A stretch of 64,000 nucleotides of DNA from Rhodococcus sp. 105337. GTDB taxonomy: Bacteria; Actinomycetota; Actinomycetes; Mycobacteriales; Mycobacteriaceae. Below are positions 1 to 64,000 of the stretch, one piece after another; position 1 is the stretch's first letter, and each line of letters starts with the position of its first letter. A model generated the notes under the pieces. The model worked only from the letters and a program-made list of their open reading frames with translations, had not been told where the DNA came from and ran no database searches. The position numbers were made by a program, and so were the translations under genes. The stretch covers positions 1-64,000 of the forward strand of contig NZ_JABAGQ010000016.1 in assembly GCF_012844225.1 (NCBI RefSeq), in the 5' to 3' direction.

Positions 1-594
1 CTCGGCGAGGGAGCGACACGCCGCGGACCTGGCCGGATGCGCTCAGCCGATTCCCACCACTTCCCGGGACTTACCCGGGTTGCAGACAAGGCTGCCCTCA
101 AACCGCAGTTGGTCCACTATTACTTCCGCACCATGGACGACCTCTTCATGGAGGTCTTTCGGCGTCGTGCGGAAGAGGGCTTGCAGATCCAGGCAGCGAT
201 CCTGGACGCGCCCCACCCTCTGCGGGCGCTGTGGAACTTCAGTACCGACTCGACCGGCGTTGCGGTGACCATGGAGTTCATCGCGCTGGCCCGCCATCGT
301 CCCGCCTTGCGTGCGGAAATCGCGCGTTACTCGGAACTGTTCCGCGTGGGTCAGCTGGCCGCGGCCGAGCAGGTTCTCGCACGCACCGAGTACGACGTAT
401 CGAGGATTCCGGCCGTGGTGGTGTCGGTCCTGATGACGAGCATTTCCCGTGTCGTCGTCATGGAGGAGGCATTGGGCGTCACCGCGGGGCATGCCGAAAC
501 CATCGAGCTCATCGACTGGTGCCTGGGAGTCCTCGAGAACGAGGCCGCCGACCGGGCGATCGGCAACGTGCGCGGTCGCTCCGACCTGCGATAA
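1..594 (+). CDS. TetR-family regulator, 5' end missing or degenerate
   Basis: A frame open from the window edge ends at 594; the first ATG in it is at 37. The stretch VADKAALKPQLVHYYF is the recognition helix and following Tyr-Tyr-Phe of a TetR DNA-binding domain, and the remaining roughly 140 residues look like a TetR ligand/dimer domain. The helix that should precede VADKAALK is not recognisable in any of the three frames upstream of base 85, so the gene either starts before the window or its N-terminus has diverged or frameshifted. It lies upstream of and in the same direction as the mce operon, separated by a 400-bp gap with a promoter-like site, so it is a reasonable candidate regulator of that operon. 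That role is inferred from position only. Confidence 0.7.
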   Translation, partial: LGEGATRRGPGRMRSADSHHFPGLTRVADKAALKPQLVHYYFRTMDDLFMEVFRRRAEEGLQIQAAILDAPHPLRALWNFSTDSTGVAVTMEFIALARHRPALRAEIARYSELFRVGQLAAAEQVLARTEYDVSRIPAVVVSVLMTSISRVVVMEEALGVTAGHAETIELIDWCLGVLENEAADRAIGNVRGRSDLR

Positions 595-994
595 CGCCGA
601 CGGCGCGCCCACCGCCGGCAAGCAATTCGAAAACATCCATTGCATGAATGAGAATTGTCTTCTACCTTGATGAGCGGGAAGATCTCGTCTCGACGTCCGG
701 TCGCCCGCGGGTCGTCGAGCCTGCCCCTGGATGCGCGCCGTCGTGTCGGTGACCCGACGGTTGTCGCCCGAATCGATATGCCCGAGAATTGCTTCGGTTT
801 CCGAGTTTCTCCGATATGCCTACGCGTGCAGCGCTTTTCGATGATGCTTTCGGTGTGCCGGCGAATGCCGCACACGCGCTTTCTCACTGTCGAGGGGGAA
901 CGGCCGTGGCACAGACCATTTCGAGATCGGCGTCGCGCTGCCGGTTCCCGCTGAGCTCTGGTCCGGTCGGCGCCGGAACGCAAGGTGAGCGGTG
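595..994 (+). promoter_or_regulatory. Intergenic region upstream of the mce operon
   Basis: Roughly 400 bases with no convincing gene. A short open frame at 655-954 has Arg/Ser-rich composition and no recognisable motif and is treated as noise. Around 620-670 the DNA is clearly more AT-rich than its surroundings and carries a promoter-like pair, described separately. If that promoter is used, the mce mRNA would have a 5' untranslated region of about 320 nt; I do not recognise a riboswitch in it. Confidence 0.5.
623..668 (+). promoter_or_regulatory. Candidate mce promoter with flanking inverted repeat
   Basis: TTGCAT (640-645) and TACCTT (663-668) are separated by exactly 17 nt, resembling a primary-sigma promoter. 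The inverted repeat CAATTC (623-628) / GAATTG (652-657) spans the -35 element and reaches into the spacer, a common position for a repressor operator. The adjacent TetR gene is the obvious candidate binder, but nothing in the sequence proves it. Confidence 0.45.
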
Positions 995-1828
995 ATGGCG
1001 ACGCCTGCGGTCAACGAGATCGGTGGTTGGGCACGGGGATACCTTCGTCGTCACCCCATTGCCGCACTCGAGACCGTGGGCGGTCAATTCGTCCTGGGTT
1101 TCCGCGTTGTCCAGTATCTGTTCATCGATGTCTTCACTCTGCGGTTTCCGTTCGTGGAGTTCGTTCGGCAGGCCGCGTTCATGGCTTCGGCCTCGGCGTT
1201 GCCGACGATGTTCGTCGCAGTGCCGATCGGCGTGACGCTGTCGATCCAGTTCGGTTTGCTGGCCGGCCAGGTCGGCGCGACCTCTCTTGCCGGTGCGGCG
1301 AGCGGCCTGGCAGTCATCAAGCAGGGAGCACCCATGGTCGCGGCCCTGCTCATGGCGTCCGCGGCCGGTTCGGCGGTGTGCGCGGACCTCGGGTCCCGAA
1401 AGATCCGAGACGAGATCGACGCAATGGAAGTCATGGGCTTGTCGGTGATCCGCCGGCTCGTCGTTCCACGCCTCGTCGCCGCCGTCGTGGTCGGGCTCGC
1501 CCTGACCGGGCTGGTGTGCTTCGTAGGATTTCTCTCGGGCTATCTCTTCAACACGTTCGTCATGAACGGCACACCCGGTAGTTTCGTGTCGACTTTCGCC
1601 TCGTTCGCGACCATCGGCGACTTCGTGCTGACGATGATCAAAGCGACGGTGTTCGGCGCCATCGTCGCCATCGTCGCGTGTCAGAAGGGTCTGTCGACCC
1701 GGGGCGGGCCCGCGGGAGTGGCCAACTCCGTCAACGCGACCGTCGTTGCCTCGATCCTTCTGCTCATGATCGTGAACGTCGTCTTCACGCAGGTGTATGT
1801 GCTGCTGTTCCCGCGGACGGGGTTCTGA
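995..1828 (+). CDS. yrbEA: YrbEA / MlaE-family permease of an Mce lipid importer
   Basis: 277 residues with several hydrophobic segments and the MlaE-family motif EIDAMEVMG on the cytoplasmic side. YrbE proteins form the inner-membrane permease of Mce transporters, which move lipids or sterols across the actinobacterial envelope using an MceG/Mkl ATPase that is encoded elsewhere and not seen here. The start was set at ATG 995, 7 nt after AAGGTG; GTG 992 is the alternative. The stop is directly followed by the GTG of yrbEB with no intervening base, which points to translational coupling. It is the first gene of an eight-gene transporter operon. Confidence 0.93.
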   Translation: MATPAVNEIGGWARGYLRRHPIAALETVGGQFVLGFRVVQYLFIDVFTLRFPFVEFVRQAAFMASASALPTMFVAVPIGVTLSIQFGLLAGQVGATSLAGAASGLAVIKQGAPMVAALLMASAAGSAVCADLGSRKIRDEIDAMEVMGLSVIRRLVVPRLVAAVVVGLALTGLVCFVGFLSGYLFNTFVMNGTPGSFVSTFASFATIGDFVLTMIKATVFGAIVAIVACQKGLSTRGGPAGVANSVNATVVASILLLMIVNVVFTQVYVLLFPRTGF

Positions 1829-2683
1829 GTGGCCTCCCGGTACGTGCCTCGCGGCACGCGCCCGTTCGTCGTCGCGGGCAGAGCGCAGGCAAGATCGATC
1901 CAGCGACTCGGGCACATGGTCGTGTTCCTGCTGCGCGCGATTGCGGCCGTCCCCACGACGCTGCGTCACTACAGAAAAGAGTTCTTGCGCATCCTGTCCG
2001 ATGTCACGTGGGGAAATGGATCGCTCGTTGTCGGCGGCGGCACCGCGGGCGTGATCATCGTCCTGGGAGCGTCCGCCGGAGCGATCGTGGCGATCGAAGG
2101 CTACAACGCACTGCATCTGCTGGGCCTCGAGCCTGCGACCGGAATGGTGGCGTCGACGGCGACCACCCGGGAACTCGCACCGATCATGGCGTCGCTCGCG
2201 TTTGCGGCGCAGGCTGGTTGCCGGTTCACCGCGCAGTTGGGTGCGATGCGGATCTCCGAGGAGATCGACGCGATGGAATCACTGGCGATCCGCTCGATCC
2301 CGTACCTGGTCACCACTCGGCTACTCGCATCGGTCGTGGCTGTCGTTCCGTTGTACCTCGTGTGTCTCACGGTGAACTACGTTGCGGTGCAAGCCGTCAT
2401 CGGTTTCACCGGAGGTGTCTCGTCGGGCACGTACGCGCATTATTTCGCCTTGGTGCTCAGCGGCACGGACATCTTCTATTCGCTGCTCAAAACGATTGTC
2501 TTCGTCATCATCACGACGACGATCCAGTGCTACTACGGGTTCTATGCCTCCGGGGGGCCGCAGGGCGTAGGCACCGCGGCCGGTCGCGCGATGCGCGCCA
2601 GTATCTCCGCGATGATCGTGGTCAATCTCCTCATGACGGTCGCGCTGTGGGGCATCGGGTCGGGTGCGAGGCTCGGGGGATAG
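1829..2683 (+). CDS. yrbEB: YrbEB / MlaE-family permease, second subunit
   Basis: 284 residues, hydrophobic, with the same family signature (EEIDAMESLAI) as its upstream partner. It starts with GTG immediately after the yrbEA stop. It should pair with YrbEA as a heterodimeric permease beneath the MceA-F assembly. The N-terminal 50 residues are basic (many Arg) and cytoplasmic in character. The gene is separated from mceA by 3 nt. The transported substrate (fatty acid, sterol or other lipid) cannot be read from the sequence. Confidence 0.93.
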   Translation: MASRYVPRGTRPFVVAGRAQARSIQRLGHMVVFLLRAIAAVPTTLRHYRKEFLRILSDVTWGNGSLVVGGGTAGVIIVLGASAGAIVAIEGYNALHLLGLEPATGMVASTATTRELAPIMASLAFAAQAGCRFTAQLGAMRISEEIDAMESLAIRSIPYLVTTRLLASVVAVVPLYLVCLTVNYVAVQAVIGFTGGVSSGTYAHYFALVLSGTDIFYSLLKTIVFVIITTTIQCYYGFYASGGPQGVGTAAGRAMRASISAMIVVNLLMTVALWGIGSGARLGG

Positions 2684-2686
2684 CAG

Positions 2687-3991
2687 ATGGCGATCATTCT
2701 GGAAAGCGATACCGGGCAGATGACCCCCACCAGGCTGTTCACTGCCGGCGCCGTCGCGTTGCTCGTCGCTGTGACGCTGGTGGTCCTCGTGGTCGTGAAG
2801 GTCGACGGCAGATTCACGGAGACGGTCGACGTCGAGGCGGCATTGTCCGACATCGGGGACGGTCTGCCTGCCCGTTCGGACGTGAAGTTCCGCGGGGTCC
2901 TCGTGGGGGAGGTCAGCGACGTTCGCCGGCCCGAGGGAGAGCGTGCCGGGGTCGTACTGATGTCGTTGAAACCCGGGTACGCACAGAGTATTCCGGGCAG
3001 TGTGACGGCCCGCGTCGTGCCGAGCAATGTCTTCGCGGTGTCGTCGGTCCAACTTGTCGACAACGGTGCGGCGCCACCGCTGCACGACGGGTCGACGATC
3101 CTCCAGGACACCAGCTTGTCGACCGTGCAGTTGCAGACCGCACTGACGAAGCTTCGCGAGATCACAGCCGCGACAGCGAGAGCCGAAATGCAGCACACTC
3201 TCGGTGTTCTCGCCGCCGTGGCCGAGGCCACCGACCGGCGTGGAGACGACATCGTCACCGCCGGGGCGCAACTCGACCGAATTGTGCGAGAGGTCGGAGC
3301 CGTCCTCGCGCCCGACGGAGGACCGTCGACACTGGTTGCCCTGTCGGACGCGGTGCGGGGGCTCAGCGAGTCGGCGCCGGAACTACTCGACGCCGTCCAT
3401 CACGCTGTCGTTCCGATGCGCACGATCACGGAGCAGCAGGCCGAACTGGACACTTTCCTCGCTGCCGGCGCCAGCACCCTGTCGTCGCTGGCGACGGGCA
3501 TGGAGAAACACGCGGACACGGTGATGGGGGTTACGGCGGCGTTGACGCCTGTACTGGGCGTAGTGGCGGACGGGTCGTCCGCGTTCACGCCGATCACTGT
3601 GAGGATGCGCCGTATCTCCGACAAATGGTTCGAGAGTTTCTGGCCGGAAGGCGACGAGCGGGGGATGGGCAAGTTCATCTTCCAGTTCACACCGCACCGC
3701 ATGTACACACGAGCCGACTGCCCTCGCTACGGTGACCTCGCGGGCGCGAGCTGCGCCACCGCACCGGACACGGGCGCGCCGCCGATCTCGTCCCTGGACA
3801 GGGAGCCGCCGATCGTCAGCACCGTGCCGGTCGGCGGCAACGTCGGTCCGGTCGGCGGCGAGCAGGAAAAGGAGCTCCTCGGCAAGATTCTCGGAGGCGA
3901 TGCGTCGGCCGCGGCCGAGTTGCTTCTCGGTCCTGTGGCGCGTGGAGCCGTCGTGAGCATCATCCCCGACGGGGACGGAGCGCCGAGATGA
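2687..3991 (+). CDS. mceA: MceA-family cell-envelope protein
   Basis: 434 residues. A single transmembrane helix lies at about residues 18-40, followed by an MCE domain at about 45-125 (DVKFRGVLVGEVSDV is the typical beta-strand signature) and then a long alpha-helical region. MCE domains assemble as hexameric rings that help form a hydrophobic path for lipids between the mycomembrane and the inner membrane. The C-terminal 100 residues are rich in Gly, Pro and Glu and likely flexible. It begins 3 nt after yrbEB and overlaps mceB by 4 nt (ATGA). Confidence 0.93.
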   Translation: MAIILESDTGQMTPTRLFTAGAVALLVAVTLVVLVVVKVDGRFTETVDVEAALSDIGDGLPARSDVKFRGVLVGEVSDVRRPEGERAGVVLMSLKPGYAQSIPGSVTARVVPSNVFAVSSVQLVDNGAAPPLHDGSTILQDTSLSTVQLQTALTKLREITAATARAEMQHTLGVLAAVAEATDRRGDDIVTAGAQLDRIVREVGAVLAPDGGPSTLVALSDAVRGLSESAPELLDAVHHAVVPMRTITEQQAELDTFLAAGASTLSSLATGMEKHADTVMGVTAALTPVLGVVADGSSAFTPITVRMRRISDKWFESFWPEGDERGMGKFIFQFTPHRMYTRADCPRYGDLAGASCATAPDTGAPPISSLDREPPIVSTVPVGGNVGPVGGEQEKELLGKILGGDASAAAELLLGPVARGAVVSIIPDGDGAPR

Positions 3992-5025
3992 GCTACCGCA
4001 CACCGCTGATAGGCCTGAGCCTGTTCCTGATCGTGTCCATCGCGCTGACCTGGCCCGTGCTCGTTACCCTCCAGCGCGGCGTGAACGGTTCGACGACACC
4101 GTACAGCGCGGTCTTCAGCGACGTGTCCGGGCTCAGGGTGGGAGACGACGTGCGGATGGCCGGTGTCCGGGTGGGACGCATCGATTCGATCGAACTCGAC
4201 GACACTGTTGCGCGCGTGGCCTTCCGCATCGAATCGGATCAGGTCGTGTACGACAACACCGAAGCCGCGATCACCTATCAGAACATCATCGGCCAGCGGT
4301 ATCTCGGTTTGTCGCTCGGTGACGGCGGGTCCGTGACCCCGCTTCCCGCACACGCCGAGATACCGCTCGAGCGAACCGAGCCGTCCTTCGATATTTCTGT
4401 GCTGCTCAACGGTTTCGAACCTCTCTTCAGCGTGCTCGATCCGGAGCAGGTGGACGAGATCACCGGAGCGATCATCGCTGCGCTGCAGGGCGACGCCGGG
4501 TCCGTGACCACGCTCGTGGCCGAAACATCGCGTCTCGCAGAGTCCCTGGCCGAGCCCGACAGGATTCTCGGGGACATCATTGTCGATCTCGACGGAGTGA
4601 TCAACGATCTGGCGACGCAGAGCGGGGACGTCGACTCCGTCATCGGCAGCGCTCGAGCGATCTTGGCGGAACTGTCGGCGCAGCGCACCGAGACGATCGA
4701 GTCGATGGACTCGATCGCCACGACCGTCGACCGCCTTGCCACGCTGAGTGCGGAGATACAACCCGATCTGCACGACATGCTCGCCAGGGAGCCTGGATTC
4801 ACAGGGCACTACATGGACAACCTGGAGGAGTTCGAGTATTTCGGGAGGAACCTGCCGGGGCTGCTCAAGGGCCTCGCCCGGGTGAGCCAGGACGGCAGCT
4901 ATCTCAGCACGTACCTGTGCAACTTCAACGTCACGCTGATACCCGCTCTGAGCAACGTCATTCCGACGCTCGTCGCGCAGGCCACGCCCGAGGGCCGTGC
5001 CACGTACTCCCCGGTGTGCGGGTGA
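3988..5025 (+). CDS. mceB: MceB-family cell-envelope protein
   Basis: 345 residues with an N-terminal membrane anchor (about 5-28), an MCE domain (about 35-115, containing DDVRMAGVRVGRIDSIEL) and a helical tail. It starts with the ATGA overlap at the mceA stop and ends overlapping the mceC start by one base (TGATG), as expected for a coupled stoichiometric complex. Two Cys residues near the C-terminus (in YLCNFN and at the penultimate position, VCG) match the paired cysteines seen in other MceB proteins. Confidence 0.92.
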   Translation: MSYRTPLIGLSLFLIVSIALTWPVLVTLQRGVNGSTTPYSAVFSDVSGLRVGDDVRMAGVRVGRIDSIELDDTVARVAFRIESDQVVYDNTEAAITYQNIIGQRYLGLSLGDGGSVTPLPAHAEIPLERTEPSFDISVLLNGFEPLFSVLDPEQVDEITGAIIAALQGDAGSVTTLVAETSRLAESLAEPDRILGDIIVDLDGVINDLATQSGDVDSVIGSARAILAELSAQRTETIESMDSIATTVDRLATLSAEIQPDLHDMLAREPGFTGHYMDNLEEFEYFGRNLPGLLKGLARVSQDGSYLSTYLCNFNVTLIPALSNVIPTLVAQATPEGRATYSPVCG

Positions 5026-6080
5026 TGCGCATGATGCCGAAGAAGACGGCAACCACGCGAGCGCGGAAACCCACGCTCGAGGACCGAAGTCCGCTCCTGC
5101 TGGGCACCCTGACCGTCCTCGCCGTCATCGTGGCACTGGCAGCCACCGTGGTCGTCTCCGGTGCAGGGTTCGGCTCGGTGCGGTACGAAGCCGAGTTCGC
5201 GCAGGCTGCCCGGATCACACCCGGTGACGGTGTGACGATCGCAGGTATCCAGGTCGGGACGGTCGAAGCCACCCGGCTCGACGGACAACACGTGCTCGTC
5301 GAGATGGACATCGATCGAGGTGTGCATCTGGGCGTCGACACGATCGCCTCGATCAAGCTCACCACACTGCTCGGATCCCGTTACGTGGAACTTCGTCCGG
5401 CCGGTGCGGCACCCCTACCGGACAACCGGATTCCGCTCTCGAACACCGTGGTCCCCTACGACCTGCAGGCCGTCCTGGCCGACGCAACCACGACGTTCGA
5501 GCAGGTGGACGCGGAACGGCTGGGCACGACACTCGAGACGCTCTCCGCCGAACTCGACGGGGTCCCCGCGCTGTTGCCTCAGGTGATGGCGAATATCGAG
5601 AGCCTGTCGGGCACCGTCGCCGATCGACGCGATCAGATCGGGTCGATTCTGGAAGCCACCGCCTCGATGACAAGCATCGTGCGCGCGCAGCAACACAGTC
5701 TGGGTTCCCTGGTGCGGGACGGTCGTGATCTGATGCACGAACTCGAGTCCCGGCAGAACCTGATCCAGCGGTTGCTGACCTCGACGGCGGAACTGGTCGA
5801 GGTCCTTCACTCGGTCGTCGTCGACGACCGTACGGAGATCGACTCGCTCATAGCGAGCCTCAGCGGGCTGCTGCACACGTTGAGCAACAACGACGCATTG
5901 TTCCGCAACATCCTTCAGATCCTTCCGGTACCGATCAGGAACTTCGCGAACGCGTCGGGGACGGCCAACGAGGTCGATTTCACCGCACCGGCAGGGCCGA
6001 TGATCGATTCGTGGATGTGCGCTCTGGCCGGTCACACCGGCGACCCCAGCCTGACCGCTTACCTCGGGGAGTGCGAATGA
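5025..6080 (+). CDS. mceC: MceC-family cell-envelope protein
   Basis: 351 residues. The start was chosen at ATG 5025, which shares its A with the mceB TGA; ATG 5031 is also possible, and the open frame continues upstream without family-like sequence. A Lys/Arg-rich N-terminus is followed by a transmembrane helix (about 25-45), the MCE domain (about 50-130, with GDGVTIAGIQVGTVEA) and a helical region. It ends with an ATGA overlap to mceD. Fourth gene in transcriptional order after the two permeases and mceA-B. Confidence 0.92.
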   Translation: MRMMPKKTATTRARKPTLEDRSPLLLGTLTVLAVIVALAATVVVSGAGFGSVRYEAEFAQAARITPGDGVTIAGIQVGTVEATRLDGQHVLVEMDIDRGVHLGVDTIASIKLTTLLGSRYVELRPAGAAPLPDNRIPLSNTVVPYDLQAVLADATTTFEQVDAERLGTTLETLSAELDGVPALLPQVMANIESLSGTVADRRDQIGSILEATASMTSIVRAQQHSLGSLVRDGRDLMHELESRQNLIQRLLTSTAELVEVLHSVVVDDRTEIDSLIASLSGLLHTLSNNDALFRNILQILPVPIRNFANASGTANEVDFTAPAGPMIDSWMCALAGHTGDPSLTAYLGECE

Positions 6081-7183
6081 GATCGAGGACCGTTCTGGTC
6101 ACAGTGGTGATCGCCGCGATGGTCGTCGCCGTGGCTGCTGTCGTTGCCGGCCGCGTATCGGCCGAACCGGACTCGATCACCGTCACCGCGCGCTTCGACA
6201 GTGCAGCAGGACTCTACGAGGGAAATGAGGTCGCGGTACTCGGCATTGCGGTCGGCCGGGTCACCACCATCGAGGCCCGGGGTACTCACGTGGCCGTCAC
6301 GATGGAGATCGACGGCGATACCGACATCCCGGCGGACGTCCAGGCGGTCGCCGTGTCCACCTCGGTGCTGACGGACCGGCATGTCGAACTCACTCCCGTC
6401 TACGCGGGCGGGGAAGTGCTGCAGGACAACGACACCATCGAACTGGACCGCACCCGGACCCCCATCGAGTTCGACAGACTGCTGGCGATGGCCGACACGA
6501 TGGCGCTGGAACTCGAGGGTGACGGCGAGGGCAACGGTCCGGTATCGAGTCTGCTCGACCTCGGCGTCGGCATGACCGCGGGGAACGGAGTGGGAATCAG
6601 AAGTGCACTCGGGAGGCTGTCCGAAGCGATGAAGCTGAGTGCGGACCAGGGTGCCACAACCGGAAACCAGCTGACCGCGATCGTCGACAACCTCTCCGTC
6701 CTGAGCAGCACGGCCGCCGCGAACGACGCGGATATCCGAGAGTTCGGAGAGGCGACCGGAAGGCTGAGCGAGATGCTCGCCGAGTCGAACCTCGGGTGGG
6801 GGGATACCGGAACGTACATCAACGAGGTTCTCGCGCAGGCGACCTCTCTGCTGCAGGACAACCGTGAACCGATTCGCTCCACGATGACGAATGCGGAGAC
6901 CGTCACCCGTGCGCTCGCCGATTACCGCAACGAGGTCGGCGAGTTTCTCGATCTTGCGCCACTGCTGATGGACAACGCGTACAACGCGATCGATCAGGAG
7001 ACCGGGGCTGCCCGGGTACACGCGCAACTCGAGAAGGTCTTTTTCGACGGAGAACTCGTGTCCCAGGTATGCACTCTTCTCGAGATGCGCGACCTCGGGT
7101 GCAGCACGGGCACCCTGAAGGACTTCGGTCCGGGATTCGGGATCGCCTCGATGCTCGAGGGAATCGCGGGGCTTCCGAGATGA
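6077..7183 (+). CDS. mceD: MceD-family cell-envelope protein
   Basis: 368 residues. The start is ATG 6077 within the ATGA overlap with mceC. A hydrophobic signal or anchor occupies about 5-25, followed by an MCE domain (about 30-110, GNEVAVLGIAVGRVTTIEA) and a long coiled or helical region. The protein is acidic overall apart from its basic N-terminus, as expected for a periplasm-facing ring subunit. It overlaps mceE by 4 nt. Confidence 0.92.
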   Translation: MRSRTVLVTVVIAAMVVAVAAVVAGRVSAEPDSITVTARFDSAAGLYEGNEVAVLGIAVGRVTTIEARGTHVAVTMEIDGDTDIPADVQAVAVSTSVLTDRHVELTPVYAGGEVLQDNDTIELDRTRTPIEFDRLLAMADTMALELEGDGEGNGPVSSLLDLGVGMTAGNGVGIRSALGRLSEAMKLSADQGATTGNQLTAIVDNLSVLSSTAAANDADIREFGEATGRLSEMLAESNLGWGDTGTYINEVLAQATSLLQDNREPIRSTMTNAETVTRALADYRNEVGEFLDLAPLLMDNAYNAIDQETGAARVHAQLEKVFFDGELVSQVCTLLEMRDLGCSTGTLKDFGPGFGIASMLEGIAGLPR

Positions 7184-8283
7184 TGTGCTCGTGGTGGCGC
7201 CGGATGGCGGTCGTGGGTACGGGGGCGGCGGTGCTCGCCACGACGGCATGCTCCGTCGGATTGGAAGATCTTCCACTGCCCGAACCGGGAGTGGGCGGCG
7301 AGTCGTATTCACTGCACGCGACTTTCGAGAACGCGTTGAACCTGCCGACGAAGGCAAAGGTGAAGTTGTCGGGAGCCGACATCGGTGAAGTCGCGTCGAT
7401 GGTGGTGCAGGATTACACAGCGGTGGTCACGATGCGCATCGCGAGCGGCGTGACCGTCGAGGCAGGTACGACCGCCGAACTTCGTTCGGCCACCCCCCTC
7501 GGCGATGTGTTCGTGGCCTTGCAGCCGCCGCCCGAGGCCACCGGCGCCACGCCACTCCGGGAAGGCGACACCATTCCGCTGTCTTCGACCTCGGCGGCAG
7601 CGACCCTCGAGGAATTGCTCTCCACTGCATCGGTTCTCGTCAACGGCGGTGCCCTCCGCAATTTCACGAAGATCGTCAACGGTCTGGGGGAGGCGGTCGG
7701 GGGACGTGGCGACAACCTCGCGAATCTCGTGAACGAATCGACGCGACTGCTCGGGCTGATCGCACGACGTACCGACGAGATCGAGGAGACGCTCGTCCGT
7801 ACGGATCAACTGATCACGACGATCTCGGAGCGCCGGTCGACGATCGACGACGTCGTACTCGCGGCGCGGCCCGCACTGGACGTGGTGGCCGCCGAGACGT
7901 CGCAGGTGCTCGATCTGGTCTCGCAAGTCGACCGCATCAGCCGGCAGATCCAGCGATTTCCGGCGGTGCAGGACACCGATACCCGCAGCATGATCGCAGA
8001 CATCAACCGCATTGCGGCAGAGCTGAATGCGGCGGCGACCGATCCGGAGGCCGAGCTCTCCGCCGTCAACAGATTGCTGGCACCGATCATGAAAGTCACG
8101 AGCAGCACGGCGGCGAACACCGACGCGGACCTCGAGCAGTTGGTGATCGGATCCGAGCCGATTCCGGGGCACCCGGGCGATCCGGGAAGCCGGTTGCCCG
8201 ACGACACGGATTGGCAAGCCTTCGTGGGAACGCTGACGTACACGCTGACACGTCTGCAGGGCCGGCTGGAGGCGGGAGGATGA
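7180..8283 (+). CDS. mceE: MceE-family lipoprotein
   Basis: 367 residues starting at ATG 7180 (ATGA overlap). The N-terminus is a lipoprotein-like signal: WWRRM, a hydrophobic stretch, then ATTAC with the candidate lipidated Cys at residue 24. The residues just before the Cys (TTA) are a weak match to the usual L-[AS]-[GA]-C lipobox, but MceE is the subunit usually predicted to be a lipoprotein, so the call stands. An MCE domain follows (about 45-120, KVKLSGADIGEVASM), then a helical domain. It ends with an ATGA overlap to mceF. Confidence 0.9.
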   Translation: MMCSWWRRMAVVGTGAAVLATTACSVGLEDLPLPEPGVGGESYSLHATFENALNLPTKAKVKLSGADIGEVASMVVQDYTAVVTMRIASGVTVEAGTTAELRSATPLGDVFVALQPPPEATGATPLREGDTIPLSSTSAAATLEELLSTASVLVNGGALRNFTKIVNGLGEAVGGRGDNLANLVNESTRLLGLIARRTDEIEETLVRTDQLITTISERRSTIDDVVLAARPALDVVAAETSQVLDLVSQVDRISRQIQRFPAVQDTDTRSMIADINRIAAELNAAATDPEAELSAVNRLLAPIMKVTSSTAANTDADLEQLVIGSEPIPGHPGDPGSRLPDDTDWQAFVGTLTYTLTRLQGRLEAGG

Positions 8284-9566
8284 CCCACCGGCCAGGAGTG
8301 CGGCGAGTACCGGACGTGGTTGCGGGCGGGGTGGTGTCCGGGGTCCGCATCGGAAACGCCCATCGGTTGGGGTTGTCGCTCGCGGCACTCGTGATGACCG
8401 GAATCCTGGGTGTCGGCTATCTGGTGTTCGGTGTCTTCGATCTGGGGCTGTCGGGCGGGACGATCCGCGTACGAGTCCATTTCGACGATTCCGGCGGCAT
8501 CCTTCCGGGGCGCGACGTGGCCCTCCGTGGTGTACCCGTCGGAAGTGTGACCTCCGTGGACCTGACCGGCGACGGCGTTGTCGTGCTGGCCGAGATCGAT
8601 TCCCGGACCCGGATTCCGATCGGTGGTGAGGTGCGGGTGGCGGGACTGTCGCTCGCGGGCGAACAGTATCTCGACTTCCGGCCCGCTACCGATGACGGTC
8701 CGTATCTCGAAGACGGAGCGGAGATCTCGTCGGACGACACCACCACACCTGTCCCGTTGTCGGCGCTCATGCACGACATGGACGGCATGCTCGCGCAAAT
8801 CGATCCCGCGTCGTTGCAGACCATCGTGGACGAACTCGGTGTCGGACCGGAAGGACCCCGGAAACTGTCCGACATCGTCGACGGCGGCACCTTCCTCATT
8901 TCGGCACTCGACGGAGTGCTGCCGCAGACGGGCACGCTCCTGCGCACCGGGAAGGTCGTGCTCGGGACGCTTGCCGACGCCGCGCCCGGCCTGCAGGCCG
9001 TGTCGGCAGAAATGGCGCACACGCTCGGTGGAATCGAATCGATGGATGAGGGATTCCGGTCGTTCGTGCAGACGGCTCCCGACACGATGGCGGCGGCCGA
9101 CGCGATCATCGCCGAGAATTCGCCCACGATGGTGCAGCTGCTGGGCAATCTCACCACCGTCGCGCAGATGGCGTACGTGAGGGTGCCCGCGCTCGAAGAG
9201 TTCTTCTTCCCGAGCGAGCGGGACGGGTCCACGCTGGAGGCGCTCATGACGGCGTTCCGTGACGACGGCGTCTGGGCTCTCGTCAACATCTACCCTCGAT
9301 ATTCGTGCGACTACGACCTGCCGCGTGAGTCGCCGACGATTCCGAGTTTCCCCGAGCCGTTTCTGTACACGTACTGCAACAACCCCGATCCGTCGACTCT
9401 CGTTCGGGGCGCGCGCAATGCGCCGCGCCCTGTGGGAGAGGAAGGTGCGGCCGGATTGCCGCCGGGTGCAGATCCGCTTCGGCGCGCAGATCCGACTCCC
9501 ATCGGGCCTCGGACGGTTCCGCTCGAATACGGCGGTCCGACCATGCACTGGGAAAGCGTCAACTGA
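8280..9566 (+). CDS. mceF: MceF-family cell-envelope protein
   Basis: 428 residues starting at ATG 8280. After a 30-residue basic N-terminus there is a transmembrane helix (about 32-52), the MCE domain (about 60-135, GRDVALRGVPVGSVTSV) and an extended helical region. Two Cys residues (YSCDYD and TYCNNP) lie in the C-terminal part. The last 60 residues are Pro/Arg-rich and likely unstructured. It completes the A-F set; no second partial set is present in the window. Confidence 0.92.
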   Translation: MTHRPGVRRVPDVVAGGVVSGVRIGNAHRLGLSLAALVMTGILGVGYLVFGVFDLGLSGGTIRVRVHFDDSGGILPGRDVALRGVPVGSVTSVDLTGDGVVVLAEIDSRTRIPIGGEVRVAGLSLAGEQYLDFRPATDDGPYLEDGAEISSDDTTTPVPLSALMHDMDGMLAQIDPASLQTIVDELGVGPEGPRKLSDIVDGGTFLISALDGVLPQTGTLLRTGKVVLGTLADAAPGLQAVSAEMAHTLGGIESMDEGFRSFVQTAPDTMAAADAIIAENSPTMVQLLGNLTTVAQMAYVRVPALEEFFFPSERDGSTLEALMTAFRDDGVWALVNIYPRYSCDYDLPRESPTIPSFPEPFLYTYCNNPDPSTLVRGARNAPRPVGEEGAAGLPPGADPLRRADPTPIGPRTVPLEYGGPTMHWESVN

Positions 9567-9599
9567 GCCGGTTACCGAAAGCCCGAATGGAGAACGCAC

Positions 9600-10229
9600 A
9601 TGAGTACCGAGATCGCGACAGTCGGAGAAGACGTGGCCGGCACCGAAAGGGCCACCGTCACCGAAAATGCCACCGCCACCCAATCACCGGATACGCAGGC
9701 GGACGGCACGACACCGGCGAACCCCGCCGGGGACGGGCGGCCGTCGGTATCCCGGACGTTCCGCAGGGCAGGGTTCGCGGTGCTGGTGGTTCTCGCACTC
9801 GCTGCAACTGCGACAGCCGCGGTGTTCGGTGTGCAACTGCGCGACGCGAAGGCCGTCGAGAGCGCAGCCCGTGAGGCCTCCGACGTCGCACGGCAGTACG
9901 CCGTCACCCTCACCTCGGTCGGTGCCGACCTCGAGAGTGATTTCGCCGCAGTCCTCGACGGGGCAACCGGCGAGTTCGAGAAGATGTACGCGGAGTCGAG
10001 TGAGCAACTCCGGCAGTTGCTGATCGACAATCAGGCGCAGGCCGAGGGTGTCGTCGTGGAGTCGGGTATCAAGTCCGCGACACCGACGAAGGTCGAGGTG
10101 CTGTTGTTCATCGACCAGTCCGTGACCAATGCACTCGTTCCCGAGCCGCGGCTCGACCGCAGCCGCGTCGTGATGACCATGGAACTGGTCGACGGTCGCT
10201 GGCTCGCGTCGCAGGTCGATCTGCCCTGA
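9600..10229 (+). CDS. Mce-associated membrane protein
   Basis: 209 residues. An acidic, Thr/Ala-rich cytoplasmic N-terminus (1-50) is followed by one transmembrane helix (about 57-78) and a compact alpha/beta domain whose C-terminus (about 155-209) resembles the fold of Mce-associated (Mas) proteins that accompany mce operons in Mycobacterium and Rhodococcus. The start follows GGAGAA at a suitable distance, 33 nt after mceF, so it belongs to the same transcription unit. It probably stabilises the Mce complex. It is the last gene of the operon and converges on the M1 peptidase gene. Confidence 0.8.
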   Translation: MSTEIATVGEDVAGTERATVTENATATQSPDTQADGTTPANPAGDGRPSVSRTFRRAGFAVLVVLALAATATAAVFGVQLRDAKAVESAAREASDVARQYAVTLTSVGADLESDFAAVLDGATGEFEKMYAESSEQLRQLLIDNQAQAEGVVVESGIKSATPTKVEVLLFIDQSVTNALVPEPRLDRSRVVMTMELVDGRWLASQVDLP

Positions 10230-10241
10230 ACCGTCCCGTCC

Positions 10242-10273
10242 CCGCCGATCAGATTCTCCGCCGATCAGATTCT
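10242..10273. repeat. Perfect 16-bp tandem duplication across a stop codon
   Basis: CCGCCGATCAGATTCT occurs twice back to back (10242-10257 and 10258-10273). The second copy contains the stop codon of the minus-strand M1 peptidase (10265-10267), so the duplication sits exactly between two convergent genes. The period is not a multiple of three. It looks like a recent slippage event. Confidence 0.85.
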
Positions 10274-11644
10274 CGGGGGTGCCGGAAGTTCCTTCTGGCC
10301 CAGCCACGCATCCCACAGGGGGCGCAGCGAGGTGTCGGAGAAGCGAGCAGCGAGATCTTTGAATTGTGTCGTCGTGACGTTGGAATGGCGATGTTCCGAC
10401 GTCCATGTCCGGAGAAGCGTGAAAAACGAGTCGTCGCCCAGAGTCAGGCGCAACGCATGCAGGGTGAGCGCTCCGCGCTTGTAGATCCGGTCGTCGAACA
10501 TGTCCTTCGCGCCGGGATCCTCGAGGAGGATGTCCTGGGGCTTGCGGGAAAGGCCGCGATACGCGTCGGCCGCGAGGGCCTGGGCAGACGGACCACCGGA
10601 GTTCTCGGACCACAGCCACTCGGCGTAACACGCGAAACCTTCGTGGAGCCAGATGTCGCACCAGCGAGACAGAGTCAGGCTGTTGCCGAACCATTGGTGA
10701 GCCAATTCGTGTGCCACGAGCCGTTCTTCGGTCCTGTGCCCGTCGCAGAAATTGGCCCCGAACGTGGACAGACCCTGCGCCTCGATGGGGATCTCGAGGT
10801 CGTCGTCGGTCACCAGGGCCGTGTAGTGCGCGAAGGGGTACGGGCCGAACAGGCGCGTGAACAACTCGAGCATCTCCTGTTGCCGCCCGAAGTCCTTGTC
10901 GAACGCGTCGCGCAGGCGTGACGGGTGTACCGCGTACTGCGGCACCGGCGACGACGCGATCGCGCGCATCTCGTAGTGCCCGATCTGCACGGTCGCCAGG
11001 TACGTCGCCATCGGCTCGGGTTGCTCGTAGACCCACGTGGTCCGGCTGGATTTGGTCGTCTTGTGGACGAGCGTTCCGTTCGCGATCGCCTGGAACGGCG
11101 CGTCCGTGGTGATCGAGATGCGGTAGGTCGCTTTCGATCCGGGATGGTCGTCGCACGGAAACCACGACGGAGCGCCGTTGGGCTGGCTCGCGACGAGCGA
11201 GCCCTCCTCGAGTTCCTCCCACCCGACATCACCCCACATGGTGTGGAGCGGTGTGGGGGTGCCGGCGTACTGGACGGAGAGGGTCAGCACCGCGCCCGCG
11301 GGGATGGCGTCCGCGGGGGTGACGGTGAGCTTGCCGCCGCGGTGCACGAACTTGGCGGGTCGTCGCCCGTTGACCGTCACCTTGGACACGCGCATCGACG
11401 GTGCGAGGTCGAGTGCGAACTTTCCCCGCACATCGGTGGTCGTCGCGATGATGACGGCCCGGCCCTCCAACCGGTTCGCCATGATCTTGTAGGCGAGATC
11501 GAGTTCGTACCGCGACACGCGGTAGCCGCGGTTGCCGCTGGTCGGAAGGTACGGGTCGAGGGGACGGTCGGCGGTCACGGGCGGCACCGGCTTCGCGGCC
11601 TTGATCGGTTTCACCGCGGTGACCAGTCGCCCGGGGACGTCCAC
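10265..11644 (-). CDS. M1-family zinc aminopeptidase
   Basis: 459 residues. HELAH (312-316) plus Glu335 gives the HExxH-x18-E zinc site of M1 (gluzincin) aminopeptidases; IPIEAQG (285-291) sits where the GAMEN exopeptidase loop is expected but is divergent. At under half the length of PepN-type enzymes it contains the N-terminal beta-saddle and catalytic domain only. The chosen GTG start lies 34 nt inside the end of the upstream synthetase gene, which suggests translational coupling. Processing or turnover of the synthetase product is an attractive inference. No signal peptide is evident, so it is probably cytoplasmic. Confidence 0.88.
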   Translation of the reverse strand: MDVPGRLVTAVKPIKAAKPVPPVTADRPLDPYLPTSGNRGYRVSRYELDLAYKIMANRLEGRAVIIATTTDVRGKFALDLAPSMRVSKVTVNGRRPAKFVHRGGKLTVTPADAIPAGAVLTLSVQYAGTPTPLHTMWGDVGWEELEEGSLVASQPNGAPSWFPCDDHPGSKATYRISITTDAPFQAIANGTLVHKTTKSSRTTWVYEQPEPMATYLATVQIGHYEMRAIASSPVPQYAVHPSRLRDAFDKDFGRQQEMLELFTRLFGPYPFAHYTALVTDDDLEIPIEAQGLSTFGANFCDGHRTEERLVAHELAHQWFGNSLTLSRWCDIWLHEGFACYAEWLWSENSGGPSAQALAADAYRGLSRKPQDILLEDPGAKDMFDDRIYKRGALTLHALRLTLGDDSFFTLLRTWTSEHRHSNVTTTQFKDLAARFSDTSLRPLWDAWLGQKELPAPPRI

Positions 11645-14600
11645 GCCGAGATCGGGTTGCCCTGCCAGCGGGTCGACGGTGGCACGACGTCGCCGCGCAT
11701 CACCAGAGATGCGGGTCCGACAGTGGCGCCGTCACCGATCCCCGATGCGGGTAGCGCGACGCACTGGGGGCCGAGGCTCGCGCCGGCGCCGAGAGTCACG
11801 GTGTCCATGGCCATGATCCGATCATGGAACAAGTGTGTCTGTACAACGCACCCGCGTTCCACTGTCGCGCCGTCGCCCAGCGTCACGAGGTCCGCTTCGG
11901 GCAGCCAGTAGCTTTCGCACCACACTCCGCGTCCGATCGTGGAACCGAGTGCGCGCAGCCACAGGTTCGTGGCCGCGGTGCCCGTCGCCGCGCGGGCGAA
12001 CCACGGCGCGGCGACGGTCTCGACGAAGGTGTCCGATACTTCGTTGCGCCACACGAATGAACTCCACAGCGGATGTTCTTCTCGGCCGATGCGCCCCACG
12101 ATCAGCCATTTCGCCGCGATCGTCACCAGGCACGCGACCGCGCCGGCGGCCATCAGCACCACACCGCCGAGCAGGACGGCGATCCGGTACCCGAAGTGCG
12201 ACGCGAGCGTGTTGAGTGTGAAGAGAACTCCCAGCCCGATCCCGAACGTGACGATCATCGGGACGAGCCGGCAGGTCTCGACGAGACCGCGGGCGATCCG
12301 CAGCTTCGGCGACGGTGCGAACGTGCGGCTCGCATCGCCCTCACCCGCAGCGCGGCGCAGTCGCACCGGGGGACTGCCGAGCCAGGACGACCCCGATTTC
12401 GCTTTCTGGGGTGCGGCCGAGAGGACCGCGACGAGACCGTGCTTCGGGACACGGCGGCCGGGCGCCGCCATACCGGAATTACCGAGGAACGCCCGCTTTC
12501 CGACTTTGGCGTGCGAGATGTAGAGCCAGCCGCCCCCGAGTTCGTACGACGCGACCATCGTGTCGTCGGCCAGGAAGGCTCCGTCGGCGACCTTCGTGAA
12601 CTTGGGCACCATGAGCACCGTCGACGCCTCGACGTCCTTGCCGATGTCGGCGCCGAGGAGCCGGAGCCAGCCCGGCGTGAGCATCGACGCGTACAGCGGG
12701 AAGAGGAAGGTGCGCGACGAATCCATCAGACGCTCGGTGGCCCACACCTGCCAGCCGATGCGGCTCCGGACCGGATGCCAGCCCTCCGTCATACGAATCG
12801 ACAACAGTCGCACGGCGATCAGCGTGGTGAGTGCGAAGACGAACATGGTCAGCAACGCCGCGACCGGAAGCATCGCCAGGGACCGGGGAACGGCGTCTGC
12901 GACGGTCGCGGTGTCGCGCACCCACCACACGAGTAGCGCGACACCTGCCGCGATCGACGCGATCGGCAGGCCGCCGAGGAGGACGGAGGTCAAGGCGTAG
13001 ACGGGAATCCAGCGGGCTCCGCGGGGTGGTGCCTCCGAGGGCCAGGGACGGTCGGCCTTGCCGATCTTCTTGGCCGGCGACCCAGCCCAGTGCTGCCCGG
13101 ACTTCACGCGCCCGAACACCGCGGAGCCGGCCTCGACTTCGGCATTCTTGCCGATGCGCGCACCGGGGGCGAGGAACGAGCGGGCACCGACGGCCGCGCC
13201 GGCACCCACCCGGATGGTGCCGATGTGGACGAGGTCGCCGTCGACCCAGTGACCCGACAGATCGACCTCGGGTTCGATCGAGCAGCCGTCGCCGAGTTCG
13301 AGGAGCCCGGTGATCGGGGGAAGGCTGTGGAGGTCGACATCTCGTCCCACCTTCGCTCCCAGGGCACGAGCGTAGTTCCGCATCCACGGGGCGCCCGAAA
13401 TGTTGGTTGCTCCGACGGCGTCGGACAGGCGTAGCGCCGTCCACAGTCGCAGGTGCACCGAGCCGCCCCGCGGGTAACTTCCGGGAACCACATCGCGGAG
13501 CAGCAGCCGCGCTCCCACGACGGCAAGCGCCATGCGCCCGGGAGGGGTAAGGAACAGGGCGGCACCGAACGCGGTCCACCACCACGACAGGGTAACCGTC
13601 CACGGCACGTCGACGACCAGGCTGACGACGTTGTTGAGGATCGCGAGCCAGACGACCCACTGCAGTCCGGTGAGCGTCATGAGCGGCACGGTCGCGACGA
13701 TCTGCGCGAACTGTGCGCGACGCGACACCGGAGCGACCACGCGGTGCGTGGCAGCGGTCGTCGGAGCCAGTTCGTCCAAGTAGACGGCGAGGGACCCGAG
13801 GCGCGGCCGGTCGTACAGCTGTGCGACGGTCATTTCCGGGTAGCGGGCACGAATGGCGGTGACGAGCTGGGCGGCTGCGAGCGAACCCCCGCCGAGTTCG
13901 AAGAAATCGTCGTCCAGGCCGTCGATGGGAGCGCCGAGGATGTCCGTCCACAACCCCGCCAGCCACGCGGCGGTGGGGTCGAGACCGAGGGCGTCGATCG
14001 AGTCGGCGTCTGCGCCGGGGAGCGGCCACGGCAAGGCGTTGCGGTCCACTTTCCCCGAGGTTCGGGTGGGGAGTTCGTCGACCCGGGCGAGCCGGGGCAC
14101 GAGGGCGGCAGGAAGCTGCTCGGACAGGAGGTCGTGCGCGGCCGCCAGATCGAAGTCGGGGTCCGTCGAGGCGAGGTAGCCGACGAGAACCGAGTGTCCC
14201 GTCGCCGTCGTACGGACGGCGCAGGCGGCGCCGGCGACGCCCGGCAGGTTCTGCAAGGCATTGTCGACCTCACCGAGTTCGATGCGGCGTCCGCCGATCT
14301 TCACCTGATCGTCGGCACGCCCCTGGAACAGCAGTCCTTGCCGGTCGAGCACGACGAGGTCACCGCTGCGGTAGGCGCGCGACCATCCGAGACTCGGCAT
14401 GGGCGCGTACTTTTCGGCGTCCTTCGCCGGGTCGAGGTATCGCGCCAGTCCCACGCCGCCGATGACGAGTTCACCGGCTTCTCCCTCGGCGACGGGGTTG
14501 CCCTCGGCGTCGACGACAGCGAGATCCCAGCCGTCGAGGGGCAGCCCGATGCGGACCGGCCCGGAGCCGTCCATGAGTGAGGCGCACGCGACGACGGTGG

Positions 14601-15516
14601 CTTCCGTCGGACCGTAGGTGTTCCACAGCTCTCGTCCCGGAACAGCGAGCCGTTCGACGAGGTCCGGCGGGCACGACTCGCCGCCGAAAATGAGCAGCCG
14701 CACCGCTTCGAGAGATTCGGCCGGCCACATCGCGGCGAGGGTCGGCACGGTGGAGACGACGCTGATGTCACGGGAGATCAGCCAGGGGCCGAGGTCCATG
14801 CCGGACCGGACCAATGAGCGCGGAGCGGGTACCAGGCACGCGCCGTGGCGCCACGCGAGCCACATCTCCTCACATGAGGCGTCGAATGCGACCGACAGGC
14901 CGGCCAGCACCCGGTCTCCCGGCCCGATCGGGGCGTCTCGGCAGAACAATCGCGCTTCGGCGTCGACGAATGCGGCGGCGTTGAGGTGCGTCACCGCCAC
15001 GCCCTTCGGAGTGCCGGTCGATCCCGACGTGAAGATGATCCACGCATCGTCCTCGAGCCGTGGACCGCGCAGCGGCGGGTCGGCCCGTACGGGAGCGGTA
15101 CCGGGACCGATGCCGTCGTCGGTGACGACGGCGGTCACCCGGGCCTCGGAAAACACCAGGTCGGCGCGCTCGTCCGGGTCGTCGGCGTCCACGGGAACGT
15201 AGGCCGCGCCCGCGGCCAGGATCGCCAGGATGGTCACATACAGCTCGGCTCTGCCCGAGGTCATCCGAACCCCGACCCGATCGCCCGCACCGACGCCGGC
15301 GTCGAGGAGGGCGTACGCGCCCACCCTGACTTTCTCGAGCAGTTCCGCGTAGCCGATGACGCCGGTGCCGTCGTCGATCGCCGGTGCGTCGGGATGCGCC
15401 TCGGCGGTCGCGCGCAGGATGTCGACGAGGGTGCGGGGTGGCGGTGCGTGCGACGCGCGAAGAAACTCTGCGGGGATCACAGAGCTGCGGGGTTCAGCGG
15501 GGAGTGGGGCAGGCAA
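11611..15516 (-). CDS. Pls/PosA-type membrane non-ribosomal peptide synthetase
   Basis: 1301 residues. An adenylation domain (about 30-500) has the P-loop IIFTSGSTGTPKG (160-172), FDAS (211-214, the Asp that binds the amino group), YRSGD (382-386) and the C-terminal Lys in TSGKVDRNAL (Lys489). A carrier domain follows (about 515-580, LGGGS with phosphopantetheine Ser545). The second half alternates transmembrane segments (about 605-670, 840-905, 1070-1115) with left-handed beta-helix hexapeptide blocks. This is the layout of epsilon-poly-lysine synthetase Pls and related enzymes that make homopolymers of an amino acid at the membrane. There is no canonical condensation or thioesterase domain. 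The TTG start at 15516 has AGAAGGA 10 nt upstream. The substrate is not predictable by eye. Confidence 0.85.
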   Translation of the reverse strand: MPAPLPAEPRSSVIPAEFLRASHAPPPRTLVDILRATAEAHPDAPAIDDGTGVIGYAELLEKVRVGAYALLDAGVGAGDRVGVRMTSGRAELYVTILAILAAGAAYVPVDADDPDERADLVFSEARVTAVVTDDGIGPGTAPVRADPPLRGPRLEDDAWIIFTSGSTGTPKGVAVTHLNAAAFVDAEARLFCRDAPIGPGDRVLAGLSVAFDASCEEMWLAWRHGACLVPAPRSLVRSGMDLGPWLISRDISVVSTVPTLAAMWPAESLEAVRLLIFGGESCPPDLVERLAVPGRELWNTYGPTEATVVACASLMDGSGPVRIGLPLDGWDLAVVDAEGNPVAEGEAGELVIGGVGLARYLDPAKDAEKYAPMPSLGWSRAYRSGDLVVLDRQGLLFQGRADDQVKIGGRRIELGEVDNALQNLPGVAGAACAVRTTATGHSVLVGYLASTDPDFDLAAAHDLLSEQLPAALVPRLARVDELPTRTSGKVDRNALPWPLPGADADSIDALGLDPTAAWLAGLWTDILGAPIDGLDDDFFELGGGSLAAAQLVTAIRARYPEMTVAQLYDRPRLGSLAVYLDELAPTTAATHRVVAPVSRRAQFAQIVATVPLMTLTGLQWVVWLAILNNVVSLVVDVPWTVTLSWWWTAFGAALFLTPPGRMALAVVGARLLLRDVVPGSYPRGGSVHLRLWTALRLSDAVGATNISGAPWMRNYARALGAKVGRDVDLHSLPPITGLLELGDGCSIEPEVDLSGHWVDGDLVHIGTIRVGAGAAVGARSFLAPGARIGKNAEVEAGSAVFGRVKSGQHWAGSPAKKIGKADRPWPSEAPPRGARWIPVYALTSVLLGGLPIASIAAGVALLVWWVRDTATVADAVPRSLAMLPVAALLTMFVFALTTLIAVRLLSIRMTEGWHPVRSRIGWQVWATERLMDSSRTFLFPLYASMLTPGWLRLLGADIGKDVEASTVLMVPKFTKVADGAFLADDTMVASYELGGGWLYISHAKVGKRAFLGNSGMAAPGRRVPKHGLVAVLSAAPQKAKSGSSWLGSPPVRLRRAAGEGDASRTFAPSPKLRIARGLVETCRLVPMIVTFGIGLGVLFTLNTLASHFGYRIAVLLGGVVLMAAGAVACLVTIAAKWLIVGRIGREEHPLWSSFVWRNEVSDTFVETVAAPWFARAATGTAATNLWLRALGSTIGRGVWCESYWLPEADLVTLGDGATVERGCVVQTHLFHDRIMAMDTVTLGAGASLGPQCVALPASGIGDGATVGPASLVMRGDVVPPSTRWQGNPISAWTSPGDWSPR

Positions 15517-15696
15517 GTCCGCGGCGTCCTTCTACTCGATGGTGCTCCGGTTATCTCACGTTCAAGTGGACACGAGGTGAACGTCGGGGCACATCGCCGG
15601 ACCCGGGTGTGTCGCGCCCCGGCCGAATCGGAGGCGGTATTTCGGCAGGTCCGCGGGTTTCGTCCGCACCGTCACGGTCGGCACACCACATCCGGT

Positions 15697-15725
15697 TTGA
15701 CACGGGACCGCCCGACTGCAATCCT
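15697..15725 (+). promoter_or_regulatory. Promoter driving the SAM-IV riboswitch
   Basis: A consensus -35 TTGACA (15697-15702) is followed after 17 nt by AATCCT (15720-15725). Transcription would begin near 15732, just at the first paired bases of the riboswitch aptamer, which supports both assignments. Confidence 0.6.
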
Positions 15726-15731
15726 CTTCGG

Positions 15732-15813
15732 CAGGTCATGAGTACCAGCATCGAGCCCCGGCTTGCTGGTCGGCAACCCTCCTCCGCGGTGGGGTGCTCC
15801 GGGTGACGACCTG
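15732..15813 (+). promoter_or_regulatory. SAM-IV riboswitch aptamer
   Basis: The sequence matches the actinobacterial SAM-IV pattern as I know it. P1 is CAGGTC (15732-15737) with GACCTG (15808-15813). P2 is ACCAGCA (15744-15750) with TGCTGGT (15764-15770), and its loop GAGCCCCGG contains a C-run that can form the pseudoknot with the GGGG of CGGTGGGGTG downstream. The conserved ATGAG after P1 and CGGCAACCC after P2 are present. SAM-IV elements bind S-adenosylmethionine and switch off sulfur or methionine genes. Here the regulated gene is the class V enzyme at 15920. I do not see a clear terminator hairpin, so control of the ribosome binding site is more likely. Confidence 0.85.
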
Positions 15814-15919
15814 GCTGTGATTCCAATACCGGACACGGCAAGCGCGGACTCCGCCGGCGATCGTTTCCCTTCGTCGTGGCGATTACCGACGGGTCCCTGG
15901 ATCGACGAGGGATTTTGTC

Positions 15920-17233
15920 ATGACTGCTGTATCTGCCACCGCCTGCATCGCGCCGTTCGCACACGTCTCCGGGTGTGATGTGCAGGTGCCGCTCGTGCAG
16001 GGCGGCACCTGCACCTACGCCAACTTCGATTACGCGGCGAGTGCACCTGCTCTCGCCACAGTCACCGAACGCATCGCCGAGTTGCTGCCGTACTACGCGA
16101 GCGTCCATCGCGGCGCCGGATACGCCTCGCGGGTGAGCACCGCGAGTTACGAGGATTCACGAGAGTCGGTGGCGCGCTTCGTCGGTGCCGACACCGATCA
16201 GGTCGTCGTCTTCACCCGCAACACGACCGATTCGCTGAACCTGCTGGCGGGCGCGGTGCCCGGTGACGTGGTGGTGCTCGACATCGAACACCACGCGAAC
16301 CTGCTCCCCTGGAAGAACTCCCGTGTTGTCGTGGCGGCCGACTCCATCACGGAGACCGTGCAGCGTATCGCCGAGGAGCTGAACCGGGCGCCGGCCGCGC
16401 TGCTCGCCGTCACGGGTGCCTCCAACGTAACCGGTGAAGTGCTGCCGATCTCCGAGCTCGCCGCCCTGGCTCATTCGTGCGGTGCGCGGATTCTCGTCGA
16501 CGGTGCGCAGTTGGTGCCCCACCGCAGCGTGGATCTCACCGCCGACGGAATCGATTACCTCGCCTTCTCCGGTCACAAGCTCTACGCCCCGTTCGGCGCC
16601 GGAGTGCTCGTGGGACGCCGCGACTGGCTCGACACCGCCGAGCCGTACCTCGCCGGTGGCGGCGCGGTGCGCGAGGTGACCCTCGACGGTGCCGAATGGG
16701 CTTGTGCCCCTGCGCGACACGAGGCCGGAACACCGAACGTACTCGGGGTTGCCGCCCTGGCCGCGGCATGCGACACCCTCGGCGGTTTCGACACCGAGGC
16801 CGCGGCGCGGCACGAGGAAGAACTGTGCCGCCTGCTCGTCGACGGATTGAGCGGCATCGAGGGCGTCGAGATCCTGAAGTTGTGGGACGACTCGGAAGAC
16901 TGCGTCGGCATCGTGACCTTCACCGTGGATGGATACGAACCGGGTGAGGTGGCGTCGTACCTTTCGGCCGAGCACGGAATCGGAGTGCGCGACGGGCGTT
17001 TCTGCGCGCACCCGCTGCTCGCACGCGTGGGACGCCCGGGTGGGGCGGTGCGCGCGTCGCTGGGGCTGGGCAGCTCGTCGGCAGACGTGGACCGGTTGCT
17101 CGCCGCGCTGCGCACTCTGGTTGCGCAAGGACCTGCGTGGACGCACGCGAAGACCGACGGCGTGTGGAGCCCGGCACCGGAAACCCGGCCCGGACTCGCG
17201 CAGTCGGGAGAGGGTGCGTCGCAATGCATCTGA
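15920..17233 (+). CDS. Class V aminotransferase, cysteine-desulfurase-like
   Basis: 437 residues. The PLP lysine is Lys220 in SGHKLYAPFG, with the stacking His in DIEHHANLLPW (124-125) and Asp194 in ILVDGAQ. FCAHPLL puts Cys362 where SufS/NifS-type desulfurases carry the sulfur-accepting Cys, so a persulfide-forming activity on cysteine or a related sulfur amino acid is plausible. There is no neighbouring suf or isc scaffold gene. It lies directly downstream of a SAM-IV riboswitch and upstream of a Cys leader peptide, so a role in sulfur amino acid metabolism is favoured over Fe-S assembly. Its last 30 residues extend beyond the family core. The precise substrate is unknown. Confidence 0.85.
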   Translation: MTAVSATACIAPFAHVSGCDVQVPLVQGGTCTYANFDYAASAPALATVTERIAELLPYYASVHRGAGYASRVSTASYEDSRESVARFVGADTDQVVVFTRNTTDSLNLLAGAVPGDVVVLDIEHHANLLPWKNSRVVVAADSITETVQRIAEELNRAPAALLAVTGASNVTGEVLPISELAALAHSCGARILVDGAQLVPHRSVDLTADGIDYLAFSGHKLYAPFGAGVLVGRRDWLDTAEPYLAGGGAVREVTLDGAEWACAPARHEAGTPNVLGVAALAAACDTLGGFDTEAAARHEEELCRLLVDGLSGIEGVEILKLWDDSEDCVGIVTFTVDGYEPGEVASYLSAEHGIGVRDGRFCAHPLLARVGRPGGAVRASLGLGSSSADVDRLLAALRTLVAQGPAWTHAKTDGVWSPAPETRPGLAQSGEGASQCI

Positions 17234-17248
17234 GCGTGAGGGTTGTGG

Positions 17249-17277
17249 TCGACAATTCCCCATGGGGTAGGTAGGGT
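17249..17277 (+). promoter_or_regulatory. Promoter for leader peptide 1, with a CCCCATGGGG palindrome in the spacer
   Basis: TCGACA (17249-17254), exactly 17 nt, then TAGGGT (17272-17277). The -10 ends 7 nt before ATG 17285, the spacing expected for a leaderless transcript starting at the A of the start codon. The spacer contains the perfect palindrome CCCCATGGGG (17258-17267), well placed for a repressor. Confidence 0.6.
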
Positions 17278-17284
17278 TCTCGTC

Positions 17285-17371
17285 ATGACCTCGGAGGCGA
17301 CTGCAACGGCGCACTGGTGCCGCCGGCATGTCGATCTGTGCCGCACCGCCTCGGGTACCTGTCCGGACTGA
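17285..17371 (+). CDS. Cysteine-containing leader peptide 1
   Basis: A 28-codon ORF with three Cys (codons 12, 19, 26) and the core RRHVDLCRT. Short actinobacterial ORFs with an HVDLCR core are, to my knowledge, annotated as putative leader peptides before sulfur-related genes. The start sits 7 nt after a -10 hexamer, so it is probably translated from a leaderless mRNA. Four nt after its stop lies CTCTC (17375-17379), which can pair with GAGAG of the ribosome binding site (17418-17422) of the next gene. A ribosome reaching the stop would cover this anti-SD, whereas stalling at Cys codons would change its accessibility. The regulatory mechanism is inferred. Confidence 0.75.
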   Translation: MTSEATATAHWCRRHVDLCRTASGTCPD

Positions 17372-17429
17372 GTTCTCTCCGCACGCTTTTCAGCTGCTGC
17401 CGCATCGCGGCTCATTCGAGAGGTTACTC

Positions 17430-18023
17430 ATGTCCGATACCGATTCCACGTACCGGGACCGGACGCGGCGGTTGCTGCGCGTCGCGGTCGAACTCTCCGG
17501 GCACTCCGGACCCGACTACTGGGCCGATCTCACCGTCGGCAGTCCCGACGATCCTCCGCTCGATCCCGCCACGCCGTCCGGCAACGTAAGCCGGGTGCGC
17601 GCCGCAGATCTGCGGGAAACAGCGAAGATTCGCGACCGGATCCGTACCGAGGCCGTCGCGGAGGGTCGCGACCCCGACGCGGTGACGGTGCTCGTCGACC
17701 TCGAGGTGGTCGTCGACCCCGATGCACGTGCCGCGCGGATCCGCCACGCTCGGACCGACGGGATTGCCCGGCGGGGTCCGAGCACGTTGTCCTATGTGGG
17801 AACGCCGCAGGGGCTTGCGAGTCTGATCGCCGACATCCATTCCGTCGGTGTGGCAGACGGCGTCACGCTGATTCCGTCGACGGCGCCGTTCACGGTGGAA
17901 CATCTCGTCGACGGCACGCTCCCGTGGCTCGAAGCCCGCGGACTGCTGACGGTGTCGCCGACTGTTGTGGAGGTTCTGCGACGGTTCGGTGAAGGGGTAG
18001 GTCCCGCGGCACGCGCGTCGTAG
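17430..18023 (+). CDS. Luciferase-like monooxygenase C-terminal-domain protein
   Basis: 197 residues. The pattern YVGTPQGLASLIADIHSVG, then ADGVTLIPS and a LPWLEARGLL ending, matches the C-terminal third of flavin-dependent luciferase-like (LLM) monooxygenases, and the basic RVRAADLRETAKIRDRIR segment resembles the middle of the same family. The N-terminal half of the TIM barrel, with much of the flavin site, is absent, so this is either a stand-alone small subunit or regulator, or a degenerate remnant. No missing half is found upstream. The start ATG 17430 has GAGAGG 6 nt upstream. LLM enzymes often release sulfur from organosulfur compounds, which fits the Cys leader peptide in front of it. 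Confidence 0.65.
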   Translation: MSDTDSTYRDRTRRLLRVAVELSGHSGPDYWADLTVGSPDDPPLDPATPSGNVSRVRAADLRETAKIRDRIRTEAVAEGRDPDAVTVLVDLEVVVDPDARAARIRHARTDGIARRGPSTLSYVGTPQGLASLIADIHSVGVADGVTLIPSTAPFTVEHLVDGTLPWLEARGLLTVSPTVVEVLRRFGEGVGPAARAS

Positions 18024-18036
18024 CCGGAACAGGGAC

Positions 18037-18072
18037 GACGAAGGGGCAGGAGATTTCTCCTGCCCCTTCGTC
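18037..18072. terminator. Bidirectional terminator, 17-bp perfect stem
   Basis: GACGAAGGGGCAGGAGA (18037-18053) and its exact complement (18056-18072) with a 2-nt gap, between the convergent LLM-like and winged-helix genes. This is a strong rho-independent-type hairpin serving both strands, although the U-tracts are short. Confidence 0.85.
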
Positions 18073-18078
18073 TGTGGT

Positions 18079-18597
18079 CTAGGCGCTTCGCCGGTGGAGA
18101 GGTGTGACGACATGGACGCGCGCATCGGGGTCGAAGCGGTAGCCGGCGCCTCGGACAGTGGTGACGATGTCGCCGAACCTGCCGAGTTTCGACCGGATCC
18201 GGGAGACGTGCACATCGACGCTCCGGTTACCGCGTTCGGGATCGATGTAGCCGGCACCGAGGGTACGCAGAGTCGATCGCGGAACCGCTGTGTGAGGGCG
18301 ATCGACGAGATACGAAAATATCTCGAATTCGGTGTGGCTCAGTTCTACTCGGCTGCCGTCGAGCACCAGGCCGCGAGCGGGCAGGTCCACCACGAGCGGT
18401 GCGGGCCCCGGGCTGAGGAGCGTGTGCGTGCGTGCGCCGGGAAGAAGGCCGGTCGCTGTTTCGCGGAGCGCGTCGGCGAGTGCCGCGAGGTCGCCCGGGT
18501 TGACAGCGCCCGTGTCCGAAACTTGGACGATCAGAACGAGTTCCGGCTCATCGACTGAGGCGGTGCCGGGTGTGCGTTCGAGGTGGTCGGTGGTCAT
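18079..18597 (-). CDS. Winged-helix (OmpR/PhoB-type) transcriptional regulator without a receiver domain
   Basis: 172 residues. The C-terminal half is a Trans_reg_C winged helix (HTEFEIFSYLVDRP, then SVDVHVSRIRSKLG and VRGAGYRF). The N-terminal 90 residues contain a short beta-alpha unit (ELVLIVQVSD, then a Leu/Ala-rich helix) but no phospho-acceptor Asp/Lys arrangement, so it is not a typical two-component regulator. The start was set at ATG 18597 because GGAG lies 7 nt upstream; an ATG at 18645 would add 16 residues. It sits behind a Cys leader peptide, so its amount is probably tied to cysteine supply, and it may regulate the neighbouring sulfur genes. The target is inferred from position. 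Confidence 0.8.
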   Translation of the reverse strand: MTTDHLERTPGTASVDEPELVLIVQVSDTGAVNPGDLAALADALRETATGLLPGARTHTLLSPGPAPLVVDLPARGLVLDGSRVELSHTEFEIFSYLVDRPHTAVPRSTLRTLGAGYIDPERGNRSVDVHVSRIRSKLGRFGDIVTTVRGAGYRFDPDARVHVVTPLHRRSA

Positions 18598-18699
18598 TCG
18601 AAGACTCCGCTCGGAGAATGGGAATCGGCGCGCCGCATGACGCATATGCCGCGGGTGACGATCGCGGTTGCCGGGAAAGGAGAAGGGCTGGTGCGTATC

Positions 18700-18771
18700 T
18701 CAGCGTGCACACAGGCTCGAGCGGGTGCGGCACAGGTCGACATGCCTGCGGCTCCACGCTCGGTCGGTCAT
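18700..18771 (-). CDS. Cysteine-containing leader peptide 2
   Basis: A 23-codon ORF carrying the same RRHVDLCRT core as leader 1; the 27 coding bases differ at only two positions. It has two Cys codons (14 and 21). The -10-like TACACT (minus-strand reading of 18779-18784) ends exactly 7 nt before its ATG, the same spacing as at leader 1, and there is no Shine-Dalgarno sequence, so leaderless translation is likely. It lies about 100 nt upstream of the winged-helix regulator and 53 nt downstream of ybaK. Its role as a cysteine-sensing attenuator is an inference from the Cys codons, position and relation to leader 1. Confidence 0.72.
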   Translation of the reverse strand: MTDRAWSRRHVDLCRTRSSLCAR

Positions 18772-18778
18772 GAGTCGA

Positions 18779-18784
18779 AGTGTA
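18779..18784 (-). promoter_or_regulatory. -10 element for leader peptide 2
   Basis: Reads TACACT on the minus strand, ending 7 nt before the leader ATG. I find no convincing -35 at 16-19 nt spacing. Confidence 0.45.
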
Positions 18785-18824
18785 CCGCGCGTGGCACTTC
18801 GGGTGGTAGCCGAGCGGTACCCCT

Positions 18825-19298
18825 TCAGTCCACGTCCACGTCGATTCCTGCCGTGACGCGCATCAGTTCGCGGTATGTGGTTCGAAACAACGTGTTCGCG
18901 CACCCACCCGCCGCCCACAGTTCCGCGTGGTCCTTCAGTGACCGATCGATGTAGGTCGGGAGGTTGGTGGGGTGTCCGAGCGGGGCGACACCACCGACAG
19001 GCTGGCCGGTGACCTCGACGACCACCGAGCGGGGTGCCGGCGCCAGGGTGCCACCGAGGCGCTCGCCGGTGCGGTCGAGCGCGACCCGGTGTGCGCCCGA
19101 CACCAGGAGCAGGATCGGTTCGTCGTCGAGAAGGAACACCAGTGACTTCACGATGGAGCCCACGTCGGCTCCCACCGCCGCCGCGGACTGTTCCGCGGTG
19201 GTCACGGAGTCGGGTTGCCTCGTGATGAGCCCGTGGTGTCCACGAGCGATGAGCGTGTCGGCGACACGGGCCACGTTCGGGTGCCAGAACCTGCTCAT
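18825..19298 (-). CDS. ybaK: YbaK/EbsC-family aminoacyl-tRNA deacylase
   Basis: 157 residues covering the full YbaK domain (GADVGSIVKSLVF, LLVSGAHRV, PVGGVAPLGH). The GGVAPLG motif forms the substrate loop of trans-editing enzymes that hydrolyse mischarged tRNA, notably Cys-tRNA(Pro) for YbaK. Placement next to cysteine-responsive leader peptides is suggestive, because Cys-tRNA is the signal such leaders read. It is transcribed divergently from the dienoyl-CoA isomerase gene. Whether it shares a transcript with the leader and regulator downstream on the same strand is unclear. Confidence 0.85.
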   Translation of the reverse strand: MSRFWHPNVARVADTLIARGHHGLITRQPDSVTTAEQSAAAVGADVGSIVKSLVFLLDDEPILLLVSGAHRVALDRTGERLGGTLAPAPRSVVVEVTGQPVGGVAPLGHPTNLPTYIDRSLKDHAELWAAGGCANTLFRTTYRELMRVTAGIDVDVD

Positions 19299-19334
19299 GA
19301 GTCAAGAGTAGGACCTGCTCATCGGGGACGAATA

Positions 19335-19370
19335 CCCGAAACGCCCGAGTAGTTCCCGAGTAGTTTCGGG
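19335..19370. promoter_or_regulatory. Candidate operator between divergent ybaK and isomerase genes
   Basis: CCCGAAAC (19335-19342) and GTTTCGGG (19363-19370) form a perfect 8-bp inverted repeat. Inside it CCCGAGTAGTT is repeated twice in tandem (19344-19354, 19355-19365), and a further CGAGTA is at 19407-19412 beside the isomerase start. The arrangement looks like clustered binding sites for a regulator of one or both genes. Confidence 0.5.
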
Positions 19371-19412
19371 GCGGTGGCAGTGGTGGCCGACGAAGGACAT
19401 TACTCTCGAGTA

Positions 19413-20243
19413 ATGACCGATCACACCAGTTGGAAAGCGTTCACCGTCGAGCACAAGGACCACGTCGCCCAGGTGACGCTCATCGGCCCCGGCAAAGGCA
19501 ACGCGATGGGCCCGGACCTGTGGTCCGAGCTGCCCGTCCTGTTCGCCCAACTCGACGCGGATCCGGACGTGCGTGCCGTCGTGCTGGCCGGCGCCGGCAA
19601 ACACTTCACGTTCGGCCTCGACCTCGTCGCGATGGGTGGTGACCTCGCGGCGGTCCTCGCAGACGGTGCCCGCGCAAAGGCGCGCACCGATTTCCACGGG
19701 ATGGTCAAGCGGATGCAGGCCGCCATCACGGCCGTCGCCGACTGCCGCAAGCCGGTCGTCGCGGCGATCCAGGGCTGGTGCATCGGCGGCGGTGTCGACC
19801 TCATCACCGCGGCCGACATCCGCTACGCGAGCGCCGACGCGAAGTTCAGCGTCCGCGAAGTGAAGGTGGGCATGGTCGCGGATGTCGGCACCCTCGCGCG
19901 CCTGCCGTACATCATCGGTGACGGGCACGTCCGGGAACTCGCCCTCACCGGCAAGGACATCGACGCTGCGCGCGCCGAGAAGATCGGTCTCGTCAACGAC
20001 GTCTTCGCCGACGCCGACGAAGTCCTCGCCGCGGCCCACCGGACCGCTGCGGACATCGCGGCGAACCCGCCGCTGGTCGTGCACGGGATCAAGGACGTCC
20101 TCGACCACAGCCGCTCGGCGCAGGTCGACGACAGCCTTCGCTACGTGGCGGCATGGAACGCGGCGTTCCTGCCCTCGGAGGATCTCGGCGAGGCGATCAA
20201 GGCGATCTTCGAGAAGCGCCCGCCCGAGTTCAAGGGACAGTGA
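19413..20243 (+). CDS. Crotonase, Delta3,5-Delta2,4-dienoyl-CoA isomerase-like
   Basis: 276 residues of the enoyl-CoA hydratase/isomerase superfamily, with the CoA/oxyanion segments HFTFGLDLVAM and CIGGGVDL. Asp129, Glu149 and Asp157 (in GGVDL, VREVKVG and VADVGT) reproduce the acidic triad of mammalian dienoyl-CoA isomerase, including its spacings of 20 and 8. That supports an isomerase for odd-position unsaturated fatty acids rather than a hydratase, which needs two Glu. The start ATG 19413 lies 6 nt after TACTCT (19401-19406), suggesting a leaderless mRNA; a longer frame from 19374 lacks family sequence. Confidence 0.85.
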   Translation: MTDHTSWKAFTVEHKDHVAQVTLIGPGKGNAMGPDLWSELPVLFAQLDADPDVRAVVLAGAGKHFTFGLDLVAMGGDLAAVLADGARAKARTDFHGMVKRMQAAITAVADCRKPVVAAIQGWCIGGGVDLITAADIRYASADAKFSVREVKVGMVADVGTLARLPYIIGDGHVRELALTGKDIDAARAEKIGLVNDVFADADEVLAAAHRTAADIAANPPLVVHGIKDVLDHSRSAQVDDSLRYVAAWNAAFLPSEDLGEAIKAIFEKRPPEFKGQ

Positions 20244-20273
20244 CGACGGCCGGTATCCCGGCACACCCCCGCA

Positions 20274-20321
20274 ACGACGAATCTCCCGGCCGATCCGTGG
20301 ATCATCCGGGAGATTCGTCGT
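20274..20321. terminator. Bidirectional terminator, 16-bp stem
   Basis: ACGACGAATCTCCCGG (20274-20289) pairs perfectly with 20306-20321. The loop can form a second 5-bp stem, GATCC/GGATC. It lies between the convergent isomerase and ppa genes. Confidence 0.85.
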
Positions 20322-20348
20322 AGGACATTCAGGTGTTCGGCGGCAGGC

Positions 20349-20840
20349 TCAGTGGCCGCCGTTGTCCTTCAAGCGCGCGATGGAGGCAGTGACCTCGGCC
20401 TCTGCGTCGGCGCGTCCCGTCCAGTCCGCGGCCTCGACATGCTTGCCCGGCTCGAGATCCTTGTAGTGCACGAAGAAGTGCTTGATCGCGTCGAGTTCGA
20501 ACTGCGGCACGTCGCCGATGTCCTGGATGTGATCCCACCGCGGGTCACCTGCGGGAACCGCGAGAACCTTGTCGTCGCCACCGGCCTCGTCGACCATCTT
20601 GAACATGCCGACCGGACGGGCGTCGACGATGACGCCGGGGTACACCGACTCGGGGAGCAGGACGAGGCAGTCGAGCGGATCGCCGTCTTCACCGAGAGTG
20701 TTCTCGATGTACCCGTAGTCGGCGGGGTACCCGAACGCGGTGTAGAGGTAGCGGTCGAGCTTGACGCGGCCGGTCTCGTGATCGACCTCGTACTTGTTCC
20801 GCTGCCCCTTGGGGATCTCGATGGTGACCTCGAACTCCAC
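20349..20840 (-). CDS. ppa: Inorganic pyrophosphatase (family I)
   Basis: 163 residues, the usual bacterial family I length. The signature [10 protein letters not shown] carries the metal-binding aspartates, and [11 protein letters not shown] and [16 protein letters not shown] are the characteristic N-terminal motifs. The enzyme hydrolyses pyrophosphate to phosphate and drives biosynthetic reactions in the cytoplasm. It is transcribed divergently from dacB, the same arrangement I recall for M. tuberculosis Rv3628/Rv3627c. Confidence 0.96.
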
Positions 20841-20931
20841 GCGCTTGCCTCACTTCGTCGGTGTTTTCGCTCGCCGATACGACATCCGTATCTGCGGTGA
20901 TGGTCCGGAGAAAGGATAACGGGCGCGGCGC

Positions 20932-20937
20932 TAGTCT
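20932..20937 (+). promoter_or_regulatory. Candidate -10 element for the dacB operon
   Basis: TAGTCT, about 70 nt before the dacB start. The same TAGTCTGG string lies immediately upstream of two other genes here (30749 and before lysS). No clear -35 is seen. Confidence 0.4.
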
Positions 20938-21004
20938 GGACGACGCAGGTACCGGACCACGAAGGCGGCCACCAGGGCGCGAGTGTGCAGGACACAGCGG
21001 AGGC

Positions 21005-22411
21005 GTGTTGGCGGGGCAGGAAAAGATCAAGAAGCAGGGTTCGTTGGTCACACGTCGGCGCCGGAACATCCGGATCCTGTTCGGTATCTGGGCAGCCGGT
21101 TTCCTCGCACTCGTCGTGGGCGGCGCATTTGCCGTCTACGACGTGCGCACCACTGCGAGCGCAACGATCGCGCCCGCTCCCGCACCGGTCGTCGCGGACC
21201 CCGCGGTCGCGCCGGTGGCGGACGATGCCCCGGCTCCGGTCCCCGCGGCCCTGGCCGCAGCGCTCGACGCAGCCGTGAAGAACCCGGCACTCGGCTCGTT
21301 CACCGGATCGGTCACCGATGCGGCCACCGGGACCGTCCTGTGGTCCCAGGACCCAGACCGGCCGATGACACCCGCATCCACGACCAAGATCCTCACCACC
21401 GCGGCCGCGTTGCTCGGCCTGCCCAGCGATCACCGCATCACGACGCGGGTGGTCGAGGGCTCCCGTCCCGGCGAGATCGTCCTCGTCGCGGGTGGCGACC
21501 CCACCCTCACCGCTCAGCCCGTCGGCGAAGACGGTTTCTACCCCGGCGGTCCCCGCATCGCCGATCTCGCGCAGCAGATCCAGCGCAGCGGGGCCGTCGT
21601 CGACACCGTGGTCGTCGATGTCGGGATCTTCAGCGGAGACCCGCTCGCGGTCGGATGGGACGCCACGGACGTCGGGGACGGGTTCGTCGCACCCATCGAA
21701 CCGGTGATGCTCGACGGGGGACGCCTACGGCCGCTCGAAGACGAGTCGCCGCGATCGGCGACTCCTGCGCTCGATGCCGGGCGAGCGCTCGCCGCCGCAC
21801 TCGGCGCCGATCCCGAGAAGGTCACGATCGGGACGGCCTCGCCGGGTACAGCGCCCATGGCATCGGTCCAGTCCGCACCGCTGCGGACGCGACTGGAACA
21901 GATGGTGCAGCACTCCGACAACGTGCTCGCCGAAACCATCGGACGGGAAATCGCGATCTCGTCGGGGAGCGCGCCCACGTTCACCGGTGCCGTCGAAGCT
22001 GTGACCCGCACTCTTCAGGGCGCCGGGATCGACACTTCCGGGGTCACGCTTCAGGACCTCAGCGGCCTTTCCCTCGACAACCGCATCCCGGCGCGGGTCC
22101 TCGACTCGATCGTCGCGCGCGCCGCCGGCCCGGACGCTCCGGCCCTGCGTCCGATGCTCGATTACCTGCCGGTCGCGGGTGCCACCGGCACACTCAGCGA
22201 CCGCTACGGCACCACTGCTCGTGCCGGAGCCGGGTGGGTACGCGCGAAAACAGGCACACTGAGTCTTGTGAGCGGGCTTACGGGATACGTCGTGGACGTC
22301 GATGGCCGGGTACTGACGTTCGCACTCATGTCGAACGATCGGTTCCCCAACGAAGCACGACCCGCGCTGGACGACGTCGCAGCCGTACTCCGGGGATGCG
22401 GCTGCCGATGA
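21005..22411 (+). CDS. dacB: D-alanyl-D-alanine carboxypeptidase/endopeptidase (PBP4-type)
   Basis: 468 residues. One membrane anchor (about 23-45) and an Ala/Pro linker (about 50-80) precede a penicillin-binding domain with the catalytic SxxK at Ser125-Lys128 (ASTTK), an SDN box (HSDNVLAE) and a KTG box (RAKTGTLS). This is a class C, PBP4-like enzyme that trims peptidoglycan stem peptides outside the membrane. The start is uncertain: GTG 21005 or TTG 21008 behind GGAGG, the latter with better spacing. The frame upstream of 21005 is not family-like. It overlaps the next gene by 4 nt (ATGA). Confidence 0.92.
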   Translation: MLAGQEKIKKQGSLVTRRRRNIRILFGIWAAGFLALVVGGAFAVYDVRTTASATIAPAPAPVVADPAVAPVADDAPAPVPAALAAALDAAVKNPALGSFTGSVTDAATGTVLWSQDPDRPMTPASTTKILTTAAALLGLPSDHRITTRVVEGSRPGEIVLVAGGDPTLTAQPVGEDGFYPGGPRIADLAQQIQRSGAVVDTVVVDVGIFSGDPLAVGWDATDVGDGFVAPIEPVMLDGGRLRPLEDESPRSATPALDAGRALAAALGADPEKVTIGTASPGTAPMASVQSAPLRTRLEQMVQHSDNVLAETIGREIAISSGSAPTFTGAVEAVTRTLQGAGIDTSGVTLQDLSGLSLDNRIPARVLDSIVARAAGPDAPALRPMLDYLPVAGATGTLSDRYGTTARAGAGWVRAKTGTLSLVSGLTGYVVDVDGRVLTFALMSNDRFPNEARPALDDVAAVLRGCGCR

Positions 22412-23439
22412 GCGAGCACGAGCGGGGCATCGGCGACGCGATCGACTGGGATTTCGCGGCGGGTGTCGGTGCCCGGCTCACGCGCTCCGGCCCCGCGATG
22501 TCGGGGTATACCCGTGACGCCGCCATCGAGGAGCTGTACGCGGCGGCGGAGCGCGCCGAAGGCCCGGTGCGCGAGCAGACCGGGATGGGCAACGGGACGG
22601 TGCCGCCGCCCGCCCGCGTCGTCGATCGTCCCGACTGGGTGCGTGCCGCGGCGGAGTCGATGGCGGACCTCACCGGGTCGGATCGAAGCGGACGCTGGCT
22701 CGGTAAGCCCGCGGGCGCGCAGGCAGGCGCGATGCTCGCGTACCTCGCGTCGGCCGTCCTCGGTCAGTACGACCCGTTCTCGCGCACGCTGCTGCTCGTC
22801 GCACCCAACGTCGTCGCCGTCGAGCGGGCACTGAAGGTGCCGACCTCGGACTTCCGCCTGTGGGTGTGTCTGCACGAGGTCACCCACCGTGTGCAGTTCG
22901 AGCAGGCTCCCTGGATGGCGGACCTCATGCGCGAATCCACCGCCGAACTCACGGCAGCGGTCGACGAGCCGATCGGTGAGGTGGTGAGCAGGTTCGTGGC
23001 CGCCACCCGCGATCTGCGCACTCCAGGTGACAAGCCGATGTCGCAACGCGGCATGGTCGGACTGCTGCGTGCCACACAGGCAGAACCACAACGCGCATCG
23101 CTCGACCGGATGCTGGCGCTCGGAACGCTGCTCGAAGGCCACGCCGATCACGTCATGGACGGGGTGGGGCCGTCCGTCGTTCCGTCGGTGGCACGGATCC
23201 GCCGCGCGTTCGACAGCCGGCGTCGCCGCAACGGAAACCCGATCCACCGGGTGATCCGCGTCGTTCTCGGCGTGGACGCGAAGATGGCGCAGTACGTGCA
23301 CGGAAAGAAGTTCGTCGACGCCGTCGTCGCGAAGGTCGGCATGGCGCAGTTCAACGCGGTGTGGTCCGGCCCCGACGCGCTCCCGACCCTCACGGAGATC
23401 GATCACCCGGACGCCTGGATCGCACGGGTGCTGGGCTGA
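22408..23439 (+). CDS. Zinc-dependent metalloprotease (DUF2342 family)
   Basis: 343 residues. LHEVTHRVQFE contains the zincin motif HExxH (His156-His160). The family is widespread in actinobacteria between dacB and tilS, and was once described as F420-biosynthesis-associated; its substrate is unknown. No signal peptide is visible, so it is probably cytoplasmic. The start is ATG 22408 in an ATGA overlap with dacB; an in-frame ATG at 22396 is the alternative. It is followed after 2 nt by tilS. Confidence 0.88.
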   Translation: MSEHERGIGDAIDWDFAAGVGARLTRSGPAMSGYTRDAAIEELYAAAERAEGPVREQTGMGNGTVPPPARVVDRPDWVRAAAESMADLTGSDRSGRWLGKPAGAQAGAMLAYLASAVLGQYDPFSRTLLLVAPNVVAVERALKVPTSDFRLWVCLHEVTHRVQFEQAPWMADLMRESTAELTAAVDEPIGEVVSRFVAATRDLRTPGDKPMSQRGMVGLLRATQAEPQRASLDRMLALGTLLEGHADHVMDGVGPSVVPSVARIRRAFDSRRRRNGNPIHRVIRVVLGVDAKMAQYVHGKKFVDAVVAKVGMAQFNAVWSGPDALPTLTEIDHPDAWIARVLG

Positions 23440-23441
23440 CC

Positions 23442-24458
23442 GTGCCGCCCGCTCCGCGACTGCCCGAACTGCCCGCCATCCACGAGGTCCGGCTGGCAGT
23501 GCGCGCCTGGCTGTCCACGCACGATGTGCGCTCGGTGGCCGTCGCGTTGTCCGGTGGCGCGGACTCCGCAGCGCTGACAGCGGCGGTCGTGGCCGAGGCC
23601 GACGAGGTGCACGCCGTCGTCGTCGACCATCGTCTGCAGGAGGGTTCGCCGGACGTCGCCGCGCGCGCTGCCGATTTCGCGCGTGCGCGCGGGTGCGCCT
23701 CCGTCCGGGTGGTGGCCGTGGATGTGACCGGCCCCGGAGGGCTCGAGGCGGCTGCTCGCACCGCCCGGTACAGGGCCCTCGACGAGGCGCGCGGGGGAAT
23801 GCCGGTCCTGCTCGGCCACACTCTCGACGACCAAGCCGAGACGGTGCTGCTCGGTCTCGGCCGCGGTTCGGGGCTTCGCTCCATCTGCGGAATGGCGCCG
23901 TTCGACGCCCCGTGGGGGCGACCCCTGCTCGGCGTGCGGAGAAGCGTCACCCGGCGCGCATGCGGCGAACTCGGCTACCTCCCGTACGAGGATCCCCACA
24001 ATGCGGACCCGCGGTTCACTCGCGTCCGATTGCGGACGGAGGCCCTCCCGATGCTCGAGGAGATTCTCGGTGGCGGAGTCGCCGCAGCGCTCGCTCGCAC
24101 CGCCGCGCAACTTCGGGACGACGGGGAGGCGCTCGACGAAGCGGCTGCCGACCTGCTGGCCCGTGCCGCGACCCCGCGCGAGCCCGCGGCCGACTGCTCA
24201 CTCGATGTGACGGTGCTCACCGATGCACCCGCCGCGGTCCGCCGCAGGGCGGTTCGCTCGTGGCTGCTCGGACGCGGTACACCCGCGCCGAACGACAAGT
24301 CGCTGCGCGCAATCGACGATCTGGTGGTGCGCTGGCGCGGGCAGGGACCCGTCGCGGTGGGCCGGGGTCCGGGAGCGGGGACCAGGTTGGTGGTGCTGCG
24401 TCGGCGTGGCAGGCTGAGTATGGAGTTCGTCGACCAGCAGCGGTGCGCGGACGACTGA
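23442..24458 (+). CDS. tilS: tRNA(Ile)-lysidine synthase
   Basis: 338 residues. The ATP-pyrophosphatase loop SGGADS lies at 37-42, and LGHTLDDQAETVLLGLGRG is the family's second motif. TilS modifies C34 of tRNA-Ile(CAU) with lysine so that it reads AUA codons; it is essential in most bacteria. It starts at GTG 23442, 2 nt after the protease gene, and shares the operon with hpt as in many actinobacteria and firmicutes. The C-terminal domain is short compared with the E. coli enzyme. Confidence 0.93.
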   Translation: MPPAPRLPELPAIHEVRLAVRAWLSTHDVRSVAVALSGGADSAALTAAVVAEADEVHAVVVDHRLQEGSPDVAARAADFARARGCASVRVVAVDVTGPGGLEAAARTARYRALDEARGGMPVLLGHTLDDQAETVLLGLGRGSGLRSICGMAPFDAPWGRPLLGVRRSVTRRACGELGYLPYEDPHNADPRFTRVRLRTEALPMLEEILGGGVAAALARTAAQLRDDGEALDEAAADLLARAATPREPAADCSLDVTVLTDAPAAVRRRAVRSWLLGRGTPAPNDKSLRAIDDLVVRWRGQGPVAVGRGPGAGTRLVVLRRRGRLSMEFVDQQRCADD

Positions 24459-24478
24459 CGGAAGGTGGGTAGAACCCG

Positions 24479-25033
24479 GTGTACGAAGGTGACATTGCCT
24501 CGGTGCTGATCTCCGAGGAGCAGATCGCAGAGCGGACGGCCGAACTGGCGGCCTCGATTGCGGAGCGATACCCCGAGGGCGCTCCGGAGGGTGACCTCCT
24601 GCTCATCGGCGTGCTCAAAGGTGCGATCTTCTTCATGACCGACTTCGCCCGAGCCCTGCCGATCCCGGCCCAGATGGAATTCATGGCTGTGAGCTCGTAC
24701 GGTTCCTCGACCTCGTCCTCCGGCGTGGTCCGGATTCTCAAGGACCTCGACAAGGACATCGCCGGCCGCAACGTCCTGATCGTCGAGGACATCATCGACT
24801 CGGGTCTGACGCTGTCCTGGCTGATCCGCAACCTGTCGACGCGCAACCCGGCATCGCTCGAGGTCGTCACCCTGCTGCGCAAGCCCGACGCCCAGAAGAT
24901 CGACGTCGAGGTCAAGGATGTCGGCTTCGACATCCCCAACGAGTTCGTCGTCGGGTACGGACTCGACTACGACGAGCGGTACCGGGACCTGCCCTACATC
25001 GGCACTCTCCACCCGAAGGTCTACAGCAGCTGA
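24479..25033 (+). CDS. hpt: Hypoxanthine-guanine phosphoribosyltransferase
   Basis: 184 residues. The PRPP-binding motif [14 protein letters not shown] spans about 99-112 (acidic pair Glu103-Asp104), and [11 protein letters not shown] and [18 protein letters not shown] are typical HPRT elements. It salvages hypoxanthine and guanine to IMP and GMP using PRPP. GTG start. It closes the dacB-tilS-hpt run; 256 nt then separate it from ftsH. Confidence 0.95.
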
Positions 25034-25289
25034 CACCTGCGCGGTGGGAGCGCAGACGCCGCAGATGAGCCGCACGCAGCTCGCTGCGGGTGGGAACAAG
25101 GGACGCCGCCGGTTCGTTGTCTGTTCGAACGACCCGCTGCGACTCCGCGGCGGTTCGTCGTCACGCGGTAACCTTGCGGTGCCTGGTTGGTCACTGCTCG
25201 CGAAACCGCGACCGCACCGGGTGTAGCGCCCTCGACACGACACCGATGACGTCACTATCGAAAGGACCGGCCGGCCGGGCCGAACCTGT

Positions 25290-27746
25290 ATGAACCGCAA
25301 GACAGTGTTCCGTAATCTGGCGATTGTCGCCGGCATCCTGTTGGTCATCTACGCCTTCAGCTACTTCGGCGACGACACGCGCGGCTTCACGAAGGTGGAC
25401 ACGTCTGTCGCGATCTCCCAGCTCGAGGCGAAGAACGTCAGCGAGGCGCGCATCGACGACCGTGAGCAGCAGCTCCGGTTGTGGCTGAACAACGGCGACG
25501 ATGCGACCGAGGGCAGCACCGAGATCATCGCGAAGTACCCCGCGTCGGCATCGGAGCAGATCTTCGATCTGGTCGGTGATTCCGGCGTGCCGAAGTACAA
25601 CACGCAGGTCACCCAGGAGAGCTGGCTGACGTCGATCCTGCTGTTCGTGGTGCCGATGGCCATCCTGCTGGTGGTGTTCTTCCTCGTCATGAGCCGTATG
25701 CAGGGCGGTGGCCGCGGCGGGATGATGGGCTTCGGCAAATCTCGTGCCAAGCAGCTGACCAAGGACATGCCCAAGACGACGTTCAACGACGTCGCGGGTG
25801 CGAACGAGGCCGTCGAAGAGCTGTACGAGATCAAGGACTTCCTCCAGAACCCGAGCCGGTACCAGGCGCTCGGCGCCAAGATTCCGAAGGGCGTGCTGCT
25901 GTACGGCCCTCCCGGTACGGGTAAGACGCTGCTCGCGCGCGCTGTCGCAGGCGAGGCCGGCGTGCCGTTCTTCACGATCTCCGGTTCGGACTTCGTCGAG
26001 ATGTTCGTCGGCGTCGGTGCCTCCCGCGTGCGCGACCTGTTCGAGCAGGCCAAGCAGAACGCGCCCTGCATCATCTTCGTCGACGAGATCGACGCCGTCG
26101 GCCGTCAGCGCGGTGCGGGTCTCGGTGGTGGACACGACGAGCGCGAACAGACCCTCAACCAGCTGCTCGTCGAGATGGACGGCTTCGGTGACCGCTCCGG
26201 CATCATCGTCATGGCCGCCACCAACCGGCCCGACATCCTCGACCCCGCGTTGCTGCGCCCGGGACGTTTCGACCGTCAGATCCCGGTTGGCAATCCGGAT
26301 CTCGCCGGTCGCCGCGCGATCCTGGCGGTGCATTCCAAGGGCAAGCCGATCGATCCGAACGCCGACCTCAGCGGTCTCGCCAAGCGCACCGTGGGCATGT
26401 CCGGTGCCGACCTGGCGAACGTCGTGAACGAAGCAGCGCTGCTCACCGCCCGCGAGAACGGCACGGTCATCACCGAGGCGACGCTCGAAGAGGCCGTCGA
26501 CCGCGTGATCGGCGGGCCGCGCCGCAAGAGCCGCATCATCAGCGAATACGAGAAGAAGATCACCGCGTACCACGAGGGCGGCCACACGCTCGCCGCGTGG
26601 GCGATGCCCGACATCGAGCCGGTGTACAAGGTCACGATCCTCGCCCGTGGTCGCACGGGCGGGCACGCCATGACGGTGCCCGAGGACGACAAGGGCCTGA
26701 TGACCCGGTCCGAGATGATCGCGCGCCTGGTCATGGCGATGGGTGGCCGCGCCGCCGAGGAGCTGATCTTCCGCGAGCCCACCACCGGTGCTTCGTCGGA
26801 CATCGATCAGGCGACGAAGATCGCCCGCGCGATGGTCACCGAGTACGGCATGAGTGCGAAGCTCGGCGCCGTCCACTACGGCCAGGAGCAGGGCGACCCG
26901 TTCCTCGGCCGGTCGATGGGGAACCAGACCGACTACTCGCACGAAGTGGCCCGCGAGATCGACGAAGAGGTCCGCAACCTCATCGAGGCTGCGCACACCG
27001 AGGCATGGTCGATTCTCAACGAGTACCGCGACGTCCTCGACGTGCTCGCAGGCGAGTTGCTCGAGCACGAGACGCTCACCCGCAAGGACCTCGAGCGGAT
27101 CCTCGCCGACGTCCACAAGCGCCCGCGCATCACCGCGTTCAACGATTTCGGTGATCGAATCCCGTCCGACAAGCCGCCGATCAAGACGCCCCGCGAACTC
27201 GCGGAAGAGCGTGGCGAGCCGTGGCCGGCGGAGCCGCCGAGCCTGACGAAGCAGCCGCAGCAGGAGCAGCCGGACCCGCACGCCCCGAACGGCAGGCCGC
27301 CGCACGGCGACGACCGGCAGCCGCAGTACCCGGGTGCGCCCCAGCCGGCGCAGCCCCAGCAGGCGCAGCCCCAGTACCCGGGCGCCCAGCCGCAGTACCC
27401 CGGCGCTCAGCCCGCGCAGCCGCAGTACCAGCCGTCGGCTCCCGGAAACGGGTACGGCCGGCCCCAGCCGATCCCGGCGTCCGAGCCGCTGCCCGGATTC
27501 CCCCCGGCGCCGTACCCGGGTGGACCCCGGCACGCGACCCGGCCCGATTACGGCGCCCCCGCCGGTTGGTCGGCACCCGGCTGGCCGCCGGAGGACCAGC
27601 AGGACGAGCGCGGAACCTTCCGGGGCGGTTACCCGGATTGGACCCGCACGGGATCCGACAACTCCGATGAACAACGGGACGAGGGACATCCGACCCCCGA
27701 ACCGCCACCCACGCAGCCGTGGGAAGGGCCGTCCGGCCAGCGTTGA
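25290..27746 (+). CDS. ftsH: ATP-dependent zinc metalloprotease FtsH
   Basis: 818 residues. Two transmembrane helices (about 8-24 and 114-134) flank a small extracytoplasmic domain. The AAA+ module has Walker A GPPGTGKT (206-213), Walker B IIFVDEID (261-268) and an arginine-finger region. The protease site is HEGGH (428-432), a Gly variant of the usual HEAGH. From about residue 640 there is a 170-residue Pro/Gln/Tyr-rich tail with PQYPGAQ repeats, far longer than in E. coli FtsH and probably disordered. FtsH degrades misfolded membrane proteins and short-lived regulators. No strong Shine-Dalgarno precedes ATG 25290. Confidence 0.95.
27329..27435 (+). repeat. PQYPGAQ-type tandem repeat in the ftsH 3' end
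   Basis: Short imperfect repeats encode alternating PQYPGA and QPAQPQ units in the FtsH tail. This is in-frame low complexity; repeat number is likely to vary between strains. Confidence 0.7.
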
Positions 27747-27781
27747 GACGACGAGCAACTTCAAGAGTGGAGGACTGGCGG

Positions 27782-28438
27782 GTGTCGGTTGATCACGTGG
27801 GTACCGCAGCGGGTTCCGGTATGGACGACGACGACGTGGTGTCGCAGACGCTGAGTGTGGAGGCGGGCCGAGTCTTCGACCAGCCACGCGCCGAGGCGGC
27901 CGTGCGGGAACTGCTCATCGCCGTGGGCGAGGATCCTGAACGGGAAGGTCTGCGCGACACCCCGGCGCGCGTGGCACGGGCATATCGCGAGGTGTTCGCG
28001 GGCCTGTTCACCAACCCCGACGAGGTTCTCAACACCACTTTCGACGAGGGACACCGAGAACTCGTGCTGGTGCGCGACATCCCGATGTACTCGACGTGTG
28101 AACACCACCTGGTGTCCTTCCACGGCGTCGCGCACGTCGGCTACATTCCCGGCCCGACCGGTCGCGTCACCGGTCTGTCGAAGCTCGCACGCGTGGTCGA
28201 CCTCTACGCGAAGCGCCCGCAGGTACAGGAGCGCCTCACCAGCCAGATCGCCGACGCGCTGGTGCGCAAGCTCGAGCCGCGCGGAGTGATCGTGGTCGTG
28301 GAGGCCGAACATCTCTGCATGGCGATGCGCGGCATCCGGAAGCCCGGGGCGAGCACGACCACGTCGGCTGTACGTGGATTGCTCCAGACGAGTTCGGCGT
28401 CGCGCGCCGAGGCCCTGGACCTCATCCTGCGCCGGTGA
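27782..28438 (+). CDS. folE: GTP cyclohydrolase I
   Basis: 218 residues. The zinc/GTP motif [20 protein letters not shown] and the later [11 protein letters not shown] are diagnostic for FolE type I. It converts GTP to 7,8-dihydroneopterin triphosphate, the first step of folate synthesis. The GTG start at 27782 has GGAGG 8 nt upstream. It is the first of five folate-operon genes joined by 4-nt overlaps, as in M. tuberculosis Rv3609c-Rv3605c. Confidence 0.96.
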
Positions 28439-29292
28439 GCGTGTTCGAGGCCGAACAGCGGCCGATCGTGATGGGCGTACTCAACGTGACCAGCGATTCG
28501 TTTTCGGACGGCGGACGCTATCTGGACCGCGACTCGGCCATCGCACGCGGACTCGAACTTCGTGACCTCGGTGTCGACATCGTCGACGTCGGAGGCGAAT
28601 CGACACGTCCCGGCGCGATGCGCATCGATCCCCAGGTCGAGGCGGATCGAGTCACGCCGGTCATCGAAGCTCTCACGGCGGAAGGCATCCGTACGAGTGT
28701 CGACACGATGCGCGCGTCGGTCGCCGAGGCCGCGATCACCGCGGGTGTGACGATCGTCAACGATGTGTCCGGCGGGCGCGCCGACAGCGACATGGCGTCG
28801 GTGGTGGCGTCCGCGGGCGTGCCGTGGATCCTCATGCACTGGCGTCCCACCGGTGGGTTCGTCCACGCGGGTGGGTCCGCGCATTACGACGACGTGGTGA
28901 CCGAGGTGCGCGACGAGCTGCTCACCCAGGTCGACGTCGCCGTCGCCGCGGGCGTCGACCCGTCGAAGATCGTTCTCGACCCCGGACTCGGATTCGTGAA
29001 GCAACCGGACCACAACTGGCAACTCCTCCACGGCCTGCCGGAGTTGAACGCGCTCGGTTTTCCCGTGCTGATCGGTGCCTCGCGCAAGCGCTTCCTCGGA
29101 TCCTTGCTCGCGTCACCCGACGGCGCAGTGCGTCCGCCCGCGGGTCGTGAAGTCGCGACGGCCGTGGTGTCGGCGCTCGCCGCGACCCACGGCGCGTGGG
29201 GAGTGCGCGTGCACGACGTGCAGGCTTCGCGTGACGCGCTCGCGGTGGTTCGGGCATGGCAGCACGGCGGTGCGGAGAGGATGCACGTATGA
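28435..29292 (+). CDS. folP: Dihydropteroate synthase
   Basis: 285 residues, TIM-barrel type. Motifs [25 protein letters not shown] and GASRKRFLG are the pterin, pABA and phosphate-binding signatures and the classic sulfonamide target. It condenses hydroxymethyl-dihydropterin pyrophosphate with p-aminobenzoate. The GTG start overlaps the folE stop (GTGA), and its own stop overlaps the folB start. Confidence 0.96.
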
Positions 29293-29657
29293 GCGACCGG
29301 ATCGAACTGCGGGGACTACGGGTCCGCGGCACCCACGGAGTGTTCGACCACGAGAAGCGTGACGGACAGGATTTCCTCGTCGACATCGTGGCGTGGCTCG
29401 ACCTCGCTCCGGCTGCGGCGAGCGACGATCTCGCCGACACGCTGCACTACGGCGAACTCGCCGAAGCCGCCGCCGCCGTCATCGCCGGCCCGGGGCGCGA
29501 CCTCATCGAGACAGTGGCCGGGGAAATCGCCGACGGCGTGCTCGCCGACCCGCGGGTGTCGCGCGTAGAAGTCACGCTCCACAAGCCGTCGGCGCCGATA
29601 CCGCTGACGTTCTCGGACGTCGCCGTGGTGGTCGATCGGACCCGGAGCGTGTCGTGA
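29289..29657 (+). CDS. folB: Dihydroneopterin aldolase
   Basis: 122 residues with the family start [20 protein letters not shown] and the lysine-containing LHKPSAPIP segment near the C-terminus. It cleaves dihydroneopterin to 6-hydroxymethyl-dihydropterin and glycolaldehyde. The start is ATG 29289 in the ATGA overlap with folP; GTGA overlap with folK follows. Confidence 0.95.
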
Positions 29658-30193
29658 GCCGGGCCGTCCTGTCGATCGGGTCCAACATCGGCGACCGCGA
29701 GGCGCACCTGCGCTCGGTGGTCGAGGCGCTGGGACGGCGTGCGGTGGCCGTCTCCGCGGTGTATTCGACGGCGCCCTGGGGCGGCGTCGAGCAACAGGAC
29801 TTTCTCAACGCGGTGATCGTCGCGGAGGACGCCGCTTTCGCACCGGACGACTGGCTGCGGTTCGGCCGCGAATGCGAAGCGGCGGCCGAGCGGGTACGCG
29901 TCGAGCGGTGGGGTCCGCGCAGCCTCGACGTCGACGTCGTGTCGTGCGACGCGGGCGACGGAGAGGTGCTCAGCGACGATCCCGAGTTGACGCTCCCACA
30001 CCCGCGGGCACACCAGAGGGCCTTCGTGCTCGTGCCGTGGCTCGACGTGGAACCCGACGCGGTGCTCACCGTGGAAGGGGAGACCCGCCGTGTCGACGAC
30101 TGGCTCGACGGACTCGAGGCGGCGGAGCGTGACGGCGTGCACCGCACCGATCTGAACTTGACCGGCACCGGCGTGGGGGAACAGGCACGATGA
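29654..30193 (+). CDS. folK: 6-hydroxymethyl-7,8-dihydropterin pyrophosphokinase
   Basis: 179 residues. [15 protein letters not shown] is the HPPK N-terminal signature, and [12 protein letters not shown] plus [16 protein letters not shown] carry the ATP/Mg and pterin residues. It transfers pyrophosphate from ATP to the pterin, supplying FolP. The GTG start at 29654 overlaps folB, and its stop overlaps the DUF3180 gene. Confidence 0.95.
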
Positions 30194-30663
30194 AACCGAC
30201 CCGGGTTCGCGATCTGCTCGCGCTGGCCGTGCTGGCGGCGGTCATCACCTGGTTGCTCGTGCGCACGCTGTACGGCTCTCTGCCGGCCATCCCGGTATAT
30301 GCCGGAGCGTCGCTGTACGTGGCGGCGGTGATCGAGGTGGTCCTCGCGTTCGTCATCCGTTCGCGGGTCGGTAAGCACGAGATCGGGGAGGGCCCCGGCC
30401 GGATCCACCCGATCACGGTTGCGCGTTCCGTCGCCCTGGCGAAGGCGTCCGCGCTCGTCGGAGCGGCCAGTACGGGCGTATGGGCCGGATTCCTGCTCTT
30501 CCTTCTGCCGGAGCGCGCCGAAGTCCGCGCCGCCATGGAAGACACGTCCGGCGCAGTCGTCGGGGCAGTTGCCGGTGTGGCTCTTGTGGCTGCTGCGCTG
30601 TGGCTCGAATACTGTTGCAAGGCACCGGAGGACCCCGACGAGCCGAACGAGCCCGCGACCTGA
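30190..30663 (+). CDS. DUF3180 family membrane protein
   Basis: 157 residues with four predicted transmembrane helices (about 8-27, 36-58, 82-105, 118-140) and a short acidic C-terminus. It is conserved behind folK in Corynebacteriales and other actinobacteria, and translationally coupled here by ATGA, but no function is established. Association with the folate operon may be purely positional. Confidence 0.85.
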   Translation: MKPTRVRDLLALAVLAAVITWLLVRTLYGSLPAIPVYAGASLYVAAVIEVVLAFVIRSRVGKHEIGEGPGRIHPITVARSVALAKASALVGAASTGVWAGFLLFLLPERAEVRAAMEDTSGAVVGAVAGVALVAAALWLEYCCKAPEDPDEPNEPAT

Positions 30664-30748
30664 CGGCCGCTGTGGCGGGACGATCCGTGCCGCCGAACGG
30701 ATTTCGCTGAGACGGGCGGGCATCGCTGGTTCGACCTGGGAAGACACG

Positions 30749-30754
30749 TAGTCT
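30749..30754 (+). promoter_or_regulatory. -10 element 7 nt before a start codon
   Basis: TAGTCT followed by 7 nt and ATG 30762; no Shine-Dalgarno is present. This is the leaderless-transcript geometry seen at several genes here. Confidence 0.55.
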
Positions 30755-30761
30755 GGTAAGT

Positions 30762-31607
30762 ATGGTTTCCCCGGGACGAGAGAACAGAAATCGTCGTCCG
30801 TGGCGCAGTACCGGATCCATGATCGTCGCCGGTTTGCTTGCCTTGGCCATGGTCGCGTCCCTGCTGTTGGTTGTCAGCGACAGCGTGCAGGTTCTGCGTA
30901 TCGCGGTGGTCGTGGCACTGTGGGCGGCCACCGTCGGCGCGATTGCGATGACCAAGTACCGCCGCGAGTCGGCGCTGGAAAAGGCCAAGGTCGACGACCT
31001 CAAGACGGTGTACGACCTTCAGCTCGAACGCGAGATCTCCGCGCGCCGCGAGTACGAACTGACGGTCGAGGAAAAGGTTCGGTCGGACCTGCGCATCGAC
31101 GCCGAAGAAATGGCAGCGCTGCGTCATGAGCTCGCGACACTTCGCCGCAATCTCGAAGTGCTGTTCGACGGTCGGCTTCCCGACGAGAACGTGGCACTCG
31201 GAGGGCAGGCGGATCGTCGGCGCGAACTCGACGTCACGACACGTGTCACGGCGCCGCGACCGTCCGGACCGGCGTTTGCGTCGCCCGACGACGAGCCGCT
31301 CACAGCGGAGACGATCACGGTGGGCTCGCCGGAGGAGCGCGACGGGACACCGCCTGCCGGGACACCGCCTGCCGAGACACCGCCTGCCGAGACACCGCCT
31401 GCCGAGACACTGCCCACCCAGGCACCGCCCGCCGAGACGCCGCCCACCCAGGCACCGCCCACCGGGGTGCGCCCGCAGCCTGCCGATGTGCACACCGCAG
31501 CGGCCGAGCCCCCGACCGGCCGACGCGGCCGCCGCCGCGCGGAGGGTGCCCATTCAGAGGGCCGGAGCGTCGCGGAAATTCTCGCCGCACTCTCGTCCGA
31601 ACGCTGA
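30762..31607 (+). CDS. DUF6779-type membrane protein with Pro/Thr repeat tail
   Basis: 281 residues. Two transmembrane helices (about 18-38 and 43-62) are followed by a charged coiled-coil region (about 65-125, rich in Glu/Arg/Leu) and a low-complexity tail in which a five-residue TPPAE/TPPAG unit recurs (about 195-240). The C-terminus is basic (GRRGRRR) and ends in a short helix, VAEILAAL. The homologue sits at the same place, after the folate operon and before the DUF2520/panC genes, in mycobacteria (Rv3604c). Function unknown; a cell-envelope or division scaffold would suit the topology. Confidence 0.75.
   Translation: MVSPGRENRNRRPWRSTGSMIVAGLLALAMVASLLLVVSDSVQVLRIAVVVALWAATVGAIAMTKYRRESALEKAKVDDLKTVYDLQLEREISARREYELTVEEKVRSDLRIDAEEMAALRHELATLRRNLEVLFDGRLPDENVALGGQADRRRELDVTTRVTAPRPSGPAFASPDDEPLTAETITVGSPEERDGTPPAGTPPAETPPAETPPAETLPTQAPPAETPPTQAPPTGVRPQPADVHTAAAEPPTGRRGRRRAEGAHSEGRSVAEILAALSSER
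31346..31462 (+). repeat. 15-bp in-frame tandem repeat
   Basis: About seven imperfect copies of a unit close to ACACCGCCTGCCGAG, encoding TPPAE/TPPAG/APPTQ. The first four copies are nearly identical, indicating recent expansion. It lies wholly inside the DUF6779-type gene. Confidence 0.8.
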
Positions 31608-31763
31608 TCCGCGCGCCACGTCGCGGGACGGTACCGGCTGGTCACAGCCGGGTGAGGCGCAGATCACTCCTTTCCGTCGTGGCGGGCGCCGAGCGCAGCG
31701 CGCTATTGTCGGGCGAACGTCCGGTACCCGCTGAGCGGGACTGGAACGAATGAGAGGACTCCC

Positions 31764-32699
31764 GTGAATTCCTTCGGGATCACCAACGCGCCTGCGCCTG
31801 CCCGCCTATCGGTCGGTGTCGTTTCCGCAGGTCGCGTGGGCACCGCACTGGGCGCGGCGCTCGAGCGCGTCGGCCACGTGGTCGTGGCCTGTTCGGCGGT
31901 GTCCGAGGTCTCGAAGCATCGCGCGAGTGTTCGCCTGCCAGACTCCGAGATACTGCCGGTCGACGAGGTCGCCGGCCGCTGCAATCTGCTTCTCCTCGCC
32001 GTTCCGGACACCGAACTCGAATCGCTGGTGGCCGGACTGGCCGCCACCTCCGTCGTCAAGCCGGGCACGATCGTCCTGCACGTATCCGGTGCTCACGGCA
32101 TCGGTATTCTCGCGCCGCTCGCGGAGCAGGGCGCAGTGCCGCTCGCGGTTCACCCCGCGATGACGTTCACCGGGCACGACGAAGACACCGCCCGCCTCGC
32201 GTCCACCTGTTTCGGCATCACCGCAGCCGACGAGATCGGCTACGCGATCGCGCAGGCACTCGTCCTCGAGATCGGTGGCGAACCGGTCCGGGTCTCCGAG
32301 CAGATGCGGCCGCTCTATCACGCAGCGCTTGCCCACGGCAGCAACCACCTGGTCACGCTTGTCGCCGACGCAGTCGAAGCGCTGCGAGTCGCGCTCGCCG
32401 GTGACGAGTTGCTCGGTCAGCAGATCGTGGACGGTGCACCGGGCGGAGTCGCCGAACGAGTCCTTCAACCTCTGCTCACCGCCGCGTTGGACAACGTGCT
32501 GCGGCGAGGACCGTCCGCGCTCACGGGTCCGGTGGCCCGCGGCGACGCGGACACGGTCGCTACACACCTGCAGGTACTCGACGATGCCGACCCGCAGATC
32601 GCGGCGGGCTACCGCGCTATGTCGCTGCGGTCGGCGCAGCGCACCGGCTCGAAGCCGGAACTGATGGAAATTCTCGAAAGGGCTGATCACGGTGAGTGA
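31764..32699 (+). CDS. Rossmann-like / DUF2520 protein (putative NAD(P)-dependent reductase)
   Basis: 311 residues. The N-terminal Rossmann fold begins [13 protein letters not shown] (variant GxxxAGxxG); the C-terminal half is the DUF2520 helical domain with [13 protein letters not shown]. The architecture resembles 6-phosphogluconate-dehydrogenase-type and ketopantoate reductases. It is fixed next to panC in actinobacteria and overlaps panC by 8 nt, so an alternative ketopantoate reductase (PanE-like) role is plausible but unproven. GTG start behind GAGAGG. A TATTGT -10-like element is at 31704-31709. Confidence 0.8.
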
Positions 32700-33630
32700 A
32701 GCGCGGCAGGGCGGTTACGTGCGTGGAGAAACCACCGTGCACCACAATCCCGAGGACCTGAGAAAGGTCACCAAGGCGTTGCGCAGTGTGGGCCGGACGG
32801 TCGCACTCGTACCCACGATGGGTGCGCTGCACTCCGGGCACCTGGAACTGGTGAAGCAGGCGAAGCTCACGGGCGCGGTGGTCGTCGTGTCGATCTTCGT
32901 CAACCCCCTTCAGTTCGGTCCCGGCGAGGATCTCGATGCCTACCCCCGCACGCTCGACGCAGACCTCGAACTGCTCCGGGATGCCGGCGTGGAACTCGTG
33001 TTCGCTCCCACGGCTACGGCGATGTACCCGAACGGACCGCGCACCACGATCCACCCGGGCCCGCTCGGTTCGGAACTCGAAGGTGCTTCGCGGCCCGGCC
33101 ATTTCGCCGGCATGCTCACCGTTGTCGCCAAACTGCTGCAGATCGTCGCGCCCAACTCCGCGTACTTCGGGGAGAAGGACTACCAGCAACTGGCGTTGAT
33201 CCGGCAGATGGTGACAGACCTGAACTTCGACGTTCGGATCGTGGGTGTGCCCACCGTCCGTGAGGCCGACGGGCTCGCCCTGTCCTCGCGCAACCGCTAC
33301 CTCTCCGAGCAGGAGCGCGAGATCGCAACCACACTGTCGGCTGCGCTCGTCGCCGGCGCACACGCGGCTGCCGGTGGACCGGACGCCATCCTGGCGGCAG
33401 CGCGAGACGTACTCGCGTCCGCTCCCGAGATCGAGGTGGACTACCTCGAGGTGCGTGGCGCCGATCTCGGACCCGCCCCCGAACGAGGCGACGGCCGGTT
33501 GCTCGTCGCCGCACGACTCGGTACCACCCGGCTGATCGACAACGTCGGTGTCGCTGTCGGTACCGGGTTTCTCGAACGCGCGGTCGGGCAGGTAGATCCC
33601 ACCGTCGCCGACGACCTGTTGACCCGCTGA
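32692..33630 (+). CDS. panC: Pantothenate synthetase
   Basis: 312 residues. [15 protein letters not shown] carries the HIGH-like ATP motif, FGEKDYQQL the pantoate/ATP site and [11 protein letters not shown] the KMSKS-like element. It joins pantoate and beta-alanine. The GTG start overlaps the previous gene by 8 nt. panD follows after 37 nt, so pantoate ligation and beta-alanine supply are co-expressed. Confidence 0.96.
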
Positions 33631-33667
33631 CCCAGTTCGCGAAACCAGAAGGAAGCCGAGGACGAAC

Positions 33668-34105
33668 ATGTTCCGCACCATGATGAAGTCGAAGATCCAC
33701 CGCGCCACGGTGACCCATGCGGACCTGCATTACGTCGGTTCGGTGACCGTCGATCAGGACCTGATGGACGCCGCGGACCTGCTCGAGGGAGAGCAGGTGT
33801 GCATCGTCGACATCGACAACGGCAACCGTCTCGAGACGTACGTGATCGCGGGGGAGCGCGGGTCGGGCGTCATCGGAATCAACGGTGCCGCGGCGCGTCT
33901 GGTCAGTCCCGGTGATCTGGTCATTCTCATCGCCTACGGCGTGATGAACGAGCAGGAATGCAAGGACTACAACCCGAGCGTCGTGTTCGTCGACGCCGAC
34001 AATCGTCCGGTGGAACTCGGCAACGATCCGGCGCACGCACCCGAGGGATCCGGTCTCATCACCCCCCGGATGCTGTCCACACTCGACGCACCGTCCCTGG
34101 TGTAG
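33668..34105 (+). CDS. panD: Aspartate 1-decarboxylase
   Basis: 145 residues. Gly24-Ser25 in HYVGSVTVD is the self-processing site that yields the pyruvoyl cofactor. The catalytic Lys9 and the GAAARL stretch are present. It makes beta-alanine for pantothenate. GAAGGAAG lies upstream. Two nt separate it from coaX. Confidence 0.96.
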
Positions 34106-34107
34106 AC

Positions 34108-34938
34108 ATGCTCCTCGCCGTCGACGTCCGGAACACCAACATCGTTCTGGGCGTCTTCACGGGCAGCGGGACGCATTCGAAACTGCTGTGCGACCGGCGC
34201 GTGCGCACGGACCCGAAGATGACAGCCGACGAACTGGCTCTGCTCTTCCGGGGACTGCTCGGTGACGACGTCGACCGGATCACCGGCGTCGCCGCGTTGT
34301 CGACTGTGCCGTCGGTGCTGCGCGAGTTGCGGATCATGCTGGGGCGCTACTGGTCGCAGGTGCCGCATGTGGTCGTCGAGCCGGGTGTCCGGACCGGAGT
34401 GCCGTTGCTCGTCGACAACCCCAAAGAGGTCGGCGCCGATCGCATCGTCAACAGCCTTGCGGCCCATCACTTCTACGGCTCTCCGTGTGTCATCGTGGAC
34501 TTCGGTACATCCACGTGTGTCGACGTCGTGTCCGCCAAGGGCGAGTTCCTCGGTGGCGCCATCGCGCCCGGCGTGGAAATCGCGATGGACGCCCTCGCAT
34601 CTCAGTCCGCGGCGCTCCGGAAAGTCGAGTTGGTCCGGCCCCGCGGCGTTCTCGGGAAGAACACCGTCGAGTGCATGCAGTCCGGCGCGGTCTTCGGTTT
34701 CGCCGGCATGGTCGACGGTCTCGTGCGGCGAGTGTGCGCGGAGGTGCCCGGATTCGGAGCCGACGACGTCGCGGTGATCGGGACAGGAGACAGCGCGCCG
34801 TTGATCATGCCCGAATCGCGGACGCTCGAGCACCACGAGCCCGATCTCACCCTCGAAGGGCTGCGCCTGGTCTTCGAACGTAATCAGGTGAGACGCGCTA
34901 CACGTGCCACGGGTTCCACCGGACGCGGTTCTGTGTAA
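34108..34938 (+). CDS. coaX: Type III pantothenate kinase
   Basis: 276 residues. The phosphate loop reads DVRNTN, with Arg where most bacteria have Gly, a variant I recall in mycobacterial Coa[18 protein letters not shown] and GGAIAPGVE are the other family motifs. It phosphorylates pantothenate, the first step of CoA synthesis, directly after the two pantothenate genes. The -10 element of the next transcript overlaps its stop codon. Confidence 0.93.
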
Positions 34939-34941
34939 AGA
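34936..34941 (+). promoter_or_regulatory. -10-like element for leader peptide 3
   Basis: TAAAGA, preceded by TG (extended -10 style), ends 7 nt before GTG 34949. It overlaps the coaX stop codon. A -35 is not obvious. Confidence 0.45.
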
Positions 34942-34948
34942 TGCTTCC

Positions 34949-34990
34949 GTGATCCGTTGCATGAGCGCCCAGGAGTGTTGTCGAGGCTGA
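34949..34990 (+). CDS. Cysteine-rich leader peptide 3
   Basis: A 13-codon ORF, MIRCMSAQECCRG, with a Cys-Cys pair just before the end, 39 nt upstream of a rhodanese-like gene. The layout resembles the mycobacterial CysLP type of leaderless poly-Cys ORF that attenuates sulfur genes when cysteine is plentiful. Two mutually exclusive hairpins involve its codons. Hairpin A is GTCGAGGC (34980-34987) with GCCTCGAC (34996-35003). Hairpin B is CAGGA/TGTCGA (34970-34974, 34979-34984) with TCGACA/TCCTG (35006-35011, 35014-35018), abutting the GGGAG ribosome binding site. A ribosome pausing on the Cys codons would decide between them. The mechanism is inferred. Confidence 0.72.
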   Translation: MIRCMSAQECCRG

Positions 34991-35029
34991 CGCCTGCCTC
35001 GACTGTCGACACTTCCTGGGAGATCTCTC

Positions 35030-35479
35030 ATGCGCGCTGCGCTGCTCGATTCTGCTTCTCTTTCTTCTGCCCCCATCGCTCTGTTTCCGCTGGCGGTCGA
35101 ACGCACCTATCCGACAGAACTCGCCGCGGCCGTCGCGCGCGGCGCTGTCGTCGTCGACATCCGCCGGCACGCCGAACGGGCCGCCCAGGGCACATTGCCC
35201 GGTGCGCTGGCGATCGACGCGGCACTCGTGCCGGAGCGGCTCGACCCCGCCCACCCGAATCACCTCGCAATGGCCACCGGCTACGACAAGGAGTGGATCC
35301 TTGTCTCCGCATACGGTGCCGACACCGACCGTGTCGTGCTCGACCTGCGCCGACGCGGGCTGCGGGGTGCAACCGCGCTCGTGGGCGGTTACGCCGCCGT
35401 CAAATCGGCGAATCTCGTCGACGCGGTCACCGTGGCCCGGCATGTCGCCGAAGACGTGGCGCGCGTCACCGCACACTGA
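35030..35479 (+). CDS. Rhodanese-like protein lacking the catalytic cysteine
   Basis: 149 residues. VVVDIRRHAERAAQGTLPGALAID and the final ALVGGYAAVKSA are standard rhodanese-fold landmarks, but the active-site loop reads ILVSAYGADTDR with no Cys, and the protein contains no Cys at all. It therefore should not carry a persulfide by the usual mechanism. The first 25 residues are hydrophobic and Ser-rich. GGGAG lies 7 nt before the start. Its leader peptide shows it belongs to the cysteine-responsive set, so a non-catalytic sulfur role such as carrier, chaperone or regulator is more likely. Confidence 0.78.
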   Translation: MRAALLDSASLSSAPIALFPLAVERTYPTELAAAVARGAVVVDIRRHAERAAQGTLPGALAIDAALVPERLDPAHPNHLAMATGYDKEWILVSAYGADTDRVVLDLRRRGLRGATALVGGYAAVKSANLVDAVTVARHVAEDVARVTAH

Positions 35480-35545
35480 CTCTGCCGCACGCGGTGCGGT
35501 AGCTGCGGGATAAAAGCCCAGGGCTTTCGGATAGTCTGGTTACCC

Positions 35546-37057
35546 GTGAGTGATGCCAGTGTTCAGCAGCCCGACGATACCCCCGAGCAGATCCGGGTCC
35601 GCCGCGACAAGCGCGAACGACTCTTGGCGGAGGGTAAGGACGCCTATCCGGTCGTCGTGCCCCGGACACACACCCTGGCGCAGATCCGCGCCGCGTATCC
35701 CGACCTCGAACCCGACGCCACAACCGGCGAACAGGTGGGCGTGGTCGGACGCATCATCTTCCTCCGCAACACCGGCAAGCTCTGCTTCGCCACCTTGCAG
35801 GAGGGCGACGGCACTCAGCTTCAGGTCATGATCAGTCTCGCCGGTGTGGGAGAAGACGCTCTCGCGGCATGGAAGGCAGAGACCGACCTCGGCGACTTCG
35901 TGTTCGTCCACGGTGAGGTCATCAGCTCGCGCCGCGGCGAACTCAGCGTCATGGCCGACTCCTGGAGCATGGCGTCGAAGGCGCTGCGCCCGCTGCCGGT
36001 CGCGCACAAGGAGATGAACGAGGAGACACGCGTTCGTCAGCGTTACGTCGACCTCATCGTCCGCCCCGACGCCCGCCGGAACGCGCGGATGCGGGTCGCG
36101 GTGGTGCGCGAACTGCGCAATGCTCTCGAGCGCCGCGATTTCCTCGAGGTCGAGACGCCGATGCTCCAGACGTTGCACGGTGGTGCCGCCGCGCGGCCGT
36201 TCGTCACCCATTCGAACGCACTCGACATGGACTTGTTCCTGCGCATCGCTCCCGAGTTGTTCCTCAAGCGCTGCGTCGTCGGTGGGATCGAGAAGGTCTT
36301 CGAGATAAACCGGAATTTCCGCAACGAGGGTGCGGACTCCACCCACTCACCCGAATTCTCGATGCTGGAAACCTACGAGGCGTACGGCACCTACGACGAT
36401 TCGGCGAAGATGATCCGCGAGGTCATCCAGGAAGTCGCGATGGCGGCGTTCGGCAGCCATGTGGTCACTCTGGCCGACGGCACCGAATACGACTTCGGCG
36501 GTGAATGGAAGACCCTCGAAATGTACCCGTCTCTGTCGCAGGCGATCGGCTCCGAGGTGACTCCGGAAACCACGGTCGACGAATTGAAGGCCCTCGCGGG
36601 ACGTGTCGGTCTCGAGGTTCCGGAGGGCAAGGGCTGGGGCCACGGCAAGCTCGTCGAGGAACTCTGGGAGCACATGTGCGGCGACCAGTTGTACACGCCG
36701 ACTTTCGTGCGTGATTTCCCGGTGGAGACATCGCCTCTCACGCGCGATCACCGCTCGGTGAAGGGCGTCACCGAGAAATGGGATCTCTACGTTCGCGGTT
36801 TCGAACTCGCCACGGGTTACTCGGAACTCGTGGATCCGGTGATCCAGCGTGAGCGTTTCGTCGATCAGGCGCGGCTCGCATCGGCCGGCGACGACGAGGC
36901 GATGGTTCTCGACGAAGATTTCCTCTCGGCCATGGAACAGGGAATGCCGCCGACGACGGGGACGGGAATGGGAATCGACCGTCTGCTGATGGCGCTGACC
37001 GGCCTGGGAATCCGGGAAACAATCCTGTTTCCGATTGTTCGTCCGACCACGCGTTAA
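35546..37057 (+). CDS. lysS: Lysyl-tRNA synthetase (class II)
   Basis: 503 residues. An OB-fold anticodon domain (about 60-160) precedes the class II catalytic core with motif 2 ([18 protein letters not shown]) and motif 3 ([13 protein letters not shown]). It charges tRNA-Lys. The GTG start at 35546 lies 8 nt after TAGTCT with no clear Shine-Dalgarno, suggesting a leaderless transcript. Mycobacterial homologues share this position directly before lsr2. Confidence 0.95.
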
Positions 37058-37078
37058 TTCCACCCACCGAGTTTCGTA

Positions 37079-37106
37079 TTGCCATGGGTTAATTCCGGGG
37101 TATCGT
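37079..37106 (+). promoter_or_regulatory. lsr2 promoter
   Basis: TTGCCA (37079-37084), 16 nt, TATCGT (37101-37106). GTTAATTCC occurs twice around it (37053-37061, 37088-37096). The first copy overlaps the lysS stop codon. AT-rich repeats at an H-NS-like gene could serve autoregulation. Confidence 0.55.
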
Positions 37107-37157
37107 GGTCCTGTCCCGGGGGGGACCGCTTTCTTCATTCGAGAGGATTCTCAACAC

Positions 37158-37517
37158 ATGGTAAAGAAGGTCACCGTCACTCTGATCGACGATGTGGACC
37201 AGGAAACGGCCGCAGATGAATCGGTGGAGTTCGGACTCGATGGAGTTACCTACGAGATCGACCTGTCCGAAGAGAATGCTGCCAAGTTGCGCGACCAGTT
37301 GGAATTCTGGATCGAGCACGCACGAAAGGTGGGGGGCCGCAAGCGCGGCAAGGTCGGTCCGTCGACCACTCCCACCACGCGCAAGCCCGCACGGGCCGGC
37401 TCGGATCGTGAACAGACTGCCGCAATTCGTGAATGGGCGCGGAACAACGATTGGCCGGTCTCCGCGCGCGGCCGCATCTCCGCCGAAATCGTGGAAGCTT
37501 ACAACCAGGCCCACTAG
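37158..37517 (+). CDS. lsr2: Lsr2 nucleoid-associated protein
   Basis: 119 residues. The N-terminal dimerisation domain ([29 protein letters not shown]) is followed by a basic linker (GGRKRGK) and the C-terminal DNA-binding domain with the AT-hook-like RGR in SARGRIS and the final [10 protein letters not shown]. Lsr2 is the actinobacterial H-NS counterpart that silences AT-rich DNA. The start ATG 37158 was preferred over a longer frame because it begins the conserved domain and follows GAGAGG. Confidence 0.96.
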
Positions 37518-37590
37518 GAATTCCGACGCAGGAGTGATCCCGCGGGGGCGTCGTCACCTGGTGGCGGCGCCTCTGTGCACGTCAGGGCTC

Positions 37591-37618
37591 GGACCCGGCG
37601 GTGTGGGGTCCTCTGTTT
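37591..37618 (+). terminator. Terminator after lsr2
   Basis: GGACCC (37591-37596) pairs with GGGTCC (37606-37611) around a 9-nt loop, followed by TCTGTTTT. Confidence 0.6.
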
Positions 37619-37669
37619 TGCACAACACATTTCTGGGGGACCTAACCGTGCCGGAGTAGGATTCGCAGG

Positions 37670-39100
37670 ATGGTTGACAGAGTGCTCGAGCCGGGAAAAA
37701 CGTGTTGGCGTACCGCACGTGCGGCCAATCTTACTTCGATCGTCGACGCCGCCACCTATTTCCATCACGTGAAATCCGCGATGCTCAGCGCGAAAAAACG
37801 GATCATACTCATCGGCTGGGATTTCGACACCCGGATCCAATTCGAACCGGGCGGCAAGACCCTCGAGGGCCCGAACAGGCTCGGCGCTTTTCTGAAGTGG
37901 CTGCCGCGCCACCGTCCCGACCTCGAGGTCTATCTGCTGAAGTGGAATATCGGGGCCTTCAGTGCCCTCGGCCGTGGGATGACGCCTGTGTTCGTACTCG
38001 ACTGGTTCACCGACTCACGGCTACACCTCGAGATCGACGGTGCGCACCCGGTGGGTGCCGCACACCACCAGAAGATCATCGTCGTCGACGACGAAATCGC
38101 GTTCTGCGGTGGAATCGACATGACCGTCGATCGGTGGGACACCTCCGACCACGCGGACCGGAGCCGATACCGCCGGGAACCGACCGGCAAGCGCTACGGC
38201 CCGTGGCACGACGTCACCACTGCGGTGGACGGCGAGGCCGCGCGAGCGCTGGGCGAACTGGCCCGAGCGCGCTGGAAGGCCGCTACCGGCGAAGAACTCG
38301 GACCCGTCGAAGGAACCGAACCGATCTGGCCCGAGGGACTCGAGCCGACCGTGCGCGACGTCGACGTCTCGATCGCGCGTACGTTGCCGACGTACGGCGA
38401 TCAGGAGGGCGTCCACGAGATCGAAGCGCTGTACCTCGCCATCATCGAGAACACACGCAGCACCCTGTATCTGGAGAGCCAGTACCTGGCATCGCGCACC
38501 CTCGCGGAGGCGCTCGCGGCGCGACTGCAGGAACCGGACGGCCCCGAAATCGTGCTCGTACTTCCGCGCAACGCCGACGGCTGGCTCGAACAGAAGGCGA
38601 TGGACGGCGCCCGGCGTGCTCTTCTCCACCTGCTGTGGGACGCCGACGTGCACGGCCGCTTCGGCGCGTACTACCCGGTGACCGAGGGCGGCAACCCGAT
38701 CTACGTCCATGCGAAGGTCGTCGTGATGGACGAGAGCGTCTTACGAATCGGTTCGTCGAACCTCAACAACCGTTCCATGGGATTCGACACCGAGTGTGAT
38801 CTCGCGATCGAAGCAGCAGAACCCGGGGACCGGGTGGGCAGGGCCGCGGTCGACCTGCGCAACACGCTGCTCGCCGAGCACCTCGGCGTGGACGTCGGAA
38901 AAATCGAGGAAGCCACGGCGGACGGGGGCTCGCTGCTCGCGGCGGTCGAGCGCTTCCGCGGGCCGGGCCGTTCGCTGCGTCCCTTCGAACCCGCTACCGT
39001 GGATGGGGAGGACAGCGTGCTCGCCGAGAGCAGCCTCGCGGACCCGGAGCGTGCCCCGCGCAGCCTCGGAAGGCGTCTACAGCGCGTCCTCGCAGGCTGA
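37670..39100 (+). CDS. Phospholipase D-family protein
   Basis: 476 residues with two HKD motifs: HHQKIIVVDDEIAFCGG (first) and HAKVVVMDESVLRIGSSNLNNR (second). The two together form one active site, as in cardiolipin synthases and phospholipase D. There is no signal peptide and no transmembrane anchor, unlike typical cardiolipin synthases, so a soluble PLD or phosphatidyltransferase-like enzyme acting on membrane lipids is more likely. TAGGAT ends 7 nt before ATG 37670, suggesting a leaderless mRNA. It sits between lsr2 and clpC1; no functional link is evident. Confidence 0.88.
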   Translation: MVDRVLEPGKTCWRTARAANLTSIVDAATYFHHVKSAMLSAKKRIILIGWDFDTRIQFEPGGKTLEGPNRLGAFLKWLPRHRPDLEVYLLKWNIGAFSALGRGMTPVFVLDWFTDSRLHLEIDGAHPVGAAHHQKIIVVDDEIAFCGGIDMTVDRWDTSDHADRSRYRREPTGKRYGPWHDVTTAVDGEAARALGELARARWKAATGEELGPVEGTEPIWPEGLEPTVRDVDVSIARTLPTYGDQEGVHEIEALYLAIIENTRSTLYLESQYLASRTLAEALAARLQEPDGPEIVLVLPRNADGWLEQKAMDGARRALLHLLWDADVHGRFGAYYPVTEGGNPIYVHAKVVVMDESVLRIGSSNLNNRSMGFDTECDLAIEAAEPGDRVGRAAVDLRNTLLAEHLGVDVGKIEEATADGGSLLAAVERFRGPGRSLRPFEPATVDGEDSVLAESSLADPERAPRSLGRRLQRVLAG

Positions 39101-39106
39101 CGGCCT

Positions 39107-39123
39107 GTTCGCTTCTGGCGTAC
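39107..39123 (+). promoter_or_regulatory. ClgR-type operator upstream of clpC1
   Basis: GTTCGC-TTCTG-GCG (39107-39120), continuing TAC, matches the actinobacterial ClgR motif GTTCGC-N5-GCG. ClgR activates clp protease genes under stress. The site lies about 240 nt before the clpC1 start in an otherwise non-coding gap (39101-39359). Confidence 0.7.
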
Positions 39124-39359
39124 AGCTTGCGGAAACGTATCTTCCACGTGCAGCGTTACAACCTGTAGCCGGGTTTTTCCCCAACCTCCGAAGGGTAGAG
39201 GGAGAGCGGGTCGATACCACGCCAACTAGAGTGTGCAGTGGGAACGTGGAACCTTCACCGGTTCCGATGAACGACTCGAGTGCCGGAGCTAAGAGCGGCA
39301 GCAGAGATCCGGGACGATCGCGTATCGGATTCTGCGGCCGGAGAGTGTGAGGGAGTGCG

Positions 39360-41900
39360 ATGTTCGAAAGGTTCACCGATCGCGCGCGGCGCGTCGTTGT
39401 CCTGGCTCAAGAAGAGGCCAGGATGCTCAACCACAACTACATCGGCACGGAGCACATCCTCCTCGGCCTCATCCACGAGGGTGAGGGTGTGGCGGCGAAG
39501 TCTCTCGAGTCGTTGGGGATCTCCCTCGAAGGTGTCCGGAGCCAGGTCGAAGAGATCATCGGCCAGGGTCAGCAGGCACCGTCCGGGCATATTCCTTTCA
39601 CTCCGCGTGCCAAGAAGGTCCTCGAGCTGAGCCTGCGCGAAGCGCTGCAGCTCGGCCACAACTACATCGGTACCGAGCACATCCTGCTCGGGCTGATCCG
39701 CGAGGGTGAAGGCGTGGCCGCTCAGGTCCTCGTCAAGCTCGGCGCCGACCTCAACCGGGTCCGGCAGCAGGTCATCCAGCTGCTCTCCGGTTACCAGGGC
39801 AAGGAACCCGCGGAATCCGGCACGAGCCGCGGCGAGTCCGGCACCCCGTCGACATCCCTCGTCCTCGATCAGTTCGGCCGCAACCTCACGCAGGCCGCGC
39901 TCGAAGGCAAGCTCGATCCGGTCATCGGCCGGGCCAAGGAAATCGAGCGGGTCATGCAGGTGCTCTCGCGCCGCACCAAGAACAACCCGGTGCTGATCGG
40001 TGAGCCCGGTGTCGGTAAGACCGCCGTCGTCGAAGGCCTCGCGCAGGCCATCGTGAACGGTGAGGTCCCCGAGACCCTCAAGGACAAGCAGCTCTACACG
40101 CTCGACCTGGGCTCGCTCGTCGCCGGCAGCCGTTACCGCGGTGACTTCGAGGAACGCCTCAAGAAGGTGCTCAAGGAGATCAACAGCCGCGGCGACATCA
40201 TCCTGTTCATCGACGAGCTGCACACGCTCGTCGGCGCAGGTGCCGCCGAAGGCGCGATCGACGCCGCGTCGATCCTGAAGCCGAAGCTCGCCCGTGGTGA
40301 GCTGCAGACCATCGGTGCGACCACCCTCGACGAGTACCGCAAGTACATCGAGAAGGATGCCGCCCTCGAGCGTCGCTTCCAGCCGGTCCAGGTCGGCGAG
40401 CCGACGGTCGAGCACACCATCGAGATCCTCAAGGGACTCCGGGACCGGTACGAGGCGCACCACCGCGTCTCGATCACCGACAAGGCGCTCGTCGCATCCG
40501 CGACGCTCGCCGACCGGTACATCAACGACCGCTTCCTGCCGGACAAGGCGATCGACCTCATCGACGAGGCGGGCGCGCGCATGCGCATCCGCCGGATGAC
40601 CGCACCGCCGGACCTGCGCGAGTTCGACGACCGGATCGCCGACGCCCGTCGCGAGAAGGAATCGGCGATCGACGCGCAGGACTTCGAAAAGGCTGCAAGC
40701 CTGCGCGACAAGGAGAAGCAGCTCGTCGCGCAGCGTGCCGAGCGTGAGAAGCAGTGGCGTGCGGGCGACCTCGACGTGATCGCAGAGGTCGACGAGGAGC
40801 AGATCGCAGAGGTTCTCGCGAACTGGACCGGTATCCCCGTGTTCAAGCTCACCGAGGAGGAGACCACCCGTCTGCTCCGCATGGAAGACGAGCTGCACAA
40901 GCGGATCATCGGCCAGGAGGACGCGGTCAAGGCTGTCGCGAAGGCGATCCGGCGTACGCGTGCCGGGCTCAAGGACCCGAAGCGTCCGTCCGGTTCGTTC
41001 ATCTTCGCCGGTCCGTCCGGTGTCGGTAAGACCGAGCTCTCCAAGGCGCTGGCGAACTTCCTCTTCGGTGAGGACGACGCGCTCATCCAGATCGACATGG
41101 GTGAGTTCCACGACCGGTTCACCGCGTCGCGTCTGTTCGGTGCGCCCCCCGGCTACGTCGGATACGAAGAGGGCGGCCAGCTCACCGAGAAGGTGCGCCG
41201 CAAGCCGTTCTCGGTGGTGCTCTTCGACGAGATCGAGAAGGCCCACCAGGAGATCTACAACACGCTCCTGCAGGTCCTCGAAGACGGTCGTCTCACCGAC
41301 GGTCAGGGACGCACGGTGGACTTCAAGAACACGGTGCTGATCTTCACGTCGAACCTCGGTACGTCGGACATCTCGAAGGCTGTCGGCCTGGGCTTCACCC
41401 ACGGCAGCGACAGCGGGTCCAACTACGAGCGGATGAAGAACAAGGTCAACGACGAGCTCAAGAAGCACTTCCGGCCCGAATTCCTCAACCGTATCGACGA
41501 CATCATCGTCTTCCACCAGCTGACGAAGGATCAGATCATCCAGATGGTCGATCTGATGATCGGACGCGTGGAGAAGCAGCTGAAGAACAAGGACATGGGC
41601 ATCGAGCTCACCGAGAAGGCGAAGTCGCTGCTCGCGAAGCGCGGATTCGACCCGGTCCTGGGAGCCCGTCCGCTCCGCCGCACCATCCAGCGCGAGATCG
41701 AGGATCAGCTCTCCGAGAAGATCCTGTTCGGCGAGATCGGCTCCGGCCATATCGTCCTCGTCGACGTCGAGAACTGGGACGGCGAAGGCGCCGGCGAGAA
41801 CGCGAAGTTCACGTTCACGCCGAGCGAGAAGCCGGCCGAGGTGCCCGACACCCCGGCGGTCGTCATGGCGAAGACCCCCGAAGGGGAGCCGGAAGCCTGA
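39360..41900 (+). CDS. clpC1: ATP-dependent Clp protease ATPase subunit ClpC1
   Basis: 846 residues. A double Clp-N domain has two [13 protein letters not shown] repeats (residues about 25-115). AAA domain 1 has GEPGVGKT and an [12 protein letters not shown] Walker B; a UVR-like middle region follows ([18 protein letters not shown]). AAA domain 2 has GPSGVGKT and ends in a ClpP-docking region. It unfolds substrates for ClpP1P2 and is the target of several anti-mycobacterial cyclic peptides. The tail (about 815-846) is acidic and variable. Confidence 0.97.
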
Positions 41901-41920
41901 CATCGCGGTTCCGATAGACA

Positions 41921-41960
41921 CGCCGAGGGGCGGTACCCGTACGGGTACCGCCCCTCGGCG
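41921..41960. terminator. 40-bp perfect palindrome terminator
   Basis: 41921-41940 and 41941-41960 are exact complements (arm CGCCGAGGGGCGGTACCCGT), so the hairpin has a stem of up to 18 bp after allowing a loop. It lies between clpC1 and the convergent TIGR03086 gene. Confidence 0.9.
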
Positions 41961-41978
41961 TCGACGGGGTAGCGGCCG

Positions 41979-42584
41979 TCAGGCGTCGCCCGGTCGCATC
42001 CACGGGGCGGTCACGCGGCCGCACCAGTTGGCGAGTCGCTCGGTCGGGCCGGCATCCGGAGTCGAGTCGACGACGGGACCGAACGGCACCTCCCCACCGC
42101 GGGGAGAGGCAGGCAGGGCACGCTCCATGATCTCGTGAGCAGCGCGGGCCAGTGCCGGGTCCGCCTCCGGATCCTGGCCCGTGGAGACGGCCAGATCCCA
42201 GCCGTGCACGAGTACCTCGTTGAGGGAGACCAGCACGGCGGCCCGCCCGGGAAAGGTGCCCCACGGGGCGGTGACGGGCCTGTCGAGGAGAGCGTCGTCG
42301 TCCCACACCTCCCAGTACCGCGTGGTGACGGCATCCAGCGTGCCGGGCCATGCGTCGTCTGATGACGAGAGGACCTCGGGGACCGAGTGGACGTCGCCAC
42401 CCATGCCGATGACTCGGCCACGATCGACAGTCGAGGCGAGATGCCCGAGGAGTGTCCGGACATCGAATTCGGGGCAGGGCGTGGGGTCGGTCATCTGTTC
42501 CGGGCGGACACCCGCGAACAAGTCACCCGCCCACTCCAGAGCGCTGCGAAACAGTGGACGAGGATCATGCTGGGCAGTGGTCAT
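41979..42584 (-). CDS. TIGR03086-family metal-binding / DinB-like protein
   Basis: 201 residues. The opening DPTPCPEFDVRTLLGHL and the middle LNEVLVHGWDLAVSTGQ match the actinobacterial maleylpyruvate-isomerase/DinB-like helical fold; family members bind a divalent metal through His residues and many use mycothiol. Length fits a complete single-domain protein. The start was taken at ATG 42584 because the upstream frame is not family-like. It is divergent from the OsmC gene, so a thiol or peroxide-stress role is possible, but the exact reaction is unknown. Confidence 0.8.
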   Translation of the reverse strand: MTTAQHDPRPLFRSALEWAGDLFAGVRPEQMTDPTPCPEFDVRTLLGHLASTVDRGRVIGMGGDVHSVPEVLSSSDDAWPGTLDAVTTRYWEVWDDDALLDRPVTAPWGTFPGRAAVLVSLNEVLVHGWDLAVSTGQDPEADPALARAAHEIMERALPASPRGGEVPFGPVVDSTPDAGPTERLANWCGRVTAPWMRPGDA

Positions 42585-42750
42585 GCAGACAGGATCCGTC
42601 GTCACGGCGCCGGACCCGGTCCCGAATCGGGCGAGCGATGCGGTATCGAGACCTCGTTCCGCCCGGGGCGCGGGAAAGACTGCGAGTGTGGTTTCGGACG
42701 GGCTCGGGTACGCATCCCGAGACCCCCGTACCCCACAGGAAGGATTCAGG

Positions 42751-43191
42751 ATGCCCACACGGACCGCGCGAACTGCTTGGAACGGCGACCTGCAGAACGG
42801 AGCCGGGCAGGTCGAACTCACGAGTTCGGGCCGCGGCACGTTCGATGTCTCGTTCCCGAAGCGATCGGCGGAGAACGCCGACGGCACCACCAGCCCCGAG
42901 GAACTGATCGCCGCGGCGCACTCCGCCTGCTACGCGATGCAACTCTCCGCGTTGATCGCGGAAGCGGGAGGAACCCCGCAAAGTCTCGACGTCGGCGCCG
43001 ACGTATCGCTCGGGCCGGATCCGGCCGGTGGGTTCCGGCTCACGGGCATCACGCTGAAGGTGCGCGGTGAAGTCGACGGACTGGACGCCGACGGCTTCAT
43101 GAAGGCAGCGCAGGACGCCAAGGCGAGTTGCCCGGTGAGCAAGGCGCTGACGGGCGTGGAAATCTCCCTGGACGCTGCCCTCGAGTCCTGA
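42751..43191 (+). CDS. OsmC/Ohr-family peroxiredoxin
   Basis: 146 residues. The two reactive cysteines lie in HSACYAMQL and ASCPVSKAL, with the Arg/Glu environment (SPEELIAAAH) of OsmC-type thiol peroxidases that reduce organic hydroperoxides. AGGAAGGA lies 6 nt upstream of ATG 42751. It is followed by a FrnE-like thioredoxin-fold gene 36 nt downstream in the same direction, so the two may form a redox pair. Confidence 0.93.
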   Translation: MPTRTARTAWNGDLQNGAGQVELTSSGRGTFDVSFPKRSAENADGTTSPEELIAAAHSACYAMQLSALIAEAGGTPQSLDVGADVSLGPDPAGGFRLTGITLKVRGEVDGLDADGFMKAAQDAKASCPVSKALTGVEISLDAALES

Positions 43192-43227
43192 GGGAACAGC
43201 GCTCCGGGCGCGCGTGTTGGACGAGTC

Positions 43228-43923
43228 GTGACGACTCCCCGGATTGCCCTCCCCACCGCCCACATCGAAGTCTGGTCGGATATTGCGTGTCCCTGGTGCT
43301 ACATCGGCAAACGCCGGTTCGCCGCGGCGCTCGACGAATTCGAGCACCGCGACCGTGTCGAGGTCACGTGGCGTTCCTACCAGCTCGCACCGGAGACTCC
43401 GGTGGGGAGGCGCAAGCCCGAAGCCGAAGCCCTCGCGGAGATGAAGGGCATGCCGCTCGAGCAGGTCCGGCAGATGTTCTCGCAAGTCTCGGGCGCCGCA
43501 GCCGAAGTCGGTGTCGAGATCGACTTCGACACGGTGATCGCGGCCAATACGTTCGACGCGCACCGTCTCGTGCACCTCGCCGGCGCACGCGGTGAAGACC
43601 TTGTCGAGGCGTTGTTCCATGCGCATTTCGTCGAGGGCGACGTCGTGGACGATCGCGAGACATTGGTGCGCATCGCCGCGTCGGCCGGACTGGACGCGGA
43701 TCTCGTTCGCGCCGCACTCGAATCCGACGCCGCAGCGGACGCGGTACGTGCGGATCTGCTCGCGGCGCGTCAGCTCGGCGTCACAGGTGTTCCGTTCTTC
43801 GTCGCCAACCGCGCTGTCGCGGTCTCGGGTGCACAGCCCGAGGACGTGTTTCTCGCCTTGCTGCAGCGTGCGATCGAGGACGTCGACAGCGAGGAAGATC
43901 AGTCTGTGAGGGACGCCAGGTAG
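43228..43923 (+). CDS. DsbA/FrnE-family oxidoreductase
   Basis: 231 residues. SDIACPWCYIGKRRF has the CPWC redox motif of FrnE-type cytoplasmic DsbA-like proteins, and GVTGVPFFVANR contains the conserved cis-Pro. Members act in disulfide exchange or as 2-hydroxychromene-2-carboxylate isomerase relatives. GTG start. No signal peptide. The last 25 nt overlap the end of the convergent DUF1990 gene, so each protein's C-terminus is constrained by the other. Confidence 0.9.
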   Translation: MTTPRIALPTAHIEVWSDIACPWCYIGKRRFAAALDEFEHRDRVEVTWRSYQLAPETPVGRRKPEAEALAEMKGMPLEQVRQMFSQVSGAAAEVGVEIDFDTVIAANTFDAHRLVHLAGARGEDLVEALFHAHFVEGDVVDDRETLVRIAASAGLDADLVRAALESDAAADAVRADLLAARQLGVTGVPFFVANRAVAVSGAQPEDVFLALLQRAIEDVDSEEDQSVRDAR

Positions 43924-44411
43924 CGGCGAACACCCAGCGTCTGCAGAAGCGGGACTGCCGGACCGGCGAGCCGCGTGTACCAGCGCCCGGGGCGTGAGAA
44001 TGCCACCACCCGGCCCACGACCCGGCCGTCGGTGGTGTGTTCGACGAGGAAGCTCTCTTCCCCGCTCACGGGGTGACCGGTCAGAGTGCCGTAGGTGAAT
44101 CCCCGTCGCCGCGGCGTATCGACGACGTCGATCACGCGGCACCACGCGGGAAACCGCACCGGCCCGATGCCGAACAGCAGTTGCACGTCGACGCCGACCG
44201 CCGGCGCAGGGGTGCTGGGGGCGACACGGATTCCGGCGGCGCGGTGCATGTCCCACGCGAACAGACGGGCAACGGCGACGTCGAATGTGGCGGCGCCGTT
44301 GCCCAGTTCACGCTCCACGGCCGCGTGGCGGTATCCGGCGGGGAGCGCGCCGTGCGACGCGCCCACCTCCCGATACGTCAACTCGCGCCCGGAATTCCCG
44401 GGCGCGGTCAT
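43899..44411 (-). CDS. DUF1990 family protein
   Basis: 170 residues. ELTYREVGASHG at the start, then FPAWCRVIDVVDTPRRRGFTYGTL and HPVSGEESFLVE, is the recognised DUF1990 pattern, an SRPBCC-like fold that probably binds a hydrophobic ligand. Function unknown. The start codon overlaps the mhuD stop by one base, so the two are probably co-transcribed. Overlaps frnE tail to tail by 25 nt. Confidence 0.85.
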   Translation of the reverse strand: MTAPGNSGRELTYREVGASHGALPAGYRHAAVERELGNGAATFDVAVARLFAWDMHRAAGIRVAPSTPAPAVGVDVQLLFGIGPVRFPAWCRVIDVVDTPRRRGFTYGTLTGHPVSGEESFLVEHTTDGRVVGRVVAFSRPGRWYTRLAGPAVPLLQTLGVRRYLASLTD

Positions 44412-44716
44412 CAGGACTTCTTGACGTCGAGGACGACTTCGAATTCCAGGAGCGACGCGCCGGACGCGACCGGGTTCTTCGCCTCACCGGCGTGAGCGGC
44501 CCGCGCGCCGCCGTCCCGCCATGCGGCGAAGTCCTCTTCGGTTTCCCATTGGGTGACCACGAAATACCTGTTTTCACCCGCGGTGGGGCGCAGCAACTGG
44601 AAGCCCAGGAACCCGGGCGAATTCTCGACGGTGTGCGCGCGATTGGCGAACCGCTTCTCCAGTTCGGGTCCGGCACCTTCGGGGATTTCGATTGCGTTGA
44701 TCTTCACGACTGCCAT
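44411..44716 (-). CDS. mhuD: Heme-degrading monooxygenase MhuD
   Basis: 101 residues closely following the mycobacterial MhuD pattern (VVKINAIEIPEGAGPELEKR, ENSPGFLGFQLLRP, ASLLEFEVVLDV). The catalytic and heme-binding residues Asn7, Trp66 and His75 are all present at the same numbering. It degrades heme to mycobilin and iron without releasing CO. An IsdG/ABM-fold dimer in the cytoplasm. Divergent from the hydrolase at 44750; the short gap carries no obvious iron box. Confidence 0.93.
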   Translation of the reverse strand: MAVVKINAIEIPEGAGPELEKRFANRAHTVENSPGFLGFQLLRPTAGENRYFVVTQWETEEDFAAWRDGGARAAHAGEAKNPVASGASLLEFEVVLDVKKS

Positions 44717-44749
44717 GGTCGCGACATTACTCCGCTACCTTGGGCCACT

Positions 44750-45490
44750 GTGTTGCATGACGAAGGTGGTAGCGGACGGCCGATCCTGTTGTTGCACGGT
44801 CTCATGGGAAGCGCGCGTACGTGGCGTCGCCAGGTGCCGTGGCTCCGGGAGCACGGCCACGTGTATTCGTTCGACGCGGCGGGTCACGGCCGCGCGGCGC
44901 CCGCGAACCTCGGCACCGACGCGTTCGTTGCCGACCTGGCTGCCCACTTCGACGAGAACACCGAACCGTTCGTCGTGATCGGGCATTCGATGGGTGCGCT
45001 GCACGCGTGGTGCCTCGCAGCGGCGCACCCGGGCCTGGTCGCCGCGCTCGTCCTCGAAGACATGGCACCCGATTTCCGTGGCCGGACCGCCGAGAACTGG
45101 GCGGCGATGGTGGGGCAGTGGCCACAGCCTTTCCCCACCGACGACGCGGTGCTCGACTTCTTCGGTCCGGTCGCCGGACGCTATTTCCTCGACTCGTTCA
45201 GCCGTCGCGCGGACGGCTGGTACCTGCACGGCGACGTCTCGACATTCCGTGACATCTCCGAGGAGTGGGGCCGGAGGCACTTCTGGGACGAGTGGACGGC
45301 CTCGACCGTCCCCGCTCTGCTGATCGAGGGCGAGTTCACGATCACTCCGCCGGGGCAGATGCGGGAAATGGCGAAGCGCCGCCCGGGAACCGGCTACGTC
45401 CGCATCGAGGGTGCCGGGCATCTCGTGCACGACGATCGGCCCGGGGAGTACCGCGCGGTCGTCGAAGAATTCCTGACCGGCCTGCCCTGA
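44750..45490 (+). CDS. Alpha/beta hydrolase
   Basis: 246 residues. The oxyanion HG motif is in LLLHGLMGSA, the nucleophile elbow is GHSMG, and the catalytic His is near the end in GAGHLVHDD. Probably an esterase or C-C hydrolase; substrate unknown. The GTG start at 44750 lies 8 nt after TACCTT, consistent with leaderless translation. The frame upstream is open but not family-like. The homologue (Rv3591c) lies beside mhuD in M. tuberculosis. Confidence 0.88.
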   Translation: MLHDEGGSGRPILLLHGLMGSARTWRRQVPWLREHGHVYSFDAAGHGRAAPANLGTDAFVADLAAHFDENTEPFVVIGHSMGALHAWCLAAAHPGLVAALVLEDMAPDFRGRTAENWAAMVGQWPQPFPTDDAVLDFFGPVAGRYFLDSFSRRADGWYLHGDVSTFRDISEEWGRRHFWDEWTASTVPALLIEGEFTITPPGQMREMAKRRPGTGYVRIEGAGHLVHDDRPGEYRAVVEEFLTGLP

Positions 45491-45521
45491 AAGCCGCGGA
45501 CCGCACTACGGCAGGACGAGA

Positions 45522-46403
45522 TCAGCGACCCGCTTCGCCGGCAAGAGCGAACAGGCCGTCGTCGGTCTGCTCGACCAGTCCGTCGACGAGGAGCGAGTGC
45601 AGCGCCCGGTCGCGCTGCCCGGGGTCGTCGAGCCACACACTGTCGAGCGCGGGCCGTTCCACAGGTCCCGTGCTCTCCCGGAGGACGGCCATCAGACGCC
45701 CCCGGACCTGACGGTCGGTCCCGGCGAACTTCTGCACGCGTTTCGCGGGACCGTCGTGGGCCGGCCGACCGGCCTGCACCCATGCGCATTCCGGTAAGGG
45801 GCACCGTCCGCAGTCCGGTGTCCGGGCGGTGCAGATGGTCGCGCCGAGTTCCATCAGTGCGGCGGAGAACGTCGCCGCCCTCGCACGGGTGCGCGGAAGC
45901 ATAGCCTCGACGTCTGCGAGATCTCTCGTGGTGGAAGGGTTTCCCGGCTCTGCGCGACCGTGCACGGCGCGAGCGACGACGCGGCGAACATTCGTGTCCA
46001 CCACCGGCACCCGCCGCCCGTAGGCGAAGCAGGCGACCGCACGCGCCGTGTAGGCACCGACGCCGGGCAGTGTCAGGAGCACGTCGACGTCCTCGGGGAC
46101 GCGGTCGTCGTGCTGCGCGGCGAGCACCCCCGCGCACTCGTGCAGGCGCAACGCGCGCCGGGGGTAGCCGAGTTTCCCCCAGGCACGCAGGACGTCGGCC
46201 TGACTCGACGCGGCCATCGCCGACGGCACTGGCCAGCGCCGTACCCACTCCTCCCAGATCGGCGCGACGCGCACGACCGGGGTCTGCTGCAGCATCACCT
46301 CGGACATGAGGATCTGCCAGCCCGTCACACCGTCGCGGCGCCACGGCAGGTCGCGTGCTTCCGCGGCGTACCAACGCGCCAGCGAAGTGGCGTCAACAGG
46401 CAT
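45522..46403 (-). CDS. mutY: A/G-specific adenine glycosylase
   Basis: 293 residues. SEVMLQQT contains the catalytic Glu, LPGVGAYTARAVACFAYG is the helix-hairpin-helix, VDTNVRRV holds the catalytic Asp, and CTARTPDCGRCPLPEC is the C-x6-C-x2-C-x5-C [4Fe-4S] site. It removes A opposite 8-oxoG. The C-terminal recognition domain is present but short. ATG 46403 was chosen because AGGAGG lies 7 nt upstream; a longer start at 46442 has no such site. Confidence 0.94.
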   Translation of the reverse strand: MPVDATSLARWYAAEARDLPWRRDGVTGWQILMSEVMLQQTPVVRVAPIWEEWVRRWPVPSAMAASSQADVLRAWGKLGYPRRALRLHECAGVLAAQHDDRVPEDVDVLLTLPGVGAYTARAVACFAYGRRVPVVDTNVRRVVARAVHGRAEPGNPSTTRDLADVEAMLPRTRARAATFSAALMELGATICTARTPDCGRCPLPECAWVQAGRPAHDGPAKRVQKFAGTDRQVRGRLMAVLRESTGPVERPALDSVWLDDPGQRDRALHSLLVDGLVEQTDDGLFALAGEAGR

Positions 46404-46442
46404 TTCTTCTCCTCCTGTCCCGGATGCGGGACCGTTGTGCAC

Positions 46443-46460
46443 CGCAGTGGGACCACTGCG
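46443..46460. promoter_or_regulatory. Perfect inverted repeat between mutY and carbonic anhydrase genes
   Basis: CGCAGTGG-GA-CCACTGCG (8-bp arms, 2-bp centre) in a 93-bp divergent gap. Suits a dimeric repressor or activator; identity unknown. Confidence 0.6.
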
Positions 46461-46496
46461 TGAGGGTCGCGAAGGTCCCGGGTGAATAATGCCCTT

Positions 46497-47123
46497 ATGC
46501 CCAATTCAAACCCGATCTCCGCCTGGAAAGCTCTGACCGAGGGTAATCAGCGATTCGTCGCCGGTACTCCGCAGCATCCGAGCCAGGGGATCGATCGCCG
46601 GGCCGAACTGGTCAACGGTCAGCATCCCACCGCGGTGTTGTTCGGTTGCGGCGACTCCCGAGTCGCCGCAGAGATCATCTTCGACCAGGGTCTCGGCGAT
46701 ATGTTCGTGGTCCGGACGGCCGGACATGTCATCGACAGCTCCGTGCTGGGCTCGATCGAGTACGCGGTCGAGGTCCTGGGGGTGCCGCTCATCGTCGTGC
46801 TCGGGCACGACAGCTGCGGTGCCGTCGGCGCGACGCTGACAGCACTCGACACGGGTGAGGTTCCCCGCGGTCACATTCGGAGCATCATCGAGCGGGTCGC
46901 GCCGTCGATCCTGATGGGCCGGGCGGACGGATTGTCCACCGTCGACGAACTCGAGGTGCGGCACGTCGTCGAAACCGGGCGGCTTCTCACCGACCGGTCA
47001 CGGATCATCGCCGAGCGGGTTGCCGACGGACGATGCGCGATCGCCGGCGTCACCTACCGGCTCGACGACGGTCACGTCCAGTTGCAGGGGCACATCGGCG
47101 ACATCGGTGTGACCGCCGACTGA
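46497..47123 (+). CDS. can: Beta-carbonic anhydrase
   Basis: 208 residues. Zinc ligands are in FGCGDSR (Cys) and GHDSCGA (His and Cys), with the Asp-Arg dyad adjacent. QGLGDMFVVRTAGHV is a family hallmark. It interconverts CO2 and bicarbonate. ATG 46497 (MPNSNP) was chosen because it matches the start of the mycobacterial homologue; GTG 46482, behind GAAGG, would add five residues. Confidence 0.94.
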   Translation: MPNSNPISAWKALTEGNQRFVAGTPQHPSQGIDRRAELVNGQHPTAVLFGCGDSRVAAEIIFDQGLGDMFVVRTAGHVIDSSVLGSIEYAVEVLGVPLIVVLGHDSCGAVGATLTALDTGEVPRGHIRSIIERVAPSILMGRADGLSTVDELEVRHVVETGRLLTDRSRIIAERVADGRCAIAGVTYRLDDGHVQLQGHIGDIGVTAD

Positions 47124-47180
47124 GCGACACGCCGAGCGCTATGCCGCAGCGCATCCGGGCTGGCACTTACCGTGTGAGGC

Positions 47181-47915
47181 GTGCTTGAACCCACCGGCCC
47201 ATTGCCCCCCGAGATCTATCGGCGACGACGCATGCTCGCGATCGTCGTCGCTGTGGTCGTGCTGGCGTTGGTCGTGTGGCTCGTCGTCGCCCTGACCGGC
47301 GGCGGCGACACCGAACCGGAACCCGCGGCAGCTCAGTCCACATTGACCTCCAGCACCGAGCCTTCGTCGAGTGCCGCAGAGACGACGAGCACGCAGAGCG
47401 ACGGTTCCGACGGCGAAGGAGATACCTCGTCGGGCTCGGGCGGATCGACGTCCGGCACGACGACGGCGGATTCGCCGGAGGAGTCAGGAGCCGAGACGAC
47501 CGCCGCGGCGGTCCCGCCGGGCCAGTGCCCCGACCAGTCGCTCGCGGTGCGTGTCACCGCCGACGAGCCCAACTACCAGACGGGTACCGAGCCCGGTTTC
47601 ACGATCGTCATCACCAACATCGGCACCGCACAATGCGACCGTGACCTCGGGGCCGGACTGCAGCAGGTTCTCGTGTACACGCTCGACGGCAACGAGCGAC
47701 TGTGGTCCAACACCGACTGCTTCCCCGAGCCCACATCCGACATGCGGACTCTGCAACCGGGAGATCAGGCGGCCTACTCCGTCAAGTGGTCCGCGTCGAC
47801 GTCCGAGCCGGGGTGCGCGTCGCCGCGCGAGCCCGTCGGTCCGGGTGCGTACACGGTGGTCGGTCAACTCGGCGGGCTCCGCAGTACGCCGGAGCCGTTC
47901 AACATCACGCCCTGA
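47181..47915 (+). CDS. Membrane-anchored protein with Ser/Thr-rich linker
   Basis: 244 residues. A short cytoplasmic N-terminus with an RRRR stop, one transmembrane helix (about 19-39), a 60-residue Ser/Thr/Glu/Gly linker and an extracytoplasmic beta-rich domain (about 115-244) with four Cys (QCPD, QCDR, DCFP, GCAS) that could form two disulfides. Homologous in position to Rv3587c. The function is unknown; the domain resembles DUF4232-like surface domains in length and composition. TACCGT ends 7 nt before GTG 47181, suggesting a leaderless mRNA. Confidence 0.75.
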   Translation: MLEPTGPLPPEIYRRRRMLAIVVAVVVLALVVWLVVALTGGGDTEPEPAAAQSTLTSSTEPSSSAAETTSTQSDGSDGEGDTSSGSGGSTSGTTTADSPEESGAETTAAAVPPGQCPDQSLAVRVTADEPNYQTGTEPGFTIVITNIGTAQCDRDLGAGLQQVLVYTLDGNERLWSNTDCFPEPTSDMRTLQPGDQAAYSVKWSASTSEPGCASPREPVGPGAYTVVGQLGGLRSTPEPFNITP

Positions 47916-47924
47916 ATCGCAGCG

Positions 47925-49007
47925 TCAGTCGTAATGGTTGATGGCCGATTCGGCCAGCCGTGACAGTCCCTCCCGGATGTAGCGCGCCCAGAGCGCGCCG
48001 ATGCCGTCGACGGCCTGCAGATCCGCCGCGGTGGCCGCGAGCAGACCCTGCAACGTGCCGAATGCGGCGACAAGCCGATGAATCTGCTGGGATTGCAGGC
48101 GCGGCACGCGGTGCAGCACCCGGTATCCGCGGGGACTCATCGGCGCATCGAGCGCTTCGATGGTGTCGGGATAGCCGAACGCTCTCGAGAGCGTGGTCAG
48201 GTCCAGCAGGTCCGTGTCGCTGAGGCCGGCGAGGCGATCGAGTGCCTGCTCCACACCCCGCGTCGACGGTGGCTCGTCACCCGACAGATAGTCGCGGACG
48301 ATGAGCTGCCGGGCCAATTGATTGTCGCCGACCAGTTCTTCGAGCTGCAGTGCCAATTGGCGGCCGTCGGTACCGAGTTCGAGCACGTCCTGTTCGATCT
48401 CCACCGACAGGCGATGCATCATCTCGAGCCGCTGCGCCACCGTGAGCGCGTCGCGCAGCGTGACGATGTCTTCGATCTCCACCACCGACAGCTGCCGGGT
48501 GACGTCGTCGAGCCGGGCCTTGTAGCGTTCGAGCGTGGAGACGGCCTGGTTGGCGCGCGAAAGTATCGTCGCCGAGTCGTTGATCACGTGCCGGCGTCCC
48601 GCGACGTACACACTCACGATGCTCATCGACTGGCTCACCGACACGACGGGATAACCGGTTTCGATGGCTGTGCGCTCCGCGGCCCGGTGGCGGGTACCGG
48701 ACTCCACGGTGGGGATGCTCGGATCGGGAACGAGCTGGACGTTGGCGCGGACGATCCGGGTGCCGTCGGTCGAGACCACGACGGCGCCGTCCATCTTCGA
48801 CAGCTCGCGCATCCGGGTCGGTGCGAATTCCACGTCCAGTTCGAAGCCGCCGTCGCACAGCGCCGCGACCTTCTCGTCGAAACCGAGAACGATCAGTCCG
48901 CCCGTGCGGCCGCGCAGAATGCGTTCGAGCCCGTCGCGCAGGGCGGTGCCGGGGGCGAGTCGGGCGATGGTGTCGCTGAGCGTCGCGGACCGCGCCGACT
49001 CGGTCAT
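47925..49007 (-). CDS. disA: Diadenylate cyclase / DNA-integrity scanning protein DisA
   Basis: 360 residues. The DAC domain has the catalytic KMDGAVVVS and [11 protein letters not shown] motifs that make c-di-AMP from two ATP. A helical linker and a C-terminal HhH DNA-binding domain ([22 protein letters not shown]) follow. DisA octamers scan DNA for branched structures. In M. tuberculosis it lies next to radA; here a thioesterase gene and dinB separate the two. Confidence 0.95.
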
Positions 49008-49105
49008 GTGGCAGATTCCTTCCGTGTCCGGATCCTGCGGTCGTGGTCACATTCCAGGGAGGGAAGAAAAAGGCTCCCGTGACCGCGCAACTACATTACT
49101 TGTTC

Positions 49106-49669
49106 ATGAGCAGTACCTGGACCTTGCCCGACGACGTCGTTCTTCCCGAGCCTCCGGCCGACCACCCCGGCCCGGGCGCTCCTGTGCCTCAGCACTGGTC
49201 CAAGTGCTTCGGATGCGGAGACGATCAGCCCACCGGCCTCGGAATGGAGTTCACCACCGGGGAGGGACTCGAGGTGATCGGACGGTTCGAGGTCGCCAAG
49301 CGCTACCAGGGCGGTCCGGGCTTCATCCACGGCGGCATCCTGATGACCGCGTTCGACGAGGCGCAGGGCATGGCCTGCAACGCCGCACTGCGCTCGGCTG
49401 TGGTCACAGCCCATCTGGGCATCGACTTCGCGCGTCCCATCCCGCTCGGTGCGGTACTCGAGTTGCGGGCCCGGGTGGAGGGCACGGTCCGCCGCAAGGT
49501 CTACACGCGCTCGGAGGCCCGGATCGTCGAGGGGCCGCTGGCAGATCCCGATGTGATCGTGGGGTCGTCCTACGGGTTGTTCATCGTCGTGGGCCACGAG
49601 CATTTCGCCAAGGGGAAGAATTTCGCCGACGGACTGCCCGGCAACGACCAGGACATCTCCGCGGTCTGA
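49106..49669 (+). CDS. PaaI-type hotdog-fold thioesterase
   Basis: 187 residues. GPGFIHGGILMTAFDEAQGMAC is the hotdog signature with the His-Gly-Gly loop and catalytic acidic residue. A Cys pair (KCFGCG) precedes it, as in a common actinobacterial subfamily. Acyl-CoA thioesterase activity is expected; the acyl group is unknown. TACATT ends 8 nt before ATG 49106, so the message may be leaderless. It is inserted between disA and dinB on the opposite strand. Confidence 0.87.
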   Translation: MSSTWTLPDDVVLPEPPADHPGPGAPVPQHWSKCFGCGDDQPTGLGMEFTTGEGLEVIGRFEVAKRYQGGPGFIHGGILMTAFDEAQGMACNAALRSAVVTAHLGIDFARPIPLGAVLELRARVEGTVRRKVYTRSEARIVEGPLADPDVIVGSSYGLFIVVGHEHFAKGKNFADGLPGNDQDISAV

Positions 49670-49692
49670 TGCGTGCCGGGCTCGGTGCTCGG

Positions 49693-50964
49693 TCACTGCG
49701 TATCGGGTAGCAGCGGCACGCCCGGGCGATGGTCGCGGCCGAGCAGTGTCGCCGACGTGACCGAACCCGCGCCGAATCTTCCGTGAAGGTCGTCGAGCAC
49801 GGAGTCGAGCGCGTGCCGGTCGATCGGTGAGTGCGTGACGCGGCCCGGCTCCTCGCCGGAGACCGGGCATTCGCGTCGGGGGCCGGGCGGTACGTCCTGA
49901 TCGAACGGCAACTCGAGCTGCTCGGTGCCTTCCCCGTCGAGGTTGGTGACGGCGATGCCCACCAGGGTTACTCCTCGCTCGGCGATCAGCGGTCGGGCTG
50001 CCGAGAGCAATTCGCGGGCGGTGTCGCCGATCAGGTCGGTGCGGGCGGTCGGGCTGCCGAGCGTGTACGACCGTGTGGCCCGCGCGTAGTCGGCGAACCG
50101 CAGTCGCAACACCACGGTGCGGCCGAGACGGTGTGCCCGCCTCATACGGCGGCACACCCGGTCGACGAGTAGTTGCAGCGTCGCCTCCACGGACTCGTCG
50201 CTGTGCGGCCCGCGGCCCAGGGCATGCTGCGCGCCCATCGAACTGCGTCCGCGATGCCGGACAGGGCGTGGATCGTGACCGACGGCGAGTGCGTGCAGAT
50301 GGCGCCCGGCTGCGGCGCCGAGGAGCGCCACCAGGTCGGATTCGGAGTGCTGCGCGATGTCGCCGACCTTGCGGAGCCCGTGGGCGTGCAGTTTCGCGGC
50401 GGTGACCTTCCCGACGCCCCAGAGTCGTTCGACCGGCAGCGGGTGGAGGAAATCGAGTTCGGCGTCCGGCGGGACACGCAACAGGCCGTCGGGTTTCGCG
50501 ACTCCGCTGGCAACCTTGGCGAGAAACTTCGTCCGAGCGATGCCCACGGTGATGGGCAGCCCCACCTCGTCGGCCACTCTGCGCCGCAACCGCGCCGCGA
50601 TCTCGAGGGGCTCACCCGAGATGCGGCGTACCCCCGACACGTCGAGGAACGCCTCGTCGATCGAGATGCCCTCGACGATCGGGGTCGTGTCGTCGAACAC
50701 CGCGAACACATCGCGCGACGCCCGGGCGTACGCCTCCATGCGGGGCGGAACGGAGATCACCCCGGGGCACAGCGCTCGCGCGGCGCGTCCCGACATCGCG
50801 GTCTTGATGCCGTAGGCCTTCGCCTCGTAACTGGCGGCCAGCACCACGCCGCCACCGACGACGATCGGTTTCCCCCTCAGCCACGGATCGTCGCGCTGCT
50901 CGACCGACGCGTAGAACGCGTCGAGATCGGCATGGAGGATCGTGGCTTCACCGGACACGAACAT
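49693..50964 (-). CDS. dinB: DNA polymerase IV (Y family)
   Basis: 423 residues. DLDAFYASVE and SIDEAFLD carry the catalytic carboxylates, and GVGKVTAAKLHAHGL is the thumb HhH. QLELPF (about 365-370) is a beta-clamp-binding motif. About 45 residues follow it and end in LLP, more than in E. coli DinB. It performs error-prone lesion bypass. The start codon lies inside a palindrome matching the SOS box, which makes the exact start uncertain: GTG two codons downstream is an alternative. Follows radA after 34 nt. Confidence 0.93.
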   Translation of the reverse strand: MFVSGEATILHADLDAFYASVEQRDDPWLRGKPIVVGGGVVLAASYEAKAYGIKTAMSGRAARALCPGVISVPPRMEAYARASRDVFAVFDDTTPIVEGISIDEAFLDVSGVRRISGEPLEIAARLRRRVADEVGLPITVGIARTKFLAKVASGVAKPDGLLRVPPDAELDFLHPLPVERLWGVGKVTAAKLHAHGLRKVGDIAQHSESDLVALLGAAAGRHLHALAVGHDPRPVRHRGRSSMGAQHALGRGPHSDESVEATLQLLVDRVCRRMRRAHRLGRTVVLRLRFADYARATRSYTLGSPTARTDLIGDTARELLSAARPLIAERGVTLVGIAVTNLDGEGTEQLELPFDQDVPPGPRRECPVSGEEPGRVTHSPIDRHALDSVLDDLHGRFGAGSVTSATLLGRDHRPGVPLLPDTQ

Positions 50965-50971
50965 ATGTTCG
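50958..50971. promoter_or_regulatory. LexA (SOS) box at the dinB start
   Basis: CGAAC-ATAT-GTTCG, a perfect palindrome fitting the actinobacterial LexA consensus TCGAAC-N4-GTTCGA except for the outermost base on each side. It overlaps the dinB initiation codon (50962-50964). Confidence 0.75.
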
Positions 50972-50998
50972 CACGGACGCCCGACAGGATCGCCGTTC

Positions 50999-52390
50999 TC
51001 AGCGCGACAGCGTCGACAATGCCTGTCCCACGTTCGTCACCTCGGTGGCTTTCATCCCCTTCGGGACACCTTCGACGCCGCGCGGGACCACTCCGCGGGT
51101 GAATCCCAGCCGGTTCGCCTCGGCGAGCCGGCGACCCGCGCCGGCGACGCGGCGCACTTCACCTGCCAGGCCGACTTCTCCGAGCAGCACGGTGCCGGCG
51201 GGCACCGGTTGATCCCGGACGGCCGACGCGACCGCGAGAGCCAGCGCGAGGTCGGCGGACGGATCGGTGATCCGCATGCCGCCCACCGTCGAGGCATAGA
51301 CGTCGCAGTTGCCGAGCTTGCCCAGCCCGCAGCGACGCTCCAGCACGGCAAGCACCATCGCCACCCGGGCCGAGTCGAGCCCGCTCACGGCGCGGCGTGG
51401 CGACGGGTTGTGGGTGGGCACCACGAGCGCCTGCACCTCGCCGAGCAGCGGCCGCTTCCCGTCCATGGTGACGGTGACCGCTGTGCCCGGTACCGCTTCG
51501 TCGCGGTGCTGGAGGAACAGGCCGGACGGATCGCTGACGCCGACGATGCCGCTCTCGGTGAGTTCGAAACAGCCCACTTCGTCGGCGGCGCCGAATCGGT
51601 TCTTCACTCCGCGCACCATTCGGAGCGTCGAGTGCTTGTCGCCTTCGAAGTGCAGCACCACGTCGACGAGGTGCTCGAGGGACCTGGGACCGGCGACGGC
51701 GCCGTCCTTCGTGACGTGGCCGATCAGGAGCACGGGCACACCGCTGGACTTGGCGAGTGTGGTGAGGGCACTCGTCACCGCGCGCACCTGCGTGACGCCG
51801 CCGGTGACACCGTCGACGTCGGCGGCGAGCATCGTCTGTACCGAGTCGACGACCAGCAGCGTGGGGCGTACCTGCTCGACGTGCCCGAAGATTGTGGCGA
51901 GGTCGGACTCGGCCGCGAGGTACACGCGGTCGTGCACCGCCCCGGTCCGGTCGGCGCGCAGCCGTACCTGCCCCGCCGATTCCTCGCCGGTGACGTAGAG
52001 CGCGCGCTCGTCGCTGCCGCGCTGGGCCCACCGATGGACCACTTCCAGGAGCAGCGTCGACTTGCCGACGCCGGGTTCTCCCGCGAGCAGCACGACCGAA
52101 CCGGGAACTATTCCGCCGCCGAGGACGCGGTCGAGTTCGTCGACACCCGTGGACTTCGCGTAGGTGGCTTTTCCGTCGATCCGGGACAGCGGGGTGGCCG
52201 GGGTGGACGGCAGCACCGCGGCAGCGCCGGCGCGGGCGAGGGTGGTCCCGGCACGCGCAGCGACGGCCGTGGGTTGCGGAAGGGCCTCGTCCATCGACCC
52301 CCATGTTCCGCATTCCGGGCATCGGCCGACCCATTTCCCGACGGTGTGCGCGCAGTCGGAACAGCGGTAGAGCGACTTGGTTTTGACCAC
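50999..52390 (-). CDS. radA: DNA repair protein RadA
   Basis: 463 residues. An N-terminal zinc finger (CSDC and CPEC pairs), a RecA-like core with GEPGVGKST, the RadA-specific KNRFG loop and a C-terminal Lon-protease-like domain ([21 protein letters not shown]). It promotes branch migration during recombination. ATG start at 52390, just after the terminator of the lipoprotein gene. It is followed by dinB in the same direction. Confidence 0.96.
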
Positions 52391-52419
52391 TGCCGGAGGA
52401 TAGTGGCCCGCCCCGACAG

Positions 52420-52457
52420 AAAAGACCCCGGTCGGCAGTGCTCGACCGGGGTCTTTT
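52420..52457 (-). terminator. Rho-independent terminator after the LpqE-like gene
   Basis: AAAAGACCCCGGTCG (52420-52434) pairs perfectly with 52443-52457, with an 8-nt loop. Read on the minus strand, the stem ends in a T-run. It separates the lipoprotein gene from radA. Confidence 0.9.
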
Positions 52458-52473
52458 CGGAGTCTGGGTGCGG

Positions 52474-53088
52474 CTAGTGTGCCTCGCCGACAATCGGCGA
52501 CATGTCGGACTCGTCGCGCGGGGTGATCGGTCCTGCGTCGATCGGCACGGAGACGGTGATGTCACCGGCCTCGGCGAAGGAGAAGGTCACCGGAACCGTC
52601 AGTCCCGGACGGACGAGTTCGTTCAGGCCGACCAGTTCGACGGTCGCGATGCTCGGCGCGTCGGGCGGGGTCTCCTGCGTCTGCGCCGGCTGCGGCGACT
52701 CGTCGAGGCGGGCGGTCTCGGTGGACTCACCGGCGATCACCGACGACTGGGGCGCGATCTCGATCTCTTCCGCATTCACGGACGACGCGAACTCGGTGGA
52801 GATGTCGGTGAGGACGTCCGGGGTGTAGGTATCGAGGTTCACCACCGTGAAACCGAGCAGTGCGGTGCCACCCGGTTCGATGCTGTACTCCTCGGAGTTC
52901 GGGTAGATCACGTGCACATTGCGCAGCGCGATCGATCCGACCTCGGCGTTGTTGCCGTTGATCGCCGCGACCTGAATGGCGGTCTGGCTGATCTGGCCGG
53001 CACCGCACGCCGACAGCGTGAGCGTCGCTCCGGCCGCCAGGGCGAGGGCGGTCACGACTCGCCGAGTCGGCGCTTTGAGAGCAGTCAC
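52474..53088 (-). CDS. LpqE-like lipoprotein
   Basis: 204 residues. The N-terminus is a Sec signal ending in the lipobox LSAC (Cys about 28), followed by a PCuAC-like or immunoglobulin-like beta domain ([27 protein letters not shown]) and an acidic, Pro/Gln-rich stretch. Positional homologue of M. tuberculosis LpqE (Rv3584). Function unknown. The start was set at GTG 53088 with GAGG 5 nt upstream; longer starts at 53100 and 53121 would lengthen the signal peptide unnecessarily. Confidence 0.82.
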
Positions 53089-53330
53089 GGGTTCCTCCAT
53101 CGAGTAAGGCTCGCAATCCACTAGGCAGAGTAGTAGTCAGCGAGCGACCTGTGTACGGCGGGGCCGGAACTCGTAACTTTTGGTGTCGCCCCCGAAAGCC
53201 CGGACATGCCCACTCCCTAAGGGTGACACACGTCACATAAAGCACGGAACCGACTGCCTGTCAACCCCTGCGCTCACGTATCGATGCCCCTGACCTGCAC
53301 CGTTGATGGGAGGACGGGGTAGTCACGTGT

Positions 53331-53336
53331 TAAACT
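53331..53336 (+). promoter_or_regulatory. carD -10 element
   Basis: TAAACT, 28 nt before the carD ATG, in the 275-bp divergent gap with the lipoprotein gene. A -35 is not obvious; the rest of the gap (53089-53330) shows nothing I can name. Confidence 0.5.
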
Positions 53337-53342
53337 CGGTGA

Positions 53343-53852
<510 letters not shown>

Positions 53853-53887
53853 GTGGCGAGCCGCGTGAAGAACCCCGAACACAGCAA

Positions 53888-54595
53888 GTGAACGATCGCA
53901 ACGGGCCGGTCGTCGGAATCATTCCGGCGGCCGGCCGCGGCGTTCGTCTGGGCGAAGAACTGCCCAAGGCGTTCGTCGAACTGGATGGCCGGACCATGCT
54001 CGATCGAGCGGTCGAAGCGATGCTCGACTCCGGCGAGGTCGACCGCGTGGTTGTCGTCGTGCCGCCGGAACTTGCCGCGACCCCGCCGGCCGAACTGGTA
54101 CGGCCCCCGTTTTCGGAACGGGTGCTCGTCGTCGCAGGAGGTGCCGAACGCGCCGATTCGGTGCGTGCCGGACTCGCCTGCGCGGGCGACGCGCGGTTCG
54201 TGCTCGTGCACGATGCGGCCCGGGTACTCACCCCGCCCGAGATGTTCACGCGGGTGGTGGCGGAACTGCGACGCGGAAGCGACGCGGTGATACCGGTGCT
54301 CCCCGTCACGGACACCATCAAGAGCGTCGATGCCGAAGGCGCTGTCACCGGAACACCCGACCGCGCGACCCTGCGCGCGGTACAGACACCGCAGGGTTTC
54401 GACGTCGCACTCCTTGCCCGCGCGAACACCGACGTCGGTGATGCCACCGACGACGCCGGACTCGTCGAGCGGCTCGGGGAACGAGTCGACACCGTCGCGG
54501 GCGATCCACTCGCCTTCAAGATCACTACCCCCTTGGACCTGGTCCTTGCGCGAGCACTGCTCACGGCCGGGGTTCGAACCGCAGAGGAGCGCTGA
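53888..54595 (+). CDS. ispD: 2-C-methyl-D-erythritol 4-phosphate cytidylyltransferase
   Basis: 235 residues. IIPAAGRGVRLGEELPKAFVEL is the nucleotidyltransferase signature, with VLVHDAARVL and LRAVQTPQGF as substrate motifs. Third step of the non-mevalonate isoprenoid pathway. The start is GTG. Six nt separate it from ispF. Confidence 0.95.
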   Translation: MNDRNGPVVGIIPAAGRGVRLGEELPKAFVELDGRTMLDRAVEAMLDSGEVDRVVVVVPPELAATPPAELVRPPFSERVLVVAGGAERADSVRAGLACAGDARFVLVHDAARVLTPPEMFTRVVAELRRGSDAVIPVLPVTDTIKSVDAEGAVTGTPDRATLRAVQTPQGFDVALLARANTDVGDATDDAGLVERLGERVDTVAGDPLAFKITTPLDLVLARALLTAGVRTAEER

Positions 54596-54601
54596 ACCGT
54601 C

Positions 54602-55078
54602 GTGCGTGTCGGAATCGGAACGGACGTGCATCCCGTCGAGGCGGGTCGGCCGTGCTGGATGGCCGGACTGCTGTTCGAGGACGCCGACGGATGCTCGGGC
54701 CACTCGGACGGTGACGTCGCCGCGCACGCCCTGTGCGACGCGCTGCTGTCCGCGGCCGGTCTCGGCGACCTGGGAACAGTCTTCGGTACCGACCGTCCGG
54801 AGATGGCGGGCGCATCGGGCGCGGCCATGCTCGCCGAGGTGCGCAGGCTCCTGACGGAGGCGGGATGGACGATCGGCAACGCGGCGGTCCAGGTGGTGGG
54901 TAACCGTCCGAAGATCGGGCCGCGACGCGACGAGGCGCAGCGCGTGCTGTCCGACGTCCTGGGCGCTCCCGTGTCGGTGTCTGCGACGACCACGGACGGT
55001 CTGGGATTGACCGGACGAGGCGAGGGTGTGGCGGCGATCGCCACCGCGCTCGTCCTGCAGCAGAGCGACGACCGGTAG
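54602..55078 (+). CDS. ispF: 2-C-methyl-D-erythritol 2,4-cyclodiphosphate synthase
   Basis: 158 residues. [12 protein letters not shown] and [29 protein letters not shown] carry the zinc-binding Asp/His residues, and [19 protein letters not shown] is the C-terminal signature. Fifth step of the MEP pathway. GTG start. cysS follows after 11 nt. Confidence 0.95.
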
Positions 55079-55089
55079 GATCGACGGTC

Positions 55090-56484
55090 GTGACCTTGCG
55101 CCTTTACGACACCGAAACGCGGGATGTGCGGGAATTCGTGCCGCTCGTCCCCGGCCATGCCTCGGTGTACCTGTGTGGTGCCACCGTTCAAGGCGAACCC
55201 CACATCGGCCATGTGCGCAGTGGTGTCGCCTTCGATGTTCTCCGCAGGTGGCTGACAGCCCAGGGCCTCGACGTTGCGTTTGTGAGAAACGTCACAGACA
55301 TCGAGGACAAGATCCTCCGCAAGGCCGCGGAAGCCGGCCGTCCGTGGTGGGAATGGGCGGCGACCTTCGAGCGCGCGTTCAACCGGGCCTACGACGCGCT
55401 CGGTGTCCTTCCGCCGTCTATCGAGCCACGCGCCACCGGGCACGTCACGCAGATGGTCGACCTCATGGAACGACTCATCGCGGCGGGCCACGCGTACCCC
55501 TCCGACGGCAACGTCTACTTCGACGTGAAGAGCTATCCCGAGTACGGGTCGCTGTCCGGGCACAAGCTCGACGACGTGCACCAGGGTGAGAGCGCCGGGC
55601 TCGGCAAGCGCGACCCTCGCGACTTCACTCTGTGGAAGGCGGCGAAGCCGGGTGAGCCCTCGTGGCCCACTCCGTGGGGGCGCGGCCGTCCCGGATGGCA
55701 CCTCGAATGCTCTGCGATGGCTACGTTCTATCTCGGTGGCACCTTCGACATTCATTGCGGCGGAATGGATCTTGTCTTTCCCCACCACGAGAACGAAATC
55801 GCTCAGGCTCGGGCGGCAGGCGACGGCTTCGCCCGGTACTGGCTGCACAACGGCTGGGTGACCATGGGCGGCGAGAAGATGTCCAAGTCGCTCGGCAACG
55901 TGCTCTCGGTCCCGAACGTGCTCACCAAGGTCCGGCCCCAGGAATTGCGGTACTACCTCGGCAGTGCGCACTACCGTTCGATGCTCGAGTACTCCGAGGC
56001 AGCGCTCCAGGAAGCGGCCGCCGCCTACCGGGGTCTCGAATCGTTCGTGCTCAAGACCCGCGATCGTGCGGGCGAGGTTCCGGTCGGTACGTGGACGGAC
56101 GAATTCGCGCAGGCACTCGACGACGATCTCGGTGTGCCCAAGGCGCTCGCCGAGATCCACGGCCGGCGCAGCGAGGGCAACAAGGCACTCGACAACGGTG
56201 ATCTCGATGAGGCCGTCCGGATCGCGTCGCAGGTGCGCGCGATGCTCGGAATTCTCGGAGTGGACCCACTCGATGCACACTGGAGTGACTCCACCGCCGA
56301 CCGATCGGCGGCTCTGGAAGCGCTCGACGTGCTCGTCTCCGCGGATCTCGTCCGCAGGCAGAATGCGCGAGCAGACAAGAACTGGGCGATCGCCGACGAG
56401 GTGCGCGACCGGTTGACAGCGGCAGGTATCGAAGTGACCGATACGCCGAACGGACCCGAGTGGTCTCTGAAAGCAGGACAGTGA
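55090..56484 (+). CDS. cysS: Cysteinyl-tRNA synthetase
   Basis: 464 residues. The HIGH motif is in [15 protein letters not shown] in [11 protein letters not shown], and zinc ligands are in CGATVQG, CSAMA and FPHHENE. It charges tRNA-Cys, the molecule whose level the Cys leader peptides in this window are expected to sense. No leader or T-box is seen at cysS itself; it is embedded in the ispF-rlmB operon. Confidence 0.96.
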
Positions 56485-57452
56485 TGGCAGGCAATTCCCA
56501 GCGCCGCGGCGCAATTCGTAAGGGCGGAACCAAGAAGGGGCAGGTCGTCGGCTCCGGCGGTCAGCGCCGTCGTGGTCTGGAACCGCGCGGTGCGACACCC
56601 AAGGCCGAGGATCGTCCGTACCACGCCGCCGCACGGCGATCCCGTGCTGCCGCGAAGGCGACCGATACCTCCCGTGGTGGCGGTCGGCGTCCGGCGGGCC
56701 GCAAGCCCGAGGACGGGCCGGAGATGGTGCTGGGCCGCAACCCCGTCGTCGAATGCCTGCGTGCCGAGGTTCCCGCGACCGCTCTGTACGTCGCGGTCGG
56801 AGCCGAAGCGGACGAGCGACTCAAGGAAGCCGTGCAGCGGGCCGCCGACATGGGCATCTCGATCCTCGAGGTGTCGCGCGCGGAACTCGACCGGCTGTCC
56901 ACCAACGGAATGCACCAGGGCGTGGGTCTCCAGGTGCCGCCGTATCGGTACGTGCATCCCGACGACCTGATCACCCGCGCGAAAGAACTCCATGAGCGGC
57001 CGCTGCTGGTCGCGCTCGACAACATCTCGGATCCGCGCAACCTCGGTGCCGTCATCCGCTCGGTCGCGGCGTTCGGCGGACACGGCGTGGTCATCCCGCA
57101 GCGGCGTTCGGCGTCGGTGACCGCCGTGGCATGGCGGACCAGTGCGGGCGCGGCAGCACGACTGCCCGTCGCGCGCGCCACCAACCTGACCCGCACGCTC
57201 AAGGACTGGCAGGCGCAGGGTGTGCGTGTCGTCGGTCTCGACGCCGGCGGAGACACCACGCTCGACGAGTTCGACGGCACCGATCCGGTGGTCGTGGTGG
57301 TCGGCTCCGAGGGTAAGGGCTTGTCGCGTCTGGTCCGCGAAACCTGTGACGCCGTGTTGTCGATCCCGATGGCAGGCGATGTGGAATCGCTCAACGCGTC
57401 GGTGGCTGCGGGCGTCGTGCTCGCCGACATCGCCCGGCAGCGCCGCGCGTAG
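56484..57452 (+). CDS. rlmB: 23S rRNA 2'-O-ribose methyltransferase (SpoU/TrmH family)
   Basis: 322 residues. A basic Gly/Arg/Lys-rich N-terminal extension of about 85 residues precedes the L30e-like substrate domain and the SPOUT domain with [39 protein letters not shown] and [18 protein letters not shown]. It methylates G2251 (E. coli numbering) of 23S rRNA. The start overlaps the cysS stop by one base. Confidence 0.93.
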
Positions 57453-57469
57453 CGTCACCCGGCTTCGAC

Positions 57470-57501
57470 ACCGCGACCGCCGCTACCACGGCGGTCGCGG
57501 T
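57470..57501. terminator. Terminator between rlmB and the lipase gene
   Basis: ACCGCGACCGCCG (57470-57482) pairs with 57489-57501 around a 6-nt loop, followed by CGTTTCT. Serves the convergent genes. Confidence 0.8.
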
Positions 57502-57506
57502 CGTTT

Positions 57507-58496
57507 CTACGGCGAGGGTGCGGTGGGTGACCATCCCGTGAACGGCGGCACCGATACGCACGGCACCGGGCGCGGGTTGTCCGGGTCGAGGGCGTTGAGG
57601 ACGACCGCTGCCGCCACGGGGTCGTTGACGATGGCGACGTGTTCGGCCCAGTCCGCCTCGCAGTGGTCCTGCAGCACGAAGTTCGTGGCGTTGCCGGCTT
57701 CCCGGTAGCCGCTGGTGTGCGGAAGCACCAGTTCGTCGTATCGCGTGATGATGTTGGTGTACCGGACCTCGGGCGCGTAGACGCCGTCGGCGTGCAGATC
57801 CCGGAACCACTGGGAGCCGGCGAGCACCTGCGGGCATGCCCCGCAGCCCACGGTCGCGACGAGTTGTTCGAGTTCGTCACGCAGACCGGCCTGGCCGAAC
57901 AACGAGAAGGTGGCTTCGAGCAGGAACGCGTGGCTGCCGTCCCACAGCGGCGCGAGGGAGATGTGGTCCCGGACCTTGGTGTTGCCGCCGAGACGGTTGA
58001 GGTAGTACGTGGGCATGAGGGTGCCTTGCGAATGGCCGACGAGGGCGACTTTCTCGGCCCCGGTCGCCTCCAGCACCTCGTCGACGAACACCGACAACTC
58101 GGCGGCGCTCTGTTCCATGGGTTTCAGGCCGCCGAATGCGTTCAGCGGCCACGGCAGGTCGGGATAGTTGCCGTATGTGAGCGCGAAGACGCAGTAGCCC
58201 TCGTTTGCAAGCAGTGGTGACAGGTAGGCCCAGTTGTCCTGTCGATTAGCGGCTGTTCCGTGTACGAGGATCACCGGGTCGGGGTGCTCGTCGGAGGGCT
58301 CACACGACCAGTCGTTGGAGCCGGGCGCCGACCCTCCCGGGTTCGCGAGTTCCATTCCGATGCCGTCGAGAAATGTCGGCGCGAGCGGGTACTGCTGAGC
58401 CCCAGTGTCTTCGGCGGATGCGACGCCGCTTCCCATGATCGTGCCCGCTGCCACGATCGCTGTACCCATGACTGCTGCCGTTATCCGACGCAACAC
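57507..58496 (-). CDS. Secreted triacylglycerol lipase/esterase
   Basis: 329 residues with a Sec signal peptide (about 1-28, cleavage near GVASA-ED). The alpha/beta hydrolase core has VILVHGTAANRQDNW and the nucleophile elbow GHSQG. Four Cys in the C-terminal half could form disulfides outside the cell. It resembles actinobacterial LipE-type or class 2 lipases. GTG start with GAGGTGG upstream. Monocistronic. Confidence 0.88.
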   Translation of the reverse strand: MLRRITAAVMGTAIVAAGTIMGSGVASAEDTGAQQYPLAPTFLDGIGMELANPGGSAPGSNDWSCEPSDEHPDPVILVHGTAANRQDNWAYLSPLLANEGYCVFALTYGNYPDLPWPLNAFGGLKPMEQSAAELSVFVDEVLEATGAEKVALVGHSQGTLMPTYYLNRLGGNTKVRDHISLAPLWDGSHAFLLEATFSLFGQAGLRDELEQLVATVGCGACPQVLAGSQWFRDLHADGVYAPEVRYTNIITRYDELVLPHTSGYREAGNATNFVLQDHCEADWAEHVAIVNDPVAAAVVLNALDPDNPRPVPCVSVPPFTGWSPTAPSP

Positions 58497-58660
58497 GTCG
58501 CCACCTCTGTCTCCGCCACCGATGTCGCGAGAAAGTTAACAGAGATTCACATTTGTGACGAGGGTGATGTCTCGATTGGCCGGATTGTCTGCCCCGGATC
58601 GGTGTGGAAGCCCGCCGGACGGGGTAAAGAAGCACAACAGTCGACGTGGGGAGGCACCGT

Positions 58661-59203
58661 ATGTACAGCGCTCGATTCGACGGTCGGTTCGAGGTTTCAC
58701 CGCCTCTGAACGCCGGTGAGATCGAGTTCCTTCGCGCCTTCGCCGGTCCCGCGAGCGGGCCGCACAATGCGGGACGGGACGGTCTGCCGACGCGGGGTCG
58801 TCCGATGTCGTGGTGCCAGTGGACTCCCACGGACGACGGATCGGCTCTGGTGTGGGACGGCGACGAGCACTTCTTCCGGCACGCCGAATGGCTCGCCTAT
58901 CTGATCGATTCGTTCCTGTCGCCGCGTGCCCGTATGCGGCGGGTGCTGAGGGGACGCCGCGACCGGTTCCCGGAGGTGTTGTCGCACTTCACGTTCGACC
59001 ATGTCGTCGACGGCGTCGTCTCGGTTCAGTCGAGTTCGGGAGAAGAGGAATGGATCACGGTGCGTGACAACGTCGTCCAGAGTGTCGCGCAGGTAGGCGG
59101 CCGTTTCCGGTCCGAGGCCACCCGTCCCGTGCAAGGTCTGTGCCTCAGTGCGCTCCACCGCTCGGAGCGCGCCACCGTTCCGGAAGCGACCGCGGTCCTC
59201 TAG
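58661..59203 (+). CDS. Conserved hypothetical protein, Trp/Arg-rich
   Basis: 180 residues, no recognised domain. The N-terminal half reads like a globular domain with aromatic-rich strands (MSWCQWTPTDDGSALVWDG, EWLAYLIDSFL), the middle is Arg-rich, and there is no signal peptide or transmembrane helix. GGGGAGG lies 7 nt upstream of ATG 58661, one of the strongest ribosome binding sites in the window, so it is probably expressed. It may share a transcript with the esterase 10 nt downstream, though that gene also has its own -10. Confidence 0.6.
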   Translation: MYSARFDGRFEVSPPLNAGEIEFLRAFAGPASGPHNAGRDGLPTRGRPMSWCQWTPTDDGSALVWDGDEHFFRHAEWLAYLIDSFLSPRARMRRVLRGRRDRFPEVLSHFTFDHVVDGVVSVQSSSGEEEWITVRDNVVQSVAQVGGRFRSEATRPVQGLCLSALHRSERATVPEATAVL

Positions 59204-59213
59204 TGTTGCGGCC

Positions 59214-60257
59214 GTGGCCGCTCCGCTCCCGTTCCGTACCAAGCTGTTCGCCCTCGTGGAGGGCCTCACCGGCGCGTCCATCGCGGACGAACCGCCCGAG
59301 GCGGTCCCCGCGCGACGCGCACGCCGGACGAAGCTGTTGTCCTCGCGCGTCGGGCGATGGGTCGCCGGCCGGCCACACCGCGCCGCGCACATCGTCGACC
59401 GCACGGTCGAGTTGCAGCCCGCCGAGATCGCCGGACTCGAATCCGCCACCGAGTCTGTTACGTTGCGCCTGCGCATCTACCGGCCGTCGGGTTCGGCGCC
59501 CGGTCCTCTCCCTGCCGTAGTGCTCTTCCACGGCGGAGGCTGGGTGCTCGGTGAGCCCGAGCAGGACGAGTGGTGGGCGAGCCACATGGCTGCGGAGTCT
59601 CCGTGCGTCGTCGTGTCTGTCGATTACCGGCTTGCGCCCGAAAACCCGTACCCTGCGGCGGTATTCGACTGCTGGTCGTCTCTGCTGTGGGTGGTCGAGC
59701 ATGCTGCCGAACTCGGCGTGGACGGGACGAGGGTGGTGGTGGCCGGGGACAGTGCCGGCGGCAATCTCGCCGCGGTCGTCGCGGATCTCGCCGCGCAGTC
59801 CGGCCTCTCCGCACTGGTCGGACAGGTGCTCGTCTATCCGGGCACCGAGATGGAAGAGGTATTTCCCTCCGAGCGCGAGCACGCCGATGCGCCCGTCCTG
59901 ACCTCCCGCGGTATGCGCGCGTTCGTCCGCTTGTACCTCGACGGCGCAGATCCGTACGCGCCCACGGCGGCACCGTTGCGCGGCAGTCTCGCCGGCGCCA
60001 CGATTCCTGCGCTCATCCAGGTCGCCGGGCACGATCCGCTGCGCGACAACGGCGTGTTCTATGCGGATGCGCTGCGCGAGAAGGGCGGCGACGTGACCCT
60101 GACGGAGTACGAGAACGCGGTCCACGGGTACCTCAGCCTGCCCGGCGTCTCGCCTCCCGCACGCCGCGCCCTCGCTCAGACGATCGAGTTCGTACGGCGT
60201 GTCACGAATCCGGAGATCTCGGGGGAACCCGGTTCCCAGGCTCGATCGGACGCCTGA
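59214..60257 (+). CDS. HSL-family alpha/beta esterase
   Basis: 347 residues. HGGGWVLGEPEQDEWW is the oxyanion motif of the hormone-sensitive-lipase family and GDSAGGNLA the nucleophile elbow; the catalytic Asp and His lie in GHDPLRDNG and NAVHGY. A 90-residue N-terminal segment precedes the core. TAGTGT ends exactly 7 nt before GTG 59214, consistent with leaderless translation. Substrate unknown. Confidence 0.9.
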   Translation: MAAPLPFRTKLFALVEGLTGASIADEPPEAVPARRARRTKLLSSRVGRWVAGRPHRAAHIVDRTVELQPAEIAGLESATESVTLRLRIYRPSGSAPGPLPAVVLFHGGGWVLGEPEQDEWWASHMAAESPCVVVSVDYRLAPENPYPAAVFDCWSSLLWVVEHAAELGVDGTRVVVAGDSAGGNLAAVVADLAAQSGLSALVGQVLVYPGTEMEEVFPSEREHADAPVLTSRGMRAFVRLYLDGADPYAPTAAPLRGSLAGATIPALIQVAGHDPLRDNGVFYADALREKGGDVTLTEYENAVHGYLSLPGVSPPARRALAQTIEFVRRVTNPEISGEPGSQARSDA

Positions 60258-60270
60258 GAGCCGTCTCCGA

Positions 60271-60939
60271 TCAGGACTCGGACGACAGGTTCTCCTCGCC
60301 CGCGTCGCAGATCGCCGCACAGCCGGGTTCGGCGTGCGGGTCACGGTCGAGGGCGCCCACGGCCCCCATCACGAACGGAACCACCATCGAGATCACCTCG
60401 TCGACCGGCCCGCCGTCGGCCAGCACCTGGCGGTGGGGGTCCAGGCAGCCCAGGATGCACCGGCTCGCGGACCGTGCGTCGATCAGCCGGAACACTCCCG
60501 ACTTCTCACCCTCGACGAGGATCCGGTAGACCACGTCCTCGAGTTCGTTGAGTTGCGAGGTGAACTCCAGCTTGGTCGCATTCGGGATCAGGCTCATCAC
60601 GGGCGGTGTCACGGGGTGGGGCCCGGCGAATTCGAGGAGAACCAGCTCGACGACGGTCTCGAGCATGTCGCGGGGATCGTCCATCCCGGCGAGCTTGCGC
60701 GTGAGCAGATCGAGAAACCGCTCGATTTCGTGGGCGGACCACGCGAGGAGCATATCGGATTTGTCGGCGTAGTAGTTGTAGATCACCGTGCGGGTCAGGC
60801 CGGCTTGCGCGGCGACGGATTTCACCGATGCGCCGTCCCATCCCTCGCGGGCCAGCACCTCGGCGAAAGCGCTGAGGATGCGAGTGCGAGTGGCGGATTT
60901 GTGCTCGGCCACGGTGTGCCCGGCGTTCAGGATAGGCAC
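60271..60939 (-). CDS. TetR-family regulator
   Basis: 222 residues. The helix-turn-helix is in GWDGASVKSVAAQAGLTRTVIYNYYADKSDMLLAW, followed by a larger ligand-binding domain. The start was set at GTG 60939, 6 nt after GGAG. An ATG at 61062 would add a 41-residue Arg/Pro tail that is unlike the family. Divergent from the ABC transporter, with a 16-bp palindrome in between, so it probably represses the transporter and itself. Confidence 0.85.
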   Translation of the reverse strand: MPILNAGHTVAEHKSATRTRILSAFAEVLAREGWDGASVKSVAAQAGLTRTVIYNYYADKSDMLLAWSAHEIERFLDLLTRKLAGMDDPRDMLETVVELVLLEFAGPHPVTPPVMSLIPNATKLEFTSQLNELEDVVYRILVEGEKSGVFRLIDARSASRCILGCLDPHRQVLADGGPVDEVISMVVPFVMGAVGALDRDPHAEPGCAAICDAGEENLSSES

Positions 60940-61300
60940 GTATTGCTCCGGGATCGGATCGGGGACTTGTGACCGATCGAAGGGTACACCCCGGCGGATC
61001 GAGCGCGCCGAAAGTGCGTCGGCTCGGATGCCTTCGGGGGGCCCGAGCGCGTCTCGAACCATGATGTTGACGACATGTCGTCATCAAATTTCAGGCCTGG
61101 CCGGCCGCTGGCAAGATCAGTGATAAGCGCAGGTAGAGGGCGGTTTCTGGCGCGTTTCGAGGTCGGGAAACTACCCATTGTCGTAGGTAAACCTTAGTGG
61201 TAATGCAACTCATCCTCTGTTGAAATCGGAGAAGTGAGTCCCGTGCCCGCCTACCTCATCCCAGGTGCCTTCGCCTGAGCGATCCTTTCCAGGAGCCCCT
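60940..61300. promoter_or_regulatory. Divergent regulatory region tetR / ABC transporter
   Basis: 361 bases without a gene. It holds the palindrome at 61068-61083 and, nearer the transporter, an AT-rich stretch around 61180-61215 with AGGT-AA-ACCT. That small inverted repeat is too short to call an iron box. The transporter start has AGGAG 6-8 nt upstream. Confidence 0.6.
61068..61083. promoter_or_regulatory. 16-bp perfect palindrome, probable TetR operator
   Basis: TGACGACATGTCGTCA. Typical length and symmetry for a TetR dimer site. It overlaps TTGACG, a possible -35 for the plus-strand transporter promoter. Confidence 0.75.
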
Positions 61301-62431
61301 ATGTTTCTTGCAGTGCGTGAACTGGTGTTCGCGCGTACACGTGTTCTGCTGATGGCATCCGTCATCGCCCTGATCTCGGTTCTGATGGTCATCCTCTCGG
61401 GCCTGTCCTCCGGACTCGTCGACGACGGAGTCTCGGGCCTTCAGCGGACGCCCGCCCAGGCGTTCGCCTTCCAGGAGGGCACGAAGACGGACTCCGCATT
61501 CTCGCGGTCCGTCGTCACCGAAGAGCAGGCGGCGGCATGGGCTGCCCAGCCCGGCGTCGAGCACGCCGAGCTGATGGGCAACGCCATCGTCAACGCGCAC
61601 ACCGGCGGCGGCATGGCGATCGACCTGACACTCTTCGGCATTGTGCCGGGCTCCTTCCTCGAGCCCACCGCAGGCGAAGGCACACAGCTGAGCGGGCCGA
61701 GAGACATCATCCTCAGCGAGACCGCTCGTGACGAAGGTGTCGCTGTCGGCGACACCGTGACGGTCGACCGGCTCGGGACGGAAATGACCGTCGTCGGGTT
61801 CACGGAGGACAAGCGCACCTTCGGCCACGTCGACATCGCGTACGTGCCGCTGGCAACCTGGCAGGAAATCAACGCGGGCACGCTCGAAGGCGCCGCCACC
61901 GAACCGCGGGCGTACACGGAGGCGAGTGTCGTCGCGATCCAGGGAACGGACGGCTCCCTTCCCGACCTGGCCGCCGGTGACGCCGCAGCAGGCACTGCGA
62001 GCAAGACCGTCGAGGAGTCGTTCGACTCCTCCCCGGGTTACTCCGCGGAGACGATGACGATGTCCATGATCATCGCGTTCCTCTACGCGATTTCGGCACT
62101 GGTCGTCGGTGCGTTCTTCAGCATCTGGACCGTCCAGCGGCTGCGTGAACTCGCGGTCCTCCGCGCGATGGGTGCGTCCACCGGATATCTGATGCGCGAC
62201 AGCATCATCCAGGCAGCCCTGATTCTCGTCGTGTCCGTCGCCTTCGGTGTCCTCGTCGGCCTCGGCCTCGGCTCCGGACTCGAAGGAACGGGCATGCCGT
62301 TCTCGCTCCAAACGGGCCCGATTCTGCAAGGCGCACTGTTGCTGATCGTGCTCGGCCTCATCGGGGCCGGACTCGCGATCGTGCGAATCACCCGTATCAA
62401 CCCCCTGACGGCACTGGGAGAGAATCGATGA
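61301..62431 (+). CDS. ABC transporter permease (FtsX/MacB-like)
   Basis: 376 residues. One N-terminal transmembrane helix (about 18-38), a 200-residue extracytoplasmic domain, and three C-terminal helices (about 250-275, 300-325, 345-365) with the FtsX-domain motif RLRELAVLRAMGAS. This topology is that of type VII ABC exporters (MacB/LolC type), which act mechanically on substrates outside the membrane. It overlaps the ATPase gene by ATGA. Start at ATG 61301. Confidence 0.92.
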   Translation: MFLAVRELVFARTRVLLMASVIALISVLMVILSGLSSGLVDDGVSGLQRTPAQAFAFQEGTKTDSAFSRSVVTEEQAAAWAAQPGVEHAELMGNAIVNAHTGGGMAIDLTLFGIVPGSFLEPTAGEGTQLSGPRDIILSETARDEGVAVGDTVTVDRLGTEMTVVGFTEDKRTFGHVDIAYVPLATWQEINAGTLEGAATEPRAYTEASVVAIQGTDGSLPDLAAGDAAAGTASKTVEESFDSSPGYSAETMTMSMIIAFLYAISALVVGAFFSIWTVQRLRELAVLRAMGASTGYLMRDSIIQAALILVVSVAFGVLVGLGLGSGLEGTGMPFSLQTGPILQGALLLIVLGLIGAGLAIVRITRINPLTALGENR

Positions 62432-63114
62432 GCGCCCTCACCACCACCACGGGCCTGAGCCTGCGGAATGTCGGCCTGCAGTTCGGCGACGGCGACAGCA
62501 CCGTCACCGCACTCGACGACGTGAACCTCGAAGTCGCCCCCGGCGAACTGGTCGCGATCGTCGGTCCGTCCGGCGCGGGCAAATCCAGTCTCCTGGCCGT
62601 GGCCGGAGGACTGATTCATCCCACCACCGGCACGGTTGTGCTGCGGGACGTCGACCTGACCGCCACACCGCGTCGTCAGCTCGCCGAAATCCGCCGCAAT
62701 CAAATCGGATTCGTGTTCCAGTCCTCGAATCTGCTGCCGGCACTGACCGCGCTCGACCAGCTGCGATTGATGTCGACGATCACGGGACGGCCCGGGCGTG
62801 ACCCCCACGAGCTCCTCGAATCCGTCGGCATGACCCACCGCGCGGACAAGCGTCCGGGCCAGCTGTCCGGTGGCGAACGCCAACGCGTGGGTATCGCTCG
62901 CGCCCTGGCCACCGAACCCGCCGTGTTGCTCGTCGACGAGCCCACCGCGGCGCTGGACCGTGCTCGGAGCCACGACGTCGTGCAGCTTCTGGCGGACGAG
63001 ACCCATAGTGCCGGGGTCGCCACGATCATGGTCACGCACGACCACGACGTGCTCGTGCACTGCGATCGCGTACTGGAAATGATCGACGGCAGGCTGTCGC
63101 CTCTCTCCGAGTGA
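62428..63114 (+). CDS. ABC transporter ATP-binding protein (LolD/MacB-like)
   Basis: 228 residues. Walker A GPSGAGKSS, Q-loop VFQSSNLLP, signature LSGGERQRV, Walker B AVLLVDEPTAALD and H-loop VTHD are all present. The partner is the FtsX-like permease directly upstream. Ends 29 nt before the convergent pxpC gene. Confidence 0.94.
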   Translation: MSALTTTTGLSLRNVGLQFGDGDSTVTALDDVNLEVAPGELVAIVGPSGAGKSSLLAVAGGLIHPTTGTVVLRDVDLTATPRRQLAEIRRNQIGFVFQSSNLLPALTALDQLRLMSTITGRPGRDPHELLESVGMTHRADKRPGQLSGGERQRVGIARALATEPAVLLVDEPTAALDRARSHDVVQLLADETHSAGVATIMVTHDHDVLVHCDRVLEMIDGRLSPLSE

Positions 63115-63143
63115 CGTCGCCGACGACACAGCATGCGGCCGGG

Positions 63144-64000
63144 CTACCGGGTGACGGAGAACCGCACCCGGTGGCCCGGCCGCAACTGTGCTGCGAGGGG
63201 GAGATCGGCGCGTGCCACCACTGCGATCACCGGGTATCCACCCGTGACGGGATGGTCGGCGAGGAACAGCACCGGATGCCCCTCGGGGGGTACCTGTAGT
63301 GCTCCGGGAACCATCCCCTCGCTCGGAAGTTCGGCTCGCCGCGACCGGTGGAGCGGTCCGGTGCCCCGCAGCCTGATGCCGATCCGGTCGAGCCGGGGCG
63401 TCACCGTCCAGCGTTCCCGCAGCAGGGCGCGCACGGAGGCCGGCGTGAACCAGTCGTCGCGCGGGCCGAGGCGCACCCCCAGTTCCACCGGATCGCCCAG
63501 GTCGGCGGGCGGGGGGAACTGTTCTTCGACAGGCAGGGCGTCGGCGAGTGCGCCCACCGGTAGACGATCACCTGCCCGAACGGGCGCGGGACCGGTGTTC
63601 GACAGCGTGTCGGTGGCCCGGCTCCCGAGCACCTCGGGAACATCGATGCCTCCGCGGACAGCCAGGTAGGACCGCAGTCCGATCGACGGTGGCCGGATCG
63701 CCAGCACATCGTCGTTGCTCAGGTGAATCCGCGACCAGTCACCCCGGGGCCGCTCGTTCACGGTGACCTCGGCACGCGCCCCGGTCACCGCCACGATCAT
63801 CGCGCCGACGCTCCGCACGACGAGCCCGCCGGCCGTGACCTCGAGGGTGGCGGCGCCGGGGTGGTTGCCCACCAACCGGTTCGCCGCATCGTGCGCCGTC
63901 CGGTCGGCAGCGCCGGACGTGGTCAGTCCGGTTCCGCCGTGGCCGGGGCGACCGCGATCCTGGACTGTCGTGAGAACGCCGGGGGAGACAACCTCGAACC
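63144..64000 (-). CDS. pxpC: 5-oxoprolinase subunit C / biotin-dependent carboxyltransferase-like, 5' partial
   Basis: The frame is open to the window edge; visible residues begin EVVSPGVLTTVQDRGRPGH, the typical start of the PxpC/KipA family, so only a few residues are missing. Downstream landmarks are SGAADRTAHDAANRLVGN, RSYLAVRGGIDVP and the final FLADHPVTGGYPVIAVV. PxpC works with PxpA and PxpB to open 5-oxoproline to glutamate; the pxpB gene is expected just beyond the window. Confidence 0.9.
   Translation of the reverse strand, partial: FEVVSPGVLTTVQDRGRPGHGGTGLTTSGAADRTAHDAANRLVGNHPGAATLEVTAGGLVVRSVGAMIVAVTGARAEVTVNERPRGDWSRIHLSNDDVLAIRPPSIGLRSYLAVRGGIDVPEVLGSRATDTLSNTGPAPVRAGDRLPVGALADALPVEEQFPPPADLGDPVELGVRLGPRDDWFTPASVRALLRERWTVTPRLDRIGIRLRGTGPLHRSRRAELPSEGMVPGALQVPPEGHPVLFLADHPVTGGYPVIAVVARADLPLAAQLRPGHRVRFSVTR

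Follow-up and report, generated by a model that had tools for sequence, protein, structure and literature searches.

A probable sulfur-supply island of Rhodococcus and related bacteria with a SAM-IV riboswitch and two cysteine-containing leader peptides

The analysed stretch of Rhodococcus sp. 105337 DNA (contig NZ_JABAGQ010000016.1, positions 1 to 64,000; hereafter the window) contains a SAM-IV riboswitch and two Cys leader peptides located before sulfur-related genes, which probably make up a sulfur-supply island conserved in Rhodococcus and its relatives and equipped with cis-acting sensors of two kinds. The sensor arrangement is beyond chance and is kept in many related bacteria, as a conserved cluster in which SAM and probably cysteine would be monitored in parallel. 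Each type of sensor is known from existing catalogues, and the combination of them appears to be undescribed in the searchable literature, as a preliminary description of this DNA had supposed; the leader type itself is not new, with matches to NCBIfam NF042934 in 110 of 148 genomes of the actinomycete class, 96 of them above cut-off.

Layout and conservation of the island

The riboswitch and the gene for a SufS-like desulfurase are followed on the same strand by leader 1 and a gene for a truncated LLM-like protein, and on the opposite strand by leader 2 and a winged-helix gene, the two leader transcripts being convergent (Table 1). Across 70 LLM-like loci, that of the window included, the desulfurase gene lies on the same strand directly upstream of the LLM-like gene in 68, and leader 1 is recognisable in 66. 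The YbaK-like gene just upstream of leader 2 is a conserved neighbour, with the expected orientation in 48 of these loci. A search beyond the window's own locus returned 13 winged-helix loci (L013-L025) and four weak second matches (L026-L029); both leaders occur in 12 of the 13, L024 carries leader 2 only, and the four weak matches carry neither. These counts bear out the expectation that relatives would keep the leader cores ahead of these genes. The gene that follows leader 2 in some relatives encodes a flavin reductase, with or without a winged-helix gene; the genome of the window holds no close copy of this reductase, the best matches having 31-36% identity.

The preliminary description had further proposed that the winged-helix protein feeds back on the island, a suggestion that fares poorly: a winged-helix gene was undetectable within the stretch fetched in 53 of the 70 loci, and no motif common to the three promoters was seen in a comparison by eye. 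The same lack of a shared promoter motif, together with the detection of a winged-helix gene at just 17, and of a flavin reductase gene at just 20, of the 70 loci, favours a reading of the island as no more than a group of neighbouring housekeeping sulfur genes under separate regulation, whose sensors act alone, without a circuit. We give this reading somewhat less than an even chance; the adjacency of the desulfurase and LLM-like genes, each with its own sensor, in all but two loci speaks against it.

The TTGACA element of the riboswitch transcript is kept in 10 of 10 relatives listed out of 14 selected. For the leaders, a TANNNT hexamer stands 6-7 nt before an in-frame start codon in 71 of 79 cases, a count favoured by the choice of the start among in-frame candidates, compared with 162 of 17,342 ATG/GTG codons in the same loci; in a class-wide sample it was found near the start in only 11 of 19 leaders. 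From these sequences, both leaders of the island look leaderless. An element resembling GTCGACAATTCCCCA is retained before leader 1 in the genus, including at loci that lack a nearby winged-helix gene (L066-L068), and one resembling CGGTACCG precedes many copies of leader 2.

Table 1. Features of the island, numbered by position in the window.
Feature	Position	Strand	Basis or remark
TTGACA -35 element of the SAM-IV/desulfurase transcript	15697..15702	+	sequence; -10 weak in window
SAM-IV aptamer, RF00634	15734..15850	+	cmscan 105.8 bits, gathering threshold 38
Candidate expression platform, UCCCU/AGGGA hairpin over desulfurase Shine-Dalgarno	15894..15912	+	local folds
SufS-like cysteine desulfurase/class-V aminotransferase, 437 aa	15920..17233	+	PF00266 288.3 bits
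TAGGGT -10 element of leader 1	17272..17277	+	7 nt before start codon
Leader peptide 1, 28 aa, MTSEATATAHWCRRHVDLCRTASGTCPD	17285..17371	+	NF042934 26.8 bits, cut-off 27
Predicted hairpin, leader 1 end and post-stop segment with SD/start region of LLM-like gene	17364..17436	+	MFE
Truncated LLM-like protein, 197 aa	17430..18023	+	TIGR03860 44.6 bits, cut-off 279.7
Orphan winged-helix protein, OmpR/PhoB C-terminal type	18079..18597	-	PF00486 55.5 bits, threshold 26.2
Leader peptide 2, 23 aa, MTDRAWSRRHVDLCRTRSSLCAR	18700..18771	-	NF042934 29.2 bits, cut-off 27; conserved in relatives
TACACT -10 element of leader 2	18779..18784	-	7 nt before start codon
YbaK-like aminoacyl-tRNA editing protein	18825..19298	-	PF04073 80.7 bits

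The SAM-IV riboswitch and the encoded proteins

The covariance search confirmed the earlier placement of a SAM-IV aptamer before the desulfurase-like gene: the match is full-length (model positions 1-116 of 116, E 1.9e-18 by cmscan), and at gathering thresholds nothing else in the window matches Rfam. SAM-IV is present somewhere in the genome in 18 of 18 genus genomes, lies by its coordinates approximately 1.7 kb upstream of the LLM-like gene in 16 of them, and was found in all 20 loci tested outside the genus. A second copy in the genome of the window precedes a gene that, named from its sequence, looks like metX. The UCCCU/AGGGA hairpin downstream of the aptamer is the probable expression platform, which when SAM is plentiful would hide the desulfurase Shine-Dalgarno (SD); aptamer and hairpin are computed, and the SAM response is what we infer. 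In local folds run without a shuffle control, the SD is paired with a probability of 0.50-1.00 in 19 of 22 aligned loci, those in which the start motif was found, with the other three unscored. Taken over its full 80 nt, the platform of the window is no more stably folded than shuffled sequences (z -0.04).

The desulfurase scores below the cut-off of the SufS model TIGR01979 (292.3 vs 475.1 bits); the proposal that SAM controls cysteine breakdown is plausible, with the reservation that the enzyme is only SufS-like. We take its segments afsghk and rfCahp to hold the PLP lysine and the catalytic cysteine, respectively; both align with PDB chain 8odq_B, annotated as 'Cysteine desulfurase'. The LLM-like protein corresponds to the C-terminal half of NtaA/DmoA-type FMN monooxygenases, its PDB matches of this kind covering approximately positions 210-320 and 360-430 of enzymes of 420-490 aa. 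It has no full-length barrel and does not reach the cut-off of TIGR03860, a model that is matched weakly by 10 of 10 members of its alignment (A1), and its earlier designation as 'organosulfur-linked' rests on this truncated homologue. The start of the winged-helix protein at 18597 is consistent with its alignment, and no receiver domain was matched in this protein. The LLM-like half-protein, the flavin reductase and the orphan regulator are likely to be unrecognised parts of actinobacterial sulfur metabolism.

The leader peptides and their predicted readouts

As originally noted, the two homologous leaders share the core RRHVDLCRT, and in the window 2 of its 27 coding bases differ, both synonymously. 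Leader 2 passes the curated cut-off of NF042934 and leader 1 falls 0.2 bits short; by its sequence leader 1 is NF042934-like, and the pair belongs to or closely resembles a known actinobacterial family. Their cysteines are separate rather than in a poly-Cys tract, three in leader 1 and two in leader 2. Among 17 loci with both leaders, that of the window included, the cores differ at 2-7 bases (mean 5.5) and at 4-7 in all but one, and the nine core residues are identical between leaders in 16, a comparison in which six of the nine codons were part of the search motif. The low base difference in the window is read as a coincidence, because cores elsewhere differ more with the same residues. At the five codons that the search motif did not cover (R, R, T, S and G), the ratio pN/pS was 0.23 for 61 leader 1 and 0.29 for 18 leader 2 sequences, and at four N-terminal codons it was 0.91 and 1.18, respectively; these 79 leaders, split by a sequence rule, form the strict six-codon motif set, with variants such as L065 and L102 outside it. 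The core comparison and pN/pS together rule out recent duplication or nucleotide-level selection behind the similarity, and indicate that selection on the cores acts on amino acids; the earlier alternative of 'duplicates or strong selection' thus fails at the level of bases and holds for residues.

Twenty class-wide loci taken from the best-scoring family matches yielded 19 peptides, all of which have a Cys close to the stop and downstream of the motif, the core Cys being replaced by L, V or Q in 8. In the genome of the window, three weaker matches under the family cut-off (26.7, 21.9 and 21.0 bits) precede genes for DUF4395 and rhodanese, an FprA-like reductase and a sulfite/nitrite-reductase-like protein, the last two named from sequence. 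The core is lost in 4 of the 70 LLM-like loci, where the promoter and the last Cys are retained.

In the proposed mechanism, NF042934-type leaders would control the LLM-like gene and the winged-helix gene (in relatives, the flavin reductase gene): when cysteinyl-tRNA is scarce, the cysteine codons close to the end of the leader would halt ribosomes, leaving the downstream gene switched on. A doubtful but possible alternative is that the core in the exit tunnel and the C-terminal Cys sense cysteine or a cysteine-derived state directly, as in TnaC, instead of responding to tRNA starvation alone. The constraint on the non-motif residues next to drifting N-terminal parts would suit such nascent-chain arrest, as would a Cys near the stop that is universal in the class-wide peptides when the core Cys is not; however, the VDLxR portion was demanded by the search, and natural core deletions persist.

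The readout of leader 1 in the genus of the window is probably translational, as modelled by folding. The leader end and the post-stop segment would pair with the start region of the LLM-like gene, a helix that a stalled ribosome would break. The hairpin of the window has an MFE of -33.2 kcal/mol (z -3.70, 0 of 200 shuffles), and in the genus z is below -2 in 8 of 16 cases and below 0 in all 16, compared with a mean z of 0.19 in other genera (n=42); the mean probability of pairing between leader end and start region exceeds 0.3 in 12 of 16 genus members and 2 of 42 elsewhere. A swap test took the place of folding the leader 1 alignment, which was read by eye, because the pairing register shifts. 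Within the genus, cognate halves gave -17.9 and swapped halves -15.2 kcal/mol (eight hand-made clusters, p 0.008, one among nine tests); outside the genus the test was negative (25 clusters, p 0.67-0.93).

The effect of a ribosome on this structure was modelled in two ways. In 16 genus leader 1 regions, opening the start region cost a mean of 9.1 kcal/mol; a ribosome placed on the last Cys lowered this to 7.5 and a terminating ribosome to 7.7, and in the window the cost fell from 10.3 to 9.3 with either. In a pairing-probability model of 58 leader 1 and 20 leader 2 regions (after removal of one row that had no start codon, and with a looser sequence rule for L098 and L100), the mean SD accessibility of leader 1 was unchanged (0.24 to 0.24), and that of the window dropped from 0.25 to 0.00. 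SD release specifically by a Cys-stalled ribosome was rejected as a modelled effect, being absent in the pairing-probability model and small and stall-unspecific in the opening-energy model. The stall-specific step is one that we infer, and it does not stand out in the folding models.

The leader 2 region of the window folds no better than shuffles (z 0.33), and such regions have a mean z of -0.56 with one below -2 (n=20). Their opening cost in the genus barely moves (8.3 to 8.0 kcal/mol, n=13), nor does their mean SD accessibility (0.19 to 0.20). In the spacers after the leaders, C exceeds G in 75 of 75 scored compared with 101 of 175 control regions, and is at least two-fold in 36 of 55 for leader 1 and 10 of 20 for leader 2 (46 of 75 in total) compared with none of 175 regions upstream of other genes; three leader 1 rows with spacers <20 nt were left out of the count. 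No intrinsic terminator was apparent on reading the spacers. The C-rich, G-poor spacer of leader 2, and of leader 1 in other genera, points to Rho-dependent termination rather than a hairpin, a termination that would be blocked by a stalled ribosome, and leader 2 perhaps switches its downstream gene through Rho.

In PMC1262725, leaders with cysteine codons are described ahead of actinobacterial cys genes, together with possible Rho sites, and a Rho mechanism is put forward, with some caution and on comparable evidence, for the cys leaders of Mycobacterium. Together with the spacer composition, this lends some credit to Rho attenuation throughout, in which both leaders would merely shield a C-rich rut site past the leader stop and the start-region hairpins would be idle. 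We consider this unlikely given the leader 1 hairpin of the window and its coevolution within the genus in the swap test; a C-rich spacer could instead be selected to stay unstructured, and just 2 of 19 class-wide spacers show the two-fold excess. A function of the peptides as small proteins in their own right, and not as leaders acting in cis, would fit their amino-acid conservation and is highly improbable in view of their same-strand position just before a gene, recurring ahead of unrelated sulfur genes, and their freely drifting N-termini.

On the preferred reading of cis-acting leaders, the sensor peptide is conserved and the readout seems to vary, with a hairpin for leader 1 in the genus and Rho for leader 2 and in other genera. 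More broadly, and with low confidence, RR(H/A)VDLxR leaders across the class may be cysteine-dependent arrest peptides, and not simple counters of codons, in a ribosome-directed sulfur regulon of up to ~10 leaders per genome, one sensor being read by hairpin or Rho according to lineage; in Rhodococcus, two would stand beside a SAM-IV switch, with SAM and cysteine read in parallel. The natural variation of this system (the same peptide, different spacers, core-deletion variants) could separate the codon-starvation, nascent-chain arrest, hairpin and Rho models.

Comparison with known systems

The aptamer is the same full-length, high-scoring element as other members of RF00634, here located upstream of a SufS-like desulfurase. 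FMN monooxygenases and flavin reductases form two-component pairs such as SsuD/SsuE and DmoA/DmoB, resembled here by an LLM-like gene that, in relatives, is accompanied by a flavin reductase gene under a sibling leader; unlike in these pairs, the LLM-like protein is missing its N-terminal half, and there is no close reductase copy in the genome of the window. Both leaders contain the 19-position motif of NF042934, a 'putative leader peptide' (cis_reg_atten) whose model name gives no ligand, mechanism or target, and no description of a mechanism for leaders of this type beyond the poly-Cys cases was found. The present analysis supplies targets and evolutionary evidence, including conservation worked out for two members, for this very common family.

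TnaC-type leader attenuators, which respond to tryptophan, have conserved non-sensing residues and a rut site just after the leader stop. The island leaders share such residues and possibly such a site, with cysteine in place of tryptophan, and nascent-chain sensing is only a candidate for them. Mycobacteria reportedly have cysteine-responsive leaderless poly-Cys leaders (Canestrari et al. 2020, cited in PMC13236596). An example of a mycobacterial cysteine leader in PMC4633059 is the cysA2 uORF, and attenuation of the M. smegmatis cysteine genes is cited as translational in PMC13236596. The likeness lies in a probably leaderless short ORF with Cys codons near the stop and sulfur genes downstream, and in the genome of the window the leader preceding DUF4395 and rhodanese is similar to the poly-Cys ones. 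Unlike the mycobacterial leaders, those of the island have no poly-Cys tract, conserve the RRHVDLCRT core and precede genes for LLM-like and winged-helix proteins.

Organization and conservation of the island

Sulfur-related genes and their sensors are packed within a 3.1-kb stretch of the window, in which leader 1 and leader 2 are short Cys-containing open reading frames (ORFs) sharing the core RRHVDLCRT.

Features of the sulfur-related island
Feature	Position	Strand	Remarks
SAM-IV aptamer	15734-15850	+	105.8 bits (Rfam covariance model)
SufS-like desulfurase gene	15920-17233	+	
Leader 1	17285-17371	+	
LLM-like gene	17430-18023	+	197-aa product
Orphan winged-helix gene	18079-18597	-	
Leader 2	18700-18771	-	upstream of winged-helix gene

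The preliminary description is confirmed in placing a SAM-IV aptamer before a desulfurase-like gene, as judged by the covariance match, and in its observation of the island, which is far more conserved than could have been known from the single sequence. SAM-IV was found in all 18 genomes of the genus, in 16 of which match coordinates place it ahead of the LLM-like gene by approximately 1.7 kb, and in 20/20 loci tested outside the genus (20 of 40 fetched loci, excluding L102, which has no desulfurase). An alignment of the LLM-like protein matched 74 of 251 family genomes, spread over 8 of 31 genera, and 70 of the 83 matches were examined, representing 70 genomes, own included, in seven of these genera. 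Of the 70 loci, 68 have the desulfurase gene upstream in the same orientation; within the fetched stretches, a YbaK-like gene was detected on the opposite strand in 48 and a flavin reductase gene in 20.

The leader cores also proved to be conserved upstream of the same genes. Leader 1 was matched by regular expression in 65 of the 70 loci, with an HVDLCRC variant in L100 as an additional case; L065 carries HVDLGRT, in which the core Cys is substituted, and L102 carries HVDFCRT. In four of the 70 loci (L086 and L090-L092) the leader 1 ORF is shortened, with the last Cys retained and the core lost. They also retain the promoter and the start codon, and the remaining Cys stands right before the stop, making them natural deletion mutants. 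Searches with the winged-helix protein matched 14 of 18 genus genomes (own included; one match is weak and partial), and among the 13 loci from relatives (L013-L025), 12 have both leaders and L024 has leader 2 only; leaders are absent from four weak winged-helix matches, L026-L029.

Divergent to the SAM-IV operon is a gene for a 1301-aa Pls/PosA-type NRPS protein (11611-15516, minus strand; TIGR02353, 750.9 bits), which is also a neighbour of the island in relatives from the genus and from some other genera. A second SAM-IV in the window's own genome (G000:C12:112655-112766, 93.5 bits) precedes a gene that, judged from sequence, resembles homoserine O-acetyltransferase (metX).

The feedback circuit that had been proposed to act through the winged-helix protein is unsupported, this gene being detected within the fetched stretches of just 17 of the 70 LLM-like loci. 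In four genus relatives (L021-L024) leader 2 and the winged-helix gene are separated by a gene for a flavin reductase (PF01613, 121.8 bits in L021), and in other genera leader 2 precedes the reductase gene with (L093, L094, L095, L097) or without (L098, L100) a winged-helix gene. Since the reductase follows leader 2 in these relatives and no close copy was found in the window's genome (best matches 31-36% identity), the ancestral target of leader 2 probably included the flavin reductase, the window being a reduced form. Of the 20 flavin reductase genes detected, 11 show no leader 2 in the approximately 230 nt ahead of them. In genome G016 the winged-helix gene (L042) seems degraded, with residues 13-80 only matched, yet both leaders are there (L025). 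Directly upstream of leader 2 in the window is a YbaK-like aminoacyl-tRNA editing gene (18825-19298, minus strand), possibly Cys-tRNA deacylase-like, whose product could affect the same signal that the leaders read.

Selection, promoters and family of the leaders

For leader 1 and leader 2, respectively, pN/pS was 0.138 and 0.139 over ten core codons, six of which are fixed by the search motif, 0.23 and 0.29 at codons outside that motif (R, R, T, S, G), and 0.91 and 1.18 at four codons of the N-terminal part. The two cores of one locus differ on average at 5.5 of 27 bases (17 loci). Of 79 leaders, 71 have a TANNNT motif 6-7 nt ahead of an in-frame start. The same holds for 0.93% (162/17342) of all ATG/GTG in those loci, which suggests that the leader mRNAs are leaderless. 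Ahead of the leader 1 -10 element (17248-17262 in the window) is GTCGACAATTCCCCA or a near variant, seen in L012-L025 and L066-L068 and common to all genus loci inspected, winged-helix gene nearby or not; it is a possible site for another regulator.

The spacers that follow the leader stop codons contain more C than G in 55/55 (leader 1) and 20/20 (leader 2) cases and in 101/175 control regions upstream of other genes. C is at least two-fold G in 36/55, 10/20 and 0/175, respectively, and in 1.9% of random 55-mers. This C-rich, G-poor composition is compatible with putative Rho entry sites behind both leaders.

Both window leaders are of a known type, NCBIfam NF042934 ('putative leader peptide'), or closely similar to it, leader 2 scoring above its cut-off and leader 1 narrowly below. 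Three further matches in the same genome score below the 27-bit cut-off (26.7, 21.9 and 21.0 bits); the further leaders precede DUF4395 and rhodanese genes, an FprA-like reductase gene and a sulfite/nitrite-reductase-like gene. Within the actinomycete class 110 of 148 genomes matched at E 0.001 (96 above the cut-off, up to 11 matches in one genome), and none of 14 control genomes did. Twenty class-wide loci chosen from the best-scoring matches yielded 19 peptides, each of which has a Cys downstream of the motif, close to the stop; the core Cys is substituted in eight. TANNNT occurs near a start in 11/19, and C outnumbers G behind the stop in 17/19, by two-fold in just two, and therefore both features, leaderless and C-rich, are less pronounced in this sample than in the island loci.

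Predicted readout

The desulfurase Shine-Dalgarno (SD) sequence is predicted to be paired (P 0.50-1.00, calculated without a shuffle control) in the 19 scorable of 22 loci; the SAM-IV platform of the window folds no better than shuffled sequences (z -0.04).

The end of leader 1 in the window and its following segment are predicted to pair with the SD/start region (-33.2 kcal/mol, z -3.70, 0/200 shuffles). Genus leader 1 regions have negative z in 16/16 cases, below -2 in eight, and those of other genera have a mean z of 0.19 (n = 42), with three below -2. Nine swap tests, using clusters made by hand, compared pairing of cognate halves with halves exchanged between loci. For leader 1, cognate pairing was stronger in the genus (p 0.008 and 0.017; third pairing p 0.62), with no cognate advantage in other genera (p 0.67-0.93); for leader 2, the post-stop segment against the SD gave p 0.003 and the remaining two pairings p 0.11. 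A modelled ribosome on leader 1 lowers the opening cost alike when stalled at the last Cys (~1.6 kcal/mol) and when terminating (1.4), and therefore the model does not single out a stall-specific step; for leader 2, folding models showed no clear effect of stalling. In L116 and L119 the leader 1 frame continues past the start codon of the LLM-like gene, and in L114 and L118 it stops 19 nt short of that codon, suggesting translational coupling in this lineage.

Comparison with described systems

In the literature searched, which is part of the whole, no description of the leader motif or the island was found, and a search for SAM-IV together with Rhodococcus, also of partial coverage, gave no account of the island; neither the combination of sensors nor its conservation and targets seem to have been described. 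The individual parts, SAM-IV, leaders and genes, are of known kinds. Eight leader peptides are catalogued in S. lividans, with cysteine dependence claimed for none in the text available (PMC8079986). Leaders with Cys codons are reported upstream of cys operons of Mycobacterium and others, without a terminator and with possible Rho sites that the authors term a weak prediction (PMC1262725); cysA2 is preceded by a conserved Cys-rich small ORF showing ribosome occupancy (PMC4633059), and translation attenuation of M. smegmatis cysteine genes is credited to Canestrari et al. 2020 (PMC13236596).
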